From a virus: DNA of 64,000 bases. The notes under the pieces were generated by a model. That model worked only from the letters and a program-made list of their open reading frames with translations. It was not told where the DNA came from and made no database searches. Positions 1 to 64,000 of the stretch are shown here, piece by piece. The stretch is from positions 1 to 64,000 of IMG/VR virus record IMGVR_UViG_3300031237_000273; one strand, given 5' to 3'. Position numbers and translations under genes: made by a program. The first letter of the stretch is position 1. Every line of letters starts with the position of its first letter.

Positions 1-237
1 ATGAGCACATTTGCAGTTTTCGGAATGAATGAACACTTCGGTGTCGCCCAACTCAGCAGCATGTTCGACTCCCTCCAGTACGCGGCTGATTACGCGGACC
101 GCATCCGTAAGCTTGGGCGGTGTCGCGATGTCATTATCAGGGCGAAGATCAAGCTGCCGCAAATCGACTTGAGGCGCAAGTCGCCCACCAAACTTTCGTC
201 GCTGGACTACTCGCCGGAATCGACAGCAGCCGCTTGA
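1..237 (+). CDS. Small phage-type protein, function unknown
   Basis: A 78-residue protein. It opens with STFAVFGM, which I associate with small proteins at the methyltransferase end of Pseudomonas prophages; this is recollection of the family, not a search result. The middle holds a helix-rich stretch ending in a Cys-Arg-Asp segment, and the relatives I recall are longer, so an internal deletion is possible. The next gene on this strand is a truncated cytosine methyltransferase, which supports a prophage-edge setting. The ATG is the first base of the window, so an upstream extension cannot be excluded. No function can be named. Confidence 0.5.
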   Translation: MSTFAVFGMNEHFGVAQLSSMFDSLQYAADYADRIRKLGRCRDVIIRAKIKLPQIDLRRKSPTKLSSLDYSPESTAAA

Positions 238-269
238 CCCACCCTCACCTATTGCGTTGAGTACTGTTT

Positions 270-524
270 TCAAGCCGAAAGATCAGGCCCAAGAGTCAAA
301 TCGATGTCTAGCCTCGCCAATGCTTTACCGCGAGCTAACGCCTCATTGAAGCTGTTGTACTTGGCATTTTCACGGATTACTTCAACCCGGCTTTCTTTGT
401 TCTCTACAGCGATTCTAAGTCCTGTTGGCACAGAATCACTGTCGCTATCCCATTCGAAATCAATCTTCGCTTTAACGCCTCGATGCTCATAGACAACTGG
501 GTACGGCCTATCCACTAACACCAT
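270..524 (-). CDS. Hypothetical protein, 84 aa
   Basis: I start this gene at the ATG ending at 524 because AAGGAG lies six bases upstream of it; a further in-frame ATG at 563 has no such site. The protein is acidic in the middle (a run of Asp/Ser around residue 25) and mixed alpha/beta in character. It has no signal peptide or membrane segment, and I do not recognise the family. It lies between two prophage-edge genes on the opposite strand and is probably a phage or island accessory protein. Confidence 0.45.
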   Translation of the reverse strand: MVLVDRPYPVVYEHRGVKAKIDFEWDSDSDSVPTGLRIAVENKESRVEVIRENAKYNSFNEALARGKALARLDIDLTLGPDLSA

Positions 525-608
525 TTCGATCTCCTTGATCCGGCTCCATGCCGGGCCGAACACAAATACCCCACTTCAACGAATCACGCCAGCCGGCGAG
601 GATCACTT

Positions 609-887
609 ATGTTCACAGTAATCGATTTGTTTTCCAGGTTTGGCGGATTGACCCGAGGCGGGGTTGATGCCGGCCTGCAAGTACTCTGGGCAGCAAACCA
701 TTGGTCAGCAGCCGTTGAGTGGCACACGAAGAACAACCCGGACAAAAACCACTCAGAAACGAAAAAGGCCTACGCCGTTAAGCGTAAGCCCTTGATATTC
801 ATGGTGCGAAGCCGGGGTCGAATATACCATCTACAGGCCGCTATTTTACTGACTTCATCTATTATTAATCTCAGTACGTATACCTAA
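609..887 (+). pseudogene. Truncated DNA cytosine-5 methyltransferase (N-terminus only)
   Basis: The first 50 or so codons read as the start of a phage C5-cytosine methyltransferase: a motif-I region (DLFSRFGGLTRG, where the family has DLFSGAGG), then VDAGLQVLWAANHW and a segment ending NNPD. Similarity stops near base 755. The frame then runs through a hairpin and a tRNA-like junction until a stop at 887, so the catalytic PC motif and the target-recognition domain are missing. The motif-I change alone would damage AdoMet binding. It is a dead remnant of a prophage cut by the element that begins here. Confidence 0.7.
770..830. other. Left element junction: hairpin and degenerate tRNA-3'-end-like sequence
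   Basis: An imperfect inverted repeat (GGCCTACGC / GCGTAAGCC, 772-796) is followed at about 801 by TGGTGCGAAGCCGGGGTCGAA. This resembles the 3' end of tRNA-Leu read on the plus strand (TGGTGCCCGAAGCCGGAATC at 19,463) but differs by a two-base gap and two changes. It fits an attachment-site remnant at the left end of the island. The mismatches leave open that it belongs to an older element. Confidence 0.4.
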
Positions 888-900
888 ACGTATACCTAAA
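880..900. repeat. Left copy of 21-bp direct repeat flanking the integrase island
   Basis: The 21 bases here, ATACCTAAACG-TATACCTAAA, are identical to 19,331-19,351 beside the integrase start. Each copy holds two ATACCTAAA units 12 bp apart. The pair brackets about 18.4 kb. Tandem sites of this spacing next to a tyrosine integrase are typical of arm-type binding sites, which would make this the distal arm of the attachment region. Confidence 0.55.
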
Positions 901-1512
901 ACGGGAAGTACCCTTATCTTCTCCGCCTCCCGCCTCCCGCCAGTCTCCTATCGTGCCGCCCCCCCCGTTTTGCCGTCTCCGGGTGACGCTTGTGATCATC
1001 ATTACTCACCCCGTTTTGGGATGGAAGAGATGGAAAAATAGTTTGGGCGTGGGGCGCCGATACTGCGAACGCTAATTCTTTTTACGCAGCACCTCCAGCA
1101 TTCCTCCAAATTCGCCCAAGACGGCGATTCCCTAAAAAACTACGAATTAATGATTGAAACGGGCAGAGAACGGTCCATGGGGCGAGCGCTCCAGACTTTT
1201 GCCCCCCCCTCTCCCTAATGACTTTATCAAGCAGCAGGCAGCTCGCCCGCCTCCGGTCCGAATGACGCTTGGAGCGTGAATAGCAGCGCAGCCTCGAACT
1301 GAAGTGACTGACCAGACGGCTGATCTGCTGCACATGTCTCAATCGAGGGCTGACATCGTATCCTGCAGGAGCTCACTGTAAGTAAGGCTCGATCCGGTCG
1401 TAGTGGTCCACTGTTTATCATGGCGAAGAGTTAGATATCGGGAGATTGTCCGCATTTTGTCCGCATCGCATGCGGACCGACTTCCGACGGTTGGCTGACT
1501 GCATTCCGCTTG

Positions 1513-1626
1513 GTGTCTTTTCAATACGCATTGGTTGACAGAAATCTAGAAGGCTACAGCGTCGAGACAGTCGACGACCTGAACAGTTTTCTGGGTTTCG
1601 CGCGCGCCATTATCGAAGTTGATTGA
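1513..1626 (+). CDS. Possible short protein or gene remnant, 37 aa
   Basis: A GTG-initiated frame gives a 37-residue protein ending VDDLNSFLGFARAIIEVD and then a stop. The amphipathic, leucine-rich C-terminus looks protein-like, but no ribosome site stands out. It is the only protein-like reading I find between 888 and 2074. The rest of that 1.2 kb holds homopolymer runs, a pentamer microsatellite and a hairpin, with no supported gene. Confidence 0.25.
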   Translation: MSFQYALVDRNLEGYSVETVDDLNSFLGFARAIIEVD

Positions 1627-1766
1627 CTAATCGAAATCACCGGAACCCTTACCTGCCTTGCTTTTAGGACAATAGCGGGGTACCGGTCAAGCGCCGGACA
1701 ATGGACTCAGACCGTAAGCGAAACGTCCGCAATCCGTCCGCATTCGATGTGGACAAAAAGCGGACT

Positions 1767-1800
1767 AGAGAAGAGAAGAGAAGAGAAGAGAAGAGAAGAG
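1767..1800. repeat. AAGAG pentamer microsatellite (about 6.8 units)
   Basis: AGAG followed by six uninterrupted AAGAG units. A GCTAGCGCTAGC palindrome follows at 1815-1826. The pentamer would shift the reading frame on slippage, but no convincing gene crosses it. Confidence 0.85.
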
Positions 1801-1913
1801 ATATACAAACACTAGCTAGCGCTAGCACTTTAGACTCTGCCATGCCGAAGACGAATAGATGTGAATCTCCAGAAATACGGCGGAGTGGCAGGCCGCCCAG
1901 GTACTGCCGACGC

Positions 1914-1936
1914 CGCCGTCTACAGGGTAGACGGCG
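1914..1936. repeat. Perfect 10-bp stem hairpin
   Basis: CGCCGTCTAC, a 3-base loop, then GTAGACGGCG. No T-run follows on either strand, so this is not a standard terminator. A similar inverted repeat built on CGCCGTCCACGT occurs at 25,106, also followed by GTGT, so the two may belong to one dispersed intergenic repeat family. Confidence 0.6.
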
Positions 1937-2074
1937 TGTGCAACTGCCGTTGTATCGGACTTGACCAGCATGCTGAATCGAACCAGATTCCCTGGGTACA
2001 TTTGACTGGCCGCATTTGACCGAACTCTGGCGGTCATGATGAGCGGAAATCAGCCAAAAGCGGTCGTATGTTAC

Positions 2075-3067
2075 TTAGTCCAAAGGTACGCACAGATAGC
2101 TCAACGGCAAGACAAACTTGCTCTGCAGTAAATCTAAATACTCCGCATCGTCACCGTATAAAGGCTCTCGTCCCACCGCAACCAAACTGATCGTTTTTTT
2201 GCGCACCTGAGTATGGTAGGCGTATTCGAGCAATTGCCCGATTGCTTGCCGCAGGACGGTGCGAGGCAAAAGATCTGACTTAATCTCATAGAGGATAAGC
2301 GCATCCTGGGTCTCGACAGTTATATCGATGTATTCACGCTCTGCAAGTACGATGTCGGCTGGATAATCTTTCTTCAGCTGCTCGAGTAGTTTCTTCTGCA
2401 TCCTTGCATGCTCAGCTGTGCGCTGATAAGTCACCGTCCTGGTAGTGGGCTTGATCTTGGGGATGGTGATCCAGTCCTTGCCATTTGGCTTCCGCCGTCC
2501 CCCAAGCGTTTGGTCACCCTGGACAACCACAGAATAGAGCTGATAGCGCTTGCATCGCTCTATGATTGGATCGTCGGGTTTCGAGTACTCATCAACGTCG
2601 TAAAGCGTGACGTTATCCAACCGAAATCGGATATTGAATACGTACGGGGCATACTCGTCATGCCCCAAGTCCTCAGGATTGCGACCAAGCTGGACAATCT
2701 CTTCACACATCTCTTGAAACCAGCCATTTCTTTGGAACAATGCGAGCGCATCTTGCGCTTGACGGTCGGTAAGGCATTCCACTTCTCGAATTTCACCTAC
2801 GTACCGACGTTTTGCTTTTGGCTCAATGCTGAAGAGGTGCAGATCGAATGGTTGCGCGTCCTTGAGCAATCGATTGCGGCTTTTGTTAACGCCTTGCACG
2901 AAGGCGTAACGCCAACCATCAACGACCCAATCATCTCTGAACAGCCATTCCTCATGGCCGAACCCGAATTTGCTTGTATAGGAGCTTTTGACCTCTTTGG
3001 CCGGCGCTACGCCCGAGGGTTTCTTCCAGTTGTCCGTGTTGTAACAAAGCCTCGTTAGATACTTCAT
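2075..3067 (-). CDS. Putative PD-(D/E)XK nuclease-like protein
   Basis: A 330-residue protein. I start it at the ATG ending at 3067, which has AGGAAG six bases upstream. The N-terminal third contains FGFGHEEWLFR, a signature I associate with uncharacterised proteins in restriction loci. The C-terminal part carries REYIDITVETQDALILYEIKS followed by a helix (QAIGQLLEYAYH). The spacing Asp...Glu-x-Lys plus the helix fits a PD-(D/E)XK nuclease core. With a type I restriction system 1.5 kb away, a role in DNA restriction is a reasonable inference, not shown. No membrane or signal segment is visible. Confidence 0.55.
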   Translation of the reverse strand: MKYLTRLCYNTDNWKKPSGVAPAKEVKSSYTSKFGFGHEEWLFRDDWVVDGWRYAFVQGVNKSRNRLLKDAQPFDLHLFSIEPKAKRRYVGEIREVECLTDRQAQDALALFQRNGWFQEMCEEIVQLGRNPEDLGHDEYAPYVFNIRFRLDNVTLYDVDEYSKPDDPIIERCKRYQLYSVVVQGDQTLGGRRKPNGKDWITIPKIKPTTRTVTYQRTAEHARMQKKLLEQLKKDYPADIVLAEREYIDITVETQDALILYEIKSDLLPRTVLRQAIGQLLEYAYHTQVRKKTISLVAVGREPLYGDDAEYLDLLQSKFVLPLSYLCVPLD

Positions 3068-3214
3068 CGCCGCTTCCTGCATGAGAGATATCAAATGGAC
3101 ATTACTTTATAGACCGTTGGAATTGTAGCCAGCGACGAGCCGTATTGCCGAGGATTCATAACTCACTCAACCGCTCATCAATTTTTCTAGACGCCTTCAC
3201 CGACCGCTTTGGGT

Positions 3215-3290
3215 CACAACGAGATTTTCGTTCCGGTTTTGACTGTTGAACCTGTCCTAAGACGTTTTCACATAGCTTGGAGGCAGGAGC
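3215..3290. repeat. Half copy of the 170-180 bp inverted-repeat element
   Basis: The text GATTTTCGTTCCG...CGTTTTCACATAGCTTGG matches one half of the element found complete at 4371, 20,233 and 23,888. The other half is missing, so this copy is truncated on its left side. The rest of the 3068-3487 interval shows no gene. Confidence 0.55.
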
Positions 3291-3487
3291 GCCGATCCGG
3301 CTATGCTGGGCTCGGTTCGCAATCAGAGGTGTTTCGCGCTTTCGCCAGTAGTACAAAGTAAACTCGGGCCCCAAGCCTCTTGAGCCTAGCATCTAGACTA
3401 AGCTAGACGGGAGCTGGATAACGCTAGTTTACGGCCGGCACACTTTTTGAGTCGCCACCACGATACTGACGTAACGAGTAATGAAGA

Positions 3488-3946
3488 ATGTGGGACAGCT
3501 TAATTAGAACGCTGCAAGCGAACGCGACCGTCGAATTTGGGATGCTTCAGTTAGCACGACAACCTGACTGCCCCTCCTGGCGTCGACACAGGTCCCCAAA
3601 TCGCTTTGAGCATCTGCACAACGCGCTCTTCAGCGATAAGGGGGCATATGCCGCCTGTACGGGGAAGTCGGCGTATCCCAAACAGAAATATTCGATGGCC
3701 GGTCAGCTCGTAGTGCCCTTCGCCGCCGCTTGGGACCTGAATACCGGGGTGGGGTTTCTAGTGCGCGCTGCGGTCCCCTATCCTGAAATCACTATAGTGG
3801 CCGTTGATGTACTTGAGGCTATTGAGCCCGCGACCGAGCATGAATTGCTAAACCAGCTTTCATGGACTTTCGGTACAGCGGCTGGCGATTACGGTATTCG
3901 CTGGCTTACAAATCGCAACATTCAGCTTCCAACCAACGAATGCTGA
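3488..3946 (+). CDS. Hypothetical protein, 152 aa
   Basis: The second half (about residues 80-150) reads like a folded protein with alternating hydrophobic strands, while the first 60 residues are rich in Arg, Pro and His and look less natural. No family is recognised, there is no convincing ribosome site, and the gene stands alone between repeat elements. It may be a decayed gene or only partly coding. Confidence 0.3.
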   Translation: MWDSLIRTLQANATVEFGMLQLARQPDCPSWRRHRSPNRFEHLHNALFSDKGAYAACTGKSAYPKQKYSMAGQLVVPFAAAWDLNTGVGFLVRAAVPYPEITIVAVDVLEAIEPATEHELLNQLSWTFGTAAGDYGIRWLTNRNIQLPTNEC

Positions 3947-4370
3947 GTGCATCGCGAGATGCAACAAAAGCTATGAGGCATCATGGTAACAACGCAAGGC
4001 GCTGAAGGGCCAGCGGCTTCCCTTAGTATTCCTTCTCCCCCGTGCCCCTAGACCGGGTAGATGGCCCCCTTATCAACCTCCTCGCAGACGAGTGCGACTT
4101 AACGACGTGTAGAACCCACAACATAGGAGTGCTTCCTTGTGCCATCGTCACATAAGCCAACCCGGTGATGCGACAGCTACCGACTTTAGACGGTCGAACA
4201 CTCGCAGCTTCCGCCATCACTGGGGTGAATTGCCCCCGGTTCCGTAGAGACGGTGATCTTCACTTTCTGATTGAGATTCAGTGGCTGCGACTGTCAGCTT
4301 AGGGTTGACTGCTGCCCCCGGCGAGAGGCAGCAATTGGCCAATAGCGCCTCCCGCTCAGCAACTGCTCAC

Positions 4371-4537
4371 GACCCAGCTATGTGAAAACGCATGCATCGT
4401 TTCGATGTCTGCATTGCTGTGCAAAATCCGCCAGCATTTGGTTAATCCGCAGACCTGGAATTTGCGTAGGATCGCGATTTCCATTCCGTCTTTGACTGTC
4501 AAACCTGCTCTAAAACGTTTTCACACTACCTGGACCT
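4371..4537. mobile_element. MITE-like element, complete copy
   Basis: Begins GACCCAGCTATGTGAAAACG and ends CGTTTTCACACTACCTGGAC, imperfect terminal inverted repeats of about 20 bp. The interior matches the copy at 23,888-24,066 in the opposite orientation. There is no coding capacity. It sits directly upstream of hsdM. The rest of 3947-4610 contains no gene I can support. Confidence 0.65.
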
Positions 4538-4610
4538 AAAGCGGACGCTCCTGATAGGCACCCTCGGGTGCTAGACTTGCGCTTTTGCCCCTACTCCAAG
4601 GAACTGTTGC

Positions 4611-6590
4611 GTGAATACGGAAAATCATTCCCAGACGGCCGCCTTTCTCTGGTCGATTGCCGACCTGCTGCGTGGTGATTTCAAGCAGTCCCAGTACGGC
4701 CGCATCATCCTGCCATTCACCCTGCTGCGGCGCATGGAGTGTGTGCTGACGCCGACCAAGGATGCCGTGATTCGCGAGTTCTACGCCCAGGAAGGCCGCC
4801 CGGACACCGTACGTGAAATGTACATGCTACGTGCAGCAGGTGGCCTGCAGTTCTTCAACGCTTCGCCGCTGACTCTCGGCACTCTGTCCGATACCCAGAC
4901 CTCGGCAGACCTGATGAGTTACGTGCAGTCCTTCAGCAAGGACGCACGCGAGATCTTCGAGCACTTCCACTTCGAGGACTTCGTTCTACAATTGGCCAGC
5001 GCCAACTTGCTCTATCAGGTAGTGCAACGGTTTGCTGCCACCGACCTGAGCCCCGAACGCATCAGCAACTTCGGCATGGGCATCATCTTTGAAGAGCTGA
5101 TCCGCAAGTTCGCGGAAAGCTCCAACGAAACCGCGGGTGAGCACTTCACCCCGCGCGATATTGTGCACCTCACCACTTCGTTGGTGATCACCGATCAGGA
5201 CCACAAACTCGCGCCCAACAGCATCGTCACCATCTATGATCCAACCGCGGGTACGGGTGGTTTTCTGTCCGAGGGTGACGAGTACATCCAGTCCATCAGC
5301 GAAAAGGTCAGCGTGTCCCTGCACGGACAGGAACTGAATCCCGAGTCCTATGCCATCTGCAAAGCGGACATGCTGATCAAGGGCCAGGACGTGATCAGCA
5401 TCAAGCTCGGCAACACGCTGTCCAACGACCAACTGGCCAACAAGCACTTCGACTTCATGCTCAGCAACCCGCCGTTCGGCGTGGAATGGAAGAAGGTGCA
5501 AAAGCAGATCACCGACGAGCACAGCCACAAGGGTTTCGATGGCCGCTTCGGCCCAGGTCTGCCACGGGTGTCCGACGGTTCGCTGCTGTTCCTCCTCCAC
5601 CTGGTCAGCAAAATGCGTGACCCGCGCGACGGTGGCTCGCGCATCGGCATTATCCTTAACGGGTCGCCGCTGTTTACCGGCGGTGCGGGCTCGGGAGAGT
5701 CGGAGATTCGCCGCTACCTGCTGCAAAACGACCTAGTGGAAGCCATCGTCGCGCTGCCGACGGACATGTTCTACAACACCGGCATCGCCACCTATGTGTG
5801 GATACTCAGCAACCACAAAGCGGCTGAGCGCCAGGGCAAGGTCCAGTTGATCGACGGCAGCCAGCACTACGCCAAAATGCGCAAGTCGCTGGGCAGCAAG
5901 CGCCAATACATCACTGAGGATCAAATCAGCGAGCTGGTGCGCCTGTATGGCAGCTTCGAGCACACCGCGCAGAGCAAGATCTTCCCCATTGACGCCTTTG
6001 GCTACCGGCGCATCACCGTTGAGCGCCCGCTACGGCTAAAATTCCAAACCAGTGCCGAGCGCATCGCTAAAGTGCTGGAAGAAAAAGCCCTGCAGAAACT
6101 CGACAGCGCCGCTCAGAAACAACTGATGACCGCCCTGCAAGCGATGGACGCAAGCCAACTGCACCGCAACCGCGAGCAATTCAGCAAACTGCTGAAAAAA
6201 GCCCTCACCGCGCACAGCGTCATCCTGAGCACGCCGGAGCTAAAAGCCCTGCTCAATGCACTGAGCGAGCGCGACCCCGAGGCGGATATCTGCATGACCA
6301 AGGGCCAGCCGGAAGCAGACGCAGGACTGCGCGATAACGAGAACGTGCCGTTGGGCGAGTCGGTATACGAATACTTCCAGCGTGAAGTCATCCCCCATGT
6401 GCCGGATGCCTGGATCGACGAAAGCAAAACCGATGCTCAGGATGGCAAAGTCGGCATTGTCGGCTTCGAGATTCCCTTCAACCGGCACTTCTACGTATTC
6501 CAGTCGCCGCGCCCGTTGGCCGAAATCGACCGCGACCTGAAAGCTTGTACCGACCGCATCAAACAAATGATTGAGGGGCTGTCGGCATGA
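4611..6590 (+). CDS. hsdM: Type I restriction-modification system, methyltransferase subunit HsdM
   Basis: HsdM methylates adenine within the recognition site chosen by HsdS, using S-adenosylmethionine, and is part of both the M2S methylase and the R2M2S restriction complex. The N-terminal helical domain (to about residue 160) is followed by the N6-adenine methyltransferase fold: AdoMet-binding motif [10 protein letters not shown] near residue 209 and catalytic NPPFG near residue 285. The C-terminal 200 residues are charged and helical. A length of 659 residues is somewhat long for the family. Translation starts at GTG with AAGGA eight bases upstream, and the stop overlaps the hsdS start as ATGA, so the three genes form one operon. 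Confidence 0.95.
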
Positions 6591-7948
6591 GCTTGCTTGC
6601 ATATCAGAAGCTGAAACCGTCAGGTATAGAGTATTTGGACGGAGTTCCAAATGACTGGTCATTAAAACGACTTGGCGATCTTGTTGCTTTTGCTCAGGGC
6701 AAGGCGCATGAGCCATATATTGACGATGATGGCGACTATATCTGCGTTAACTCTAGGTTCGTTTCGACGTCGGGGAGAACGATTAAGACGTGCAGTATCA
6801 ATCTGACCCCTGCTTCGTTAAATGACATATTGATGGTAATGAGCGACCTGCCCAATGGGCGGGCGCTTGCTCGGGCATATTACGTTGATGATCACGGTAA
6901 GTACGCCGTGAATCAGCGGGTGTGTCGAATCACGGCAGAAAAGGCACATCCTCGTTTCTTGTTTTACTTGTTAGATCGTCACCCTGGACTTATGCAGAAT
7001 GACGATGGCGTGCATCAAACCCATCTTTCAAATGCCGATTTTCAAAAACTAAAGCTCTATCTGCCATCAATTTCAGAACAAAACCAAATCGCACGCTTTC
7101 TTGATCACGAAACCGTCCGCATCGACGCGCTGATCGAAGAGCAGCAGCGCCTGATCGAATTGCTCAAGGAAAAGCGCCAGGCCGTGATCTCCCACGCCGT
7201 AATCAAGGGCCTCGACCCTACGGTGCAGATGAAAGACTCCGGCGTGAAGTGGCTAGGCGAGGTGCCGGCACATTGGGAAGTGACACCCCTGAAATATGTG
7301 GTTAGCAATCTAGGACAAGGATGGAGCCCACAGTGCGATAACTATCCAGCTGAAGATGGCGAATGGGGGGTATTAAAAGTTGGATGTGTAAATGGTGGCC
7401 AATTCAATGCTGGTGAGAATAAGCATCTGCCAGTTGAGCTTAAGCCAGATGAGGAGCTAGCAATCAAGCAGGGCGACTTATTGATATCAAGGGCAAACAC
7501 CAGAGAACTGGTTGGCAGCGCCGCTGTTGCCGACAAAAATTATCCGCGACTAATGCTGTGCGACAAACTTTATCGATTGCGCTTGAACATGGAGCGAGCT
7601 ACTCCCGAGTTCTTAGCTCTCTACCTCAGATCTAGCGCCCCTAGAAGTCAGATTGAATTGGCCGCAAGTGGCGCAAGTGACTCGATGCAAAACATCTCGC
7701 AGTCAGTCGTAATGGATATGACTCTTTCCTTGCCGCCACTTGGCGAGCAGGAGGAAATTCTGCGGTTCCTCAGCGTCATACTGAAAAGTTCCGATGACTT
7801 GGTTGCTGAAGCCACTAGTCAGCGCTACCTGCTCCAAGAACGCCGTTCCGCTCTAATCTCCGCCGCCGTTACCGGCAAAATCGACGTACGTGGCTGGCAG
7901 CCATCAGCCACTGCGACATTCCCTGAATTAGCAGAAGAGGCTGTGTAA
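6587..7948 (+). CDS. hsdS: Type I restriction-modification system, specificity subunit HsdS
   Basis: HsdS sets the bipartite DNA sequence that the complex recognises. The 453-residue protein has two variable target-recognition domains (about 1-155 and 220-380). Each is followed by a conserved helical spacer: [13 protein letters not shown] near 160 and [10 protein letters not shown] near 390, the two repeats expected of a complete subunit. Coding composition in the first recognition domain is visibly more AT-rich than in hsdM or hsdR, which fits domain exchange. Both ends overlap the neighbouring hsd genes by a few bases. Confidence 0.95.
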
Positions 7949-10900
7949 TGGCAGACAGCAAGGAAGCGCAGTTCCAAAAGGACATTATCGATGTACTAGC
8001 CACTCAGGGCTGGTTGGTCGGCACGGCCAGCAACTACAATCGCCATACCGCGCTGTATACCGAAGATGTACTGAGCTACTTCAAGGACGCTTGGCCGGAG
8101 CGCTGGGAAAAGTTCGCCAAGGCCAACCCGAATGCACCAGAAGACATACTGATACAAAAGCTGGTGCGTGAGCTGGAGCAGAGCGGCACCCTGGATGTGC
8201 TACGCCATGGCTTCAAACTACCGGCGGTGAAGGTAGAGCTGTGCAGCTTCCAGCCCGACCACGGCATGAACCCGGACACCCTAAAGCGCTACCAGCGCAA
8301 CCGCTTGCGCGTGGTGCCCGAGGTGTCTTACTCGCCGCACGCGCGTGAAGCCGGCAGCAACGGGCAAAGCTACAACCCTCGACTGGATCTAGTGCTGTTC
8401 GTCAACGGCATTCCCACTGCCACGCTGGAGCTAAAAAGCGAATTCAAGCAGTCGGTGGAAAACGCCAAGCGTCAGTACCGTTACGACCGCCCTGTGAATG
8501 ACCCGCTGACGCGCAAGCCCGAGCCGTTGCTGACCTTCAAGCGCGGCGCGCTAGTGCACTTCGCCGTGGGCCAGAACGAGGTGGCAATGACCACCAAGCT
8601 GGCCGGCAAGGACACCTTTTTCCTGCCGTTCAACCTCGGCACCGATGAGGGCGGCGCTGGCAACCCGATGCCTGCCGACGACAGCCAGTACGCCACCGGC
8701 TACCTATGGCAACGACTGTTCCAGCCAGATGCCTGGCTCAAAGTTCTGGGGCGCTTTCTGCACCTGGACAAAAAGACCAGCGAAAGCTTCGATGGCACGC
8801 CGGTTACCAAGGAAACGATGATCTTCCCGCGTTACCACCAATGGGAAGTGGTCAATAAACTGGTCAACACCACTCGCGCCGAAGGGCCTGGCAAGCGCTA
8901 TTTAGTCCAGCACAGCGCCGGCTCGGGCAAGTCCAACTCCATCGCCTGGACGGCGCATCAACTGGCTTCACTGTACGACACCGCTGGTCAGCGCCTGTTT
9001 AACTCGGTGATCGTGGTCACAGACCGAACAGTGCTGGATAGCCAATTGCAGAACGCCATTTACCAGTTCGAGCACGCCCAGGGCGTGGTCAAACCGATCA
9101 GCCGTGATGTCGGAAACCAGAGCAAGTCCGAACAACTGGCTGAGGCGCTGGCTGAGCAGACGCGCATCATCATCGTCACCATCCAGACTTTTCCTGCATT
9201 ATTCGATGCCCTAGACAAGTACCCCAAGCTGGCTAGCGGGCGGTATGCGGTAATCGCTGACGAGGCGCACTCCTCGCAAACTGGCTCGTCGGCCAGCAAG
9301 CTGAAACAGATTCTAGGCAGCGATGCACTGGACGCCGAGGAAGTCAGCGCCGAAGAGTTGTTGGACGCAGCCGTACAGGCGCGCCAACCGAATGAGCGCA
9401 TCAGTTACTACGCCTTCACCGCCACGCCCAAGGCCAAGACCTTGGAGCTGTTCGGTCGCCCGGCCGACTCCACGCTGCCGGCCAGTTCCAGCAACAAGCC
9501 GGAGGCTTTTCATCTGTATTCCATGCGCCAGGCTATCGAGGAGGGTTTCATCCTCGACGTGCTGCGCAACTACACCACCTACAGTACCGCCTGGAAGATC
9601 GCCCACCCAGATGGCGAAGACGACGAGGTGGACAGCAAGAAGGCGCGCATCAAGCTAGCGCGCTGGGTGCGTTTGCATCCATACAACATCAGTCAAAAGG
9701 TTGAGGTGATCGTCGAGCACTTCCGCGCCAATATCCGCAATCTGCTCAATGGCCAGGCCAAGGCCATGGTGGTGACCAGCAGCCGCCAGGAAGCGGTGCG
9801 TTACCAGTTGGCGGTGAGAGCCTATGTACAGCAGATGGGTTACAACGATGTGCACCCGCTGGTGGCGTTCTCCGGCAGCGTGCTACCGGATGAGGTGATC
9901 CCCGAAGAGGTGACGGAAAGCAGCAGCCTGCTCAACCCTGGCCTGAATGGCCGCGACTTGGCAGTGGCGTTCGACACCCAAGACTTCAACGTGATGATCG
10001 CGGCCAACAAGTATCAGACCGGCTTCGATCAGCCCAAGCTGTGTGCCATGTACGTGGACAAAAAGCTGCAAGGCGTGGACTGCGTGCAGACCCTGTCGAG
10101 GCTGAACCGCACTTTCGGTGACAGCAAGGAAACCTTCATTCTCGACTTCTTCAACGAGCCGCAGGACATTCTTGACGCCTTCCTGCCGTACTACACCAAA
10201 GCCGAGCTGACCGATGTAACCGACCCGCAGATCATTTATGACCTGCAAAAGAAGTTGGATGCAGAGGGAATCTATCACTGGCAGGAGGTCGAGGCATTCT
10301 CCATAGCCTTCTTCGACCCCAAGGCGGCTGCTAGCAAGCTCAGTTACTACTGCACTCCGGCAAAGGAGCGCTTCGCCAAGCGCTACGCCTTCTCGGTGGA
10401 GTCGCGCCAGCAGGCGCTGGACTTCAAGCGCACAGCCGAAGCTAACGGCGACAGTGGTGGCCTGAAAAAAGCCGAGCACGCGCTGAAAGAGGCCGGCGAG
10501 CAGATCGATCAACTTGATCTGTTCCGAAAGAATCTGCAGAGCTTCGTGCGCCTGTACGAGTTCCTCTCGCAGATCGTGCCCTATGAAGACCGCGAACTGG
10601 AGCAGCTCTGCGTGTACGCCAAGCACCTGCACCCCCTGCTGCGCGTGGATCGCCTGCAACAAGATGACGTGGACGTGGGCGAGCTACAACTTAGTCATTA
10701 CCGCCTGAGCAAGCGCGCCGAACACCAGCTACGCCTGAACGAAGAACACGGCGAATATACCCTCAAACCCGGCAGTGACGTGGGCAGCGGCAAGCCCCAT
10801 GACCCGGAGAAGAAGCGCTTGTCGGAAATCATCGAGGCGCTGAACGATATCTTCGGAGCCGAGGTGAGCGATGACGACCAGCTGCAGTTCCTCACCGGCA

Positions 10901-11148
10901 TCGCCCAGCGCATCAGCCGCCAGGAAGATGTGATGGCTCAGGTAAACAACCACTCTGTGGATCAAGTAATGCACGGCTTGTTCCCCAAGCGCGTTCTGGA
11001 CACCGTGCTAGATGCCATGACCGACCACGAGAAACTATCGCTGGAAGTGCTGGATAACGAGACCAAGAGCCGTGCTTTTGCCTTGGTGATTTTGAAGATG
11101 CTGAAATCGGCAGCCGCCCTCGATGAATCCGGTTTGCGAAATGCCTGA
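7948..11148 (+). CDS. hsdR: Type I restriction endonuclease subunit HsdR
   Basis: HsdR translocates DNA using ATP and cuts it far from the recognition site. Near residues 147-165 lies the PD-(D/E)XK nuclease core (RLDLVLFVNG...ELK). The superfamily 2 helicase motor follows: Walker A GSGKS near 324, a DEAH box (ADEAHSSQ) near 436, and TGFDQP in the second RecA-like domain. The C-terminal 350 residues are helical and would dock onto HsdM. At 1066 residues it has normal family length and shows no break, so the system looks functional. Its ATG overlaps the last base pairs of hsdS. Confidence 0.95.
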   Translation: MADSKEAQFQKDIIDVLATQGWLVGTASNYNRHTALYTEDVLSYFKDAWPERWEKFAKANPNAPEDILIQKLVRELEQSGTLDVLRHGFKLPAVKVELCSFQPDHGMNPDTLKRYQRNRLRVVPEVSYSPHAREAGSNGQSYNPRLDLVLFVNGIPTATLELKSEFKQSVENAKRQYRYDRPVNDPLTRKPEPLLTFKRGALVHFAVGQNEVAMTTKLAGKDTFFLPFNLGTDEGGAGNPMPADDSQYATGYLWQRLFQPDAWLKVLGRFLHLDKKTSESFDGTPVTKETMIFPRYHQWEVVNKLVNTTRAEGPGKRYLVQHSAGSGKSNSIAWTAHQLASLYDTAGQRLFNSVIVVTDRTVLDSQLQNAIYQFEHAQGVVKPISRDVGNQSKSEQLAEALAEQTRIIIVTIQTFPALFDALDKYPKLASGRYAVIADEAHSSQTGSSASKLKQILGSDALDAEEVSAEELLDAAVQARQPNERISYYAFTATPKAKTLELFGRPADSTLPASSSNKPEAFHLYSMRQAIEEGFILDVLRNYTTYSTAWKIAHPDGEDDEVDSKKARIKLARWVRLHPYNISQKVEVIVEHFRANIRNLLNGQAKAMVVTSSRQEAVRYQLAVRAYVQQMGYNDVHPLVAFSGSVLPDEVIPEEVTESSSLLNPGLNGRDLAVAFDTQDFNVMIAANKYQTGFDQPKLCAMYVDKKLQGVDCVQTLSRLNRTFGDSKETFILDFFNEPQDILDAFLPYYTKAELTDVTDPQIIYDLQKKLDAEGIYHWQEVEAFSIAFFDPKAAASKLSYYCTPAKERFAKRYAFSVESRQQALDFKRTAEANGDSGGLKKAEHALKEAGEQIDQLDLFRKNLQSFVRLYEFLSQIVPYEDRELEQLCVYAKHLHPLLRVDRLQQDDVDVGELQLSHYRLSKRAEHQLRLNEEHGEYTLKPGSDVGSGKPHDPEKKRLSEIIEALNDIFGAEVSDDDQLQFLTGIAQRISRQEDVMAQVNNHSVDQVMHGLFPKRVLDTVLDAMTDHEKLSLEVLDNETKSRAFALVILKMLKSAAALDESGLRNA

Positions 11149-11260
11149 AACCAAATAAATCGCATCAACAAAATACGCGCCGACATCTGTTTTTTGCCGA
11201 CTGCTGCCTGTCGTCACCGGCTGCAATGGGTCGTTTACCGCTCATCGCGACAGGCAGCAA

Positions 11261-11455
11261 CCGGCCGATGCTGTTGAAAACAGTCGGTCTGCCCAAACTG
11301 CCTGATCATTGACTGGTGAAAACGCCTTTTTTTGCACGCTGATACGTGAAATCCGAGTCCGGAAGCCCTTGCCAAAAGTAAAGATTTCAATCTCGGACGC
11401 GTACTTTTCTGATGCGCAAACCATCCTCGACTTTTTCACCAGAATCGGCCAAAAG
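11261..11455. repeat. Second inverted-repeat intergenic element
   Basis: The left end reads GGCCGATGCTGTTGAAAACAGTCG. The right end, read on the other strand, gives GGCCGATTCTGGTGAAAAAGTCG. These imperfect terminal repeats enclose about 150 bp with no open frame. It differs from the element at 4371. The remainder of 11,149-11,701 holds Pseudomonas-type GCTGCCTGTCG repeat text and no gene. Confidence 0.5.
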
Positions 11456-11701
11456 CGGTCAGTCGCGATAGATTTGTAGAGCAGGGATTGTGTGCGGTTC
11501 TCTCCGAGGTTAGCCTTGCGCAAGCCTGAACACCGCCAGCTAAGGGAACTGCAGGATTGGTGCATTTAATCCACGCCTTTACATCTCCCGAATCTATTCC
11601 AGATCAGTCTGCTGGTATTACCCGTCATGTTATCCACCAAATGGTGTGTTTAAATGCACTATCTGGTGTCTATTTATAGTTAGAAACCAAAGGAATTTTC
11701 C

Positions 11702-12106
11702 GTGCCCACCCAAAAACGACATCCAGACAATCATGTACTCGATCCAATAGTAAAGCCCCTTGCCTCCAAGGCATTCTTAATCTTTATTTCTTTAGCAGCC
11801 ATTGCTGCAGGAATTACTTTTTCAGTAGTTCATGAAAACTGGTCGTGGATCAATCGATTTGGCGCGGTGGTTATAGTGGCCGGCCTGCTCTTTACTATGT
11901 CACCCCTGTTTTCAGACGGAATTTATAAGTCACAATCCGGCGCTGGGCGCTTCGCTGAGCTCCACATTGATGGCACGCCAATAATCACGACAGCAGAAGA
12001 ACGGAAAATTGGTAACAATGTTGCGCTAGGTATCGTTATTACTGCTATTGGCACGCTAACTAACGCATTTGGCGACTTACTAGGTAATTGCGTATATAAC
12101 TTCTAG
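11702..12106 (+). CDS. Small membrane protein, first gene of a cassette-like array
   Basis: A 134-residue protein with three hydrophobic stretches (about residues 22-42, 52-72 and 110-130), so probably an inner-membrane protein with a short cytosolic N-terminus. The start is GTG with AAAGGA just upstream. GTTAGAA at 11,679-11,685, a sequence that fits an integron recombination point, lies 17 bases before the start. The stop codon falls inside the following attC-like site, as is common in gene cassettes. No family is recognised. Confidence 0.65.
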   Translation: MPTQKRHPDNHVLDPIVKPLASKAFLIFISLAAIAAGITFSVVHENWSWINRFGAVVIVAGLLFTMSPLFSDGIYKSQSGAGRFAELHIDGTPIITTAEERKIGNNVALGIVITAIGTLTNAFGDLLGNCVYNF

Positions 12107-12150
12107 CTATACGCTCAATGTCGCTCACTCCGCTAGCTTAACCGTTATGT
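12094..12150 (+). other. attC-like site 1 (weak)
   Basis: ATATAAC at 12,094 pairs with the TAAC/GTTA core of GTTATGT at 12,144-12,150, and inner TAGC/GCTA pairs can form. The length, about 57 bp, is at the short end for attC. The match to consensus is poorer than at the next two sites. Position immediately after a stop codon and before the next gene is as expected for a cassette boundary. Confidence 0.4.
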
Positions 12151-12164
12151 CTTAGGGGTAGATT

Positions 12165-13100
12165 ATGGATTATAAACTAGACATCAAAGCAAACGCTTTG
12201 GACAGCTTCAATGAGGCTCTGGAAAAATTCGAACAAGGCGAGAACGGCAATACCAAATCATACAAGTTTGCAATCCTGCACGCATCTCACTTTCTAGAAC
12301 TAATATTAAAAATATACATTATCTCAATAAATGAAAATCTTGTTTTTTCTAAATGCTATCGACACGTTGCAAAGAAAGCAAAAGACGAAAACGTAAATAT
12401 TCTAGAAGCCTTTGAAGTAATCACCAAAGAAAACTTCGACCTTAACTCTCTAATAGACACAGATAGCAGCCCACACACAATCACTCTTGACCAAGCGTTG
12501 GACTTTGCAAGATGTGAAAAATGCAAAATTACAGGCGTTAACTTTGTTGATACTGAGTTTTGCAGTGACATTGAATGGATCAAAGGACTAAGAAACAACA
12601 TCGAGCATTTCCAGTTCAAGCTTGAACCCAAAGAGGTTCGACTTTGCATTGGTCGCTTAGTTAGGAGCGTCATTGAGTTTCTTGATATTTTCGACCTGTT
12701 TAATCTGGAGAGTGAAATCGGAAAGGATAGGTTTCATATTTTTGAAACTCTTGCCGATGAGTACACTCAACTTTTAAGAGAAGCCACTCGCGAGGTTGAA
12801 GAGCAAGAATCTGAAACCTTCAGAGGCATCAGGCACAAACACTATGTATTCATCGACTGGAACATATATACATGCCCTGGATGCAACAACCACACAATGA
12901 TTCCCAATCACGAATCCAGTACTGGATACAAATGTACTTTTTGTAAGAACGAAGAAAGCGGCGAAATTGAAGTGCCATGCGATTGCTGTGGTGCACTTTC
13001 ACCTTCCGATGAAATGGACACTTGGTCGATGGATGACGGCTCAATCGAATATCGGTGTTATTTCTGCTCTGGACAGTATCAAATCGACAAAGGCGATTAA
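12165..13100 (+). CDS. HEPN-domain protein with C-terminal zinc ribbons
   Basis: A 311-residue protein. The first 190 residues are helical and contain LRNNIEHF, with Arg143 and His148 forming the R-x4-H motif that marks HEPN ribonucleases. After a charged helical linker, the last 75 residues hold two zinc-ribbon-like Cys clusters: CPGC near 237 paired with CTFC near 256, and CDCC near 271 paired with CYFC near 297. HEPN proteins act in toxin-antitoxin, CRISPR and abortive-infection systems, often cutting RNA; the zinc ribbons could bind nucleic acid. Its function here is inferred. The gene is AT-rich, has AGGGG before the ATG, and is followed at once by an attC-like site. Confidence 0.7.
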   Translation: MDYKLDIKANALDSFNEALEKFEQGENGNTKSYKFAILHASHFLELILKIYIISINENLVFSKCYRHVAKKAKDENVNILEAFEVITKENFDLNSLIDTDSSPHTITLDQALDFARCEKCKITGVNFVDTEFCSDIEWIKGLRNNIEHFQFKLEPKEVRLCIGRLVRSVIEFLDIFDLFNLESEIGKDRFHIFETLADEYTQLLREATREVEEQESETFRGIRHKHYVFIDWNIYTCPGCNNHTMIPNHESSTGYKCTFCKNEESGEIEVPCDCCGALSPSDEMDTWSMDDGSIEYRCYFCSGQYQIDKGD

Positions 13101-13187
13101 CATAACTATATACTCAACCTCATTGGCTTCGCTCGCTGGACTTGCAAAAGCTACGCTTTTGCTCGCCGGTTAGCACAGCCGTTAGAT
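13095..13187 (+). other. attC-like site 2 (strong)
   Basis: Starts at the stop codon with GATTAAC/ACATAAC and ends with GTTAGAT, which fits the integron core consensus GTTRRRY. CTCAACC and GGTTAGC form the inner box pair. The centre folds through GCAAAAGC-TAC-GCTTTTGC. Size (about 90 bp), end sequences and the imperfect palindrome are all as expected for an attC recombination site. Confidence 0.7.
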
Positions 13188-13207
13188 TTTTTAGGTACGT
13201 GGATATT

Positions 13208-13747
13208 ATGCCAAAGCGAGCAACTTCATTAACAGGCGCTGCTGGCGAGCATTATGTGGCCTATAAGCTCTCTGCAATGGGCTATCCTACAGCTCTGACC
13301 AGAGGCGGCTCACCGGTGATCGACCTGATGGTGGGCGATTTAAGTGGTAACGGCTCCATATCCATACAGGTAAAGACTTCCAACAGCGCCCGTCGTATTC
13401 ACAAGAGGGATAAGAACAAAGATAAAGATAGGTGGGAATGGGATGTCGGGAGTAAGGGTAAGACGCTGAAGGGGGAGTCAATTTTTTACGCCTTCGTGAA
13501 CTTGAAGGGCGCCCCAAGCGCTATCAAGAACCCACATCCAGAAGTATTCATTGTCCCCTCCGAGGATGTTGCTTTTTATCTTGATCGCCCGATGAGCCGC
13601 TATATGTTTTGGATAAAGGACAAGGATAAGGACCGCTACCTGGAAGCTTGGCACCTAATCACTGACCGCCTCCTTGGCCCTGTTTCTGCTGGTCCAATCG
13701 ATGAGGTGGAGTCAGCCGATGTGGAAAGCGTCGTGGAGCCTGCTTGA
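13208..13747 (+). CDS. PD-(D/E)XK nuclease-like protein in a gene cassette
   Basis: A 179-residue protein. I start it at 13,208 because the frame upstream of that point runs through the attC-like site. GAAGEHYVAYKLSAMGY is followed by VIDLMVG and SISIQVKTSN: the Glu, Asp and Gln-x-Lys pattern matches the catalytic core of the PD-(D/E)XK superfamily (Holliday-junction resolvase and restriction-enzyme fold). The middle is rich in Lys/Asp repeats. No methyltransferase or antitoxin is adjacent in its own cassette. It may be a stand-alone nuclease or an RNA/DNA-repair protein. Confidence 0.6.
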   Translation: MPKRATSLTGAAGEHYVAYKLSAMGYPTALTRGGSPVIDLMVGDLSGNGSISIQVKTSNSARRIHKRDKNKDKDRWEWDVGSKGKTLKGESIFYAFVNLKGAPSAIKNPHPEVFIVPSEDVAFYLDRPMSRYMFWIKDKDKDRYLEAWHLITDRLLGPVSAGPIDEVESADVESVVEPA

Positions 13748-13771
13748 TCTTTCATTTTAGTTGGCATCGAA

Positions 13772-13859
13772 GCCCAACAATCGGTTCAAATCGTTCGGTT
13801 AGCTCACAGGAACAGCCAAACGCTACGCGCTTGCCCGCCCTTTAACCTGGTCGTTAGTA
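13772..13859 (+). other. attC-like site 3 (strong)
   Basis: GCCCAAC (13,772) opens the site and GTTAGTA (13,853) closes it. The inner boxes GGTTCAAA and TTTAACC pair over seven bases with one unpaired C, the extra-helical base that marks the recombining strand of real attC sites. The 88-bp length is typical. Confidence 0.65.
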
Positions 13860-14138
13860 TCCGCAACGGGTCGGTGGCTGCCCTTCGTGACAGTCAGTAA
13901 TCGGCCAGGAGCAATCAGCATACAAGAAAGTTCATGTCTACGTGCACTGTTAGATTTGTCGTCTATACTAATCAAGCAACGTGAGCTTATCACTTTTTCA
14001 ACGTGTTTAATTGCTGGCGCACTCACAGATTAAATCTATCATTGCAGCTTGGCACTGGAATGCTTTTTTCAATGCAACTACATTCTCAATAAAGTTTGCA
14101 TGCCGCTCAACTGTAGCTTTTCCTCAATGGAGACTTAC

Positions 14139-14891
14139 ATGATGCCACCAGACGAAATACTAAAAAAGATACATGAATACGTTTACTGGCATTACGATAT
14201 TGACGATGGCTATTCAACACACGACCAAGAGATGGAGATAAAAATAGAAATAGAAGCGTACAATAAATATATACATCTTTTCGATGGCATTCCGGACGAT
14301 ATAGCAAGGGAAATACAGGGCTACTGCAATCATGACGACAACTCCTCATGGAGTGACACTTTTGATCTCTGCGAAGATGAGATAGAGGCATACAAATCCA
14401 TAACGAGCTATCACGATGAGGAAATTGACGAGATCACAGTAAAACGATTAATTAATGCCGCAAAAACAGATGTCGCCTCAGAGCTTTCTAGTAGCGAGTA
14501 CTTATACATCTGGGACACTTTCCAAAAATATTTAAGCGAAATAAAAACCATAAGAAATATTTCTCGTGAAGTCGAGCCGTTTCGCGACTTACTTATAGAA
14601 ATGGAAGAAATAATCGCTTCCGAGTGCTACAATGGCAATATTCAAAATTATAGTTCATGGGGTGTATGGGACGGCGAAGGTAGATTTTTCAGATACCCAG
14701 TTACCTTTTCATCCCCACTATTGGAGAAAAAGGAGCGACATATTCCAGATCACCTTACTACAGACAACCTGATCCTTGGGAAGTATAAGTTTGGCGCGAA
14801 TCATCTATATATTTACAAGGCACTGATAAAAGTCATAAGGCATATGGAGAAAAAATATGAAATATCGCTTACTGATCTGAATAAAAAATGA
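14139..14891 (+). CDS. Hypothetical acidic protein, 250 aa
   Basis: I start this gene at 14,139, with GGAG six bases upstream; in-frame ATGs at 14,049, 14,100 and 14,127 have no such site. The protein is acidic, helix-rich and strongly AT-biased, with many Glu, Asp, Ile and Lys. No signal peptide, membrane span or recognisable domain is visible. It lies just after the last attC-like site, so it may be the final cassette with its own site lost, since no attC follows it. Between 13,860 and 14,138 there is only repeat-like text. Confidence 0.55.
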   Translation: MMPPDEILKKIHEYVYWHYDIDDGYSTHDQEMEIKIEIEAYNKYIHLFDGIPDDIAREIQGYCNHDDNSSWSDTFDLCEDEIEAYKSITSYHDEEIDEITVKRLINAAKTDVASELSSSEYLYIWDTFQKYLSEIKTIRNISREVEPFRDLLIEMEEIIASECYNGNIQNYSSWGVWDGEGRFFRYPVTFSSPLLEKKERHIPDHLTTDNLILGKYKFGANHLYIYKALIKVIRHMEKKYEISLTDLNKK

Positions 14892-14922
14892 AAAGTGCCC
14901 TTGTTTTCCTGACGAAGGGCAC
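14890..14922 (-). terminator. Intrinsic terminator, mainly for minus-strand transcripts
   Basis: GTGCCCTT / AAGGGCAC, 8-bp stem with a 12-base loop, followed on the minus strand by TTTT and then a further T-rich stretch. It would end transcription of the integrase-repA operon and also meets the convergent gene at 14,891. Confidence 0.6.
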
Positions 14923-14982
14923 GGCGAACGCGACATTATTCGAGAAGAAACACGACGCGGATGGCAAGGCCAAATTGCTAGA

Positions 14983-15144
14983 TTAGTGTATGCGGCAAAT
15001 CAAACAACGCTGCCGACATGCCAGACAGTTTATCCATTGGCCGCTTCTGGCCGAGCAGATGTGCTCGACGGGGCGCCAACGCACGTTTTCGCCATTGGCT
15101 TCTACCGTCTGGAGGTCCCGACGCAAATAGTCCAAGGTGGTCAT
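14983..15144 (-). CDS. Small Cys-rich protein, 53 aa
   Basis: An ATG with GAGGAG eight to ten bases upstream opens a 53-residue frame. The second half contains HIC, INCLACRQRCLIC and thus six Cys/His ligands that could form a small zinc site. It lies after repA on the same strand and before the terminator, so it probably closes the island's replication operon. I do not recognise the family. Confidence 0.5.
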   Translation of the reverse strand: MTTLDYLRRDLQTVEANGENVRWRPVEHICSARSGQWINCLACRQRCLICRIH

Positions 15145-15268
15145 AGTCAAAACTCCTCTAGGTCGGGTAATTCATCGACCTGTTCGCCCCCCCTTCGATA
15201 CACCTCCGATTACTTCCCGACATGCCCGAAAGGCAAAGGTTTGTAGGCGTCCGAATAGTCCGAAGTCC

Positions 15269-16381
15269 CTAAGGGTTTCGTTTTCTTCGGACAGACTCAG
15301 TTACCAGGACATGCGGTCCGTCCCGCTCAACTATTCCACGCTTCTGCAAGCCTTCACACGCCTCCTTGGCGCGGTTGCGCTCCAGCCCAGCAACCTCGCA
15401 GCGCGCCTTCCAGTCATCGAACAGGATGTTGATCGGATGATCTTCTCGGCCCTGCTTGGCAAGCCGCGTGGCGACCTCTCCCCATATCTGGTTCAGGACG
15501 TCCAGAGCCTTCTGCTGGTTCTTCCCCTGCGGCTTCGTCGCAGGAACAGGTGCGGTGTACTCAGTCAACTTCAACGCCGCGCCGCCAACCAAACTTCCGC
15601 TATCGTCGTGCACCGGCACCCCCACTAGCTCGAAGGCGAGCGGCGGCGGCTCTTCTGCGTCCTTCATCTTGCGCGGAGTCAGTCGGATCAGTTTGTCTAC
15701 GTCGCTCCGACTGACTTCGTACTCGGCATCAGCCGCCCCCTTCAGGGCGGAAGACCCACGCGCGCCCTTTTCCCCGTCCTTACCGCTATGGTGGACGATC
15801 AGCACAGTAGCCTTCCACTGTCGGCGTAGCACGTCGGCATTGCGCACAAACAGCCCAACTTCCGTTGCGCTGTTTTCGTCGCCGCCGAAGTTGCGGGCCA
15901 TCGTGTCGATAACGATCAGAGCCGGGGCTTCGCCGGTTGCGTCTGCGAGTTGCTGAACCGACTCGGCTACCTTCGCCACGTTGGTGGCGCTGGATAGATC
16001 GGTGGGGGTGTCGGACACGAATAACAGTGCCGGCATGTCGGTGACATTGTGCTGTGCCCATGCTCGCAAGCGTCGCGCCAGCCCATTGTGGCCTTCGCCC
16101 GCAATGTAGAACACTGTTCCCTGCTTCACATCATGCCCGTGGAACGGGATACCCATAGCAATGCAGCACGACACATCCAGGGCCAAGAAGGATTTGCCCT
16201 TGCCGGGTGGGCCATACACTACAGCAAGCGCATCTTCCTCGATGTATCCGCGAACTAGCCACGCGACTGGCTTCACTGGCATGTCGCAGGCGGCGATGAA
16301 CCGGAACGGCGTTGTGCTGGAAAGACGCTGGTCAACCTCGGCCCACTGGTCGCCATAACGGTCTTGTACTTTTGCATTCAT
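15269..16381 (-). CDS. RepA-like RecA-fold ATPase (hexameric replicative helicase family)
   Basis: Walker A GPPGKGKSF near residue 45 and a Walker B-type strand ending ALIVIDTMARN near 150 define a RecA-like ATPase of the RepA/AAA_25 type, which unwinds DNA at plasmid and satellite-phage origins. The C-terminal 120 residues contain a winged-helix-like segment. I start it at the ATG ending at 16,381, where ATGA overlaps the stop of the zinc-finger gene; an upstream in-frame ATG at 16,396 lies inside that gene. Together with the CHC2-type protein it would form the replication module of a P4-like integrative island. Confidence 0.8.
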   Translation of the reverse strand: MNAKVQDRYGDQWAEVDQRLSSTTPFRFIAACDMPVKPVAWLVRGYIEEDALAVVYGPPGKGKSFLALDVSCCIAMGIPFHGHDVKQGTVFYIAGEGHNGLARRLRAWAQHNVTDMPALLFVSDTPTDLSSATNVAKVAESVQQLADATGEAPALIVIDTMARNFGGDENSATEVGLFVRNADVLRRQWKATVLIVHHSGKDGEKGARGSSALKGAADAEYEVSRSDVDKLIRLTPRKMKDAEEPPPLAFELVGVPVHDDSGSLVGGAALKLTEYTAPVPATKPQGKNQQKALDVLNQIWGEVATRLAKQGREDHPINILFDDWKARCEVAGLERNRAKEACEGLQKRGIVERDGPHVLVTESVRRKRNP

Positions 16382-16770
16382 ACACGCTCCTCCCATTGAG
16401 CCAGACGGCGACGTGCCAACTCCAAGCGGTCTAGATCTGACTTCGGCAGCTTCTCGCCTTGAGCTAGCAGGGACAGGCCAATCGCGACGATGTGACGCTC
16501 GTGCTCAACTGCCGCACGACTGGGCCCTCTTCGGGGGAAGCGCTGGCCGCCATCAGGAAACAGGTCGCGCATCTCCAGGCCGACAGCAGTGACGATTTGC
16601 GCCGCCGAGCAGCCAGCCCAGCATTTCAGCAGTAGCGTGCCGTCCCCTGCTTCCGTGATCTTCAGGCTCGGATTGCGGTCATCATGAGCTGGGCAGCAGG
16701 CGACCCATTGGCTTGGTTTAAGGGGGCGCACCTTATTTAGACGCGGCAACAGCTTGTCGGCGGGCATCAT
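16378..16770 (-). CDS. CHC2-type zinc-finger protein, primase N-terminal-like
   Basis: A 130-residue protein with WVACCPAHDDRNPSL and LLKCWAGCSA: the C-x2-H...C-x3-C pattern and spacing of the CHC2 zinc finger of DnaG-type primases. No Toprim domain follows, so it is a stand-alone finger that probably works with the RepA-like ATPase encoded next. Start and stop both overlap neighbours as ATGA, showing translational coupling. Confidence 0.8.
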   Translation of the reverse strand: MMPADKLLPRLNKVRPLKPSQWVACCPAHDDRNPSLKITEAGDGTLLLKCWAGCSAAQIVTAVGLEMRDLFPDGGQRFPRRGPSRAAVEHERHIVAIGLSLLAQGEKLPKSDLDRLELARRRLAQWEERV

Positions 16771-17039
16771 TGCTGTACCTCGCAAAGCCAGCAAAGGGAG
16801 ATCAGGACCAAGGGGGGCTGTAGGCCGACGGCATGCTCGTTGCGGAGCAAGTCAGTGGCGCGATTGTGAAATGCGGACGAGTTGCTCGCAGCGCCGTGCT
16901 TCAAGGGCGGTGCTCCGAACGGAGATTTGGAGACAGCTGTGCGAAGGTTTGCCGACCGGGCAATCGAGCGCGCTTTTCGATTTGACTGAGCCTGCATCAC
17001 TTCGAGGAAATTTTTCTTCGCTAAGGCGGCCATTTTCAT
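16767..17039 (-). CDS. Small basic protein between alpA-like gene and primase finger
   Basis: A 90-residue, Lys/Arg/Ala/Ser-rich protein. Its ATG overlaps the stop of the AlpA-like gene and its stop overlaps the next ATG, both as ATGA. This double coupling is the main reason to accept it as a gene. No known domain, and no membrane segment except a weak hydrophobic patch near the C-terminus. Confidence 0.55.
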   Translation of the reverse strand: MKMAALAKKNFLEVMQAQSNRKARSIARSANLRTAVSKSPFGAPPLKHGAASNSSAFHNRATDLLRNEHAVGLQPPLVLISLCWLCEVQQ

Positions 17040-17257
17040 TCTGCATCCCTCGCTTCGATTTTGGCGCGCAGCCATGCATCCACCTCAGCCACGACGTAAT
17101 ACGCAGCAGCCTGGCGGGTGTCGCCGTCTTTGATCGGCTTCGGGAAGGTCGGGTCTTTCTTGCGGAGCTTGTCTAGGCCGGAGCGGGACAGGTCCAGCCA
17201 TTGACAGAGCGCTGGCTGACGGATGAGAGCTTTCGGGGGAATTGTTACTGGTTGCAT
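17036..17257 (-). CDS. AlpA-family DNA-binding regulator
   Basis: A 73-residue protein starting at the ATG ending 17,257, with GGAGG eight bases upstream. It has a winged-helix excisionase/AlpA pattern: ALCQWLDLSRSGLDKLRKKD, then FPKPI, a basic turn and VAEVDAWLRAKI. Such proteins activate integrase or act as excision factors in P4-like satellites. It is the first gene of a coupled set leading to RepA. A hairpin in its leader overlaps the ribosome site. Confidence 0.75.
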   Translation of the reverse strand: MQPVTIPPKALIRQPALCQWLDLSRSGLDKLRKKDPTFPKPIKDGDTRQAAAYYVVAEVDAWLRAKIEARDAE

Positions 17258-17265
17258 TTGAGCGC

Positions 17266-17283
17266 CTCCGTATCGGTACGGAG
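17266..17283 (-). promoter_or_regulatory. Inverted repeat in the alpA leader, overlapping the ribosome-binding site
   Basis: CTCCGTA-TCGG-TACGGAG, a perfect 7-bp stem. On the minus strand its second arm includes the GGAG part of the alpA ribosome site. It could be an RNA hairpin limiting AlpA translation or a DNA operator for AlpA itself. The sequence cannot separate the two. Confidence 0.4.
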
Positions 17284-17329
17284 CCATTTTTGTTGAACCC
17301 CCGATTGCTGTCGCAGTGCTCAAAAGAGA

Positions 17330-17992
17330 TTAGTTAGAGGCTTTTTTCCCCCCTTTTTTTGCACGTCTGATCAGTTTTTCGATTTCGACAATATCCTCTG
17401 GCACCTCGACTCCTGCAGCAACGAGAAGCTCTCGGGCGAGTTCTGCAGCTCTGCGTTTGGTCATCTTCGCTAAGGATGACTGCCGTAGCTTGTCTGCGGT
17501 ATCAGCCAGCAAAGCATCTCGCTGAAACTTCGGCTTCACGCCACGAATAGTTGGAGCGGCCTCCAACTTCTGCTCGCTAATATCCAACACATCGGACATC
17601 ACGGTGGCCATCGCCTCAAGGTCAGAAAGCAAGCCACCGCTGAAAAAGCACCCATGGCTACGCCAGCAGGCGTCGTTGATGAGACCCTCGACGAAAGGAG
17701 AGAAATTGCTTAGCCGCTGTAGCGTTCCACGAAGACTCAGGTGCGCCCGCTGTATTTCGCGAATTTCTTCGTGGCGCGCTGGTCCTTTTTCCGTTTCGCG
17801 GGTGACCGCTCTGTAGGACCCAAGCCTTTGCTTTAACCATTCCTGAAGATCGCCGTCGTGATGTTCGGCCAGGTCAGCGATAATTGCCTGAGCAGGATCA
17901 GACAGGCTTTCATCGACCAAATCACCTGTACCCCACTCGGGTTTATTGTCGAATACTGGAAGTGCCTTTGATCGCTTGCCTCGTTTCGTCAT
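17330..17992 (-). CDS. Hypothetical protein co-transcribed with integrase
   Basis: A 220-residue, helical, basic protein with a Lys-rich tail (RRAKKGGKK). It overlaps the integrase stop as ATGA, so the two are translated together. No domain is recognised. Proteins at this position in P4-like islands are usually island-specific accessory factors. Positive charge at both ends makes nucleic-acid contact plausible but unproven. Confidence 0.6.
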   Translation of the reverse strand: MTKRGKRSKALPVFDNKPEWGTGDLVDESLSDPAQAIIADLAEHHDGDLQEWLKQRLGSYRAVTRETEKGPARHEEIREIQRAHLSLRGTLQRLSNFSPFVEGLINDACWRSHGCFFSGGLLSDLEAMATVMSDVLDISEQKLEAAPTIRGVKPKFQRDALLADTADKLRQSSLAKMTKRRAAELARELLVAAGVEVPEDIVEIEKLIRRAKKGGKKASN

Positions 17993-19302
17993 ACGTGTAA
18001 CCCCCGTTTCAAGCTCACAACATCAGTGTCCCGGTGCGCAAAATCATAGGGCGTGATGTGCTTTTCCCGGTTGGCGTCCAAGTAGTCAGCCCACCACGTC
18101 ATCATCAGTCGACGCTCTTCCAGATGCTCAGCCTTGTGGATATAGGCCGCGCGCACGCCGTTGCGCTCTTGGTGACTCATTTGCCGTTCAACCGCGTCAC
18201 GCGACCACAGGCCGGACTCGACCAACGCGGAACAGGCCATAGTGCGGAAACCGTGCCCGCAAATCTCTATCTTGGTGTCGTACCCCATGCGGCGCAGTGA
18301 CTTGTTTACGGTGTTCTCCGACATTGGCCGCCAGTGGTGGTGATCTCCTGGCAGCACCAGCTCAAAACGACCGCTCAGCTGGCGTATCTGTTCCAGCACC
18401 TCAAGCGTCTGGCGTGACAACGGGACAAGGTGCGGAGTCCCCATCTTGGCTCCTCGGTGCGACCTCTTGACACCCTCGATTGGTGCCCGTTCGCCCGGAA
18501 TCGTCCACATGCTCCGGGTAAAGTCGAACTCAGACCAGCGAGCAAAACGCAGCTCACTAGAACGAATGAACACCAGTAGAGCGAGGCTTACAGCAAGACA
18601 GGTAAGCGGTCGTCCGGTGTCAGCCTCGCAGCGTTGCAACAACTCCGGCAACCGCTCAAGGGGCAAGGCAGGGCGGTGTTTGGTCTTGCGGGTGGCCGTC
18701 CCCCCCACCAGATCAAGCGCCGGGTTGTATTCGATGAAATCGCGCTGAACGGCGATTCGCATGATTCCGGCGATGCGCTGGCGCAGTCGCCCAACCACAT
18801 CAAGCGCGCCGCGCTTCTCTACCGCCTTCAGACAGGCCAGCAGGTCGCGGGTTTTCAGATCGGATACGGGGCGTTTGCCCAGCATGGGGAAAAGATCGAC
18901 CTCGATCTCTTTCAACACCCTGACCGCGTGATCCTTCGACCATTTTCCGGACATGCTGGCGTGCCATTCCAGGGCCAACGCCTCAAAGGTGTTCCCCGCC
19001 TCACTGGCCGCCTCGATCTTTGCTTGCTTAGCGCTCTCGATGGGGTCTTGGCCATGCGCCAGCAACTCGAGTGCATCGGCTCGACGTGCGCGGGCGGCTT
19101 TCAGAGTGAGAGCCGGGTAGTTGCCGAACGTAGCCAGACCGGGCTTACCGTTTGGCTTTTTATACTTGAAGCGCCAGACCTTGGTGCCGGTAGCCTTTAC
19201 AAGCAAAAAAAGCCCCTGCCCGTCGAACAGGGTGTAATCCTTCTCGCGGGACTTGGCGGCTTCACATTTGGGGTCTGTCAGAGGAGTTACGGTGCGCGCC
19301 AT
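17989..19302 (-). CDS. int: Tyrosine integrase, P4 type (DUF4102 N-terminus)
   Basis: A 437-residue recombinase that inserts and excises the island at a tRNA 3' end. The N-terminal arm-binding domain reads LFDGQGLFLLVKATGTKVW and FGNYPALTLKAARA, typical of DUF4102 integrases. The catalytic domain shows the first Arg in RSSELRFARW near 245, HGFR near 355 and the nucleophile Tyr in AAYIHK near 395. The start lies 160 bp from the 3' end of tRNA-Leu, with paired arm-type repeats between. This is the standard layout for an element integrated in that tRNA. Confidence 0.92.
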   Translation of the reverse strand: MARTVTPLTDPKCEAAKSREKDYTLFDGQGLFLLVKATGTKVWRFKYKKPNGKPGLATFGNYPALTLKAARARRADALELLAHGQDPIESAKQAKIEAASEAGNTFEALALEWHASMSGKWSKDHAVRVLKEIEVDLFPMLGKRPVSDLKTRDLLACLKAVEKRGALDVVGRLRQRIAGIMRIAVQRDFIEYNPALDLVGGTATRKTKHRPALPLERLPELLQRCEADTGRPLTCLAVSLALLVFIRSSELRFARWSEFDFTRSMWTIPGERAPIEGVKRSHRGAKMGTPHLVPLSRQTLEVLEQIRQLSGRFELVLPGDHHHWRPMSENTVNKSLRRMGYDTKIEICGHGFRTMACSALVESGLWSRDAVERQMSHQERNGVRAAYIHKAEHLEERRLMMTWWADYLDANREKHITPYDFAHRDTDVVSLKRGLHV

Positions 19303-19330
19303 AGGTATACGCCTCGATATCGAACCGATA

Positions 19331-19351
19331 TATACCTAAACGTATACCTAA
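19331..19351. repeat. Right copy of 21-bp direct repeat (integrase arm-type site)
   Basis: Identical to 880-900 and made of two ATACCTAAA units 12 bp apart. It lies between the integrase start and the tRNA-Leu terminator, where the integrase promoter and arm sites are expected. Confidence 0.6.
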
Positions 19352-19392
19352 ATCGTGGGGCTGTACAGGAACATACGGGGATATTCAGACAC

Positions 19393-19417
19393 AAAAAAAC
19401 CGGCTATAAGGCCGGTT
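19393..19417 (-). terminator. Intrinsic terminator of tRNA-Leu
   Basis: AACCGGC / GCCGGTT with a six-base loop, followed on the minus strand by seven T. It lies 46 bp past the tRNA-Leu 3' end and isolates the integrase from tRNA transcription. Confidence 0.8.
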
Positions 19418-19462
19418 TCTCTAGGTTTCAGGTGTTTACGGGAACATCTGAAATCATACTAT

Positions 19463-19549
19463 TGGTGCCCGAAGCCGGAATCGAACCGGCACGCCCTTAC
19501 GAGCGGGGGATTTTAAGTCCCATGCGTCTACCAGTTTCGCCATTCGGGC
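19463..19549 (-). tRNA. tRNA-Leu, anticodon TAA
   Basis: An 87-nt tRNA with encoded CCA. The acceptor arms GCCCGAA and TTCGGGC pair fully, the anticodon loop CTTAAAA carries TAA between GGGA and TCCC, the T arm is CCGGC-TTCGATT... type, and a long variable arm is present as in all leucine tRNAs. It is intact and serves as the insertion site of the integrase island on its 3' side. Confidence 0.97.
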
Positions 19550-19624
19550 GGTAGCGCGGTGAAGCAGTCTGAAGACTGTCAAATAACGATCTGGCAGTTC
19601 TGACGCCTGTGCAGCAGAGGGGGA

Positions 19625-19653
19625 AATATATACATCCCGCTCCGGTGAAGCAA
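19625..19653 (-). promoter_or_regulatory. Candidate sigma-70 promoter of tRNA-Leu
   Basis: On the minus strand TTGCTT and TATATT are separated by 17 bases, about 75 bp before the tRNA 5' end. A terminator lies farther upstream at 19,702-19,735, so tRNA-Leu needs its own promoter, and this is the best match in the interval. Confidence 0.45.
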
Positions 19654-19701
19654 GTTTGCGACTGGCCTTTTCAAGACTAAATCTTGCAGGACAGTGCAAA
19701 T

Positions 19702-19735
19702 AAAAAAGCTCCGTAAATCATAGATCTACGGAGCT
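19702..19735 (-). terminator. Intrinsic terminator after the tRNA-Cys position
   Basis: AGCTCCGTA / TACGGAGCT, a 9-bp stem, followed on the minus strand by TTTTTT. It would end transcripts from a tRNA-Cys operon before they reach tRNA-Leu. Confidence 0.75.
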
Positions 19736-19744
19736 CGTTTAAAG

Positions 19745-19793
19745 TGGAGGCCGAGGTCGGAATCGAACCGGCGTAGGTGGATTTGCAATCCAT
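19745..19793 (-). pseudogene. 3' half of tRNA-Cys (GCA), attachment-site remnant
   Basis: Read on the minus strand, the sequence runs from GGATTGCAAATCC (anticodon GCA) through the T arm CCGGTTCGATTCCGACC to CTCCA at the 3' end. The expected 5' half (acceptor strand, D arm) is absent: unrelated sequence starts at about 19,794. Such half genes arise when an element integrates within a tRNA and rebuilds an intact copy at its other end, which must lie beyond this window. The break marks the left limit of the tRNA-Cys-directed insertions. Confidence 0.8.
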
Positions 19794-19830
19794 CCACAAA
19801 ACAAGCTATTTCAATAGGTTAGCAGCTTTA

Positions 19831-19906
19831 CCGTTCCGCAAGCTACTGATTTTTAAAGGCCTGTATCCTACGGCCTTCAAGGAGCCAGTTTTGGGTTGCG
19901 GAACGG
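19831..19906. repeat. Separated 11-bp inverted repeat near the tRNA-Cys break
   Basis: CCGTTCCGCAA at 19,831 and TTGCGGAACGG at 19,896 are perfect complements 54 bp apart. They lie just inside the inserted DNA and may be recombinase or excisionase sites. No coding frame crosses convincingly. Confidence 0.5.
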
Positions 19907-20018
19907 ATTTTTCCTCTTTATCCCTGCCTCCGGCCCTTTTGGCGCTCGGATCTGCGCCTCCGCATGTGTCACTGCCGTTGCCGCCTGCTACGCTGAATCT
20001 TCCACGGAGGAATCGCCC

Positions 20019-20228
20019 TTGCCAAATTCAGACCTGCTCCCTTCCCTGCTATTTAAAATCAACGAAAATCAGCTCGCCCTCGAAGCAGCCATCCTAGAAA
20101 TCTCGAACTGGGTGGAGCAACGCGGATCGGCCGACGTCGCCGATAATGTTCGTGGTGCCCTGGACACCATCGACAAAAATGAGGAGTTCATCAAGCTGAC
20201 GCTCGCAGTCCTAATGACGCCTGAGTGA
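20019..20228 (+). CDS. 69-aa small protein, family copy 1
   Basis: Encodes a 69-residue protein beginning PNSDLLPSLLFKINENQ and ending KLTLAVLMTPE. It is nearly the same as the product at 23,674 and related to that at 27,962. I choose the TTG at 20,019 because it aligns with the ATG of copy 2 and carries the same GGAGGAATCGC ribosome region. The fold would be two or three helices, acidic, without membrane segments. Function unknown. A MITE-like element follows five bases after the stop, as after copy 2. Confidence 0.65.
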   Translation: MPNSDLLPSLLFKINENQLALEAAILEISNWVEQRGSADVADNVRGALDTIDKNEEFIKLTLAVLMTPE

Positions 20229-20232
20229 CAGC

Positions 20233-20410
20233 TATCGGCCGAGGCCGTGTAAAAACGTTTTTGAGCGCGTCAGGTACTCAAAACCGGACTGGAAATCGCA
20301 TTTCTACGCGAAATCCACATCTGCTGACGTGCCGATAAATTTCAGATTTAACGTAGACGCGCACACTTCAATTTTGGCGAAGCGTTTTTACACACTCTGG
20401 GCCAAGAGCA
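20233..20410. mobile_element. MITE-like element, complete copy
   Basis: Ends are TCGGCCGAGGCCGTGTAAAA and TTTTACACACTCTGGGCCAA, imperfect inverted repeats. The interior is similar to the copies at 4371 and 23,888. It directly follows the 69-aa protein gene. Confidence 0.65.
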
Positions 20411-20546
20411 GTCGTTCACCATTGGCAGATTCCGACCCACGATCAGCCCAAGGATGGACTGGTCATGCTAGGAAAGCATTTTCAAGGGCTTGAAGTGATT
20501 TTTTGTTACCTGTAGATTATCTATAGATTCTCCATGGTTTGAAAAA

Positions 20547-20867
20547 ATGTCTACCACTTACCCGTCCGCAGATGAAATCGCAGCTAAAATCCGCTACCTC
20601 CATGAGGCCACTTTTGCTGGCAAAGCTCGCGGTCGCTTCAAGATCGAAGATGATCTGATGCGAGCATTATCAGGTCGCCCAGGACGGCTTCAGGACAACA
20701 CCTTTGAGGGCATCAAGGCTGCTTGTGCCGAGGATGGATTGATGATCACCAGGCTTAAACACCATGGGATCTATACCGTCATGGAGACCAAGAAGATGGT
20801 CGCCTGGCGAAACGTACCAGTACGTCTTTTGACCAGGCTCGAAAAAGAGTGGGAGTGGGAGGATTGA
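20547..20867 (+). CDS. Hypothetical protein, 106 aa
   Basis: A mixed-charge protein with a helical N-terminus (SADEIAAKIRYLHEATF) and a Trp-rich end (EKEWEWED). It could be a small DNA-binding or antitoxin-like protein, but no helix-turn-helix is clear. It starts 136 bp after a MITE-like element and is followed on the same strand by another small gene 62 bp later, so the two may form an operon. Confidence 0.45.
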   Translation: MSTTYPSADEIAAKIRYLHEATFAGKARGRFKIEDDLMRALSGRPGRLQDNTFEGIKAACAEDGLMITRLKHHGIYTVMETKKMVAWRNVPVRLLTRLEKEWEWED

Positions 20868-20929
20868 GATCTGAGGCAACTCGGGGCCATTAAAACGTGG
20901 GTTGAGTCCATCATCGCGGAGCATTTTCA

Positions 20930-21247
20930 ATGACCAAACATAGCTATAGCGTCACTGTAGATCTCAGGAGCATCAAGACCTGGGGGAAAGCTTTTAAGCA
21001 TGTTGCCAGCTTGATCCGGTCGGGGGTAATGAATGAGCATGGGTTCGCTGCTTTAAAAGGGTTAACAGACGTTCGCTTTCGAAACTGGTCGATCGCAATC
21101 AGGTTCAAAACCGCAGATAACCGTGACGAGTTCTGTCGCGAGATCCGACGCGTCTTACGTCCTAGTGTCGTCGACAGGATTGTATTGAAACCAACGACCC
21201 CACGCAGAGGCCTCTCGCAACCCATAAGGTTTTTGCAAGCCTCTTAA
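20930..21247 (+). CDS. Hypothetical protein, 105 aa
   Basis: A basic protein with the pattern strand-helix-strand (YSVTVDLRSIKTWGKAFKHV, then FRNWSIAIRFKT, then a helix and VDRIVLKP), which resembles a small ferredoxin-like fold. No family is recognised. It probably pairs with the preceding gene. The next 535 bp (21,248-21,783) hold intergenic repeat text and the paired motif at 21,516, with no gene. Confidence 0.45.
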   Translation: MTKHSYSVTVDLRSIKTWGKAFKHVASLIRSGVMNEHGFAALKGLTDVRFRNWSIAIRFKTADNRDEFCREIRRVLRPSVVDRIVLKPTTPRRGLSQPIRFLQAS

Positions 21248-21515
21248 ACAGCAGACCCGCGCGATCAAGGCGCCTTGAGAATCCTCGCCAAGGCGTCCTA
21301 TTCGGCCTCCGGAAGTGTGTGAGGCTAACGGCTGCTATGGGTCGAAATCGGCCATTTTGCGGCTGAGAATCAAGCTGGCTAGCAGCAACCCTAACGAAGG
21401 TCTTCCAGCCAAAATCGGCCCCTTGCACCCCATAGATTTACACCCATGATGGATTGTACCGATTAACGACAAAAACCCTTAAAACAAAGGCTTATAGCAA
21501 CAATCAATTTTCTCC

Positions 21516-21533
21516 GTACCAGTTCTGTACCAG
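21516..21533. repeat. Paired GTACCAG motif, 11-bp period
   Basis: GTACCAG-TTCT-GTACCAG. The 11-bp period is one helical turn. It is preceded by AAAACAAAGGCTTATAG, text also found before the pair at 23,462. It resembles the arm-type pair beside the integrase at 19,331 and may be a leftover element end. Confidence 0.45.
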
Positions 21534-21783
21534 CTACCATCTCAACTGGTCTTTTCGTTACGGATAACTGCCTTTAAATCAGGCAGATAACGGCCACATC
21601 GGATCTAGCGAAAAGCAACCTTCGTCCCTGATGATGACTACAGATAAAAATCGACAGAAATTCAGCAGTGTTTCGAACGCGACCTTGAAAACCAGACCGA
21701 CATAGGGTGGTAGAAAAGCAAACATCTACTACTCTGAAAAAAACGCTCATGGCAAACAACAAGTCATAGTCAATGGTAGCGAT

Positions 21784-22803
21784 ATGAATCAACATCCTTT
21801 CCTGAACGTGACGCTGGCCACTTGTATCTGGCTACTTTCAAGCCAGCACTGTTATTCTGTTGAAAACTCGAATTGCTCTATTATTGACGCCGCCACCGAC
21901 AAATGTGGGAGTATGATTGATCCCAGAAAAGGCCCTACGGATGATGGATATTCGCCATCAGTTATCAAGATTGAACATGCTATCCTGCTAGTAACTAAAT
22001 CGCAGACCGGAAAAGATATAATATCGTTTAGGGCCCGACCACCTTCAAGAGACCCAAACAATTATGCAAAATCACTCACCGGACATGTTTTTATCTATTT
22101 AGGAAAAGAACTACCAGACGGCACAACAGTTTACTATATGGTCGCAGGCTTTTATCCAGATGAAACCGGCAACGAAAGAACACCAATATTTTCATCGATA
22201 ACAGGCCCTGGCCGTGCAGAATATAAATTTTCAGACATGGCTAGCTCTACAAGTTATGATGCATATATAAGCGAGCAGCAAGCAAGGATGATTGAACAAA
22301 TAGCGGAGAAGTGGGACACAAAAAACTACAACCTCTTCACTCAAAATTGTACAAACATGGTCAAGGATGTAGCAAGTTACCTTGGCCTAAAAATGAATCA
22401 CGAACATTCGAGCCTTCAACTCCCAACAGATGTTGTTGAAGAATTTTCTAGATTAAATGATAAATACTCCGCCATAGAGCATCTAAAAGATGAAGCCAAA
22501 CGAGGAGATCCCGTAATAAAAAATGGGAGAGAGGATCACTATAAGCACATCAAAAATGGAATAAGTCCGCCTCCTCATAATCCAGGTCGACCGGGCGCAG
22601 CGGACAATACTACTGTATGGGAAATTCCTTCATCTATGAAACCTGGCGGCGGTGGTGGCTCAGGGTCAGGTGGAGGGAGCGGATCTGGGAACGGGAACGG
22701 TTCTAGTGGAGACCCGACTGACTGGAGAATGAAATATGTGCCGAAGCAATATCCAACTGGTGGGGTTACGGTTTGTACAAGTGATATGTTTGCTTGCCTG
22801 TAG
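21784..22803 (+). CDS. Secreted NlpC/P60-like (permuted papain-fold) protein
   Basis: A 339-residue protein with an N-terminal hydrophobic stretch ending near residue 25, probably a Sec signal. The core (about 55-230) has GHVFIYLGK and, 90 residues later, NLFTQNCTNMVKDVA. The His-first, Cys-later order with N-C-x-x-[MV] fits a permuted NlpC/P60 or LRAT-like papain fold that cuts peptides or lipids. Residues 285-315 are a Gly/Ser-rich linker before a 25-residue tail with two Cys. It is AT-rich compared with flanking DNA. Its last 68 bases overlap a gene for another exported protein. An envelope-acting enzyme is a fair inference; the substrate is unknown. Confidence 0.55.
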   Translation: MNQHPFLNVTLATCIWLLSSQHCYSVENSNCSIIDAATDKCGSMIDPRKGPTDDGYSPSVIKIEHAILLVTKSQTGKDIISFRARPPSRDPNNYAKSLTGHVFIYLGKELPDGTTVYYMVAGFYPDETGNERTPIFSSITGPGRAEYKFSDMASSTSYDAYISEQQARMIEQIAEKWDTKNYNLFTQNCTNMVKDVASYLGLKMNHEHSSLQLPTDVVEEFSRLNDKYSAIEHLKDEAKRGDPVIKNGREDHYKHIKNGISPPPHNPGRPGAADNTTVWEIPSSMKPGGGGGSGSGGGSGSGNGNGSSGDPTDWRMKYVPKQYPTGGVTVCTSDMFACL

Positions 22804-23287
22804 CTTCATTGCTAATGGCGCCGAACCATTTTTTAACTCAAGCAACCCATACTGCCCAATGATTAGCGGAATACCATGGAGAGATTATTTATCAGGGAAT
22901 TACGAGACCACTTCCCCATTGTCCCCCAACATGGTTGGAATAAAGTTCATATTTGCGAAACAAGTGCGAGACCCAGCTTCGATGTATAATGTAGATCCTG
23001 GATTATGTTATGGCACCCATTATATAAAGGACGCTCGCCCTAGATTCCCCAGAGGCTACCTCTCCTATAGACTGTATGGATATGAAAGGAGAGAGTCAAA
23101 TGAGCAGATGGCTAAGCTATCAATGGCGAAATCGGGGCTGGGAGGAGACCCAAACAGATGGGAAATAAATGTAGATAGTCATATCTTCATTTACAACTCT
23201 CTTGGCGAAATTTTTGACAATAAAGGAAGAAGGGTAGGCCAGATGTTTTGCTATACAGGAAACGATTGTGGCCAGTACAAATACTAA
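22736..23287 (+). CDS. Exported partner protein of the NlpC/P60-like gene
   Basis: A 183-residue protein whose N-terminus (FVQVICLLACSFIANGAE) is a clear signal peptide with cleavage after NGA. The mature part has four Cys and ends with a Cys-rich tail (MFCYTGNDCG), suggesting periplasmic disulfides. The start lies inside the preceding gene, so expression is coupled. Possible roles are an immunity or inhibitor protein or a second subunit. No family is recognised. Confidence 0.55.
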   Translation: MCRSNIQLVGLRFVQVICLLACSFIANGAEPFFNSSNPYCPMISGIPWRDYLSGNYETTSPLSPNMVGIKFIFAKQVRDPASMYNVDPGLCYGTHYIKDARPRFPRGYLSYRLYGYERRESNEQMAKLSMAKSGLGGDPNRWEINVDSHIFIYNSLGEIFDNKGRRVGQMFCYTGNDCGQYKY

Positions 23288-23461
23288 TAGCTCAGATTAT
23301 TTATGATCATTGATGGGCAATAGCAATCGCTGTCTGGCATCTGCTTTGGGTCGACCGCTGCCGGTCACTACCTAGAACCCACAGCTTTTTCGGCGATGGA
23401 TTGGACCTACTATTCACAGCAGGCCTGAAAACAAAGGCCTACAAGCCTACCCATTATCCAC

Positions 23462-23479
23462 GTACCAATTTCGTACCAG
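23462..23479. repeat. Paired GTACCA motif, 11-bp period
   Basis: GTACCAA-TTTC-GTACCAG, nearly the same as the pair at 21,516 and also preceded by GAAAACAAAGGCCTAC. The surrounding 23,288-23,673 interval has no supported gene. Confidence 0.45.
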
Positions 23480-23673
23480 CACCGTTCGCCGCACGATCAA
23501 ATTCGACCTCTTTTCTTTTCTCGGTAGCAAATTTTAAGCAACCGTTTTCGGCTTCAATCATGAGCACTGTCGCTACTGTCAAATACGTTGGTGCATTGGC
23601 GCCCAACCTCCATGAATCCACCGATCCATGAAGTGTTCAGCTGCTACGCTTTCCTTTTCACGGAGGAATCGCG

Positions 23674-23883
23674 ATGCCAAATACAGACCTGCTCCCTTCC
23701 CTGCTGTACAAAATCAATGAAAACCAGCTCGCCCTAGAAGCGGCCATCCTGGAGCTTTCCAATTGGGTCGAGGCCCGAGGCTCGGCCGACGTCGCCGACA
23801 ACGTACGCGGCGCCCTGGATATGATCGACAAAAATGAGGAGTTCATCAAGCTGACGCTCGCAGTCCTAATGACGCCTGAGTGA
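23674..23883 (+). CDS. 69-aa small protein, family copy 2
   Basis: The best-preserved member: ATG start, GGAGG ten bases upstream, 69 residues beginning PNTDLLPSLLYKINENQ. It differs from copy 1 at only a few positions. Acidic and helical, with the conserved core ALEAAILELSNWVEARGSAD. Function unknown. The upstream CTGCTACGCT and GGAGGAATCGC text and the MITE-like element five bases downstream are shared with copy 1, so the unit duplicated as a block. Confidence 0.7.
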   Translation: MPNTDLLPSLLYKINENQLALEAAILELSNWVEARGSADVADNVRGALDMIDKNEEFIKLTLAVLMTPE

Positions 23884-23887
23884 CAGT

Positions 23888-24066
23888 TATCGGCCCAGGC
23901 TGTGTGAAAACGTTTTACAGCTAGTTTGAAAGTCGGAATCGGAACGAAAATTGTGTTCCTACGTAAATTTTAGGTCTGCTGACTAACCGAACACCGACAG
24001 ATTTTACGTAGCAACGCAGACTTCAAAACGGCGCATGCGTTTTCACATAGCCTGGGCCAAAAGCAG
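23888..24066. mobile_element. MITE-like element, complete copy
   Basis: Ends TCGGCCCAGGCTGTGTGAAA and TTTCACATAGCCTGGGCCAA form inverted repeats of about 20 bp around a 140-bp core with no gene. This is the cleanest of the three full copies. Confidence 0.7.
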
Positions 24067-24140
24067 ACGCTCAAACTGGCGAACACGGATAATGGGCTCT
24101 TGATAATATTAATGTTTTATCAGTTGCAAAAGGATGCGCG

Positions 24141-25100
24141 ATGCTTAATCAAGATAGATATTGCTTAACGATTAATGTCCTTGATCGAAATCCTGAAATT
24201 GAAATATCAAGGGAAAAATTTGAGGATATTAAGCAATGCACTGCAACATTAAGCGCTGCATTAGCTGTCGAAGAGAAGTATGAGCTTATCACCTGCAACT
24301 ACGTGGAATATGAGCAAGACCTTTTGAACTGCGCCCTAGCGCATCAGTTGCGTTTCTCAGCTGACTATATTGACATGTTCGATGAAATTACGAAATTCAA
24401 CAGACGAATAACAAACATATTAACTTCGACGCGCATGTACATGGATCACATGCCGAGACATTTGGGAAAGTGCTTGCCAGCCGAGGACAAAGCTGAAGTA
24501 GAGTTGTTTTTAAAGAGACTCACGCACGGGGAATACGACGCATACTTTGAATATGCTTTCCTCGAAGCTTTGAGAAACCATCTCCAGCACGCAGGCCTAT
24601 GCGTTAGCCAGGTAACATTAGACAACAGAAATTATCCGGTAGACGACGGGGGACGTCTATGGGAAAACCGCACTCTGGTCTTCACCGATAAGAAACTGCT
24701 CGGTGGGAATCCAGAATTTAAGAAATTTGTACTGAATAAAATGCCTGACAAGGTAGAGCTAACAACAGCAATCAGGGTTTACATCGGCTGCATTTCTCGA
24801 ATACACGATAAAATTCGCGATAGAATTCAAACATCAGTTGATGCTGCTCGCGCGTCACTTGAGGAAACGCTCAAAAATTATAGCGACCAATGTACATCAC
24901 CAACCAAGATGGTGCATGCCAATCGTTATTCATCTACTCAAGACACCCCGGAAGAGGTCGTACTGATCTTTTTCGAGTGGGACAACATCAGAATTAAGTT
25001 GCAAAATAAGAATATGAAGAAATCAAATCTTTCGCGGCATTACGTCAGTAATCGTACGAATACAACAACGATCCCACCTGCCACGGGTAGTCCTAGCTGA
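24141..25100 (+). CDS. Putative HEPN-motif protein, 319 aa
   Basis: Residues 40-190 are helical, and FLEALRNHLQHAG places Arg145 and His150 in an R-x4-H motif like that of HEPN ribonucleases. The position is almost the same as in the cassette gene at 12,165. A second helical region (about 200-270) and a Ser/Thr/Pro-rich tail follow. There is no zinc site here. The gene is AT-rich and stands alone in the tRNA-Cys cargo region. An RNA-cutting defence or toxin role is inference. Overlap of the motif with structural helices could be chance. Confidence 0.5.
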   Translation: MLNQDRYCLTINVLDRNPEIEISREKFEDIKQCTATLSAALAVEEKYELITCNYVEYEQDLLNCALAHQLRFSADYIDMFDEITKFNRRITNILTSTRMYMDHMPRHLGKCLPAEDKAEVELFLKRLTHGEYDAYFEYAFLEALRNHLQHAGLCVSQVTLDNRNYPVDDGGRLWENRTLVFTDKKLLGGNPEFKKFVLNKMPDKVELTTAIRVYIGCISRIHDKIRDRIQTSVDAARASLEETLKNYSDQCTSPTKMVHANRYSSTQDTPEEVVLIFFEWDNIRIKLQNKNMKKSNLSRHYVSNRTNTTTIPPATGSPS

Positions 25101-25105
25101 TTTAG

Positions 25106-25143
25106 CGCCGTCCACGTGAGCGGAGTAATTGACGTGGACGGCG
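25106..25143. repeat. Perfect 12-bp inverted repeat after the HEPN-motif gene
   Basis: CGCCGTCCACGT and ACGTGGACGGCG with a 14-base loop, six bases past the stop at 25,100. It may act as a terminator-like or RNA-stabilising stem, though no T-run follows. Confidence 0.6.
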
Positions 25144-25303
25144 TGTGGGAGTTTCACCATTGGTTTTCAAAGTCCCACACTTCTGGCGGGTGCGGACGTT
25201 CACAACGGTAGCTATTGGCTGTGTATACCGTTCGGGTGTGGCTGCTTTTGGCCGAGAGCTGCTTGTCGCGGAGGGCTGCAATCGACCCATAGCGGTCATC
25301 ACC

Positions 25304-25501
25304 TTACCCGCCACTGGTATGGATGAGTAAGGCTATGAAAACCACGAAAGATGCGAATAGCACCAAGCCGCCGACGGCGACTGCCCAGCCCCAGGCAAAA
25401 CCGCTTTCTCCCTTGAAACGGCCGCCACTCAGCCAGCCAAGCACGTAAACGCCAATCCTATGAGCCAACAGGTTGATTAAGATATCAAAGATGAAATCCA
25501 T
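25304..25501 (-). CDS. Small membrane protein, 65 aa
   Basis: Starts at the ATG ending 25,501 with GAGGATC upstream. Two hydrophobic segments: residues 3-22 (FIFDILINLLAHRIGVYVLG) and 38-60. A short loop with SGGRFKGES lies between. Probably an inner-membrane protein of unknown role. No neighbour on the same strand is close enough to suggest an operon. Confidence 0.5.
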   Translation of the reverse strand: MDFIFDILINLLAHRIGVYVLGWLSGGRFKGESGFAWGWAVAVGGLVLFASFVVFIALLIHTSGG

Positions 25502-25730
25502 TTTTGATCCTCGTGGCTCCTTGTCGGTTTTCTTGAGCGTTCTAGCCGAAAGCAGCCCTTGTGCAATGTCCGCTCTTGGCCGAAAGCAGTCTGTCACTAC
25601 GGGCCGGATACGATCCGTAGAAGTTATTCGCAGACGTGTCGCACATGTGAAGTAAACATCATGTTCTATAGCCGCAGGCTTTCGGTTGCTGAGTATCTCC
25701 TTACCAAGCTAGATGCGATGGGGCAACATT

Positions 25731-26783
25731 CTAATCCTCAAGAGATTTCAGGAAATATATTATGTCCTCGATATCATCTCTAGTTAACAGCACCCTTGCT
25801 TCCTTAGACTGAAGCTCCTCTTGATTCATATATTTTTCCTGAGGTAAATTGTTATGTAGGGCGATAAAGTCAGCTAGAGAGCTGGTAATTGCGTTATGTC
25901 CATATTGCTTTTCAAATCCTTCAAATGGCTTCTTGGTAACATTTCTTAATGTTGGAGTTTTGAAAAGTGCCGTATCAACCGGTAATCCGTCGACCTTTTC
26001 AAGGCCGGGCTCTCTTGGTAAAGGTTGCCCAAAAGCCTTATTCCAAAGAGCTGAAAGTGGCTCGTTATTAAGTAGGTTAACTCTATGTAGAGAGTAGTCA
26101 GAAAATAATGGAGTGTTATGCGGCTGTATAAGATGGCAATTCTGGCAGCCTGCTTTATTAAATCTTTCAAGTCCTCGCTGTTCGGCGGAGCTCAATATGT
26201 ATTCACCTTTTAAATAGGTGTCGAATTTTGATGAGAATCTATTTACAGTGCTGCTGACTTCAAATGCGGTCAAAGCATTTAAAGCAATATTAATGATATC
26301 TTCGGGTGCATCTAGGCAGGAGTATTTTCTCGGCGCTATATTGCTAAGTAGCTTACTTGCATAGGGTCGTCTCATTAATTTTTCACATAGTTCATATGGA
26401 GTGCCAACATTCATTTCGTGAGCAGAATATAATGGGCCCTTAGCTTGCTCGCTTAGGCTGTCGGCACGACCGTCCCAGAAAAAAATTGATTTGTGTTTGC
26501 TGTGATTTAGTGCTGCTGTGTACGCAATTGTCTGTGTGTTTCTCGCCAATGGTGGTATAGCGGCAGAAGATCCTGAATTTACAACCGCAGCTAATCCGCT
26601 CTGTGAATAGGTATAACCTGTTTCTGGGGCGTGGCACGTACTGCAAGAGATTCCTACTGGTTGAGAAAGAAAAGGATCTGAAAATATTTCTTTGCCTAAA
26701 GTTGTTAAATCAGATTGGGGGGTGGCAACTGAAAACTCAGTAAACGCTACCGTTATGAGTATTGCCACCCCTATCTTGTCCAT
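25731..26783 (-). CDS. Di-haem cytochrome c peroxidase / MauG-family protein
   Basis: A 350-residue periplasmic protein with a signal peptide ending around SVA-TP. It has two haem-binding motifs, CSTCH near residue 48 and CQNCH near 215, the pair that defines di-haem peroxidases (CcpA and MauG). Family members reduce hydrogen peroxide or oxidise protein residues. FFWDGRADSLSEQA and LFKTPTLRNVT are characteristic of the family. It lies nine bases downstream of the 26,792-27,481 gene on the same strand, so both are likely one transcript. Such genes in cargo DNA often serve metal or copper-dependent oxidation. Confidence 0.85.
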   Translation of the reverse strand: MDKIGVAILITVAFTEFSVATPQSDLTTLGKEIFSDPFLSQPVGISCSTCHAPETGYTYSQSGLAAVVNSGSSAAIPPLARNTQTIAYTAALNHSKHKSIFFWDGRADSLSEQAKGPLYSAHEMNVGTPYELCEKLMRRPYASKLLSNIAPRKYSCLDAPEDIINIALNALTAFEVSSTVNRFSSKFDTYLKGEYILSSAEQRGLERFNKAGCQNCHLIQPHNTPLFSDYSLHRVNLLNNEPLSALWNKAFGQPLPREPGLEKVDGLPVDTALFKTPTLRNVTKKPFEGFEKQYGHNAITSSLADFIALHNNLPQEKYMNQEELQSKEARVLLTRDDIEDIIYFLKSLED

Positions 26784-26791
26784 TGTGGGCT

Positions 26792-27481
26792 CTATTGTTT
26801 TAGCCCAATTTCTTTTAATGCATCATGAACACTGCTCATGCGTTTTGGTAAATTTTCTTCACTCATTGAATCCGGCAGTTTCTGCAGCTTGAAGGTTTTA
26901 TATTTTTCCGTTGCAGGTATGAATAACTGCTGTACCCATATGGCCATTCCTGGTTGTCCATTTATGTTAATATTCGGGTTTACTCCCATTGCAACATCCC
27001 CCGCAACCTTAGCTACCCACTCTACTTTTCCGTCTTGAGTTTCTACTTCTACCGGTGGATCCTCTCCTAGGTATAGAGTTACTCCATCCCATGGTCCAAA
27101 GAAGAAATGGTAGACGCCGGGTTCCGATATGGTGAACTCAAATTCTACTGATTTGTATTCAGCGGTTGCGTCGGATATCCGCATTTTTATGATTTCTGCA
27201 TTCTTTACAACTCCGCTCTCTAAGCTGGAGCTATTTACAACACCTGCTACCAGTCTGGTTGCACTAGTTACTAGAAGTGGAACTTCTGTTTTGTAAGTAA
27301 ATTTAAAAGTTGTAGGGGTGCCGGGAGCCTTGGGTTCTAAAAATGCGGAAGCAAGTCCGGCGGTTCCAAAACCAACGCCCAGATTTTTATCAATTAGGCT
27401 GCCTCCGTGCCAAGGATTACCCTTGTGAGCCAAGGCAGGTACGGAACACATCAGAATTAGTAACGCGACTAGTATCTTCAT
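26792..27481 (-). CDS. Exported protein of unknown function, peroxidase partner
   Basis: A 229-residue protein with signal peptide LVALLILMCSVPALA, cut before HKGNPWHGG. The mature N-terminus is rich in His and Gly and could bind a metal. The middle is beta-rich, like an immunoglobulin-type fold. It is followed after eight bases by the di-haem peroxidase gene, suggesting that it is a substrate, metal chaperone or docking partner of that enzyme. I do not recognise the family. Confidence 0.6.
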   Translation of the reverse strand: MKILVALLILMCSVPALAHKGNPWHGGSLIDKNLGVGFGTAGLASAFLEPKAPGTPTTFKFTYKTEVPLLVTSATRLVAGVVNSSSLESGVVKNAEIIKMRISDATAEYKSVEFEFTISEPGVYHFFFGPWDGVTLYLGEDPPVEVETQDGKVEWVAKVAGDVAMGVNPNININGQPGMAIWVQQLFIPATEKYKTFKLQKLPDSMSEENLPKRMSSVHDALKEIGLKQ

Positions 27482-27851
27482 ACTTCTATCCCTGATAGCT
27501 GAAAAGTCAATTGACTAGGAAGCGCTGCTAACAGCATTGATACTAGCGGCCTCCTTAGTGTAGTGCGCGTACGAAATCCTGCAAATAGCTAAGGAGTCAG
27601 CCTTCGAACTTCTGCTGAGCAGACACCGTGCTAGCTATTTTTGGGCTTCGGCTATGACCGCTTTTGGCCGATTGCTGCCTGTTGCGAACGACTGCAAAGG
27701 GTCGGAACGGATCATTGGGCATGACCTTAAGTTGGGGTGTGGATAGAGATTTGAACCCCGTCGTGCGCTCCTGAGGGCCGCTCAGCACCATTAAATGCGG
27801 CGCTTTCGTACCCCATCGGAGGCTTACTGCGGCCGGCGGCGGCCTTGAATT

Positions 27852-27870
27852 TGCCCTAATTCTGCCCTAA
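27852..27870. repeat. Paired TGCCCTAA motif, 11-bp period
   Basis: TGCCCTAATTC-TGCCCTAA. Same spacing as the pairs at 21,516 and 23,462, and again just before a copy of the 69-aa protein gene. The rest of 27,482-27,961 holds a CCGCTTTTGGCCGATTGC-type repeat and no gene. Confidence 0.4.
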
Positions 27871-27961
27871 ATATTCCCCACCCCGCAGAGCTGAGCCGAA
27901 TCAAATCGGGAGATAACTGGTAACCGCGATACCCCATCGTACTGCTACCCTCTCCTTACTA

Positions 27962-28186
27962 TTGAGGAAAGATGAAGCCGAACTCTCAGATTTGCTACCT
28001 TCCCTGCTATTCAAGATTAACGAAAACCAGCTCGCCCTTGAAGCAGCCATCCTTGAGCTTTCCAACTCGGTCGAAGCCCGCTGCTCGGCCGAAGTCGCCG
28101 ACGACGTTCGAGGAGCCTTGGAAGCCATCGATCGGAACGAGAAGTTCATCAAGATGACGCTCGCGGTGCTTATTGCACCGGATTGA
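27962..28186 (+). CDS. Diverged copy 3 of the 69-aa protein family, possibly broken
   Basis: The body (SDLLPSLLFKINENQ to KMTLAVLIAPD) matches copies 1 and 2, with about a dozen changes. The ATG that aligns with copy 2 (27,972) is out of frame with the body because of small indels. Only a TTG at 27,962 opens the correct frame, without the strong ribosome site of the other copies. It may be weakly expressed or a pseudogene. No MITE-like element follows it. The interval 28,187-28,543 shows only a weak 56-residue minus-strand frame (28,348-28,518, TTG start). Confidence 0.45.
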   Translation: MRKDEAELSDLLPSLLFKINENQLALEAAILELSNSVEARCSAEVADDVRGALEAIDRNEKFIKMTLAVLIAPD

Positions 28187-28543
28187 CTGACATATCAAAC
28201 GATCAATCGCCGAGTGAGCGGCCAGTCTTGCTTTCGGCGCTTGTTCTCTTCCGAAAGAAACGGACGGGCTGTAATCGAGACTGGATCTAGTGCCAACTGA
28301 ATCGCGCCAATAAAACAGCTTCATTCGCAACACGCACAACCACACGACTAATCTGGACCAACGCAGGGAGATGACGTAGGACTTGGCTGCACATCATCAC
28401 AATGGAAGTAATGTCCTCCGTAATTTTTACTTGCTGCCATCGCCTCATTCACCTGTGTAGATGTGTCAACAGCTGCCCCCCCTAAAACACCTGCCAGAGA
28501 GCTTAATTTTACTTGCAAGTAAGGATCGTAAAGTCAGCATGAA

Positions 28544-29035
28544 CTATTTTAACAGTTCAACCCTAACTTTATCTGGCAAACTTTCTGGATTTACTTCACC
28601 ACTCTTCACAGCGTTCTTCAGCATCTCTCGAAGTATAGGTTTCGTAAGTCTGGTGGACTGATTATCACTCACCTTCTGCTTTACTAACTCAGCAACAACT
28701 TTTAATGCAGCATGATCCAAATCTACAATATCTCTGTGTAAGCCTTTATAGTCCTCTGCTATCGTTTCACCAGGAGAAGACTCAAGTATCAAATTATTAC
28801 TATCAAGCTCTTCTGCAGTCAGCGTTATGACATCGATGGTCTCAATACTTGTGAGCGAGGCAACCAGTGCCAGCAATGCTTTGGGATATTCTTCATCACT
28901 GTCAGACTTCCATACTGACAATGTATTATTACTCGTTCGCAGGCAAGCAGTCACCGCATCAGCACTGATATGATCAGGACCTATCGCCAATGATTGCTTC
29001 CACTTAGCCAAACTAACCTTCCTTATTAGCTTCAC
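28544..29035 (-). CDS. Unknown operon gene C, 163 aa
   Basis: Third gene of a minus-strand set. It starts at GTG three bases after the stop of gene B, so the two are translationally linked. The protein is mainly alpha/beta at the N-terminus (VSLAKWKQSL, then ALLALVASLTSIETIDVITL) and helical at the end, with a Lys-rich C-terminus. No membrane segment or catalytic motif is visible. Confidence 0.6.
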   Translation of the reverse strand: MKLIRKVSLAKWKQSLAIGPDHISADAVTACLRTSNNTLSVWKSDSDEEYPKALLALVASLTSIETIDVITLTAEELDSNNLILESSPGETIAEDYKGLHRDIVDLDHAALKVVAELVKQKVSDNQSTRLTKPILREMLKNAVKSGEVNPESLPDKVRVELLK

Positions 29036-29036
29036 T

Positions 29037-29735
29037 TCATAACTCTTTAAGATATGTTATCGTTTGTTTTCGATAGTCATCGAGCCATGCAGCTGCCATG
29101 ACAGAATTTTCAAGTATGTGGACACCGTCTTTGTGCCCCCAATTCTCAAAAGCTCGTATCCCTGCCTCAGCAACTTCAAAATCTTTTATCACGAGCGCAG
29201 CCATAGCTTGAACCTGAGCGTGAGGATATACACTTTCGTAAGCTATACTACTAACCGCCTTCAACAAAGCCAGTTGCAAATTTTTATTGCCTACCGCTTT
29301 AATGAAAATATGGTTGAGTACTCCTCCAAAATCAAAGTCGTGCTGTTTAGACCATTTTTCAATTAAATTATCGCTATTCGAAGATGTACCGTACTCTAGG
29401 ATTTCAGAGCGTGCGACCCGGCGAAACTCGTGAAAGTAAGTATCAAACTTGCTACTGTTTTTGGGTGCTAGTGTTCCAACTTCGCTCAAACTAGAACGAA
29501 AAACGGGCTTGTCGTCCTGCCTCTTCACAGTTACAACTTTCGGCTCAAAACCCAAACGATACTCATACCCGTTTGATTCGCTTTGGCGCCCCGGAAAAAC
29601 ATCTCCAGGCCGAACTGTAAAAAATAAACTTCCTACTGGAGAATAAGGAAGCTGTGAAATATTGTGGCTGTTAAAAACCGACGACTTATTACTTAAATCA
29701 GCGACAGCCAGAAGTTCCTCAGAATCAGGCCTCAC
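29037..29735 (-). CDS. Unknown operon gene B, 232 aa
   Basis: I start it at the GTG ending 29,735, which overlaps the stop of gene A by 11 bases and has GGGAG about ten bases upstream. An ATG at 29,810 in the same frame would bury 25 codons in gene A. The C-terminal half is helical and repeats short HEAT-like units (AVSSIAYESVYPHAQVQAMA, VIKDFEVAEAGIRAFENWG). No known domain is recognised. Confidence 0.55.
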   Translation of the reverse strand: MRPDSEELLAVADLSNKSSVFNSHNISQLPYSPVGSLFFTVRPGDVFPGRQSESNGYEYRLGFEPKVVTVKRQDDKPVFRSSLSEVGTLAPKNSSKFDTYFHEFRRVARSEILEYGTSSNSDNLIEKWSKQHDFDFGGVLNHIFIKAVGNKNLQLALLKAVSSIAYESVYPHAQVQAMAALVIKDFEVAEAGIRAFENWGHKDGVHILENSVMAAAWLDDYRKQTITYLKEL

Positions 29736-30426
29736 GATATTGGCGCTCCCAAGAATTGAACACGTCAGTCTGGATATCTCTGAACTTCTGCAAGAGTGGA
29801 AGAATATCACCCAAAGTGTATCTATTCACCGTATTTCTGAGGTCGGTGCCAACTTCCGATTTAAAGCGAACCTTGTCAAATGCTGTTGCGTTACCATCCT
29901 CATGAATAAAACCTTGAGCGCGAGAAATCTCAGTAAGCTTCAATAGGGTTTCGCCCCCATTTTCATCAATAATAGAACGTCTCAAAAGCCATTCAATTGG
30001 CTCCGGCGCCCCATCTTCAACCATCAACTGCAAACGCGCTGCTCGTATTTTATCCGGGTTATCGTCGCCCATCATTTTTTCTTTTACGAGAACGCATCTC
30101 GCCACTCTGAGATCGAATAATGGAATCAACCCTTCAACGAGTTCTTGTGCCAACTGCAAAAAATCTCTAGTCTCAGGAAACTGTGGATTATAATTGCAGG
30201 CCATTATTATTTGATTAGTATTAAAGTTTACCGACAAAGTTTTTCCGTCAGTAAGGGACATTCTATTGGTACTGCGTCCATCGAGCATATTAACCTCTTG
30301 CACGACGTTTGGAATATATCCCTTTACTCCAAAAACCTGCAAAAGCTTTAAAGTGTTTTCATTACTCATTGGAACGTCGACATTTCCAAAAAGCAAAAGT
30401 TGCTCATTTACTATGACGTCAGTCAT
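29725..30426 (-). CDS. Unknown operon gene A, 233 aa
   Basis: First gene of the three. ATGs at 30,468 and 30,426 are both possible; the latter gives TDVIVNEQLLLFGNVDVP, a natural beginning. The N-terminal half is beta-rich, the rest helical, with LRRSIIDENGGETLLKLTEI and a C-terminal helix. No nuclease, NTPase, or membrane motif can be seen. The three genes share strand, tight spacing and AT-rich composition, so they form one unit of cargo. Confidence 0.55.
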   Translation of the reverse strand: MTDVIVNEQLLLFGNVDVPMSNENTLKLLQVFGVKGYIPNVVQEVNMLDGRSTNRMSLTDGKTLSVNFNTNQIIMACNYNPQFPETRDFLQLAQELVEGLIPLFDLRVARCVLVKEKMMGDDNPDKIRAARLQLMVEDGAPEPIEWLLRRSIIDENGGETLLKLTEISRAQGFIHEDGNATAFDKVRFKSEVGTDLRNTVNRYTLGDILPLLQKFRDIQTDVFNSWERQYREA

Positions 30427-30559
30427 AAAACACCATCCATTTGCGTTTTCATTTGATTGCCACATCATTAGGACATTTTAATAGTGCCATTTAGCCATCC
30501 AGTGTAAGGCTCGGTTAGCGAGAAGGCACGCATTTTCAACAGAATCTCATATCGTGTAC

Positions 30560-30815
30560 CCTATTTGAAGGCTTGGCAGCTACCAACATGATCATAGACT
30601 AGATGCCGCATTACACCTTCGCCCGAACTGGCTCGTGAATGGCTAGATCCGGCCACCCCAAAGGAGCGCGCCGAACAGATGGTAGCGCTCAAGGCGAACC
30701 GACCTAGGCTTTCGAGTGGTTCAAAGTGGACCGGGCCATCGGCAACGTGCGTAACCAAGGTCACTATTTGATACAGCCCGCTGAGGATGCTTTTAAAGAC
30801 GATGACTTGTTCTAA
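30560..30815 (+). pseudogene. C-terminal remnant of a SOS response-associated peptidase (YedK/HMCES family)
   Basis: One frame gives ELAREWLDPATPKERAEQM, then a one-base shift leads to AFEWFKVDRAIGNVRNQGH and a stop at 30,815. These are the closing segments of the SRAP domain, which crosslinks abasic sites in single-stranded DNA. The catalytic Cys2 end is missing, and a frameshift and in-frame stops break the rest. It marks the junction between cargo DNA and the prophage. Confidence 0.65.
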
Positions 30816-31216
30816 GACGGCGCCAGCGATTTTAGTCGCTCTTCCAGCGCCGTTTCTTTCATATGTGATGTACAACCGCTCCGCGTCGCCGTCCCTCAAC
30901 GCTCCAGCTACCTCCATCCCAAGCCCCCGGGCACCCGCTTTCACCGCGACAATCATCGAATCGGCTCGCCCAATCTGTGCCAACTAGCGCTCAGCTTCCC
31001 GCTTCATCTTACCGCCGAGCTCTACATTTTCCATGGCTGCGACCCTCTAACTTGACGTCCAATACATCGACAACAATACGACGGTAACCCAGACGATAGT
31101 CATCAGAAGCAGCTTAGCCATATGCGTTTTTTGAGTCATCTGAGGGGTGAGCCACGTGTCGAGTATGCACAAGATTTGCGTACGATCATCCCAAGGCACT
31201 GCCAGTTTCAGAAACA
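30816..31216. other. Prophage-edge interval without a supported gene
   Basis: On the minus strand, GENVELGGKMKREAER-like coding text is interrupted by a stop and continues as RADSMIVAVKAGARGLG, ending near 30,816; this looks like a broken phage gene. A 30-residue frame with one hydrophobic span (31,047-31,139, minus) lacks a good ribosome site. No attachment site is obvious. Confidence 0.35.
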
Positions 31217-32011
31217 CTAGAACAAGCCTCCCAATGCCACAGGCTCCCAATTCATGATCACCAGCTCGCCACTTAACTCAGCTTTTCCTTGACGCTGATT
31301 GGTATTGCTGTAGCGGATGTCTAGCGCCTCAAAGTGGAAACCCTCAAACACACGCCGAATGTCCGGATGGTCGTTGATGCTGACCATCACCTTGCCTTTG
31401 CAGCGGCGCATGAAGTCAGCCATCCGTTCGTAGTTCTCGAATGGAAAGTCCACGCCATAACCAGCAGTCTGCCAGTAAGGCGGGTCCATGTAGTGGAAGG
31501 TATGGGCACGGTCGTAGCGTTCAGCGCATTCAAGCCAGGGGAGGTTTTCAACGTAGGTACCGGACAGACGCTGCCAGGCGGCCGAGAGGTTTTCCTCTAT
31601 CCGCAATAGGTTGATGGCCGGGCCAGTGGTAGCGGTGCCGAACGTCTGCCCGGTGACCTTGCCGGCGAAGGCATGGTGCTGCAGGTAGAAAAATCGGGCG
31701 GCGCGCTGGATGTCGGTGAGGGTTTCGGGACGGGTCATCTTCTGCCACTCGAACACCTGGCGGGAGCTGAGCGCCCATTTGAATTGGCGCACGAACTCTT
31801 CCAGATGGTTCTGCACGACGCGATACAGCGTGACCAGGTCGCCGTTGATGTCGTTGAGGACTTCCACGGGCGCGGCCTGGGGTCGCATGAAGTAGAGCGC
31901 GGCACCGCCGGCAAAGACTTCGACGTAGCATTCGTGAGGCGGAAAAAGCGGGATGAGGCGGTCGGCCAGGCGGCGTTTGCCGCCCATCCAAGGAATGATG
32001 GGTGAAGACAT
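31217..32011 (-). CDS. Dam-type DNA adenine methyltransferase (D12 class)
   Basis: A 264-residue protein starting at the ATG ending 32,011. PWMGGKRRLADRLIPLFP and VEVFAGGAAL form the AdoMet site. YMDPPYWQT is the catalytic DPPY motif, in the order motif X-I-IV of the D12 (Dam, DpnM) class. It transfers a methyl group to adenine N6. Phages carry such enzymes to mask their DNA from host restriction or to alter gene control. It sits after the lysis genes at the end of the late operon. The site recognised is not deducible. Confidence 0.9.
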   Translation of the reverse strand: MSSPIIPWMGGKRRLADRLIPLFPPHECYVEVFAGGAALYFMRPQAAPVEVLNDINGDLVTLYRVVQNHLEEFVRQFKWALSSRQVFEWQKMTRPETLTDIQRAARFFYLQHHAFAGKVTGQTFGTATTGPAINLLRIEENLSAAWQRLSGTYVENLPWLECAERYDRAHTFHYMDPPYWQTAGYGVDFPFENYERMADFMRRCKGKVMVSINDHPDIRRVFEGFHFEALDIRYSNTNQRQGKAELSGELVIMNWEPVALGGLF

Positions 32012-32160
32012 AAGAGCAAGACCTTTACTGTATGGATAAACAGGTGCTAGGCTCGCCGCGCTTCGTGCACGGAGTAAGAGCCTTGGCTGGACTTGCAGGG
32101 GCAATCTGCAGGGACGGCGACCGGGTTGAATGTTGACGCATCCACCTCGGTCGCTCTTTT

Positions 32161-32703
32161 TCACTTCGGTGTTGAGACTTCTTTGGCGTAGGCCTGACAG
32201 GCTGCCAAGGCGATCAATCCTTGGTCACCGGTATCGGTGATGCCGATAATTCGTTGAGCATACGCTGGGTCAAGTTGGGCTCGTGTTCCGCCATGAACCA
32301 CGCCGCCGGCTGGGGTGGCGGCTGACACTGTGTCGCCACTGGTTGCATCGGAGGCGTCGAGTAGGACTGACAGCCGTAGATCAGCAGTGGCAAGGCGATC
32401 ACGCAGGCGAGCCTGGTTGGTTTGAGCATCGCTCAGTTCCTTGTAGTGGGTTTGTTCACTGGCCGACAGCCGCTGCTCAAGGGCCAGGCGCTTGTCCTGT
32501 GCCGTGCGCACCTGGTCAGCGGCGGCGTTGCTGATGGCGATCAGATAGTCCTTGTGCAGGCTGGCCTGTTCGGCGAGTTGCTGGCCGTAGCGCCAGTCCT
32601 GCACCTTCCAGACCGACGCGGCAGATCCGCCGACCACTGCGGTCAGTAGCACGCCAACGGCTAACAGCCGGTACGGCGCGGGGATCAGGTCGACGACACG
32701 CAT
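32161..32703 (-). CDS. Rz: Rz-type inner-membrane spanin
   Basis: A 180-residue protein starting at the ATG ending 32,703. One N-terminal membrane segment (YRLLAVGVLLTAVVGGSAA) is followed by a long periplasmic coiled coil with many Gln, Ala and Glu. With Rz1 it joins inner and outer membranes in the last step of lysis. The start overlaps the end of the endolysin gene, and Rz1 is nested in another frame. Confidence 0.85.
   Translation of the reverse strand: MRVVDLIPAPYRLLAVGVLLTAVVGGSAASVWKVQDWRYGQQLAEQASLHKDYLIAISNAAADQVRTAQDKRLALEQRLSASEQTHYKELSDAQTNQARLRDRLATADLRLSVLLDASDATSGDTVSAATPAGGVVHGGTRAQLDPAYAQRIIGITDTGDQGLIALAACQAYAKEVSTPK
32214..32429 (-). CDS. Rz1: Rz1-type outer-membrane spanin lipoprotein, nested in Rz
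   Basis: A 71-residue frame fully inside Rz in a different register. It has a lipobox, PLLIYGC with Cys20 as the lipidation site, followed by a Pro- and Gln-rich mature part (PPMQPVATQCQPPPQP), typical of Rz1. The nested layout is the lambda arrangement. Confidence 0.85.
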   Translation of the reverse strand: MLKPTRLACVIALPLLIYGCQSYSTPPMQPVATQCQPPPQPAAWFMAEHEPNLTQRMLNELSASPIPVTKD

Positions 32704-33248
32704 AACACTGCCCTCGCCCGTTTCCACAGCTGCAGTCGATCTTGCAGGCCGTTGAGTCCACCGTTGATCTTGCGGGTGATTGCCTCGAACTCGTCCCGAT
32801 CCGCCAGGGCGTTCAGCTCTCGCACCCACCAAAACCACGCCGCCGACTCGGCGGCCCATTGCGGCAGTTCGAGCAGCTCAGGGGTGCGCAGCAAACGTTC
32901 GTCACCGAACAGCGCCAGGCTGCAGCGCAGGTAATTGCTATGGCCGGTCACCTGAATCAGGCCACGACCGCGATAGCGCTGGCCATCGCCGTCAACTTCT
33001 GGGGTATTGCCCAGTTTCACGGCCAGAGTGCCGGTATCGTATTTGCTCAGGTACTGATCGCCACCCAACTCACGGACGTACTGCAGCTGGCCCGACTCGT
33101 GCCCGACCTGAGCCAGGAACGCCGCCTGACGTTTCGACGTATTGATTTGCCGATGCGCCATGGCCGCGTTTAGAGCGGATACAAAAACGCCCGCTTGGCG
33201 GCGGGCGTTGGGCATGATGCGTTGTAGCTGTTGCTCCGTAATGGACAT
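32685..33248 (-). CDS. Endolysin, glycoside hydrolase family 19
   Basis: A 187-residue muralytic enzyme cutting the glycan strand of peptidoglycan. AAFLAQVGHESGQL carries the catalytic Glu, and YRGRGLIQVTG and the WFWW stretch are typical of GH19 chitinase-like endolysins. The ATG at 33,248 has AGGAG five bases upstream. No signal sequence is present, so release depends on the holin encoded far upstream at 54.4 kb, while the spanins follow directly. Confidence 0.88.
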   Translation of the reverse strand: MSITEQQLQRIMPNARRQAGVFVSALNAAMAHRQINTSKRQAAFLAQVGHESGQLQYVRELGGDQYLSKYDTGTLAVKLGNTPEVDGDGQRYRGRGLIQVTGHSNYLRCSLALFGDERLLRTPELLELPQWAAESAAWFWWVRELNALADRDEFEAITRKINGGLNGLQDRLQLWKRARAVLCVSST

Positions 33249-33262
33249 ACACACTCCTGATA

Positions 33263-33285
33263 TAAAAAAACCGCACTCAGGCGGT
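33263..33285 (-). terminator. Intrinsic terminator-like hairpin between tail gene D and endolysin
   Basis: ACCGC / GCGGT stem with seven T following on the minus strand. It lies in the 48-bp gap between the two genes. Confidence 0.55.
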
Positions 33286-33296
33286 GATGGGATGCG

Positions 33297-34343
33297 CTAT
33301 GGCGCGTTGACATTCACCACCCTGAGCGGCGGTTTAGTTTTCTTTTTCTTACCCTTGGATTTGCCCTGCTTGCCGGCATTGCACTCGACTGTGGTCGACC
33401 ATCCGGATTGGGTAAACACCTGCTCGACCGAATCCGCCAAGTACTCGCCATCAAGACCGACCTTGAAGCCCTGGGCGTTAATCGGGCGCTCGGCAAAGAT
33501 GTCGGTCCGGCCGGGCATCTCGAAACGCACGTCAGCGGTCGAGCGATTGAACGCCGCCAAACGCGCCTTGGCGGCCGACTCGGCGGCGGTCTTGTTCGGG
33601 TAGATATGCCGATCGGTATGCACCGCCGGCAAGCCATCCGGGGCGTCCTCGTTGTCCACGGTGACCACCGACAACTTGCCGGTCTTCTTGTCTTGGTGCT
33701 TGGTCGCCACGGCCTTGTGCGAGTTGCGATCGCCCAGGCTGAACTGCCAGCGACTGAGGTCGCTCTTCGTCAGGGTGATCGCGCCGAACGTTTTGCCGCT
33801 GGCGGTCTGCCCGCCTTGACGCGGCATCACCAACAGTTTGCCGTCGGCCACCTTGGCCGTGCAGTCGTACTGTTTGGCCAAGCGCGTGATGAAATTAAAA
33901 TCCGACTCGTTGAGCTGATCGACCCGGGCGACTTTCGTCGTCACCGGGCACACCGGCTGCCAGCCATTGCGCGCAGCGATATCGGCCACGATCTTCGACA
34001 GCGGCACGTCTTCCCAGCTACCGCTGCGAATGGTCTTGCCACTGCCGCGCATGTCGCTGGCCTTGCCCTTGATCACGATCGTGTCCGGCGGACCCGACAC
34101 CTCGACCGTGTCCACCGCGTAACGCCCCAGGCGCGCCAAGGACGTTTCGGCATAGCCCAGGTAGATCTCGATCGAGCTGCCACGCCGAGGCAGCACCACT
34201 TGGCCGTCTCGGTCATCAATGCGCAACTCAAACTCGTCGGACTCCATCCCGGGTTTGTCAGAGGTGCGCAGCAACAACAACCGATCATTGATCTTGGCCG
34301 TTACATCCGCGCCATCGGCCACGATTCGAAACATGGGGGTCAT
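33297..34343 (-). CDS. P2 gpD-like baseplate hub / late tail protein
   Basis: A 348-residue protein like P2 gpD (T4 gp27 fold), which forms the hub on which the spike sits. The N-terminal half has paired beta domains (VTAKINDRLLLLRTSD, FELRIDDRDG). VARVDQLNESDFNFITRLAK is the family's best-conserved segment. A Lys-rich C-terminus is present. It is slightly shorter than P2 gpD (387 residues). It follows gene X after a terminator-like hairpin. Confidence 0.88.
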   Translation of the reverse strand: MTPMFRIVADGADVTAKINDRLLLLRTSDKPGMESDEFELRIDDRDGQVVLPRRGSSIEIYLGYAETSLARLGRYAVDTVEVSGPPDTIVIKGKASDMRGSGKTIRSGSWEDVPLSKIVADIAARNGWQPVCPVTTKVARVDQLNESDFNFITRLAKQYDCTAKVADGKLLVMPRQGGQTASGKTFGAITLTKSDLSRWQFSLGDRNSHKAVATKHQDKKTGKLSVVTVDNEDAPDGLPAVHTDRHIYPNKTAAESAAKARLAAFNRSTADVRFEMPGRTDIFAERPINAQGFKVGLDGEYLADSVEQVFTQSGWSTTVECNAGKQGKSKGKKKKTKPPLRVVNVNAP

Positions 34344-34354
34344 GGATTTTGCTC

Positions 34355-34379
34355 AAAAAAAAACCCGCACAAGGCGGGT
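34355..34379 (-). terminator. Intrinsic terminator between tail genes X and D
   Basis: ACCCGC / GCGGGT with a five-base loop; eight T follow on the minus strand. It has the full form of a rho-independent terminator inside an operon. Confidence 0.65.
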
Positions 34380-34426
34380 AAAAAAAGAAAGGAGCTTGAG
34401 GAATCAAGCGGCGCGAGTGTAGACCA

Positions 34427-34633
34427 TCAATCCCACAAGCTCACCCCCTCCCCAGTCGGGCTGGGCAGATCCGGCAGATAGATCACCACGCCGGTACGGT
34501 AGGGCTGGGGTTCATCGGCCAACCCCTGATTGGCATCCAGCACCGCCTCGGTGCTGCCGTTCAGATGGCCATAAACGTTATGGCAAATGACATCGAGCAT
34601 GTCCCCATCAGACGTTCTGCATGTCGTCGCCAT
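34427..34633 (-). CDS. P2 gpX-like tail protein
   Basis: A 68-residue LysM-type protein. TSDGDMLDVICHNVYG and YRTGVVIYLPDLP match the tail protein X family, which helps seat the tail end. The ATG at 34,633 lies in the last codons of gene U, so the two genes overlap by 26 bases. Confidence 0.85.
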   Translation of the reverse strand: MATTCRTSDGDMLDVICHNVYGHLNGSTEAVLDANQGLADEPQPYRTGVVIYLPDLPSPTGEGVSLWD

Positions 34634-35453
34634 AGCGCACAAACTCCAGAGTGAACCCTTGTTTACGCGGAATCCCGCCGTGCAAAAACGCGCCTTGCTC
34701 GTCGCCGATGGTCTTCAGACACCACGTCCCAATCACCTCGCCATAGCCCGTGGTGAGGGTCAGCGGCTGAAGCCTGGCCCCAATGGTGCGCAACGTGTCG
34801 AGCTGCTTGAGTCCACCCTTGAAGCCCGGGTAGATCGTGCCTTTGAGCGTGAGCTTTTCCTCCCCTATACCAATGGCCTGCTGCGCCGGACGGCGCGACA
34901 GACGTTCCTGGGAGGCCCAACGGAATTCGGTCGAGCGGCTCAGCTCGTCGAAGGCCGCCGTGTCCAAATTGAAGAAGTACGGCTGAAGCTTCGGGTCGCG
35001 CGGCTGAATGATCAGCAGGTGCGGGAACGGCTTCACCGCTTCCGGTGCCGGCGTCGCATTCACGGCAAAGGCACTGGTGGGCACGATGTTGGCCAGCGAC
35101 GGGCTGACCTTGCCGGCGATGTTGTTGACCGCCGTCGCCGCTTTGCCCGCCTGCTCCTTCAGCGTCCCCATCCGTTCCTGTACTTCGGCGGCCGCCCGGG
35201 TCGCCCGGCCGTACACCGCCACAACTTGGCCGACCTTGGCCTGGGCCGCGTCGACGCCGCGCATCACCCGCTGAAGCTTGGCGCCGATCGCCGGCCCCAC
35301 GAACGGGATGTTTTCCAGCTCGGACGCCGCGCCCGTGATTTCACTGATCGCGCCGTTGACCGGGCCGAGCATGCCGTCTGCACTGCGCCGGCCAGCTTCC
35401 CCGGCTTCGACCAAGTACTTGAGCCCCGCTTGCAACTGTTCCATATACGCCAT
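34608..35453 (-). CDS. P2 gpU-like tail protein with extra N-terminal helical region
   Basis: The C-terminal 140 residues are a GpU domain: STEFRWASQERLSRRPAQQ, GEEKLTLKGTIYP and GGIPRKQGFTLEFVRYGDD. GpU is thought to cap or complete the tail near the baseplate. The first 140 residues form long Ala-rich helices (QAKVGQVVAVYGRATRAAAE) not found in P2 gpU (about 160 residues). AAGGAGG stands just before the start. It follows the tape-measure gene by nine bases. Confidence 0.85.
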   Translation of the reverse strand: MAYMEQLQAGLKYLVEAGEAGRRSADGMLGPVNGAISEITGAASELENIPFVGPAIGAKLQRVMRGVDAAQAKVGQVVAVYGRATRAAAEVQERMGTLKEQAGKAATAVNNIAGKVSPSLANIVPTSAFAVNATPAPEAVKPFPHLLIIQPRDPKLQPYFFNLDTAAFDELSRSTEFRWASQERLSRRPAQQAIGIGEEKLTLKGTIYPGFKGGLKQLDTLRTIGARLQPLTLTTGYGEVIGTWCLKTIGDEQGAFLHGGIPRKQGFTLEFVRYGDDMQNV

Positions 35454-35462
35454 GCGGCCTCC

Positions 35463-38300
35463 TTAAACGTGGGGTTCGTCGTACAGCTTGGACGCGTTCT
35501 GTTTCGCCGCGTCCGCCATCATCCGCTGCATGTGCGGCATCAAGTCCTGAGCCAAGCGTTGCGGGTCTTTGACATCCCCTTGCACCGTGACCGGCATGCT
35601 CAGCGAATACTGAAACTGCTGATCCACTTTGGTCGGTGCCGGCTTCTCCGGCGCCTTGGGCTGAATGGCCACGGCCGCCTTGGTCGGCGCCTGTACGGCC
35701 ATGGCGCGAGCCACGTCGCCCAGCGCCGGCCCTTGCGGGGCTGCCCCCGAGGCCATCAGCAACGCACCGGAGCCCTTCGCGCCATCGAACGATTGGCCCA
35801 TGCTGGCCAAGCTGGGAATAGCCGGACCAGGGCGTGGCGCCATCAACAACGGCGAGGCCGGAACGGCGGGCTTTTCCTCTTCGCCAGCAAACACCGACTT
35901 GCCCACGGCGCCGCCCACCATCTGGCCGCCCTGACTGCCGAGGTAGGCTCCAATCAAGCCGCCGATCGCGGTACCGATAATCGGCACCACCGAACCAATG
36001 GCCGCACCGGCCGCCGCGCCGGCCATGGTGCCCGCAAGATTGCCCGCAGCCGCACCGTAACCCTCGGCTTGTTCGCCCTGGGTCTTGGCATTCTCATAGG
36101 TGTCGAAGGCCATGGCGCCGGCTTCCAGTAGCGCGCCGCCGGGAATCATCTTGGCGGCTTTGCCAATCTTGCCGACCGCCTGCACCACCCCGCCCAGCCG
36201 GGCCAGCGACCCGGCCGGTACGGGTACCGGTGGAATCGGCGGATGCGGCACTGGGACCGGTGGCCGTGACCCCGGAATCGGCGAGCGCGAAGAACTACCC
36301 GGCCGAGGCAACGGCCCACGGCGCGAAGCATTGCGCCTTGACCCGCGTCCACGCCGGCGCGTTTCCCCAGGGCCTTCAGCGCCGCCGCCCAGGGCTCCTG
36401 CGTTGACCACGAAAACCTTCTTGACGCCGTCACCGCCAGCGTCGTCGCCAGCACCACCGGCCGCGTCTTTGGCCAGCGAAACTAGTTCCAGACCGGCCGA
36501 CACCACATCCAACTTGCCGGGCTTCTTACCGCCCTCAGCGTCGTCACCGCCCCCGGTCGCGCCTTTGAACGCCGCCACCGCCTTGAGCCCGGTTTCCATC
36601 AGGGACAACGCCTTGCCGGCCTTACCCTTGGGCGCCGAGCCTTCACCATCCTCGGGATTGGTGACAAAGACCTTTTGCACCGCGCCGGCCTTGCCACCCC
36701 CCAGCGAGCCGCGCGCCAGGTTGAACAGCCCTTTACCCATCTTGAACGAACTGAACAGGCCCGTGAGCGTGACCAACCCACCACCGACCAACGCGATTCC
36801 CGTCACTACCCCGGGCGCGCTGTCAGACATTGAGGTAATGCTTTTGGTGACCTTGGTCAGCGCCTCGGCCACCGTGTCCGTGACCGGCCGCAGAGCGTCC
36901 CCCACGCTACGCATGGCGTCATCCATCGACTGAGCCATTTCGGCCCACTTCTGCGACGAAGCCTCACGCCGCTCGCTGAGGTTTTTGTCGAGGATGCCCG
37001 TGGCATCGCGCGAATCGTTTTTAAGCTGGCTGTACAGCGCCTTGTTCTGCATGAACGCCGACAGCGCGGCCTTGACCTGCATGTCCGCGAACAGGTCGCC
37101 AGTGCGCAGCGACTCTTCCAGAGAGGCCATCATGGCCTTGGCTTTCTCCGGGTCGGCTTGCTGGCTGATTTCGGAGGTCGCTTTGGCCATCGCCGCCGCG
37201 CGCTTCGGATCGGTGGCCTGAATGTACTTCTGCGCCAGCGCCATACTGGTTTCCAGCGTGGACATGCCGTTTTGCAAACCGGTCTGCATCGAACCCTTGT
37301 AGTCGATACCGGCCTTTTCATACGCCTTGACGGTGTCGCCGGAGCCGATTTTGCCCATCCAGTTTTTGAGGTTGTTGGCCGCCTCATCGGCGCCGCCGGC
37401 CGACTTCATCTGCACTTGCAGCATGGCGCCCAACTGCGTCACCGCATCCATGCCGGTGATGCCCAGGCTGCCCATGTTGGCCAACAGCTCGGGGAACCAT
37501 TTAGCCATGTCGGCCGCTTCAAAGCTGCCCGCCTGCCCTTGATAGGCAATCGCTTCCAGCGCCTGCTGCATCTGCTTGGGGTCGGTGATCTTGGCGTTTT
37601 GCCCCAGGGCGTTGATCATCTTCGCCGTGTCGACACCGTTGGACCCCTGCCCCACGACAAACTTGGCCGCGACCGGCGCATATTCCAGCGCCTTGCTCAA
37701 CTCCATACCAGCGCCAACCAACTGGTTGACCACGTCGGCCACGTCATTGCGCGCCATGCCGGTGTCACGCGAGGTGGTGATGATCTTGCGCGACATCTCC
37801 TGTTCTTGCGGCTTGTTGGCAATGCCGGCCTTGATCGCGATGTCCCGCACAATGGCGCCGAAGTCCGCGCTGACCTTGGTCGGCACCGCCATCGAGCCCA
37901 CACCGATGACAGCGGCGCCGACCGCTTTTTTCATGGCGGACTTGCCGGCATCCAGCTGCTGATGTCCCTTGGCCTTCAGCTCGGCTTTATTGGCCGCCTG
38001 CCCCATGGCCCGATAGGACTTCTCCAGACGCCCGACTTCGACGCCCTGCTTTTTCAAACTGTCGAGGTTGGAGTTCAACCGGCCCAGCAGCTTGGACGCC
38101 CCAGCGGAACCGCTGTCGTGGGCTTTCTTCCACTCATCGCGCAGGCGAATGGTGTCGCCGATCGCACGCTGCAGCACGCGTGCCTTGCCACCTTCCGCCT
38201 CAAGGCGCTTGATGCGCCCCGTCACGTCCTTGAACGCGGCGCCGACCGTCGAACTGACGGCGCCGCCGATCACTAGCCCGAGGGCGAGTTTGTTCGCCAT
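35463..38300 (-). CDS. Tail tape-measure protein
   Basis: A 945-residue protein that sets tail length and passes into the cell during injection. The N-terminus is a coiled coil (residues 1-120). It is followed by the TP901/P2-T type core (AIVRDIAIKAGIANKPQEQ, LQVQMKSAGGADEAANNLKN), a hydrophobic block near 480-510, and a second Gly/Ala membrane-like region near 740-800. Around residues 640-700 lies an unusual Arg/Pro-rich insertion (RRRGRGSRR, VPVPHPPIPPVPVP). Position between E/E' and U is standard. Confidence 0.9.
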   Translation of the reverse strand: MANKLALGLVIGGAVSSTVGAAFKDVTGRIKRLEAEGGKARVLQRAIGDTIRLRDEWKKAHDSGSAGASKLLGRLNSNLDSLKKQGVEVGRLEKSYRAMGQAANKAELKAKGHQQLDAGKSAMKKAVGAAVIGVGSMAVPTKVSADFGAIVRDIAIKAGIANKPQEQEMSRKIITTSRDTGMARNDVADVVNQLVGAGMELSKALEYAPVAAKFVVGQGSNGVDTAKMINALGQNAKITDPKQMQQALEAIAYQGQAGSFEAADMAKWFPELLANMGSLGITGMDAVTQLGAMLQVQMKSAGGADEAANNLKNWMGKIGSGDTVKAYEKAGIDYKGSMQTGLQNGMSTLETSMALAQKYIQATDPKRAAAMAKATSEISQQADPEKAKAMMASLEESLRTGDLFADMQVKAALSAFMQNKALYSQLKNDSRDATGILDKNLSERREASSQKWAEMAQSMDDAMRSVGDALRPVTDTVAEALTKVTKSITSMSDSAPGVVTGIALVGGGLVTLTGLFSSFKMGKGLFNLARGSLGGGKAGAVQKVFVTNPEDGEGSAPKGKAGKALSLMETGLKAVAAFKGATGGGDDAEGGKKPGKLDVVSAGLELVSLAKDAAGGAGDDAGGDGVKKVFVVNAGALGGGAEGPGETRRRGRGSRRNASRRGPLPRPGSSSRSPIPGSRPPVPVPHPPIPPVPVPAGSLARLGGVVQAVGKIGKAAKMIPGGALLEAGAMAFDTYENAKTQGEQAEGYGAAAGNLAGTMAGAAAGAAIGSVVPIIGTAIGGLIGAYLGSQGGQMVGGAVGKSVFAGEEEKPAVPASPLLMAPRPGPAIPSLASMGQSFDGAKGSGALLMASGAAPQGPALGDVARAMAVQAPTKAAVAIQPKAPEKPAPTKVDQQFQYSLSMPVTVQGDVKDPQRLAQDLMPHMQRMMADAAKQNASKLYDEPHV

Positions 38301-38338
38301 GTCATGGCCCCCATTTGCACAGCCTTACCGAAGGCGGC

Positions 38339-38434
38339 TCAATCCGTGAGCCACCACACCATCTCAGCAAACGGCATCGACAGAATCTCAGCGGCGGAAA
38401 ATCCGGTTTCCGCCGCCAGACGTTTCGCGGCCAT
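38339..38434 (-). CDS. P2 GpE' (E-extension) reading frame, probably made by frameshift
   Basis: A 31-residue frame from an internal ATG: AAETGFSAAEILSMPFAEMV and WWLTD. It matches the short GpE family found between the tail chaperone and the tape measure in P2-like phages. In those phages the segment is expressed as a C-terminal extension of E by ribosomal frameshift. Here it is in the +1 frame relative to the 198-residue E gene, and the frame stays open from the E stop (38,451) to 38,339. Confidence 0.65.
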   Translation of the reverse strand: MAAKRLAAETGFSAAEILSMPFAEMVWWLTD

Positions 38435-38450
38435 TTTTATGACGCCGGGG

Positions 38451-39047
38451 TCAAACCCCGTTGTCTTGGTCCATACGAAAATAGGCGGCCTGCAAGCGGT
38501 TGAAATCCACCAGCTTCAGGCCCTCCAGATCCGCGACAGGCGCATCGGCCAACGCAGCAAACAACACCAGCTCGCGCTGCTCGTCATCGCCACCCGCCTC
38601 ACGATTCGCCGCACGCACGTCGCGCACGGTCGGGGAACGCAAGGCCAACTTGTCGACCGACACCCCGTTGATTTCGCTCGGACAGGACAACGTGACCAGC
38701 ACGTTATCGGTGGTGATCGACAACCACGCCGGCACCGACTTCGAGTAATCGGTATCGGGCGCCAGGCGCGAATAGGCCGCCTGTACACGGCGATAGTCCA
38801 CCAGCTTCAGGCCTTCCATATCCTTCAGGCCGACCTCGGCCAAACCCGCGAACAACATCAGCTCGCGCTGTTCGTCATCGCCATTAGAGGCGCGGTCGGC
38901 CGCCCGCACTTCGCGCACGGCCGGGGCCCGCAAGGTCAACGTCTCGACCTTGATTCCGTTGGCATCGCTGGGACGCGAGAGCGTCACGACGGCGCTCTCA
39001 GCGGTGACCGCCAGCCAGCCCGGCAGTTCTTTATCAGTTGCTTTCAT
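38451..39047 (-). CDS. Tail assembly chaperone (P2 gpE position), internally duplicated
   Basis: A 198-residue protein made of two similar copies of about 88 residues. The first has LTLRAPAVREVRAADRASNG and MEGLKLVDYRRVQAAYSRL. The second has LALRSPTVRDVRAANREAGG and LEGLKLVDFNRLQAAYFRM. One copy is the size of the usual chaperone (about 80-100 residues), which keeps the tape measure soluble. The duplication is also visible in the DNA. The gene ends GGG GTT TGA C, where a shift into the E' frame is possible. Confidence 0.85.
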   Translation of the reverse strand: MKATDKELPGWLAVTAESAVVTLSRPSDANGIKVETLTLRAPAVREVRAADRASNGDDEQRELMLFAGLAEVGLKDMEGLKLVDYRRVQAAYSRLAPDTDYSKSVPAWLSITTDNVLVTLSCPSEINGVSVDKLALRSPTVRDVRAANREAGGDDEQRELVLFAALADAPVADLEGLKLVDFNRLQAAYFRMDQDNGV

Positions 39048-39061
39048 CTGGATCTATTCCC

Positions 39062-39565
39062 TTAGAGGCCGAGCGCGGTGCGCACTTCGGCGAGCTGGTC
39101 TTTGCCGTCGATCACCTGAATACCGGCGACCATGTCGATTTCGTACATCAGGCGCCCGTCGATTTCGAGCTTGTAGTACGTGACAGCAATGGCGTGTTTG
39201 ATCTCGGCCGGATCACCGGCTTTCCAGTCGCCCAGGTCGACCTCTTTGAGCCGGCCCCGCAGGGTGGCAACCACCGCCGTCACGGCCCCCTTTTGCCCCT
39301 TGAAGGCACCCCGGAACGTCGCATTGAAGGCCGTGCCATCGGCCAGACCGAAGTACTTCAACGACTCACGGCGCACGCCCTTGGTGACAAAGGATGCCTC
39401 CATTTTTTCCAGACCCTGGTCCATCTCGATGGCACCGGCCATGCCGCCACCGCGATACTCGTCGGTCTTGCTGGTCAGCTTGGGCAGGGTCAGGTTCGGC
39501 ACGTCGCCGGAAAAACTCACGCCGTCAACAAACAGGTTCGTGTTAAACAAAGTTTGAGGAATCAT
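39062..39565 (-). CDS. Major tail tube protein (P2 FII)
   Basis: A 167-residue tube protein. NTNLFVDGVSFSGDVPNLTL at the N-terminus and GTAFNATFRGAFKG, KHAIAVTYYKLEIDGRLMYE later are characteristic of the P2 FII family. It polymerises on the tape measure to form the inner tube inside the sheath. It lies 12 bp after the sheath gene. Confidence 0.93.
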   Translation of the reverse strand: MIPQTLFNTNLFVDGVSFSGDVPNLTLPKLTSKTDEYRGGGMAGAIEMDQGLEKMEASFVTKGVRRESLKYFGLADGTAFNATFRGAFKGQKGAVTAVVATLRGRLKEVDLGDWKAGDPAEIKHAIAVTYYKLEIDGRLMYEIDMVAGIQVIDGKDQLAEVRTALGL

Positions 39566-39577
39566 TGACTGGGCCCC

Positions 39578-40744
39578 TTAGGCTGTTTCAAGAACTTCGG
39601 TCATCCATTGATCGGTGACTTCGAAAAGGAAATTCGGGTTTTCGGCCGGCGGCACGTCGGTGAAGCGAATGCGCCAATACACTTTGCCCTGGGCGATTTG
39701 GCTGGCGGTGTTCAACTCGGTGTCCGGGTACACCTCGAAGTTGATGATTGCGCCCTGGGCTTTCAGGTCGCGCATGAACGCTTCCAGGCCGTCGGTCACA
39801 TCCTTGACGTAGGTCTTGGTGATCGAGCGGTCAACGGCCCACTTGTGGCCGGCCTGCACCGCATCCATGAGGATGAACAGCGTGCGCACGCGGGTGACGA
39901 ACGCCCATTTCGGATCGCTCGACAGCGTGCGGTTGCCCCACAGGCGATAACCGTCGTCGCGGATGATCGTCGTGATGTTGGCGTTGTTCAGCAGGTTGGC
40001 CCGGCACGTCGCATCGCCGTCCAGGTACTCGACCGCGCGGGTCGTGCCGGTGATGCCGACAAACTCCTTGTTCGACGGCGACGCCCAGAAGCCGTACTCC
40101 GCATCGGTCCAGGCAAACAAGCCCGCCGCCCAGGCCGAACCCGGGGCATCGACTGTCTGACTCAGACCGGTGTCCCAGTACTGCACGCCCGGGTCAACCA
40201 TGAACAGGTTGCGACTGCCGAAGTTCTCGGCGTAGGCCATGGCGGCCTCATCCGTGGTGCCAGGCCCGTCGATAATGCCGATGGCGCGCAGCTTCTGCGC
40301 CAAGCCGTCGAGCGCCGTGGCCACCACTTGCGTGGCCGTGTGACCCGGCGCGATCAACAGCCGCGGCTGAGCGTTAAACAGGCTTTTGCCATCGAGCAAG
40401 GCCTGTAGGCCGGTGCGCTTACCGGAAGCCAGAACCCCGCCAATGATCGCCGAGGTTTGCAGCGCCGCGTCTTCCAGCTTCGGCACACCGATGGCGACGA
40501 TCACCGCCTTGGCCTTGGTGTAGATCGCCTGACAGGCCTTGGTCATCGCCGAATCGGCGCCGAAGGCGGCAATGGCTTCGCGCTCGGTGGTGATCAACTT
40601 CAGTTCGCCGGCCAGCGCCGTACCGCCGCCTAGGATGCCCGGGGTGAAGGTGTCGCACAGGCCGATGATCGACGACGACGGCAAGGAAATGGTGCGCGCG
40701 CCGGTCTTGATATCGGTGGTCGTAACGCCGTGAAAGAAACTCAT
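39578..40744 (-). CDS. Contractile tail sheath protein (P2 FI)
   Basis: A 388-residue sheath monomer. I use the ATG ending at 40,744 with GGAG upstream. FFHGVTTTDIKTGARTISLP at the start, SIIGLCDTFTPG, LWGNRTLSSDPKWAFV and MDAVQAGHKWAVDRSITKTY are hallmarks of the family. Contraction drives the tube through the envelope, so the phage is a myovirus. Two strong hairpins precede the gene. Confidence 0.94.
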   Translation of the reverse strand: MSFFHGVTTTDIKTGARTISLPSSSIIGLCDTFTPGILGGGTALAGELKLITTEREAIAAFGADSAMTKACQAIYTKAKAVIVAIGVPKLEDAALQTSAIIGGVLASGKRTGLQALLDGKSLFNAQPRLLIAPGHTATQVVATALDGLAQKLRAIGIIDGPGTTDEAAMAYAENFGSRNLFMVDPGVQYWDTGLSQTVDAPGSAWAAGLFAWTDAEYGFWASPSNKEFVGITGTTRAVEYLDGDATCRANLLNNANITTIIRDDGYRLWGNRTLSSDPKWAFVTRVRTLFILMDAVQAGHKWAVDRSITKTYVKDVTDGLEAFMRDLKAQGAIINFEVYPDTELNTASQIAQGKVYWRIRFTDVPPAENPNFLFEVTDQWMTEVLETA

Positions 40745-40765
40745 AAAGCTCAATCTCCAGAAACG

Positions 40766-40789
40766 AAAAAGCCCCGCATAAGCGAGGCT
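40766..40789 (-). terminator. Terminator-like hairpin before the sheath gene
   Basis: AGCCCCGC / GCGAGGCT (one mismatch), five T on the minus strand. It lies 25 bp before the sheath start. Confidence 0.55.
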
Positions 40790-40821
40790 GTGAGGGATGT
40801 TCGTGTTACGCGTAACGGAAA

Positions 40822-40849
40822 AGAAAACGCCCCGTCAGTGCGGGGCGTT
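40822..40849 (-). terminator. Strong intrinsic terminator after the tail-fibre assembly gene
   Basis: AACGCCCCG / CGGGGCGTT, a perfect 9-bp stem followed by TTTT on the minus strand. It begins at the stop codon of the upstream gene and forms a tandem with the hairpin at 40,766. Confidence 0.7.
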
Positions 40850-41292
40850 TATTGGGCCAGCGTTGATAGCCAATCCGGCGCTGGGGGCCGGTGCTCGCTC
40901 AAGGGGAATTCACCAGCTTCTGGCCAGTTGCGAAGGTCGCGGCGATAGGCCTGCAATTCGGCGTATTGCTCGACCGTGAGCGTGGTCGCGCTGCCGTCCT
41001 CGATCTCATCACGGTGGCGCGAAACAATCCCATCGGTCGACGCCATTTGTGCATCACGCCAGCTCCGCTCGATCTCTCCGAGCTGCTCGAGATCCAGCGG
41101 CGGCGGATCGATCAAAACGGGATGGCCATTAGGCCGTGACGACATTTTTTTTGAACTGATCGCCAGCTCATCGAGCAATGACTGCCAAACACCCGCCGCA
41201 ACCTCAACCACGTCCGGCGGCATGTCAGAACCGTGAATCTCCGGCATATAGACGCCGCACGTTAACGGACTGAAAAATACGATTTTAGTCAT
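40849..41292 (-). CDS. Phage tail (fibre) assembly chaperone
   Basis: A 147-residue protein. I start it at 41,292, two bases after the tail-fibre stop. The segment SWRDAQMASTDGIVSRHRDE and TTLTVEQYAELQAYRRDLRN with WPEAGEFP is typical of the assembly chaperones encoded after tail fibres in Pseudomonas phages and R-type pyocins. It probably folds or mounts the preceding fibre. Confidence 0.85.
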   Translation of the reverse strand: MTKIVFFSPLTCGVYMPEIHGSDMPPDVVEVAAGVWQSLLDELAISSKKMSSRPNGHPVLIDPPPLDLEQLGEIERSWRDAQMASTDGIVSRHRDEIEDGSATTLTVEQYAELQAYRRDLRNWPEAGEFPLSEHRPPAPDWLSTLAQ

Positions 41293-41294
41293 GT

Positions 41295-43256
41295 TCAATT
41301 TCCTATAGCCCGCCACCAGACCGTCCAACCAGCCGCAGCAGTGCCAGAAGCGTTTTGAATTCGCACTGTGCAACTTGTCGTAGTAACGCTCGCCCCCATA
41401 ACCGCATGCTGCAAACATAGCGTGCCAACATGAATAGGCACGACATTGCGCACACCATTTGGGAACGCGATGGGAAAGGTGATGTAAACATACCCGTTCG
41501 CGTCAGTAAGCGCCGACCCCCACTGCTCAATGGCCCCTGACGGAAGCCGATGATAGCCACTACCACCCCACGAACTGGAGAACTCTGTACTGACCTTGAG
41601 TGCCGCTGAACCCGCCAAAAAGTAGTTGGTGCCTTGTACGGTTACTTCAAGCGATGATCCGGGGTTAACGACAATGCTCGGGACGGGGACCGTGGCAATG
41701 GCCGACATACTGCCGCCCGCTGGCGGAACCACGGTTAATGAGGCGTTGCCGACGTTTCTGATATGAATGGTTGAGCCAGTCAGCACGCTACCACCAACTG
41801 GTGGCAGGGTTAGCGTTATCGGCACTCCGGCATTCGCCAGAACAATCTTGCCAAAATCCTCTACCACTATGCTGGCAGAAGCAGTGAAGATCCTCATGCC
41901 GCCTATGTTGCCCAGCGCCCGCTGTACAAACTCCGTTGTAGCCCACGTCTTGCTGACATCAAATTGCGGTGCCGTTATCCAGTTTGGGCCAGACATTACC
42001 GCCGCATATCTGAGGGACATGGACCCCCCACGCAAACGCCAGCCACCCGACACCTTCACGAACTCCGCGTTATCCCTTGCGCTCAAAACAACCGTGATCA
42101 CCCCGCCGTCTGGAGACGTCTCAACGTCCAACCCGGCCGGAAGAATAGTGACTGCACCGATCCCAGCGCTCACCACCTCAATCGTCGCCCCATCCGGCAC
42201 CCCGGCAGTAGGCGGCAACGTAATGCTGATCGGTGTAGCGGACGCGGCGGAGACCATCCCGCCAACACTTGAAGCGCCCAGCGCGGTACTGGCCGTAAGT
42301 GGCGCGAAGCCCGAATACTCGACCCCGCTCCGCTTCAAAAACTCGGTCGTAACAAGCGATTTACTGATATCAAACTGCACAGGAGTCGGTGCGGTCGGGT
42401 TACCGCCGAAACTTGGCGAGAACAACCGGGCCAGGCCGTCCGTGATGTCCTTGAACGTCAGCGCCGTGGTGCCCAGGACAATCGGCCCATCCGTTACCAG
42501 TTGCCAAATCGTGTCGGCCTGCGTTGCGCCAACCTCGACTGCTACCGTCAGATTTGGCGTCACCTTCGCGATGTTGTCGGAATCCTTGGCACGCGTCCAA
42601 GCGCCGACCGCCACCACATACGGGCCGTTATCCTTCGCAGCCGCCTGATTCTTCACCAACACCCGATCACCGACATTCAGCGAAACACCATCCATTACCT
42701 GTAAGCCGACCAGGGCTATGTTGGCCGTAGTCGCTGCACGGACCGACTGCTTGATGTCGAGCTTGCTCAGCTCTTCAAGGATGCGGGAATCGACATACTC
42801 GCGAGTCGCCAGCACCACCGACGGGTCAATCTTGAGTGTGATGTTGCCGGTGCTGGACACAATGAAATTCATCCGCACCACTTGGGTACGCCCGGAACCT
42901 TGCGACAGCACCGGCTTGAAGCTCGGCGCGCAGTTGGCCACCGCCACCAGATCGCCGTCCGCGTCATACAAGCCGATTTCGCGAATCCAGTGCCCGCCCT
43001 CGTCGGCCGGAATAATCTGCTCGGCGATAATCACCGCCGGGTTCACCGGATCGACCCGCACTTGATTCAGCGGACGGCGGCGCCATTCGTTGATCAGATG
43101 GGTTTGTGCCGCACTGGGGATCGGGTCGGTGTTGTTGGCATCGCCCACGCCCATTTCGGCGAACTTCCAGGGAACGCCGAGCGCGTCGGCGTTCGCCTGC
43201 TTGGCCATCCCCACGTTCGTGAGGATCGCGAAAAACTGCGAATTCGCATCAATCAT
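41295..43256 (-). CDS. Tail fibre protein (P2 gpH-like)
   Basis: A 653-residue host-range protein. The N-terminal 150 residues (FFAILTNVGMAKQANADALG, GGHWIREIGLYDADGDLVAV) are the conserved baseplate-attachment domain. The middle has two repeats of about 110 residues, each starting FD[IV]SK...TTEF[LV]. The C-terminal tip (SGYHRLPSGAIEQWG, YITFPIAFPNGV) resembles the receptor-binding end of Pseudomonas fibres. It overlaps the end of gpI by eight bases. Confidence 0.92.
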   Translation of the reverse strand: MIDANSQFFAILTNVGMAKQANADALGVPWKFAEMGVGDANNTDPIPSAAQTHLINEWRRRPLNQVRVDPVNPAVIIAEQIIPADEGGHWIREIGLYDADGDLVAVANCAPSFKPVLSQGSGRTQVVRMNFIVSSTGNITLKIDPSVVLATREYVDSRILEELSKLDIKQSVRAATTANIALVGLQVMDGVSLNVGDRVLVKNQAAAKDNGPYVVAVGAWTRAKDSDNIAKVTPNLTVAVEVGATQADTIWQLVTDGPIVLGTTALTFKDITDGLARLFSPSFGGNPTAPTPVQFDISKSLVTTEFLKRSGVEYSGFAPLTASTALGASSVGGMVSAASATPISITLPPTAGVPDGATIEVVSAGIGAVTILPAGLDVETSPDGGVITVVLSARDNAEFVKVSGGWRLRGGSMSLRYAAVMSGPNWITAPQFDVSKTWATTEFVQRALGNIGGMRIFTASASIVVEDFGKIVLANAGVPITLTLPPVGGSVLTGSTIHIRNVGNASLTVVPPAGGSMSAIATVPVPSIVVNPGSSLEVTVQGTNYFLAGSAALKVSTEFSSSWGGSGYHRLPSGAIEQWGSALTDANGYVYITFPIAFPNGVRNVVPIHVGTLCLQHAVMGASVTTTSCTVRIQNASGTAAAGWTVWWRAIGN

Positions 43257-43857
43257 AATAAACGTCCAGGGTGTCTATGGAGTGTTCGCGACCCACCACG
43301 CCGATGGTCCCGGTGACCTCGATGTCACGCATGACCGGCGGATAAACGTCGATTTCGTCGCCTTCGTACAGGGCAACACTGATGCTCAAAAAGCCTTGGC
43401 TTTCGAGGCTGATCGCCAGCCCCGTCAGGTGCCGGGTGACCGGCTTGGCGTCGTCGATCAGGCGTTCCAGCTCCTGATACATTTCCTCGGTGATCCCGGT
43501 GTCCAGCACGCCGACCTTCAGCGCGAAGGTGCCCGGCACGCCTTCAGGCACGGTGTTGAACCACTCGATAATTTCGATCAGGTAGCCCAGGGGCTCGACC
43601 ACCCGGCGCAGCGCGCCGATGGTCCCTTTGTGGGCATGGATGTAGTAAGAGGCCTTAATGGCGGCGCGCTTGGTCGCCTCGGTCCATCGGTAGTCCCAGC
43701 GATCCACCGACCACGCCCACGCCAGATGCGGCAGCAGATGCACCGGACAGGTATCGGCGTTGTAAAGGTCGCGCAACGGGACAATCGTTTTCTCGAAAAA
43801 CGTCGCCTCCATGGCCCGTTCCAGTTGCGTGCTGTTGATCGGCAGTAGGCTTTTCAT
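43249..43857 (-). CDS. Baseplate / tail protein I (P2 gpI)
   Basis: A 202-residue protein. LLPHLAWAWSVDRWDYRW and AIKASYYIHAHKGTIGALRR are signatures of the gpI family, which links the baseplate wedge to the fibre. It sits between J and H, as in P2, with its stop overlapping the gpH start. Confidence 0.92.
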   Translation of the reverse strand: MKSLLPINSTQLERAMEATFFEKTIVPLRDLYNADTCPVHLLPHLAWAWSVDRWDYRWTEATKRAAIKASYYIHAHKGTIGALRRVVEPLGYLIEIIEWFNTVPEGVPGTFALKVGVLDTGITEEMYQELERLIDDAKPVTRHLTGLAISLESQGFLSISVALYEGDEIDVYPPVMRDIEVTGTIGVVGREHSIDTLDVYYD

Positions 43858-43858
43858 A

Positions 43859-44740
43859 TCAGCCCGCCAGCGTCACGGTGTAGCCCGTACAGAACGCCGC
43901 CTGAGCCTTGGTCGGGGCCAGGTCCTGCCAGCCGATCAGTTCAACCCGAGAAACGCCGGCCACGTGCAACTGCGCATCGACGCCGGAGCGCGCGACCTCG
44001 ATGCCCAGCCGCTTGCGCGGATTGATCCAGGCCGCCAATCGGCTTTTGGCCTCGGCCAAACTGGCATCCGCTTCGGGGCCGGCACTGACCATGTGCAGAA
44101 TCGCGTTAATTTGGTAGCGGATCACCTGGGCGCTCTGCACCGTCACCCGATCCCCTACCGGACGCACGTCGTCGTCATTCAGCGCCGTGGCCACCGTGGC
44201 CAGCAGCTCCGGCGACGCCTCGCCTTCCCCATCCAGACATAGCACCGTTACCGTAACGCAACACGGTGCCGGGCTTTCGGCCGTGGCATCGGCCACCAGC
44301 CCCGAGGCGTTACGCGCATGCAGGATGTAGCTGTTACGCGGGCCGGCCGTGGTCAACCCTTCATAGGCCAACTGGATACGCTCGCGAAACGGGTCGTCGT
44401 CCTCCTTGACCTCCGGCACCGGTGGCACCGCCAGCAGATCGCCGGCTTGAATGACCAGGCGCTTTAGATTGACGTTGGCCCCCAGGTGATCGAGGTCGCC
44501 CTGGATGGCGTGTGCCAGTAATACCGCCTTGCCGGCGTCATTCACCCGGGCGCGGTTGCCGACCTTGATGTACGCGCCAACCTCCAGCACCTTCACCACC
44601 GGATCGCTTTCCAGTGCGGCAGTCCAGTTGCCGCCCATGTACCCGCGAAAGATGCCCAGTCCTTCCTGATACATCTCTTCGAAGTCCAGAGGCTCCAACA
44701 CAGTCGGCGCCGGCAGCGACGACAGATCCACGATACTCAT
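43859..44740 (-). CDS. Baseplate wedge protein J (P2 gpJ)
   Basis: A 293-residue wedge protein. The segment VLEPLDFEEMYQEGLGIFRG at the start, PFRERIQLAYEGLTTAGPRN, and SYILHARNASGLVADATAES match the gpJ family. It overlaps the gpW start codon region by four bases. Confidence 0.93.
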   Translation of the reverse strand: MSIVDLSSLPAPTVLEPLDFEEMYQEGLGIFRGYMGGNWTAALESDPVVKVLEVGAYIKVGNRARVNDAGKAVLLAHAIQGDLDHLGANVNLKRLVIQAGDLLAVPPVPEVKEDDDPFRERIQLAYEGLTTAGPRNSYILHARNASGLVADATAESPAPCCVTVTVLCLDGEGEASPELLATVATALNDDDVRPVGDRVTVQSAQVIRYQINAILHMVSAGPEADASLAEAKSRLAAWINPRKRLGIEVARSGVDAQLHVAGVSRVELIGWQDLAPTKAQAAFCTGYTVTLAG

Positions 44741-45063
44741 ACGGCTACCTCCAACGTGACGCCGTCGCCCAGGTACTCGCCGACAATCTTCAGGTTGATT
44801 TGCCCGCCAATAACGGAAATGACGCGCACCTGATCCAGTTTCAAACGCGGCTCCCAGCGCCCCAGGGCGCGGGCAACTTCAGCCTGTACGGCGCTTTTCC
44901 AGCCCTCATTAACGGGCAAGTCAATGAACCGCCGGAGCTTGCTGCCGTACTCCATCCGATGTCGGCGGCTGCCCAACGGCGTGCCCAAAATGTCTGGAAC
45001 GGATTGGCGCAAGTGCGCGATGCCGGAAATGGGTTGGCCGGTGTGGCGGTCCATTCCGATCAT
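44737..45063 (-). CDS. Baseplate protein W (P2 gpW, T4 gp25-like)
   Basis: A 108-residue wedge protein. ISGIAHLRQSVPDILGTPLG and RHRMEYGSKLRRFIDLPVNE are the core of the gp25-like family; the protein starts baseplate and sheath assembly. It ends inside the start of J. Confidence 0.92.
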   Translation of the reverse strand: MIGMDRHTGQPISGIAHLRQSVPDILGTPLGSRRHRMEYGSKLRRFIDLPVNEGWKSAVQAEVARALGRWEPRLKLDQVRVISVIGGQINLKIVGEYLGDGVTLEVAV

Positions 45064-45067
45064 TTGA

Positions 45068-45346
45068 TTACTCCAGCAATTGCTGCAGATCTGGATGCGC
45101 TTTCAAGAAGGCATATTGATCATCACCCCATGCGGTAACTCGACCAGCTACAACAGAAAGCGTGCCGCCGCCGGGTAGGATCAATGTCCGCGAGGTGAAA
45201 ACCTTGTCGCAAAAAACGCGCGGTGGTCCGATGGACTCAACCGCGTCAGCAGTAACAGGAAAACCCAGCGGCGCCGGCTTCAATCCCGGAACCGCAATGG
45301 CTTCGGCGACCCCGGCCGAATCGCCATCAGTTCTAGACTTACTCAT
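45068..45346 (-). CDS. Phage structural-region protein, 92 aa, unknown
   Basis: Starts with GGAG about nine bases upstream. The first 35 residues are polar (SRTDGDSAGVAEAIAVPG), the second part has TLILPGGGTLSVVAGRVTAW and ends AFLKAHPDLQQLL. Small proteins with an LxxHPDLQ end occur at this place in P2-like Pseudomonas phages, but no role is known to me. Confidence 0.6.
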   Translation of the reverse strand: MSKSRTDGDSAGVAEAIAVPGLKPAPLGFPVTADAVESIGPPRVFCDKVFTSRTLILPGGGTLSVVAGRVTAWGDDQYAFLKAHPDLQQLLE

Positions 45347-45365
45347 AAGGCAGACTCCAGATGTG

Positions 45366-45388
45366 AAAAAGCCCGCGCTGAGCGGGCT
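45366..45388 (-). terminator. Intrinsic terminator between V and the 92-aa gene
   Basis: AGCCCGC / GCGGGCT with a five-base loop and five T on the minus strand, in the 56-bp gap between genes. Confidence 0.65.
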
Positions 45389-45402
45389 GTGGTGAGTTGA
45401 AA

Positions 45403-45969
45403 TTAATGCGTGTGGTGGTTGCTGTTGCCACCGGCATCGATAATCGCGCCAGCACTGGTGATGCCCTTCGTGACGTGTAAGGCGCCGTCGATGGTCACCG
45501 CCGCTTTTAGGTTGATGTTGCCGGTGGTCACGTTCACGGCGCTGTCCGTTACGACCGCTTCAGTGCTGGCGACTTTGATGGTCACCGTACCGCTGGGCAG
45601 GGTGATGCTGTAGCTCTTGGCCTGCCAGTCGTAGATCAGCGAGCCGCCATCATCAAATCGCCAAACTTCCACGTGGTCGCGGTTATCCGGCGGCGGGCCG
45701 GCATCACCGTACAAGCCCGGAATAAACGTGCCTTGCGACACGTCGCCACTGGCACTGACCAACGTGCCCTGCTCGCCCATGGTAGGCGCCCGCCAGTGCC
45801 GGGCCTTACCGGCAGCGATGCTGTGCCAGCGCACCCAGGCGCTGGTCCACTCACCATCCGACACCCGACACGCTGGCGGGGAGGCGGCCAGGTCCAACCC
45901 CACCACATAACAAGCCTTGACCACCCCGGCGATCATGCGGTCATGCTGGGCACTTGCGTAGCCGCTCAC
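45403..45969 (-). CDS. Baseplate spike protein V (P2 gpV)
   Basis: A 188-residue spike. The OB-like domain (ACRVSDGEWTSAWVRWHSIA, GEQGTLVSASGDVSQGTFIP, GLYG) is followed by the triple-stranded beta stalk with repeats IKVASTEAVVTDSAVNVTTG and NINLKAAVTIDG. A His-rich end (NHHTH) could hold the apical iron seen in P2-type spikes. It pierces the outer membrane when the sheath contracts. Confidence 0.93.
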   Translation of the reverse strand: MSGYASAQHDRMIAGVVKACYVVGLDLAASPPACRVSDGEWTSAWVRWHSIAAGKARHWRAPTMGEQGTLVSASGDVSQGTFIPGLYGDAGPPPDNRDHVEVWRFDDGGSLIYDWQAKSYSITLPSGTVTIKVASTEAVVTDSAVNVTTGNINLKAAVTIDGALHVTKGITSAGAIIDAGGNSNHHTH

Positions 45970-46481
45970 ATGTCCTCCGCCGGGACAAAGTCCTCTTTGA
46001 CATCGTTGTTAAACCCAAACAGCAGCGAGCCCGGCGGCTGATCAGGCCAAGGCCACTCCTCGACACCGAGGTACACCTGCTGCGTCCACTCCACCAACCA
46101 TACGGTGTAGCCATCCAGGTGCGGCTGGGTCCAGTCCTGCTGCGCTTGTACAAACTCGGCGGGCTCGACTGGCAACCCCCATGTCTGCGCGCGCAGCAAC
46201 ACGGCGAGCTGGGTTGCCAATTGCACGGCCTGTTGATGATGGTGCGGCTTGATCGGATCGACGATGATGCGCGCCTCGAACCTGCACACCAGCGAGGTTT
46301 CGCCCGTGCCAATGTCGGTACCCGGCTCGATCTCGGCCAGCTCCAGAAACACTGCCGGTAGCGACACGCGGTCCGAAATGTTCGGCCAAGCCGTCACTGC
46401 CCGCACGCCTGGTAGATGGGTCGTCAGATGCTGTTCTACCGCCCGATAAAGCTGGTCCAGGCTCAAAGGCTCGTCAGACAT
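45966..46481 (-). CDS. Putative tail terminator / tail-completion protein
   Basis: A 171-residue protein between Z and V, the position of tail-completion genes. LDQLYRAVEQHLTTHLPGVR at the N-terminus and the alternating strands FEARIIVDP and WLVEWTQQVYLGV fit the gp37/U-like terminator fold, but sequence evidence is weak. The stop overlaps the V start as ATGA, and the start overlaps the Z stop by eight bases. Confidence 0.55.
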   Translation of the reverse strand: MSDEPLSLDQLYRAVEQHLTTHLPGVRAVTAWPNISDRVSLPAVFLELAEIEPGTDIGTGETSLVCRFEARIIVDPIKPHHHQQAVQLATQLAVLLRAQTWGLPVEPAEFVQAQQDWTQPHLDGYTVWLVEWTQQVYLGVEEWPWPDQPPGSLLFGFNNDVKEDFVPAEDM

Positions 46482-47139
46482 TGCCTATCCTCTTGAGGTA
46501 CTTCTGCAGCTCAAAGTTGAGCTCCTGTTTCAGGATCTCCAGCAGGCGCTCATCCGCCTTTTGTACCCAGCTATCGAAGTGTGGCCGGGCTTGCTCCAGC
46601 GAGACCTTGGCTTTGGCCAACGGAAAGCGACTACCGTTTTCCGCGACCCACCCCGAACTCGGCCCGCGCCCCGGGGACACCGTGCTGTCGGGATAGTCGT
46701 CCGCGTTGAAATGCTTGCTCGCCGTGCGAATCCAGATGTCGGGCTTGTTGCCGTAGACCTTCTTCAGGAACGCGCCCTGGTACCGCCGCCCAGCCACCGA
46801 CACGCCGCTGCCGGTCTGCCGGGCGCGACCGATTCGGCTGGACTCGATGGCATTGAGTCCAAACCACAGTTTGCCGCTGGTGGCTGAACCTGCGACCGGG
46901 TAACTGCGCAAGCGCTGACGCACCGCTGCAACGGCAATGCGCTCCTGCCGGCTGACGGCCCGGGCGATGTGCGTGCGCAACCACCCCAACGTCTTGTTGA
47001 TCGCGCGCCGGTGCGCCGTGGCCGCCGCCTTAGGTACCAACTTGGCAAAGTCCTGAAACGCTTGAAGGTCCGTGGCCGAGGACTGGATGGAAATCATCCC
47101 GCCACCGGCCGAGGGTTTGAAATAGCTACCGACACTCAT
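46474..47139 (-). CDS. Minor tail protein Z (lambda gpZ-like)
   Basis: A 221-residue protein. RRAINKTLGWLRTHIARAVS and QERIAVAAVRQRLR, followed by LWFGLNAIESSRIG, match the prophage minor tail protein Z family, which in lambda acts at the head-tail interface. It starts in the last bases of the FII-like gene. Confidence 0.85.
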   Translation of the reverse strand: MSVGSYFKPSAGGGMISIQSSATDLQAFQDFAKLVPKAAATAHRRAINKTLGWLRTHIARAVSRQERIAVAAVRQRLRSYPVAGSATSGKLWFGLNAIESSRIGRARQTGSGVSVAGRRYQGAFLKKVYGNKPDIWIRTASKHFNADDYPDSTVSPGRGPSSGWVAENGSRFPLAKAKVSLEQARPHFDSWVQKADERLLEILKQELNFELQKYLKRIGNV

Positions 47140-47456
47140 GGGCGCATCCTCAGGATCAGGGCGACCAGGCCGTCACCGCTCGGCTCCAGCTGCAGCAGGT
47201 CGTAATCGCCGCCGCCATCCAAAGCGGGCAAATCGACACTGACCAACAGGCCCGGCTCCAGGCCCTGCGAATCGCTGACGCGGATCTCGAAACGCGGCTC
47301 ACGTAACCCGGTGTTGAGCTTGCCGAACTTCGGCTGCAACCAGGGCGCGGCAAACATACCGAACACCGGTTCCTCGCGACCCTCGATCCGTGCGGTGTCG
47401 CCCAGCGTTTCGAACACCAGCGCGTCAACCTCGGCGATCAGATCGCGAAAGCCCAC
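47136..47456 (-). CDS. Head-tail joining protein (lambda FII / Gifsy-2 FII-like)
   Basis: A 106-residue protein starting at GTG, ending at 47,456, three bases after the capsid stop. FRDLIAEVDALVFETLGDTA and the beta-rich remainder (RFEIRVSDSQGLEPGLLVSV) fit the FII attachment family. It connects the filled head to the tail. Confidence 0.75.
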   Translation of the reverse strand: MGFRDLIAEVDALVFETLGDTARIEGREEPVFGMFAAPWLQPKFGKLNTGLREPRFEIRVSDSQGLEPGLLVSVDLPALDGGGDYDLLQLEPSGDGLVALILRMRP

Positions 47457-47458
47457 GG

Positions 47459-48454
47459 TCAGAGTTCCAGGAGGATCTGGGCACGCGGTCGGGTGCACAG
47501 GTGCAGCGGGTTGGACTGGGCTTCACCGGCCATGCCTTTGTTGAACGGCAGCGGCTCGATCATGCTGTAGTAAGGGATTCCCTGAGTGTTGACCGTTTCC
47601 ATGTAGTCCGCCGGCGCAAATACCGAGATGTACAGATCAGGCACACCCTCAGGGACCAGCAACGCCTTATCGTCATGGACGAAAGACACACCGGCCACCT
47701 TGCCACGGTAGCGCTCCCAGACAATGCCACCGAACTCGAAGCTTTCACGGGCATCACCGCGCAGCGCTGCAGCTTGGAGCGTGCCTTCATAGGTTTTAAC
47801 GACCGATTTATGGGCGATCAGCTTGCTCCAGAAGTGCTTGCCGCAGAAGGCGCGGGAACTGGTGCTGGTCACACTGCCGAGCGCGTCTTCTTGCATATCC
47901 AGTGCTTCGAGGCACTTAACCCGTAGCTCGGTACTCTGATCGGCCAGGCCCATGGACAGCTTCTGACGCTGCACGCCGAAGGATGCATAGATGTCCAACA
48001 GCGGGGTTTGGCCATCGGCGTCGAGGATCAGACCATTGAGTGCGCCCATACGCTGGAACTCATGGGTCGCGTCCAACTGCCGACGCGCTTTCGCCAAACG
48101 GGCGTTGACCACATCCTGCACCGCCTGCAATTCGGTGCGGGTACCGAAGGCGCGAATACCTTGGATCTCGTCGGCCTTGATGGTGAAACGCTCTGGCAAG
48201 TGGACGGTGTTGAACGGAATCAGGTTGCGCTTGCTGGCCGCAACCACCAGACCAGAACTCCCGCGCTCACCGGCCGGCACCAATGCCAGGGTGTCGCCGT
48301 CCTTTTCAATCTGCACAGTCAGGGTCGTAACCCCTTCCTCGCGAAACAGGCCCAGCGCACTGATGCGGCCCGGCAGGTACGGTTGTTCATTGAGTGCAGC
48401 GGTGAGCGCGGTAACGGTGAACGCTTCGTCGTCAAAAATGGCGATATCGGCCAT
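47459..48454 (-). CDS. Major capsid protein (lambda gpE-like)
   Basis: A 331-residue capsid protein. IFDDEAFTVTALTAALNEQP at the start, FREEGVTTLTVQIEKDGDTL, and VYDIYASF-type text (LDIYASFGVQRQKLSM) are hallmarks of the phage E family; the end YYSMIEPLPFNKGMAGEAQS is strongly conserved. I start it at the ATG ending 48,454; a frame upstream runs through a terminator hairpin. It forms the icosahedral shell stabilised by the decoration protein encoded before it. Confidence 0.93.
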   Translation of the reverse strand: MADIAIFDDEAFTVTALTAALNEQPYLPGRISALGLFREEGVTTLTVQIEKDGDTLALVPAGERGSSGLVVAASKRNLIPFNTVHLPERFTIKADEIQGIRAFGTRTELQAVQDVVNARLAKARRQLDATHEFQRMGALNGLILDADGQTPLLDIYASFGVQRQKLSMGLADQSTELRVKCLEALDMQEDALGSVTSTSSRAFCGKHFWSKLIAHKSVVKTYEGTLQAAALRGDARESFEFGGIVWERYRGKVAGVSFVHDDKALLVPEGVPDLYISVFAPADYMETVNTQGIPYYSMIEPLPFNKGMAGEAQSNPLHLCTRPRAQILLEL

Positions 48455-48471
48455 GGGTACTCTCCAGAAAT

Positions 48472-48495
48472 GAAAAACCCCGCTCAAGGCGGGGT
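48472..48495 (-). terminator. Intrinsic terminator between decoration and capsid genes
   Basis: ACCCCGC / GCGGGGT with a five-base loop and five T on the minus strand. A partial terminator here could tune the ratio of early head genes to capsid. Confidence 0.65.
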
Positions 48496-48517
48496 GCATG
48501 CAGTGGGCTAGATCGAC

Positions 48518-48862
48518 TTATCGGACGATCAGGAAATGGGCGGCCAAGTCTTTTTCGGCGTCGGCGTCGAGTCCGGTCAGGTGCGCTTCGCTGACTTCCG
48601 CCAATCGCACGACGGCGCGACCACGGCGCACCACATCCGACTCACCCAGCGGACCGAAGAGAATCGCCACGGCAGCCTGAGTACCGTCTTCGGCCGCCGG
48701 AGCGTACGGCGCAAATTCGCTGGTGGCCGTCACCAGGCCGAGGACCTGGCCCGGGTACAGTGCCGGGCCGGCGGCGACGTTGATCGACTCACGCGAAATG
48801 TTGCCGGCGCCCTCGGACAACAGAAACTCACCGGCGTGGATCGGTTCTTTTTTGATGGTCAT
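48518..48862 (-). CDS. Head decoration protein (lambda gpD-like)
   Basis: A 114-residue protein. HAGEFLLSEGAGNISRESIN and YPGQVLGLVTA match the gpD family, trimers of which sit on expanded capsids. It overlaps the protease gene end by four bases and precedes the capsid, the lambda C-D-E order. Confidence 0.9.
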   Translation of the reverse strand: MTIKKEPIHAGEFLLSEGAGNISRESINVAAGPALYPGQVLGLVTATSEFAPYAPAAEDGTQAAVAILFGPLGESDVVRRGRAVVRLAEVSEAHLTGLDADAEKDLAAHFLIVR

Positions 48863-50013
48863 GGTCTTGCTCCTTTCGCGCCGTGCGCAGTGCCAGAGTG
48901 AGCCGCTTGTCGAGCGGCCCAGATCGAGGTGGGATCGGTTTGTTTGGCCAGTACCTTCGGCGCCGGGTCGTTGTCCAGCGGCAAGCTGTTGTCGATTTCG
49001 AAGCCTTTGCCGCTGCTGACAATCTTGTCGAACAGGCGCGCCCGAACTGCCGCTGCGTCCAGCCCAGCCGCGACGTACTCAGCACTGAACTCCGGCAAGC
49101 GTGCAGCCACGCACAGGTCATTCACCGCTTTGGCACGGGCCAGGCCAGCCAGGACGATCTCTTCGCTTTCAAGCTTGGTCGAACTGAGCAATGGCGCGAC
49201 CAGGTTGCTGATCCCACCCTCGGTGCAACGCTGGGTGATCATCAGAGCCAACTTAGTCGAGTCGACCACCGGCGGTTCCAGCGGTGGTGTCTCAACCTCC
49301 GGTTCCGGGTCCGCTTCGGGTGGCTCGTCGAGCTGGGCCAGCAGCTCAGCCGGTGCATGCTGGTAACGCTGCAAGACGCCCCCCTGACCGAGACAGGCCT
49401 TAACCTTGATCCCGTCGCCGATTTCATCGGCCAGGCCCAGGGCCAGGGCCTCACTCGCGGTGAGCCAGGTTTCAGCAGCGACCAGCCGCCGCAATTCAAC
49501 CTCATCAATGTTCGGCGCCTTGGCTTTGTAGGCCGCGATGATGGCTTCCATGGTCTGGTCGAGGACGTCGGCCACTTTGCGGAAGTCTTCGGCATCGCCG
49601 GCCGCGTAGGTCCAGGGGTTGTGGATCATCAATATCGCGCTTTCGGCGATGACGACCTTGTGTGCGCCGCACACCGCCACGCTGGCGGCACTGGCGGCCA
49701 AGGCATCAATCCGCCCGGTGCACCGTGCGCCCAAGCGCCTCAACGCGTTGTGCATGGCCAAGCCATCGAACAGGTCGCCACCGACGCTGTTAAACGCCGC
49801 GATCACTTCCGAGACGCCGTCGTCCATGGCGCGCAGATCCTGCACGAACTGATTGGCCGTCACACCCCAGGCACCGATCTCGCCGTAGACGAAGACCTCA
49901 ATCACCCGCTCGGTGGCTTCGCCGCTGGCGTGCACGGCGTACCAGGTTTTGTCTTTGACCTGCACCCGCTCACCCGCGCGGTTGTAAATGCGCGGTCGCG
50001 CTTTTTTGCTCAT
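48859..50013 (-). CDS. Head maturation protease with C-terminal scaffold region (lambda C/Nu3-like)
   Basis: A 384-residue protein. Residues 20-200 are a ClpP/SppA-like serine protease: FNSVGGDLFDGLAMHNALRR (oxyanion Gly), ALAASAASVAVCG with the nucleophile Ser near 110, and IHNPWTYAAG with His. The C-terminal 150 residues are Pro/Glu-rich and then helical, as in the Nu3 scaffold part of lambda gpC. It processes portal and scaffold during capsid maturation. It overlaps the portal stop and the decoration start by four bases each. Confidence 0.9.
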   Translation of the reverse strand: MSKKARPRIYNRAGERVQVKDKTWYAVHASGEATERVIEVFVYGEIGAWGVTANQFVQDLRAMDDGVSEVIAAFNSVGGDLFDGLAMHNALRRLGARCTGRIDALAASAASVAVCGAHKVVIAESAILMIHNPWTYAAGDAEDFRKVADVLDQTMEAIIAAYKAKAPNIDEVELRRLVAAETWLTASEALALGLADEIGDGIKVKACLGQGGVLQRYQHAPAELLAQLDEPPEADPEPEVETPPLEPPVVDSTKLALMITQRCTEGGISNLVAPLLSSTKLESEEIVLAGLARAKAVNDLCVAARLPEFSAEYVAAGLDAAAVRARLFDKIVSSGKGFEIDNSLPLDNDPAPKVLAKQTDPTSIWAARQAAHSGTAHGAKGARP

Positions 50014-51491
50014 GGTTGCTCCTTGTCGTCGATGGGCTCGACGGCGTCGAGAGTGGTGTAATTGAGGCCCAGGCGCGTGGCCCGGGCGAGATCGGCGGCG
50101 TTCTCCGCGTCAACCGTTTCGGCGTCGTAGCCGGTGCGCAGGACCATCTCACTACGCGAGGCAAAGCCCGCTTGGACTTCCATGCGCCGCGCCTGCACGT
50201 CCTGCACCGGTTGGATGTAGGCCCAGCCTTGCGGCACCCAGCGAGTGCGCAGGTAATTGCGACGCTTTTGCGCGTAATCGGCCAGCACCAGGACACCCGA
50301 TAACACGGCCATGTCCATCCAGGCGGCCCGCACTGGGCGGCAGAGCTGGTGGACATAAACACCGAATTGCAGTTGTTCCAGACGGCGCCGAAACTCGTTG
50401 AGCACCACACGCAGCGCCCGGTCGTTGACCTCGCGCATGTCACCGGTGAGGATCTCGTAGGGCGTCCCCGTCCCCGCCGCTGCTGCCATCAATTGCTGCC
50501 GCATAAAGTCCGGGTAGTTGTTGCCCGCGTCCGGCGGTTTGGAGAACTCGACCTCTTCACCTGGCCCCAGCTCCTGCATGGTGCCGGGTTCCAGCGCGAC
50601 CATCGGGGTGAAGCCGTCGCGATCAAGGCTCAGCGGTTGACCGGTGACCGGGTCTCTGGGCACTGGTCCGGAGTCCGGAGCCGGCCGACTGATGAAGCCG
50701 GCAAACAGGTTGGCCACCTCTTGGCGAAACAACACCGCGTCGTCGTAGTTGTCGAGACTGCGCAGGCGCTTGAGCACCGGTGACAAGCGCGGTACGCCGC
50801 GCAACTGGCCCGGCTCGACCGGCTCATAGATATGCAGCACCTGCGAGGCCGGCACGCGCACCAACTGGTTGTAACCGGCGTTCAGCGACGACGAGTCACG
50901 CGGATGCGACAGGTACATCCAGTACGCCACTCGCTTGCCATCCGGGGTGAACTCGATCCCCGCGCGGATGAGGTTGCCGGTTTTGGTGGTCTCGAACTTG
51001 TCATGCGGGACGAACTCTGGCGCGAGGATCTGAAGCTGCAGCGGTACCGCGAGGCCTTCGTCCAAACTGCGCGGACGCAACCGCACAAAACACTCGCCCG
51101 AGGTTTCAACCGTGCGCGCCGCCAGCGCTTGCTGGCCATAGAAGTCGGTGCGGTCATCCGCATCCGATTCATCAACCCAGTCCTCCCAGAGTTCCTGCAG
51201 CAATTTGCGCAGGACTTCGTCGTCGGTTTTCGGTCGCGGGGTGATGCCGGTGCCGATCAAGTTGCTGACGCGCTTATCGATCACGTTGAAGGCATACGGG
51301 TCGTTGCGAACCGCTGCCCGGGAGCGCGAACGCAAGTTACGCAGTGCCGGCGTGTTGATGCTGTTGACCCCGTTATCGGGAGCATCCCAGCCAGTGGATC
51401 GACGGCCCTCCCCGGCGCCTTCGTAACTGGCCTTGATGTTCGACGGCAACACGAATCCGTTACGGGTCAGCGTCGGATAGTGGCGGGCCAT
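50010..51491 (-). CDS. Portal protein (lambda gpB family)
   Basis: A 493-residue portal that forms the DNA entry ring. TGWDAPDNGVNSINTPALRN and SRAAVRNDPYAFNVIDKRVS at the start, LHIYEPVEPGQLRGVPRLSP in the middle and ATGTPYEILTGDMREVNDRA later are family signatures. Overlaps: four bases with the protease, one base with the gpW-like joining gene. Confidence 0.93.
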   Translation of the reverse strand: MARHYPTLTRNGFVLPSNIKASYEGAGEGRRSTGWDAPDNGVNSINTPALRNLRSRSRAAVRNDPYAFNVIDKRVSNLIGTGITPRPKTDDEVLRKLLQELWEDWVDESDADDRTDFYGQQALAARTVETSGECFVRLRPRSLDEGLAVPLQLQILAPEFVPHDKFETTKTGNLIRAGIEFTPDGKRVAYWMYLSHPRDSSSLNAGYNQLVRVPASQVLHIYEPVEPGQLRGVPRLSPVLKRLRSLDNYDDAVLFRQEVANLFAGFISRPAPDSGPVPRDPVTGQPLSLDRDGFTPMVALEPGTMQELGPGEEVEFSKPPDAGNNYPDFMRQQLMAAAAGTGTPYEILTGDMREVNDRALRVVLNEFRRRLEQLQFGVYVHQLCRPVRAAWMDMAVLSGVLVLADYAQKRRNYLRTRWVPQGWAYIQPVQDVQARRMEVQAGFASRSEMVLRTGYDAETVDAENAADLARATRLGLNYTTLDAVEPIDDKEQP

Positions 51492-51697
51492 TAGACTCCC
51501 TTGCCTCCGTGGTACAGCCGGACCACACGCGAGCGTGGACCGGCAGCGTTGACCAGCGACGAACGAATCTCTTCGCGAGCCTTGAGCAGCTCGTCGACCG
51601 TGCGGTATTCCACGGTACGGTCGGTGTAGCGCACGACTTTTTCACCACGTGCGATGGCCGCCTCAACCGCGTCGAGGTGCTTTTGGGTAAAGGACAT
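51491..51697 (-). CDS. Head-tail joining protein (lambda gpW-like)
   Basis: A 68-residue protein. TQKHLDAVEAAIARGEKVVR and VDELLKAREEIRSSL match the gpW / gp16-like family that binds below the portal. It sits between terminase and portal as in lambda. Confidence 0.88.
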   Translation of the reverse strand: MSFTQKHLDAVEAAIARGEKVVRYTDRTVEYRTVDELLKAREEIRSSLVNAAGPRSRVVRLYHGGKGV

Positions 51698-51698
51698 A

Positions 51699-53714
51699 TC
51701 AGCGTCTCTTCAGATAACCGCTGGTGGAGCTGCGGCGTTGAGGTGGCGGTGCTGCCGGTCGCGATGGCACGATCGGAGCAGTAAGTTGTGGAGCCGATGG
51801 CGGTGCAGCAACGGGTGTTGCGGGTCCGGTGACACGTTCGCCTTGAACAGGCTTGATGCCCAAGGCATCGTCGAACAGTCCGGACTGCGCCAGGGACTGA
51901 CGCACGCGCTCCCAGTCGTGTTCCTTGTAACGGTTGAGGCCTAGGTAGTGCGCCATGGCCAGGCAGTACACCATCAGGTCGAGCGCTTCGTTGCGCTCGG
52001 CCTTGCCCTTGACCCACTCGATGCGCTTGTGGCCGCGCACGTAGCGGGCGACTTTGCGTTCCGCGACGCACTGGTCGAAGAAGTCGTCCGGCAGGTCATT
52101 GGCGAAGTGCAGCGCACCTGGTCCGGACTCGAATGGGTAGCGGTTGTAGATCCAGTCTTTGGCCGTGTCGGTACCGACGAACCACAGCTCGGCGCCGTTG
52201 CGTTCGGTCTGGCCCTTCCATGTCACGTCGACCATCGACGGGCGCTGAGCAATCACCGGCTTACCGGGTTTGCTCGCGCCCTTGATGGCGAACACATTCC
52301 GCCAGCGGCGAACGCGGCAGAACTGATAGACCTCATCGGTGTGGTGGCCACCGGAGTCGACGGCTACCGCGAGAATGCCAAGGCCGACGCCGCACGGGTG
52401 GCGGTATTTTGCCTTGAGCAATTCGTCCAATGCGGCCCAGGTGCGTTCGTCTGCGGGATCACCCGAGACCACCTGGTAATCGACGACCCAACGCTCCATG
52501 CCGACGCCCCAACCCATCGCCATGAACTCCAAGCGGTTGGCCTGGACGTCGACGGAGCCGGTGATCATCAGCACCGCCGCCGGCAGTGAGCCGAGGGTGA
52601 AACCTTCCAACCGCGCCCGCTGCCTCAGCACATCGGCTTTGGTTTGCTCTTGTGCGCTGTCCCAGACTTTCGCCAGACGGGTGTTGTAAAACACCTGCAT
52701 CGGTTCCAGGTCGCCTTTGGCCTGGGCCTTCTTGGCTTTTTCGAATTGCTTGGCCAGCGACTTCCAGTCCATCCAGCCCAGCGGCGAATACAGCGCGTTG
52801 AGGTGGAAACCCACCGTCTCGCCATCGCCTTCGGCATGGGCACGCCATTCACCTTTGGCGAGCATCTCGCCCTTGTGGTACTCATCGATCAGCACGTCGC
52901 ACTCGGGCCCGGCGCACTGGTAATGCACGACACTGAAGTCCTTCGAGTAATGCAGTCGCTCCCACTCAAGGATTTGCATGTGCCCACAGTTCGGGCACGG
53001 CACGTAGTAGTAACGCTGGTCGCTGCCCTCGAACAGGTCGGAGATCCGCGAGGCGCCCTTGATCGTCGGCGAGCTGGAGAAGTAGAACTTCGCATTGCGA
53101 CCGAAGGTACTGCCCCGGGTTTCCGCCAGCTCGATAGGGTCGCCCTCTTCGCCGATGTCCACTTCCCAGCGGTCGATCTCATCACCGTAAACGTAACGCG
53201 CCGACAGCTCCGAGAGGTTGGCCGCCGAACCGGCGGTGGTCACGTACAACGACCCGCCCTCGAATTCCTTGGTGTCCATGGTGTTGCGCGAATCCCGCGA
53301 ACGGCTGGACGCCACCCGTTCGCGCAGCACCGGTGTGGCCTTGATCGTCTTGCCGATCCGCGAAGACACCCGTTTGGCCAGGCCGAGGCTCGGTAGCAGA
53401 GTCAGGATATTGGACGGCGCCATGTGGATCAGACCGCCGATCCAGTTCAAGGCGATCTGCGTTTTCATCAGCTGCGAGGCGACCATGGTGATCACGCGTT
53501 TGCAGGGGTGAGCCGGCGACAGGCAGCGCATCGGCTCGCGGGCATAGGGCGTGCGGGACGTGCGGTATTGGCCGGGCTCAGCGGCACCGGTGTCACGCGG
53601 GATACGCATGTACTCGTCGGCCCACTGATCGACCCAGACATCTGGATCCGGATGCAGCCCACGAAAATACGCCTCCCGGTACACCTCAGCACCGTCAGGG
53701 ATTTCCGTGGGCAT
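51699..53714 (-). CDS. Terminase large subunit (lambda gpA family)
   Basis: A 671-residue motor and nuclease. WADEYMRIPRDTGAAEPGQY and PYAREPMRCLSPAHPCKRVI begin the ATPase domain. ASQLMKTQIALNWIGG is the deviant Walker A and YVYGDEIDRWE the Walker B. CPNCGHMQILEWE with a later Cys pair is the zinc-like insertion. The nuclease domain has AVDSGGHHTDEVYQFCRVRR and FANDLPDDFFDQ. A GpA-type terminase implies cos-type packaging. The C-terminal 60 residues are Pro/Ala-rich. Confidence 0.94.
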   Translation of the reverse strand: MPTEIPDGAEVYREAYFRGLHPDPDVWVDQWADEYMRIPRDTGAAEPGQYRTSRTPYAREPMRCLSPAHPCKRVITMVASQLMKTQIALNWIGGLIHMAPSNILTLLPSLGLAKRVSSRIGKTIKATPVLRERVASSRSRDSRNTMDTKEFEGGSLYVTTAGSAANLSELSARYVYGDEIDRWEVDIGEEGDPIELAETRGSTFGRNAKFYFSSSPTIKGASRISDLFEGSDQRYYYVPCPNCGHMQILEWERLHYSKDFSVVHYQCAGPECDVLIDEYHKGEMLAKGEWRAHAEGDGETVGFHLNALYSPLGWMDWKSLAKQFEKAKKAQAKGDLEPMQVFYNTRLAKVWDSAQEQTKADVLRQRARLEGFTLGSLPAAVLMITGSVDVQANRLEFMAMGWGVGMERWVVDYQVVSGDPADERTWAALDELLKAKYRHPCGVGLGILAVAVDSGGHHTDEVYQFCRVRRWRNVFAIKGASKPGKPVIAQRPSMVDVTWKGQTERNGAELWFVGTDTAKDWIYNRYPFESGPGALHFANDLPDDFFDQCVAERKVARYVRGHKRIEWVKGKAERNEALDLMVYCLAMAHYLGLNRYKEHDWERVRQSLAQSGLFDDALGIKPVQGERVTGPATPVAAPPSAPQLTAPIVPSRPAAPPPQRRSSTSGYLKRR

Positions 53715-53718
53715 GGGT

Positions 53719-54276
53719 TTAACTCGTGGTCAGGGCGTGCTCAAGATCCGCCGAGGACAAACGTTCTGCATCCTCAAGCGAGCGACGGATAGCGGCCGTC
53801 AGGTGCTTTTCGATCTGCCAAGGGTCGGTCATGACGGCAAGTTCCGGGGCCAGTTGCGGGGGCATGCCCAGCAGTTGGTCCCGCAACAGGCGGCCTGCGT
53901 TGAAGGCGCCGGTTTCCACCGCGATACGCTCAACCAAGGTGCCCTGCTGTTTGTGGAAGTTGGCTTGCTCTTGCAGGGCCAGGTAGTGCTCGCGCAGAGC
54001 CCGAGACTTTTGGAAGTCCACCGCCTGCCCGACTTGCGGCACCGCAGGTTCTTCGACGGCGGTTTCAGCCTCCTTTTGAAGGCGAAGCCGTTCGTGTCGG
54101 TTGGCGACAGCGGCTTTGCTTGGATCGGCGGACTCGGCCAGCAGGGCTTCGGTGGCTTCCAACTCCACCTTGCCATCGTCAGTCAGTACCAACCGATCCT
54201 GATTCGCCAACTTGGAAACATACGATTTCGCCCAGCCGCGCCGTGCTGCAAACTCCGTTTTGCTGATTACAGTCAT
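53719..54276 (-). CDS. Terminase small subunit (lambda Nu1-like)
   Basis: A 185-residue DNA-binding subunit. The N-terminal winged helix reads SKTEFAARRGWAKSYVSKLA, as in Nu1. The rest is helical and charged (RLRLQKEAETAVEEP). It recognises the packaging start site and brings it to the large subunit, whose gene starts four bases later. The 164 bp before it (54,277-54,440) show no gene and could contain cos. Confidence 0.85.
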   Translation of the reverse strand: MTVISKTEFAARRGWAKSYVSKLANQDRLVLTDDGKVELEATEALLAESADPSKAAVANRHERLRLQKEAETAVEEPAVPQVGQAVDFQKSRALREHYLALQEQANFHKQQGTLVERIAVETGAFNAGRLLRDQLLGMPPQLAPELAVMTDPWQIEKHLTAAIRRSLEDAERLSSADLEHALTTS

Positions 54277-54440
54277 GATGGAATGTCCTGTTCACCTAAT
54301 GAATACGGAGGGTTCACCTGTTCACCCCAGTTCACTAAGCTGGTGAACTGTCCGCTAACACTTTCCCGCGGGTTTCCGACCCCGTACCCCTTGGATAACC
54401 CCAGGGTCCCCGGCGGTTTTCGGTGCCCCGGACCGGTTCA

Positions 54441-54785
54441 TCACCCCTGTTCACCGCCGGAGGGTGGCGCTTCGCACACGCCCAGCCGCTTGGCGGCCCA
54501 GCGTTCGTACAACCCGATGGCAACATCGGCGCCGGCCATTGCGGTCAGGCAGCCCATCGCCGAAGCAGTCCAGATCGACACCCCGGCGGCGTGCAACAAC
54601 ATCATGGTGGAAAGTCCGCAACCCACGCAGGCACCGGACCGAAGTGCCAGGCGCCGTAACAATGCCCAACCTCGCGCCCCGTCCTTGTCAGCTCGCCACA
54701 TCTCGCCCGACACGCCGCCAACCAGGGCCAGAACGATCACTAACCAGATCGGCATCTCTGCCAGCGTTTGCTGCTCGTTTGTCAT
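54441..54785 (-). CDS. Holin (superfamily III-like)
   Basis: A 114-residue protein starting at the ATG ending 54,785. Three hydrophobic segments: IWLVIVLALVGGVSGEMW near the start, a middle span (SGACVGCGLSTMMLLHAAGV) and a third (ASAMGCLTAMAGADVAIGLY). This fits a holin of the LydA/Hol44 type that times lysis. It is separated from the endolysin by the whole structural module. Confidence 0.7.
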   Translation of the reverse strand: MTNEQQTLAEMPIWLVIVLALVGGVSGEMWRADKDGARGWALLRRLALRSGACVGCGLSTMMLLHAAGVSIWTASAMGCLTAMAGADVAIGLYERWAAKRLGVCEAPPSGGEQG

Positions 54786-54803
54786 CGCCCTACCCCATAA
54801 ACG

Positions 54804-54829
54804 CAAAAACCCGGCGCAATGGCCGGGTT
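54804..54829 (-). terminator. Intrinsic terminator just upstream of the late genes
   Basis: AACCCGGC / GCCGGGTT with a six-base loop and five T on the minus strand, 20 bp before the holin start. It is placed like tR' of lambda: transcripts from the 54.8-55.3 kb leader would stop here unless modified. Confidence 0.65.
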
Positions 54830-55010
54830 TGGTGTGTGGTGTCTGTCGCTCTCTGCGGCCGCACCTATCGAAGATGACTACTTTTTACAGGTGGATTTTA
54901 CTGGCAGCAACCCCACTTTAATGCCACCCGGTGAATAAGTGGGCAACGCAGGGTGAACGCCTAGGCAATGTCGGTGAATACACCACCTCGGCTATCTGTT
55001 GCTGTTGCGT

Positions 55011-55290
55011 TGTCCCATTTGTCCCACCATTCAGAATCGAAGTGGGACGCCTGAGAGCGCCTAAATTCGGGGCGTCGCCCCACTGTCCTACTTTTTTATC
55101 TTCTTTCTCGTGTAAAGAAAGAAATTGAATAACACGCGTGCGCGCCACGGGCGCGCTAGTGCCCGCTCCGCTCACATGGGCGGGAGGCTCCAACAGGCGG
55201 GACGGTGGGACACGCCAACAACGACAAGGCCCGCGCTTGTCCCACCGCGTTGAAACGCAGTAGGACAAGGCGGGCCAGCGGGACAACAAC
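55011..55290. promoter_or_regulatory. Cluster of TGTCCC / GGGACA motifs in a 480-bp gene-free region
   Basis: The interval 54,830-55,310 has no gene. TGTCCCATTTGTCCCACC opens a series of at least seven TGTCC or GGACA motifs in both directions (about 55,011, 55,020, 55,049, 55,085, 55,208, 55,241, 55,264, 55,280). Between them are GC-rich palindromes (CGCGTGCGCG, GGGCGCGC). This could be an origin bound by the nearby VapE-type primase-helicase, or a late promoter region. Confidence 0.45.
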
Positions 55291-55310
55291 AGCCGAAGTC
55301 ATGCCCAGGG

Positions 55311-55676
55311 TCACGCAGCCTTCCCCATCAGCATGCCTTCGATGTTCACATGAGCCTCGTGCAAACGCAGATAGTAAGTGCGAACACTACAGGCGCAGTG
55401 CAGCAGCTTCTGCCGCATGAAGCTTTCATGGTTGCAGTAGTGTTCCCTCACCACCTGTGCCAAGCGAGGCTCCAAATGCTTGTTCACGATCAGCTCAATA
55501 TCCGCCGACTCATCCAGCAGCACCCGACTGCCGCGAGTCCCCCGAATCAACTCACCTTTGCACTCCATCAGCATGGCGATCATGTTGCCGCCACTCGCCC
55601 CGCCGAAAGACTCGGCCACCGGCGAATGCAAGTCCTCAGCCCACAGCTTGAGCATCTCATCAATTCGCTTAATCAC
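55311..55676 (-). CDS. Putative late antiterminator (Q-like) or related regulator
   Basis: A 121-residue protein. The C-terminal half (LAQVVREHYCNHESFMRQKL, TYYLRLHEAHVNIEG) has the form of the sigma-region-4-like helix-turn-helix in phage Q/ArpU-type antitermination proteins. It is the last gene before the late leader and terminator, the expected place for Q. The primase stop overlaps its start by eight bases. The family call rests on pattern and position only. Confidence 0.5.
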   Translation of the reverse strand: MIKRIDEMLKLWAEDLHSPVAESFGGASGGNMIAMLMECKGELIRGTRGSRVLLDESADIELIVNKHLEPRLAQVVREHYCNHESFMRQKLLHCACSVRTYYLRLHEAHVNIEGMLMGKAA

Positions 55677-57888
55677 CGAAGCAAGGCTCCTCGATCGGTT
55701 CCACCTTCAACGCCGAAGCGCCACCCCAACCTGCCGGCTTCTTATAAGCCCAAGGACGCTGCCCACTTTTCGCCAATGCAGGCAAACGCACACGCCGCCA
55801 GCCGAGACGATGCATGATTGCCCCGACACGCATCTGTTCGGGCTTGCCCCAGTGGCCAGCGTCGAGTTTGAGAGGGCCAGAAAGCACTTCGCTGCCGGTG
55901 GTGGTTTCACCGATCTGCGATTCTTCCAACCAGGTCAGGATTGGCCCTTCCCACTCATCCACCACAAAGCGTTCTTCCTGCGCCTCGGCAAAGGTCGGCG
56001 CTTCATCAGGCGTCACCCACCAGATATCGCCTGCCTCATAGCAAAACATCGCTTCAGCCCAAAGCTGATCCCGGATTTCTCGCAGCTGCTCCAGGTCGAC
56101 CTTGGTACAAGCCACCGGCCAATAACGCCTGTTGCCGGTGGCGTCCTTAAGGTATTCGTCTTGGTTGGTCGTCCCCACGAACACACACTGGCGTGGCACG
56201 TCATTCGTTCGGCGGCCGTAGCTCTCGCGGTAGGTATCGGTCGACGCTGAGAAGAACTGTTTGGCCTTGGTACTCTCAGCCTTGTTGAAGCTATCCAACT
56301 CCCCCAGCTCGACAATCCATTTGCCACGGATCGCCTGAAAGCCGTCCTTGTCGCCCAGGGCAAAGGGCGTATCCATGAACCACTCGCCGCCGAGGATGCT
56401 CATTGCCGTCGACTTACCCGCGCCCTGCGCGCCTTCCAGAATCATCACCGAGTCAGCCTTGCAGCCGGGCCTCATTACCCGCCCCACCGCCGATAGCATC
56501 CATCGCTTACCGACCTTGGCCGAGTAGTCGCTGGCCTGCACGCCCATGACATCGGTGAGCCAACTTTCCAACCGAGGTACCCGGTCCCATTCGAGTTTGT
56601 GCAGGTACTCCCGCACGGGATGAAATGCATGGTCATGAGCAACAACGCTCACCGCCTCAATCACCTGAGTCGACTTAACCCGTAGGTTGTATTGCTGCGC
56701 GAGCCACTTCATCACCCGCACGTCATCGATGTCGGCCCAGTCGCCCGTACCACCGCCATAAGGGGCAGAACGTAGCTTGACGATCTTCGAACTGAAGGCG
56801 CTGTAAGTGATCACGCCGGCCCAGCGTTCGTCGTTGCCAAGTATCAGCTCAACGTTCTGCATGTGGGCAATCAGGGCGCCGCTTTCGGCGCGAGCCAATT
56901 GGTCTTTCCATCCACCCGCTGCCGGCGGCTTGACCACCGCCAACACCTGACGCCGGACCGCCTCCAAGCCTTCGGCGACGTGCAAATCATTGAAGTCCGT
57001 CCACTTGTCTTCCCGTTCACCGGAGAAGATCGGGGCAACCACCTGGCCCCCGACGATCAAGGCGGCGTTGTTCGCCTTCTCTTCACCGGGGTTCCAAGCA
57101 TCACCATTCGGGCGTTTCGTCTTCCAGTCATCATCCCGGCAGACGATCAGCGGGCAACCCGGAAAGCGTTCTCGCATCGCCTTGCACACCACCAGCAGAT
57201 TGCCCGCATCGAAGGCGATGGCCACCGTCAGCGAGGTCGCCATATGCAGGCTGGCGCCCGTGGCGTAGCCCTCGCATACAAGCACTGGTTCCCCCGGCTC
57301 AGGATGAGGCCCGATCAGGTGAAAGGCGCCCTCTTTCGACATTCCGTAAGGCCAGTAGGACTTATCCCGGCCGGTGTCTTCCTGCTTAGCTGGAAAGACC
57401 ACCTGCAAGCCGACGATCTGGTCCCGCACGTTGCACATCGGCACCAAAAACGCGCCGGTGCGCGGCGCGTAACGAACACCAAAACCGACGATCTGCTTTC
57501 GATCCAGATAGTCGCTACGGCCCTTCTCCGGCATGCGTTTGAACAGCCCCGCCGCCCGGTTCGCCGCTCGACGTGCAGCATTGGCCGCTATCTCGGCGGC
57601 GCGACGTTTGGCGTCCTCTTGGCGAGCGCGCATAACTTCACGTTCTTCAGGCGACATCCGCCCCGCCTTCACCTTAATCTTCTGCGTTTCGCCCGAACGC
57701 CAGTCACCGAAGCTGCCAAAGATCAGCGTCTCGTCTTTTTCGGTGCGATGCTCATGGACGACATACCAACCGTTCTTTTCCTTGCCCTTGTCCTGAGTAG
57801 TCTTGCAGCGAGTCAGCTTGCCAAAAATTAGCGGCTGATCCGGCTCAAGGCCGTAGTCTGCGAATTGACCCAATACCTCATCGAGCAT
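55669..57888 (-). CDS. Primase-helicase, Toprim plus VapE domain
   Basis: A 739-residue replication protein starting at the ATG ending 57,888. After an Ala/Arg-rich helical region (about 90-120), a Toprim-like domain has PVLVCEGYATGASLHMATSL and LIVCRDDDWK. The C-terminal VapE ATPase has Walker A LEGAQGAGKST near 487, WIVELGELDSFNK as Walker B, and RQCVFVGTTNQDEYL. Such proteins unwind and prime DNA at phage origins. It overlaps the TraR-like gene by 11 bases. Confidence 0.9.
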   Translation of the reverse strand: MLDEVLGQFADYGLEPDQPLIFGKLTRCKTTQDKGKEKNGWYVVHEHRTEKDETLIFGSFGDWRSGETQKIKVKAGRMSPEEREVMRARQEDAKRRAAEIAANAARRAANRAAGLFKRMPEKGRSDYLDRKQIVGFGVRYAPRTGAFLVPMCNVRDQIVGLQVVFPAKQEDTGRDKSYWPYGMSKEGAFHLIGPHPEPGEPVLVCEGYATGASLHMATSLTVAIAFDAGNLLVVCKAMRERFPGCPLIVCRDDDWKTKRPNGDAWNPGEEKANNAALIVGGQVVAPIFSGEREDKWTDFNDLHVAEGLEAVRRQVLAVVKPPAAGGWKDQLARAESGALIAHMQNVELILGNDERWAGVITYSAFSSKIVKLRSAPYGGGTGDWADIDDVRVMKWLAQQYNLRVKSTQVIEAVSVVAHDHAFHPVREYLHKLEWDRVPRLESWLTDVMGVQASDYSAKVGKRWMLSAVGRVMRPGCKADSVMILEGAQGAGKSTAMSILGGEWFMDTPFALGDKDGFQAIRGKWIVELGELDSFNKAESTKAKQFFSASTDTYRESYGRRTNDVPRQCVFVGTTNQDEYLKDATGNRRYWPVACTKVDLEQLREIRDQLWAEAMFCYEAGDIWWVTPDEAPTFAEAQEERFVVDEWEGPILTWLEESQIGETTTGSEVLSGPLKLDAGHWGKPEQMRVGAIMHRLGWRRVRLPALAKSGQRPWAYKKPAGWGGASALKVEPIEEPCFGD

Positions 57889-58105
57889 GACGGGCCTCTC
57901 GCAACTCTTCGATCGATTGGCAAAGCACACACTGCGAACAACCGGGCTGCGCTAAACGACGGTCTTCAGGGATGGGATCATCGCAACCTTCGCAGAACAG
58001 GAATGAATGCGCCGCCGAAGCAGGCTTGGCGGCGCTACGTGCAGCGAGTGCCTGATCAAGCCGCTTCTGCACCAGATCGTTGGCAAAGTCAGCGATATCA
58101 GCCAC
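57878..58105 (-). CDS. TraR/DksA-type C4 zinc-finger protein
   Basis: A 75-residue protein. FCEGCDDPIPEDRRLAQPGC and QCVLC give the four-Cys zinc finger of the TraR/DksA group, which binds RNA polymerase's secondary channel. ADFANDLVQKRLDQALA at the start is the usual helix. Either GTG at 58,105 or at 58,114 could start it; both overlap the CII gene's stop. Confidence 0.85.
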   Translation of the reverse strand: MADIADFANDLVQKRLDQALAARSAAKPASAAHSFLFCEGCDDPIPEDRRLAQPGCSQCVLCQSIEELREARHAR

Positions 58106-58616
58106 GGTCGACACCCCGCGTTGTTTGATTAACGTAGGTAGCGCGGTTGAACATCCCCAGCAGCCCTTGAATACCGCGAAACACCTGCAGGCGAATCGCA
58201 GCCAGCTCGTGGTCCGTGACCACGCCGTCGCCGATACTCTTGGCCCATGTCTCGGCCAAATCCGCAACCTGCCGAAAATATTCAGCAATGCCGGTGGTCA
58301 AGGTTTCAGGCATGTCGTTGGTGTACGCCTCGGCTAACTCTTGCCAAGTCGTATCCCCGACCAGCGCATGCACTGCATCCAGAATGCGACGGTCCTTGGT
58401 CAACTCCAGGATCTCGCCGAATTCCTGAATGTTCACCGTGTGGCTGGGATGGGTTGGCGACAGCTTGTGCTGCAGCGTGGTGGCGTTTCTGCCGGTGGTG
58501 GCGGCAATTGCAGCAGCGCCGCCGGGATAGTCCCGAGCAGCATGGTAAAGCGCTAAATCTAGCGGCAGGATTTCCCGCTGCGCTCGTTCTACAGAACTTA
58601 GAGCGATTCGACTCAT
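58098..58616 (-). CDS. Phage regulatory protein CII (CP76/P2-type family)
   Basis: A 172-residue protein starting at the ATG ending 58,616. LDLALYHAARDYPGGAAAIA, TLQHKLSPTHPSHTVNIQEF and AVHALVGDTTWQELAEAY match the phage CII/CP76 family of regulators found downstream of cro. It probably controls the switch to lysogeny or replication. No gene is supported in the 334 bp between it and cro. Confidence 0.85.
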   Translation of the reverse strand: MSRIALSSVERAQREILPLDLALYHAARDYPGGAAAIAATTGRNATTLQHKLSPTHPSHTVNIQEFGEILELTKDRRILDAVHALVGDTTWQELAEAYTNDMPETLTTGIAEYFRQVADLAETWAKSIGDGVVTDHELAAIRLQVFRGIQGLLGMFNRATYVNQTTRGVDRG

Positions 58617-58916
58617 GGCATTAATCCTTAAGGTTGCCAGTGCCGCGCGACATGCAGTGGTGATACATTTGCCGCGTGGCTTGAAAGGGCCCAAACGCCG
58701 GCTAGATCTTCAGGATCGTCACCGGCACCGTGCCGAGGCGAACAATCCGTTGTTCACCCCTGGCGCAACAGCTGCCCAATCTGTGGTGGAAAAGGCAGCA
58801 ACACCAAGGCATCCGTGCCTTAGAAAGCGCAGTAAAGAGAGGTGGTTAGCATGTGGTGTGCCGCCTATCCTTACCGCGACCCGACAGCGCTGTGGTGGTG
58901 CGTGCCGGGAGGAACT

Positions 58917-58941
58917 GGGCGGCCTTTGGGTCGCCTTTTTT
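58917..58941 (+). terminator. Plus-strand terminator between cII and cro
   Basis: GGGCGGCC-TTT-GGGTCGCC followed by TTTTTT. It faces against the cro-cII operon, so it would end a short antisense RNA if one is made from the 58.6-58.9 kb interval. Confidence 0.45.
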
Positions 58942-58950
58942 CTGACTATG

Positions 58951-59211
58951 CTATTCAACTAACTTCTTTGGTGCAGATGCATCGAGCAGCCAAGTGGGCT
59001 CAAACGAGTGGCCCCTTTGCTTTGCGGCTGTTGCCAGAAGCACCGAGTATTGAGTTTCACCGGTGTAGTCGGTCCGCGGCAGGCTTGCAGTCTGACGCCA
59101 CTTATTCAATGCCTGATAACTCCTGTCACAAACCTTCGCGGCGGCCCCGATGCCGCCTACTGCTTCAAAAGCGAACGCAATAGCGTTCGGAAAATCCGCG
59201 GGGTCCAACAT
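58951..59211 (-). CDS. Cro-like repressor
   Basis: An 86-residue helix-turn-helix protein. EAVGGIGAAAKVCDRSYQAL and NKWRQTASLPRTDYTGE are the pattern of Cro/YdaS-type proteins. AGGAGG stands six bases before the ATG. It is divergent from cI, with shared operators between, and heads the cro-cII-traR-primase operon. Confidence 0.85.
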   Translation of the reverse strand: MLDPADFPNAIAFAFEAVGGIGAAAKVCDRSYQALNKWRQTASLPRTDYTGETQYSVLLATAAKQRGHSFEPTWLLDASAPKKLVE

Positions 59212-59224
59212 GGCAACCTCCTTT

Positions 59225-59243
59225 TATCAACCTAGAGTTGATA
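59225..59243. promoter_or_regulatory. Repressor operator, left region, site 1
   Basis: TATCAAC-CTAGA-GTTGATA, a perfect 7-5-7 palindrome just upstream of the cro start. A half site ATCAAC follows at 59,250. Confidence 0.8.
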
Positions 59244-59281
59244 TTAAACATCAACTGACTATTGCGCAAGCTCCATGGCAC

Positions 59282-59300
59282 TCTCAACTCATGGTTGATA
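59282..59300. promoter_or_regulatory. Repressor operator, left region, site 2, overlapping the cI start
   Basis: TCTCAAC-TCATG-GTTGATA, one change from the perfect site. It covers the cI ATG at 59,291, so bound repressor would also limit its own synthesis. Confidence 0.75.
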
Positions 59301-60022
59301 AAAACGAATTACGCGCCGCTTTTAGCGCGCGACTACATGAAGCACTCAACGATGCGGGCGTACGCGGCCGTGGACGGGGGGTGGACATCCATCGAAAATT
59401 GAAAAGTCTAGGGGTAGACAAGACTACTCAAGCGGTTAGCAAGTGGCTTAACGGCGAAGCTATGGCAGAAGCAGATAGCATGGTCGCGCTATGTTCTTGG
59501 TTAAAAGTGCGTAGGGAGTGGCTTGAGTACGGCGTTTTGCCAAAGCAACAAACCGGTGAGAGCAATGTTCATCAGCTGGTGGCCGATGAGGAAAGCAACA
59601 TTAGCGAAATCAACCAACGCTTTGGCAAAGTTCCACTGATTTCTTGGGTTCAGGCAGGCGCTTGGTGCGAGGCCATTTCTAATTTTGAGTCCTATGATAC
59701 TGACTCTTGGCTTTCCTGCCCTGTACCGATCAGCAATCACGGATTCGCATTGAGAGTACTTGGTGATTCGATGACAAATCCAGGACCCGGAAGAAGCTAC
59801 CCTACAGGTTGCATTATTTTTGTTGATCCTGAAGCGGAAACAAAGACAGGGGACCGAGTGATCGCCCGAGTCTCCCGTACCAACGAGGCGACTTTCAAAA
59901 TTCTAGTAGAAGATGCTGGGCGCCAATTTCTGCGACCGATAAATCCGCAGTACCCAATAATCGAAATTACTGAAGAAACTCATATATGCGGCAAGGTGGT
60001 GGGCTCCTTCATCCCTGAATAA
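59291..60022 (+). CDS. LexA-like CI prophage repressor
   Basis: A 243-residue repressor. I start it at 59,291 (VDKNELRAAFSARL). The N-terminal helix-turn-helix domain includes GVDKTTQAVSKWLNGEAMAE. The C-terminal S24 peptidase has the cleavage-type Ala-Gly in WVQAGAW near 121, the nucleophile in LGDSMTNPG near 159 and the Lys in FKILVE near 201. It is therefore likely to self-cleave when RecA is active, inducing the prophage. The matching operators at 59.2 and 61.9 kb are its probable targets. Confidence 0.92.
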   Translation: MVDKNELRAAFSARLHEALNDAGVRGRGRGVDIHRKLKSLGVDKTTQAVSKWLNGEAMAEADSMVALCSWLKVRREWLEYGVLPKQQTGESNVHQLVADEESNISEINQRFGKVPLISWVQAGAWCEAISNFESYDTDSWLSCPVPISNHGFALRVLGDSMTNPGPGRSYPTGCIIFVDPEAETKTGDRVIARVSRTNEATFKILVEDAGRQFLRPINPQYPIIEITEETHICGKVVGSFIPE

Positions 60023-60040
60023 GCCCACGCCTGCAATAAA

Positions 60041-61831
60041 TTATTCCAGAGCACCTAACAATTTAAATAAGTCTGTCGCGCGTCTTTCATGCTTCAGCAC
60101 TAACTCGTTGTAAATTTTATATGCGCGAGCTAGATAGCGTGTTCCAAAAGCCGTATACGATGACGCTAGTATTTTGAATGCGACAGAGTCCAAATCCATC
60201 TCATCAGTATTAAGAAGGTAATCCGCTTCATTAATATTCAATTTCAGGACACGCTTCAGATCCTCTTCTAATGCAGAATATGTGTCCCCATCAGCATCCC
60301 ATCCACCGCACAAATTAATAGCAAATGAAACAATCAACATTGGATGGCCATTAGTGACCTTGTCTTCGGCGTGATGAAACGCAACACCTCCATGATCAAT
60401 CCTCATCAGACCGTATCCAACCTGCAGATAATTTAATGTATCCTGATCGGATATTACACTTCCTACACCAAGCCTATCAAATGCGGCCTTAAGTTGCGGA
60501 ATCAAAAATGCCCGCTCGACTAACTCTGGATTCTGCTCATACAATAGTGGAATAATATTATCCTCACTAAATGGCTTCCAGTACCTATTAATCAAGCCCA
60601 CCTGAACATCATATTCTTCAGCCAATATATACTTAGAAACAAAATACTCCTGAAAGGATCTATGCGAATAGGCAACCTGTAATCCGTCTTCAATAAGCAG
60701 GCAAGTCGCTTTTAACAAATCTTCGAGATACCCTGCCCTTTTAAATGACAACCCAAGTCTTGTACGACTCACATCTATATATTCAAGACACTCCGGCGTC
60801 GTCATCCGAAACACTCGTTTATCAAATGTGAGCAATGAGAAAAGTGAAAAAACCCTTGAGAAGTCTAAAACATCTAAGTCGGTAGCTCTCTGGCGAGAGT
60901 AAGCTCCTTTTGATGCATCATGTTTTTGAAAAAGAGCCTCATAAGCCTGACCGTAAAATACACTCAGTTTAGTGGGCACTTCAGCATTTTGATGATAAGT
61001 GAGGAGCATAATCGATAGTAACAGTGGATTAGATAGAAAAGACTTGTGTTCTACAAACAATCGATCCCTTAACTCTCTAATGAATTTTTCTTTGAAAATA
61101 TTTTCGACGGGTAATTTAGAAACAAGATCAACTGCAGATGACTGGCTTAGTGGTTCAACATGACACTCACTAAACTGATTCCATGCTCGGAATCGCTCGT
61201 CAGGCCTAGAAGAAATAAAGATCGGGCATCCTGGAAATTTTTGCGACAACGAATTTATATAGCTATCGACGCCCTCTCGCTTGGAAGCTAATAGTTCATC
61301 AAACCCGTCAAACAAGAAACAAAAATTACCAGACTTCAGGGCTTGTAAAAAAAAATCCCCCTCAATATCAAACCCACCATTTTGCATTATGAATACTATA
61401 TGCTCCTCAAGGGAACGAACAGAATCATTAAGATCCCTGAGCTCAACAAGTATCGGAGCGTACTCGCCGCCAGCAATACAGCTTAGGAATATATGACGCA
61501 TCAAAATCGACTTACCACAACCTCCCGTGCCGGCCACAATTATACGGCTGGACATCTCAATGCAACTAGAAAAATCGGGGCTCGATATTGAATCCGAGTA
61601 GCCAAATCTTAGTCCTATTGGAACATAGTAGTCATAAAAATCGACAGGAGTATCTGTACTCCATAAGCATTTCAGCTTTGAATACTTTACTCGCGACTTC
61701 AATATGTATCTTTGATAGCCAATCTCAATTTGACTTTTTTGCTCTCTAGTTTTATAGAGTCCTTTCGCGAAACTGAATACTTTCTCAATATTTGAATTAA
61801 AAATCTCTACAGCGGCTTCAACTTCATCCAT
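60041..61831 (-). CDS. NACHT-domain STAND NTPase, candidate anti-phage defence gene
   Basis: A 596-residue protein. Residues 1-95 are a helical/beta N-terminal part; 96-330 is the NACHT module: Walker A VAGTGGCGKS (101-108), Walker B FLFDGFDEL with the extra acidic pair (172-179), FISSRP sensor region (206-210). A winged-helix/helical part carries SHRSFQEYF (390-397), a common NACHT signature. The last 170 residues are helical, without visible LRR, WD or TPR repeats, so it is a short NACHT. It is convergent with cI, AT-rich, and lies between cI and the right operators, a known place for lysogeny-expressed cargo genes. Bacterial NACHT proteins can block phage; this one's activity is inferred. 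Confidence 0.85.
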   Translation of the reverse strand: MDEVEAAVEIFNSNIEKVFSFAKGLYKTREQKSQIEIGYQRYILKSRVKYSKLKCLWSTDTPVDFYDYYVPIGLRFGYSDSISSPDFSSCIEMSSRIIVAGTGGCGKSILMRHIFLSCIAGGEYAPILVELRDLNDSVRSLEEHIVFIMQNGGFDIEGDFFLQALKSGNFCFLFDGFDELLASKREGVDSYINSLSQKFPGCPIFISSRPDERFRAWNQFSECHVEPLSQSSAVDLVSKLPVENIFKEKFIRELRDRLFVEHKSFLSNPLLLSIMLLTYHQNAEVPTKLSVFYGQAYEALFQKHDASKGAYSRQRATDLDVLDFSRVFSLFSLLTFDKRVFRMTTPECLEYIDVSRTRLGLSFKRAGYLEDLLKATCLLIEDGLQVAYSHRSFQEYFVSKYILAEEYDVQVGLINRYWKPFSEDNIIPLLYEQNPELVERAFLIPQLKAAFDRLGVGSVISDQDTLNYLQVGYGLMRIDHGGVAFHHAEDKVTNGHPMLIVSFAINLCGGWDADGDTYSALEEDLKRVLKLNINEADYLLNTDEMDLDSVAFKILASSYTAFGTRYLARAYKIYNELVLKHERRATDLFKLLGALE

Positions 61832-61940
61832 TTTTTACAGTTCTCCAGTTAAAGCGTCAATGTTGAGAATCTTCAGTTATCCCCTGCGACTGTATCTTAT
61901 GACTGGCTTACTGGAAATCGCGAACAACAGAAACGAAATT

Positions 61941-61959
61941 TATCAACCGATAGTTGTTG
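61941..61959. promoter_or_regulatory. Repressor operator, right region, site 1
   Basis: TATCAAC-CGATA-GTTGTTG, with two changes in the right arm relative to the perfect site. It lies in the divergent interval between the NACHT gene and the rightward early operon. Confidence 0.7.
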
Positions 61960-61965
61960 ACACAA

Positions 61966-61984
61966 CATCAACCACTGGTTGATA
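61966..61984. promoter_or_regulatory. Repressor operator, right region, site 2
   Basis: CATCAAC-CACTG-GTTGATA, 25 bp after site 1, centre to centre. A pair of such sites would repress the early operon that begins at 62,022. Confidence 0.75.
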
Positions 61985-62021
61985 TTTGTCTCACTCTTCC
62001 ACCACAGAGCGAGGCAACAGC

Positions 62022-62198
62022 ATGCACACCATAGCCACCCTGCACGTCCATCCGGCCGTTGCTGATCCATTCCGCATCTTCGAGATTCGCCGCTTAGCAC
62101 GCGAATACGGATGCACGTTTGTCACCACCAAACCAAAGCTGAAAGCCCGCGGAACAACCGCTCCGTTCGATCCAAATGGCGGAGGGTATGCAGCATGA
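62022..62198 (+). CDS. Early phage protein, 58 aa, unknown
   Basis: First gene of the rightward early operon, with GAGGC seven bases before the ATG. HPAVADPFRIFEIRRLAREY and a basic C-terminus (TTKPKLKARG) suggest a small nucleic-acid-linked protein. The stop overlaps the next start as ATGA. Confidence 0.6.
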   Translation: MHTIATLHVHPAVADPFRIFEIRRLAREYGCTFVTTKPKLKARGTTAPFDPNGGGYAA

Positions 62199-62785
62199 GC
62201 AAGTACAAGCTGGACAACCGTTCCCTGCAACTGCTCAACGCCCAGGTCAACTTGACCGAGACCTTCAACCACACGCTAAGGTCAACACCCAAGCGTGAGG
62301 CCCTGTCGTTCCGCCTCAAAGTTGAACGCACCACATCCGACACCTTTTTCACCGTTGAACTGGGCAGCGATCGCCACACGCTGACCCTGAAGAACGAAAA
62401 AAAGATGCACCTCAAGCTGGCTGACTTCATCGAAGAGATCGTCAACGGCCCGTTTGCCCCCAGCGACGCCGTCGACCTATTGAACTTCCCCCTCGCCAAC
62501 CTGGAATACGCTCGCTTCGATGCTGAGCACAAGCAGCAGGTATTCGAGCTGGTGCGCACTGGTGGTGTCGTGAGCCTCGACATGGGTTTTGAGCTCCCCC
62601 TCCACGTCGCATTGCATCGCACTAAAACCCGCTCTGGTGTCACTACCATCATGAGCATCGGCAAGAAAAGGCCGCGCACCAAATGTTTCACCGTGTACGG
62701 CAGCGATGTCGAGATCTACAAGCAAGTGGCCGAGTCCATCAACCACCTTGCGGCAGCGGCAACACCCGCGGCGCACGCCGCTTGA
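62195..62785 (+). CDS. Early phage protein, 196 aa, unknown
   Basis: Starts at 62,195 by ATGA overlap. The protein has an alternating strand pattern (EALSFRLKVERTTSDTFFTV, GVVSLDMGFELPL) and an Ala-rich tail. No enzyme motif is seen. Position suggests a recombination, anti-host or replication accessory role, which cannot be refined. Confidence 0.65.
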   Translation: MSKYKLDNRSLQLLNAQVNLTETFNHTLRSTPKREALSFRLKVERTTSDTFFTVELGSDRHTLTLKNEKKMHLKLADFIEEIVNGPFAPSDAVDLLNFPLANLEYARFDAEHKQQVFELVRTGGVVSLDMGFELPLHVALHRTKTRSGVTTIMSIGKKRPRTKCFTVYGSDVEIYKQVAESINHLAAAATPAAHAA

Positions 62786-62795
62786 GGGGGACGAC

Positions 62796-63080
62796 ATGGA
62801 ACGCACACTCGCCCAAGCCGCGAAACACCTCGGTCTGACTAGGCCCAAGCTGATCGACCTTATGCGGGCAAAAGGTCTGCTCAATAATCGAAACCTACCT
62901 GCCTTCCCGACCCGCGATCGCGAGTACCTGCGGGTCAAGGACAGCAACTGGTACCACGAGACCGCCGGTATGCAGTACAGCCAGTCAACCCGCGTCAGAC
63001 AACCCGGCATCCGCTGGCTGGCCGATCAACTGGGGCTCGATCTACCCACCATCCCGGTAAACCACCGTGATGTGGCCTAG
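62796..63080 (+). CDS. Antirepressor C-terminal-like (KilAC-type) DNA-binding protein
   Basis: A 94-residue protein. RTLAQAAKHLGLTRPKLIDL with LMRAKGLLNNRNLPA, and a later GIRWLADQLG, match the winged-helix KilAC/AntC domain that ends many phage antirepressors; here it stands alone. GAGGGGG is upstream of the ATG. The stop lies inside the next gene's start region. Confidence 0.75.
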   Translation: MERTLAQAAKHLGLTRPKLIDLMRAKGLLNNRNLPAFPTRDREYLRVKDSNWYHETAGMQYSQSTRVRQPGIRWLADQLGLDLPTIPVNHRDVA

Positions 63081-63246
63081 GGAATACGCTCGCCAGATCG
63101 TCGCCATGCGCACACGCGAGGAGCGCAATGCTGCGCTTCTCGAAGTGCCGGATCACCTACGCGAGCTGACCAAAACACACTGCCTGAATGCCTGGAACCA
63201 CCCGGCAAGAACACAACGCAAGGAGGCTCAGCAAGCCAATGCCTAA
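63070..63246 (+). CDS. Small early phage protein, 58 aa
   Basis: Starts at the ATG at 63,070, 11 bases before the previous stop, and ends overlapping the PrtN-like start. WPREYARQIVAMRTREERNA and a helical remainder are like short proteins common in Pseudomonas phage early operons. Its overlap with both neighbours supports it as a real gene. Function unknown. Confidence 0.6.
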   Translation: MWPREYARQIVAMRTREERNAALLEVPDHLRELTKTHCLNAWNHPARTQRKEAQQANA

Positions 63247-63556
63247 CACTAGCCAGACACCACTACGACTGCGACCCGCACCCGAGTCAGTCACTATGGA
63301 ACTGCTTTACCGCACCTTCGGCGACGTGCTGATCCCGTTGGAAAAAGTCCGCGAGCAGTATTTCCGCAACCTTAACGAGCAGTCTTTTGTGGCCGAGATC
63401 AACAGCGGTCGGATTCAGCTGCCCATCACCACGCTGGACACCAGTCGCAAGGCACCGAAGTACGCGCACATTCGCCATGTTGCTTCACTGATCGACATCC
63501 GCGCCTACAAGGCAGATGAAGAGATGCTGCGACCACAGGACGATTCAACCGAGTAA
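63239..63556 (+). CDS. PrtN-like pyocin/phage activator
   Basis: A 105-residue protein. LLYRTFGDVLIPLEKVREQY, FVAEINSGRIQLPITTLDTS and KYAHIRHVASLIDIRAYK are the pattern of the PrtN family, which activates pyocin gene expression after DNA damage in P. aeruginosa. Here it would belong to the prophage's early operon and might switch on late or lytic genes. I start it at 63,239, overlapping the preceding gene by eight bases. Confidence 0.78.
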   Translation: MPNTSQTPLRLRPAPESVTMELLYRTFGDVLIPLEKVREQYFRNLNEQSFVAEINSGRIQLPITTLDTSRKAPKYAHIRHVASLIDIRAYKADEEMLRPQDDSTE

Positions 63557-63613
63557 GTCACCTGACCCAACGGCTGCCACCACCAGCCTACGACGACACC
63601 AGGAGCACACCAC

Positions 63614-63793
63614 ATGACTGCAATTCAAATTTGCGCATTGATCGGCCTCATCATCGGCGCTGCCCTACTCTACTGGACCGGCTACCGAGGTGGCCTGATC
63701 GATGGCCGCATCGAGGGAATCGACGAAGGCAAAGCCATCCAACAATCCGACAACGCCCTGCTACTGGCGGACCTAGTCAAGGAGGCAGCATGA
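63614..63793 (+). CDS. Small single-span membrane protein, 59 aa
   Basis: One hydrophobic segment (ICALIGLIIGAALLYWTGY) near the N-terminus is followed by a charged cytosolic tail (RIEGIDEGKAIQQSD). AGGAG stands nine bases before the ATG. The stop overlaps the next ATG as ATGA. Such proteins recur in Pseudomonas phage early regions, with unknown role. Confidence 0.6.
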   Translation: MTAIQICALIGLIIGAALLYWTGYRGGLIDGRIEGIDEGKAIQQSDNALLLADLVKEAA

Positions 63794-64000
63794 GCCAGAT
63801 TTCTCACCATCATCGCAACACGGATCAAGCTTCGCTGGCACCTGATGGACCAACTCGCTATCGAACTGCGGAGGAAAGCGGCATAAAAATGGACCAGCAC
63901 ACCACCCAAACATCAACCGCTTTACTCTGCAACGCCAGTGGCGTCGACACGCTAGAAACAAACAGCCTCTGCTGCGCAGCAGCAGGCATTACTACCCATC
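63790..64000 (+). CDS. Early phage gene, cut by the window end
   Basis: Open from the ATG at 63,790 to the last base, 70 codons without a stop. The product is polar, with several His and Thr and two Cys clusters (SLCC). Too little is visible for a function. The overlap with the preceding stop supports it as the next gene of the operon. Confidence 0.5.
   Translation, partial: MSQISHHHRNTDQASLAPDGPTRYRTAEESGIKMDQHTTQTSTALLCNASGVDTLETNSLCCAAAGITTH

Follow-up and report, generated by a model that had tools for sequence, protein, structure and literature searches.

The bNACHT proteins of bacteria are STAND NTPases, whose tripartite scheme has been summarised (PMC12169576), and those of clade 14, which carry a short C-terminal SNaCT domain, protect against both DNA and RNA phages without a discernible effector (PMC12169576). 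Defence genes are also known to be swapped at fixed prophage positions, as in the hotspots of P2/P4 in E. coli and of Vibrionaceae phages. In the latter, the hotspot lies between cI and the integrase and includes Septu (PMC9122126). A further arrangement is that of lambda rexAB and the RexAB-type genes of P. putida, exclusion genes that lie 3' of cI and whose products are present in the lysogen; P. putida has its rexAB and repressor genes in one operon (PMC12894663).

Here we describe a NACHT gene beside cI in a Pseudomonas prophage, found in a window (the whole stretch of DNA analysed, 64,000 nucleotides) taken from a virus record of 66,578 bases. Its predicted protein resembles clade 14 bNACHTs such as bNACHT02 and bNACHT12 in size class, in having a NACHT core followed by SNaCT, and in being effectorless (PMC12169576), but it ends in SNaCT13, is prophage-borne beside cI, and is likened to them by its domains. 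Its site shares with the P2/P4 and Vibrionaceae hotspots a fixed position with swapped defence genes; here, however, the phages are those of Pseudomonas, the stop codon of cI on one side and the right operators on the other mark the borders exactly, cargo and cI are transcribed toward each other, and a leader motif is common to many cargo genes. The position downstream of cI is also that of rexAB, although cI and the window cargo occupy opposite strands and the cargo is unrelated in sequence to rexAB; a co-directional layout like that of lambda rex does occur in related phages with another cI type. Neither bNACHT proteins nor defence hotspots in prophages are new; of greater interest are the slot and its leader motif, and no earlier description of the Pseudomonas slot was found in the literature searched, whose coverage left out most subscription journals. 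Judging from sequence comparison and a structure model, we consider it probable that the NACHT gene is bNACHT anti-phage cargo carried by the prophage in a swap slot between cI and the operators, where it would protect the lysogen. An NLR-related immune protein would thereby be assigned to a precise, recurrent prophage position.

A short NACHT protein ending in SNaCT13

The NACHT-SNaCT13 gene (60041..61831, minus strand, start ATG at 61831) is an intact open frame of 596 codons with no internal stop. Its Pfam NACHT domain (PF05729; residues 96-239, 61115..61546, minus strand; 49 bits against a cut-off of 26.7) holds the Walker A motif GTGGCGKS (residues 101-108, 61508-61531) and the Walker B motif FCFLFDGFDE (residues 170-179, 61295-61324), and the motif HRSFQEYF follows at residues 390-397 (60641..60664), all on the minus strand. 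The original prediction had named these three motifs, and all are indeed present. Moreover, G104, G106, K107, D175, D178, E179 and HRSFQEY are invariant across 57 short NACHT relatives, whose C-terminal ends are SNaCT13, 14, 7 and others. Its PHROGs match is phrog_18297 (311 bits), a family of phage proteins that is uncharacterised; PADLOC did not recognise it and gave a weak mad8 match.

The C-terminus had been thought to match nothing familiar. That view does not hold: residues 434-592 (60056..60532, minus strand) are a SNaCT13 domain (Pfam PF22718, 58 bits against a cut-off of 27), the least conserved part of the protein and, from its sequence, likely its sensor end. Through SNaCT13, the protein has the feature that characterises bNACHT clade 14, a short C-terminal SNaCT with no discernible effector. 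The N-terminal 95 residues had been proposed to hold an effector, which now appears doubtful. Residues 1-95 have no Pfam match, and in an AlphaFold model built from an input alignment of 57 sequences (pLDDT 88.9, pTM 0.81) they form two helices, the first at low confidence, and a few strands, with no enzyme fold. Neither Pfam nor the model thus yielded an N-terminal effector domain.

When the model was searched with Foldseek, the best solved structures were NLRC4, NLRP3 and NOD2 (E about 1e-10). A PDB sequence search with the protein as single query gave no match, and the family profile found NLRC4 and NLRP3 by sequence. Avs4, from a family that also consists of STAND NTPases, was a far weaker Foldseek match (E 7e-6). 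In contrast to Avs proteins, the window protein has about 600 residues, against 1541 in the Avs4 chain, and no large C-terminal sensor, and an N-terminal nuclease was not seen in it. As judged from sequence and model, the protein is a bNACHT, an NLR-related STAND NTPase of the short SNaCT type.

Immunity region and cargo slot

The NACHT gene lies next to a cI-like repressor gene (59291..60022, plus strand; S24 peptidase, Pfam PF00717, phrog_4). To the left of cI and reading leftward are a Cro-like gene (58951..59211, minus strand), named from its position and weak phrog_35 and carph-isopro matches, then a CII-like gene and a VapE-type primase. The convergent stops of cI and NACHT are separated by 18 bp (60023..60040), a gap that is short in related loci too and in which no terminator was found. 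Since the NACHT gene is opposite in strand to cI, it cannot ride the cI transcript, unlike lambda rex, and needs a promoter of its own. The presumed site of this promoter is the 110-bp NACHT leader (61832..61941, minus strand), where neither a clear -35/-10 pair nor the common cargo motif described below was found. A terminator inside the cI 5' end that might stop leftward readthrough was seen in the window, is not clearly conserved, and was set aside.

The palindrome ATCAAC-N5-GTTGAT, allowing at most one mismatch, has four copies and no others in the 64 kb, all conserved in related loci. On the left is a perfect 17-bp copy (59226..59242), with a second copy (59283..59299, one mismatch) over the cI start codon; on the right are an outer copy that forms the border of the cargo slot (61942..61958, one mismatch) and a perfect inner copy (61967..61983). 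At two mismatches or fewer, 12 palindromes were found against 2.3 expected, and none of 100 shuffles gave as many. From the position of the four copies, we infer that CI is their binder. The right operator pair overlaps a rightward PL-like promoter, TTGACA-18-GATATT (61957..61986, plus strand), which is conserved in related loci and points toward an excisionase-like gene and the integrase; in lambda terms, this is thus OL/PL. The original placement of the NACHT gene between cI and its right operators is correct, with the qualification that those operators control the excision/integration side.

Beyond the promoter lies a conserved 58-aa gene (62022..62198, plus strand; phrog_35204), which marks the right edge of the slot. 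It is followed by rightward early genes (62195..63556, plus strand), identified through Pfam and PHROGs as a 196-aa gene (phrog_15582), a KilAC-like gene and a PrtN/excisionase-like gene, and then by an integrase-like gene, named by eye, at record positions 64406-65473. The right operator/promoter block is conserved in related loci, and by eye the similarity ends at the outer operator. GC content is 0.40 in the NACHT slot, against 0.58-0.60 for the phage genes close by. No att repeats were found when these were looked for.

To place this arrangement among related phages, loci were collected from viral contigs via cI (80) and via the 196-aa gene (46), and further loci came from genomes and one phage record. 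The slot is bounded by the stop codon of cI and by the right operators; for measurement, the 58-aa gene was taken as its right end. Among 95 distinct slots, 8 were empty (85-121 bp) and 87 were filled, each with one to three low-GC genes, and the contents fell into 60 protein clusters. NACHT-SNaCT13 and Septu PtuAB were the commonest cargo (9 loci each), followed by an AbiC type (8). Further cargo included KAP NTPases, DUF4917/PDC-S21 with PD-T4-10_B, a PDC-S28 helicase, HIT-domain genes, a DRT5 reverse transcriptase, a CBASS cyclase with Cap15, SIR2, ABC-3C, PDC-M01 and PDC-S59. The NACHT gene had been predicted to be prophage cargo in a defence setting, and the presence of Septu, AbiC, DRT5, CBASS and SIR2 in the same slot elsewhere bears this out. 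A defence-library match was obtained in 49 of the 87 filled slots, a figure that is approximate: it comes from our own cluster assignment and from scans of the slots alone, the models for AAA ATPases match widely, several of those in PADLOC describe candidate systems, and the scan against both libraries did not extend to every cluster. Another 18 Pseudomonas genomes, found via cI alone and forming a later set, contributed 2 empty and 16 filled slots; all of their cargo was related to families already seen, and two slots were identical to earlier ones.

We conclude that the stretch from cI to the right operators is a prophage defence hotspot, with constant borders, varied and unrelated cargo, and empty alleles. 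At the cI-operator position, Pseudomonas prophages thus possess a large slot for defence cargo. About one third of the filled slots (31/87) have no family label, whether for defence or domain, and their contents are candidates for new anti-phage systems. Such unlabelled cargo was seen in the slots of L026/L128/L006, L038/L040/L080, L063/L067/L069/L143 and L105/L130/L132, among others. The natural empty and filled alleles with exact borders lend themselves to cargo swaps, by which defence, self-immunity and common control are testable.

The orientation of the cargo differs with the type of cI. In loci with a cI of the window type (at least 60% identity), the cargo was convergent with cI in all 76 of 76, with a median of 14 bp from its stop codon to the cI stop; a single exception, L246, was found in the later set. 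Where cI is divergent (about 35% identity), cargo and cI were co-directional in 8 of 11 loci, which is the lambda rex layout (L105, L106, L110, L122, L127, L130, L132 and L139).

Two features of the flanks were also observed. Past the integrase, on the opposite strand and outside the window, an open frame (L175:1630-2679; record 65529-66578) is cut by the end of the record and is possibly a second cargo gene or a host gene. At window positions 4611-11148, three consecutive genes by eye resemble a type I restriction-modification operon (hsdM, hsdS, hsdR), and at 17989-19549 a P4-type integrase gene, again by eye, adjoins a tRNA-Leu (19463-19549); together they probably mark a genomic island distinct from the prophage and to its left.

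A leader motif common to many cargo genes

Unrelated cargo genes have a common motif on their sense strand, first spotted at slot ends. The pattern TRRTGGC, which was picked from the very sequences counted, occurs in 27 of 76 leaders (3.0 expected) and in 13 of 31 cargo families. An unsupervised motif search of 66 non-redundant leaders returned TRRTGKCA-N3-TGnTATCnT with a log-likelihood of 254, compared with 65-74 for shuffled sets searched from fewer starting points than the real leaders. Most matches precede the 58-aa gene by 100-175 bases, and the motif-bearing locus sets are L026-L148 and L243-L260. In the later genome set, which here comprised 16 leaders including two from empty slots, 8 reached a motif score of at least 10, where 0.3 was expected and the maximum in 200 shuffles was 2; this test is partly independent, as some of these leaders belong to the same cargo family as members of the discovery set.

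By its sequence, the motif reads as an extended -10 together with an upstream TGGC box or an overlapping dyad. Generic sigma-70 scoring did not set the cargo leaders (8.01) above shuffles (7.96). Other interpretations were considered. A sigma-54 promoter (GG-N10-GC) fitted a subset alone and was dropped. A host regulon was likewise set aside: in 10 Pseudomonas genomes, near-perfect dyads were few and did not recur. Nor does the motif behave as a recombination site, as its matches are concentrated at one end of the slot, that of the promoter, and not at both. It is possible, if somewhat doubtful, that the slot has content-independent control, in which a common promoter-operator TRRTGKCA-N3-TGnTATCnT, with the near dyad TGATGGCA-N3-TGCCATCA, would be read by a prophage or host regulator. 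If so, the phage could switch any defence it carries, for instance by shutting it off while the phage itself grows lytically. The leader of the window NACHT gene is without a clear copy, and thus the motif does not explain expression of this gene.

Origin and function of the NACHT gene

When viral contigs were scanned with the NACHT protein as single query, no close copy was found; the profile scan gave 66 loci, mostly more distant short NACHTs. The slot NACHTs are 40-53% identical to the window NACHT, whereas their cI neighbours are 79-90% identical. This divergence beside a conserved cI fits cargo exchange and, with the low GC of the slot, upholds the original suggestion of separate acquisition. 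In a NACHT tree, the slot copies were not all joined with confidence and were mixed with copies from a chromosomal island (L176) and from another prophage (L183). The fourth Pseudomonas SNaCT13 NACHT (G354) lies outside the slot in an apparent chromosomal island beside serine recombinases, so the SNaCT13 NACHT family is not confined to the cI-operator site.

The original prediction would have been refuted by broken copies in most related prophages; this check came out in its favour, as all 9 of 9 slot NACHTs are full length. The closest pair has a dN of 0.016 and a dS of 0.153; in the remaining pairs, synonymous sites are saturated and dN is 0.11-0.42. These sequence comparisons show the NACHT gene to be kept intact under protein-level purifying selection. 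Within the protein, identity is 17-34% in the SNaCT domain versus 52-65% in residues 96-433, and amino-acid change in the SNaCT domain proceeds at about 1.6-2.2 times the rate of the whole protein. This fast-evolving end might represent the pattern expected of a sensor.

Such conservation bears directly on whether the gene arrived by chance, as a chromosomal or island gene that is functionless for the phage. The low GC of the slot would fit such an insertion, as would the relatives in the chromosomal island and elsewhere in the other prophage, but nine intact copies with the same borders and orientation and under purifying selection largely refute it already, and we regard it as very improbable. 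The gene could instead mainly tune the phage's own lysis-lysogeny switch, as antisense to cI or through its protein, with defence being secondary. Lambda RexA is reported to tune cI and hence induction, and the tail-to-tail placement of NACHT and cI, with no terminator between stops that are 18 bp apart here and a median of 14 bp apart in related loci, is consistent with this. However, dozens of unrelated genes are found at the same place, and none in some phages; the switch thus needs no specific product, which makes a tuning role unlikely.

Bacterial defence genes can also act on mobile elements other than phages, and on these grounds the NACHT protein might guard against plasmids or phage satellites, or hold the prophage by toxicity, rather than stop phages. 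Yet there is no antitoxin-like partner gene beside NACHT in the slot, and most of the recognisable cargo in other phages' slots belongs to anti-phage families, so that we give this explanation little weight. If the NACHT gene is anti-phage cargo, as we favour, the lysogen would produce its protein from a leftward promoter that belongs to the gene itself and is separate from the lytic promoters repressed by CI, and the protein would rest as an autoinhibited nucleotide-bound monomer. The SNaCT13 end would sense something that an incoming phage makes or causes, upon which the NACHT module would oligomerise. The protein may then block the incoming phage or halt growth of the infected cell, leaving the lysogen protected.

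NACHT genes were also seen elsewhere. In the other prophage (L183:5974-12438), a SNaCT13-like NACHT by eye directly follows a tail gene, a different cargo position, and its neighbourhood holds umuC/umuD-like genes and an ATPase plus HNH-like pair, again named by eye. A second, distant NACHT match (23% identity) lies at L104:16575-17783; the slot of that phage is occupied by a gene of helicase type.
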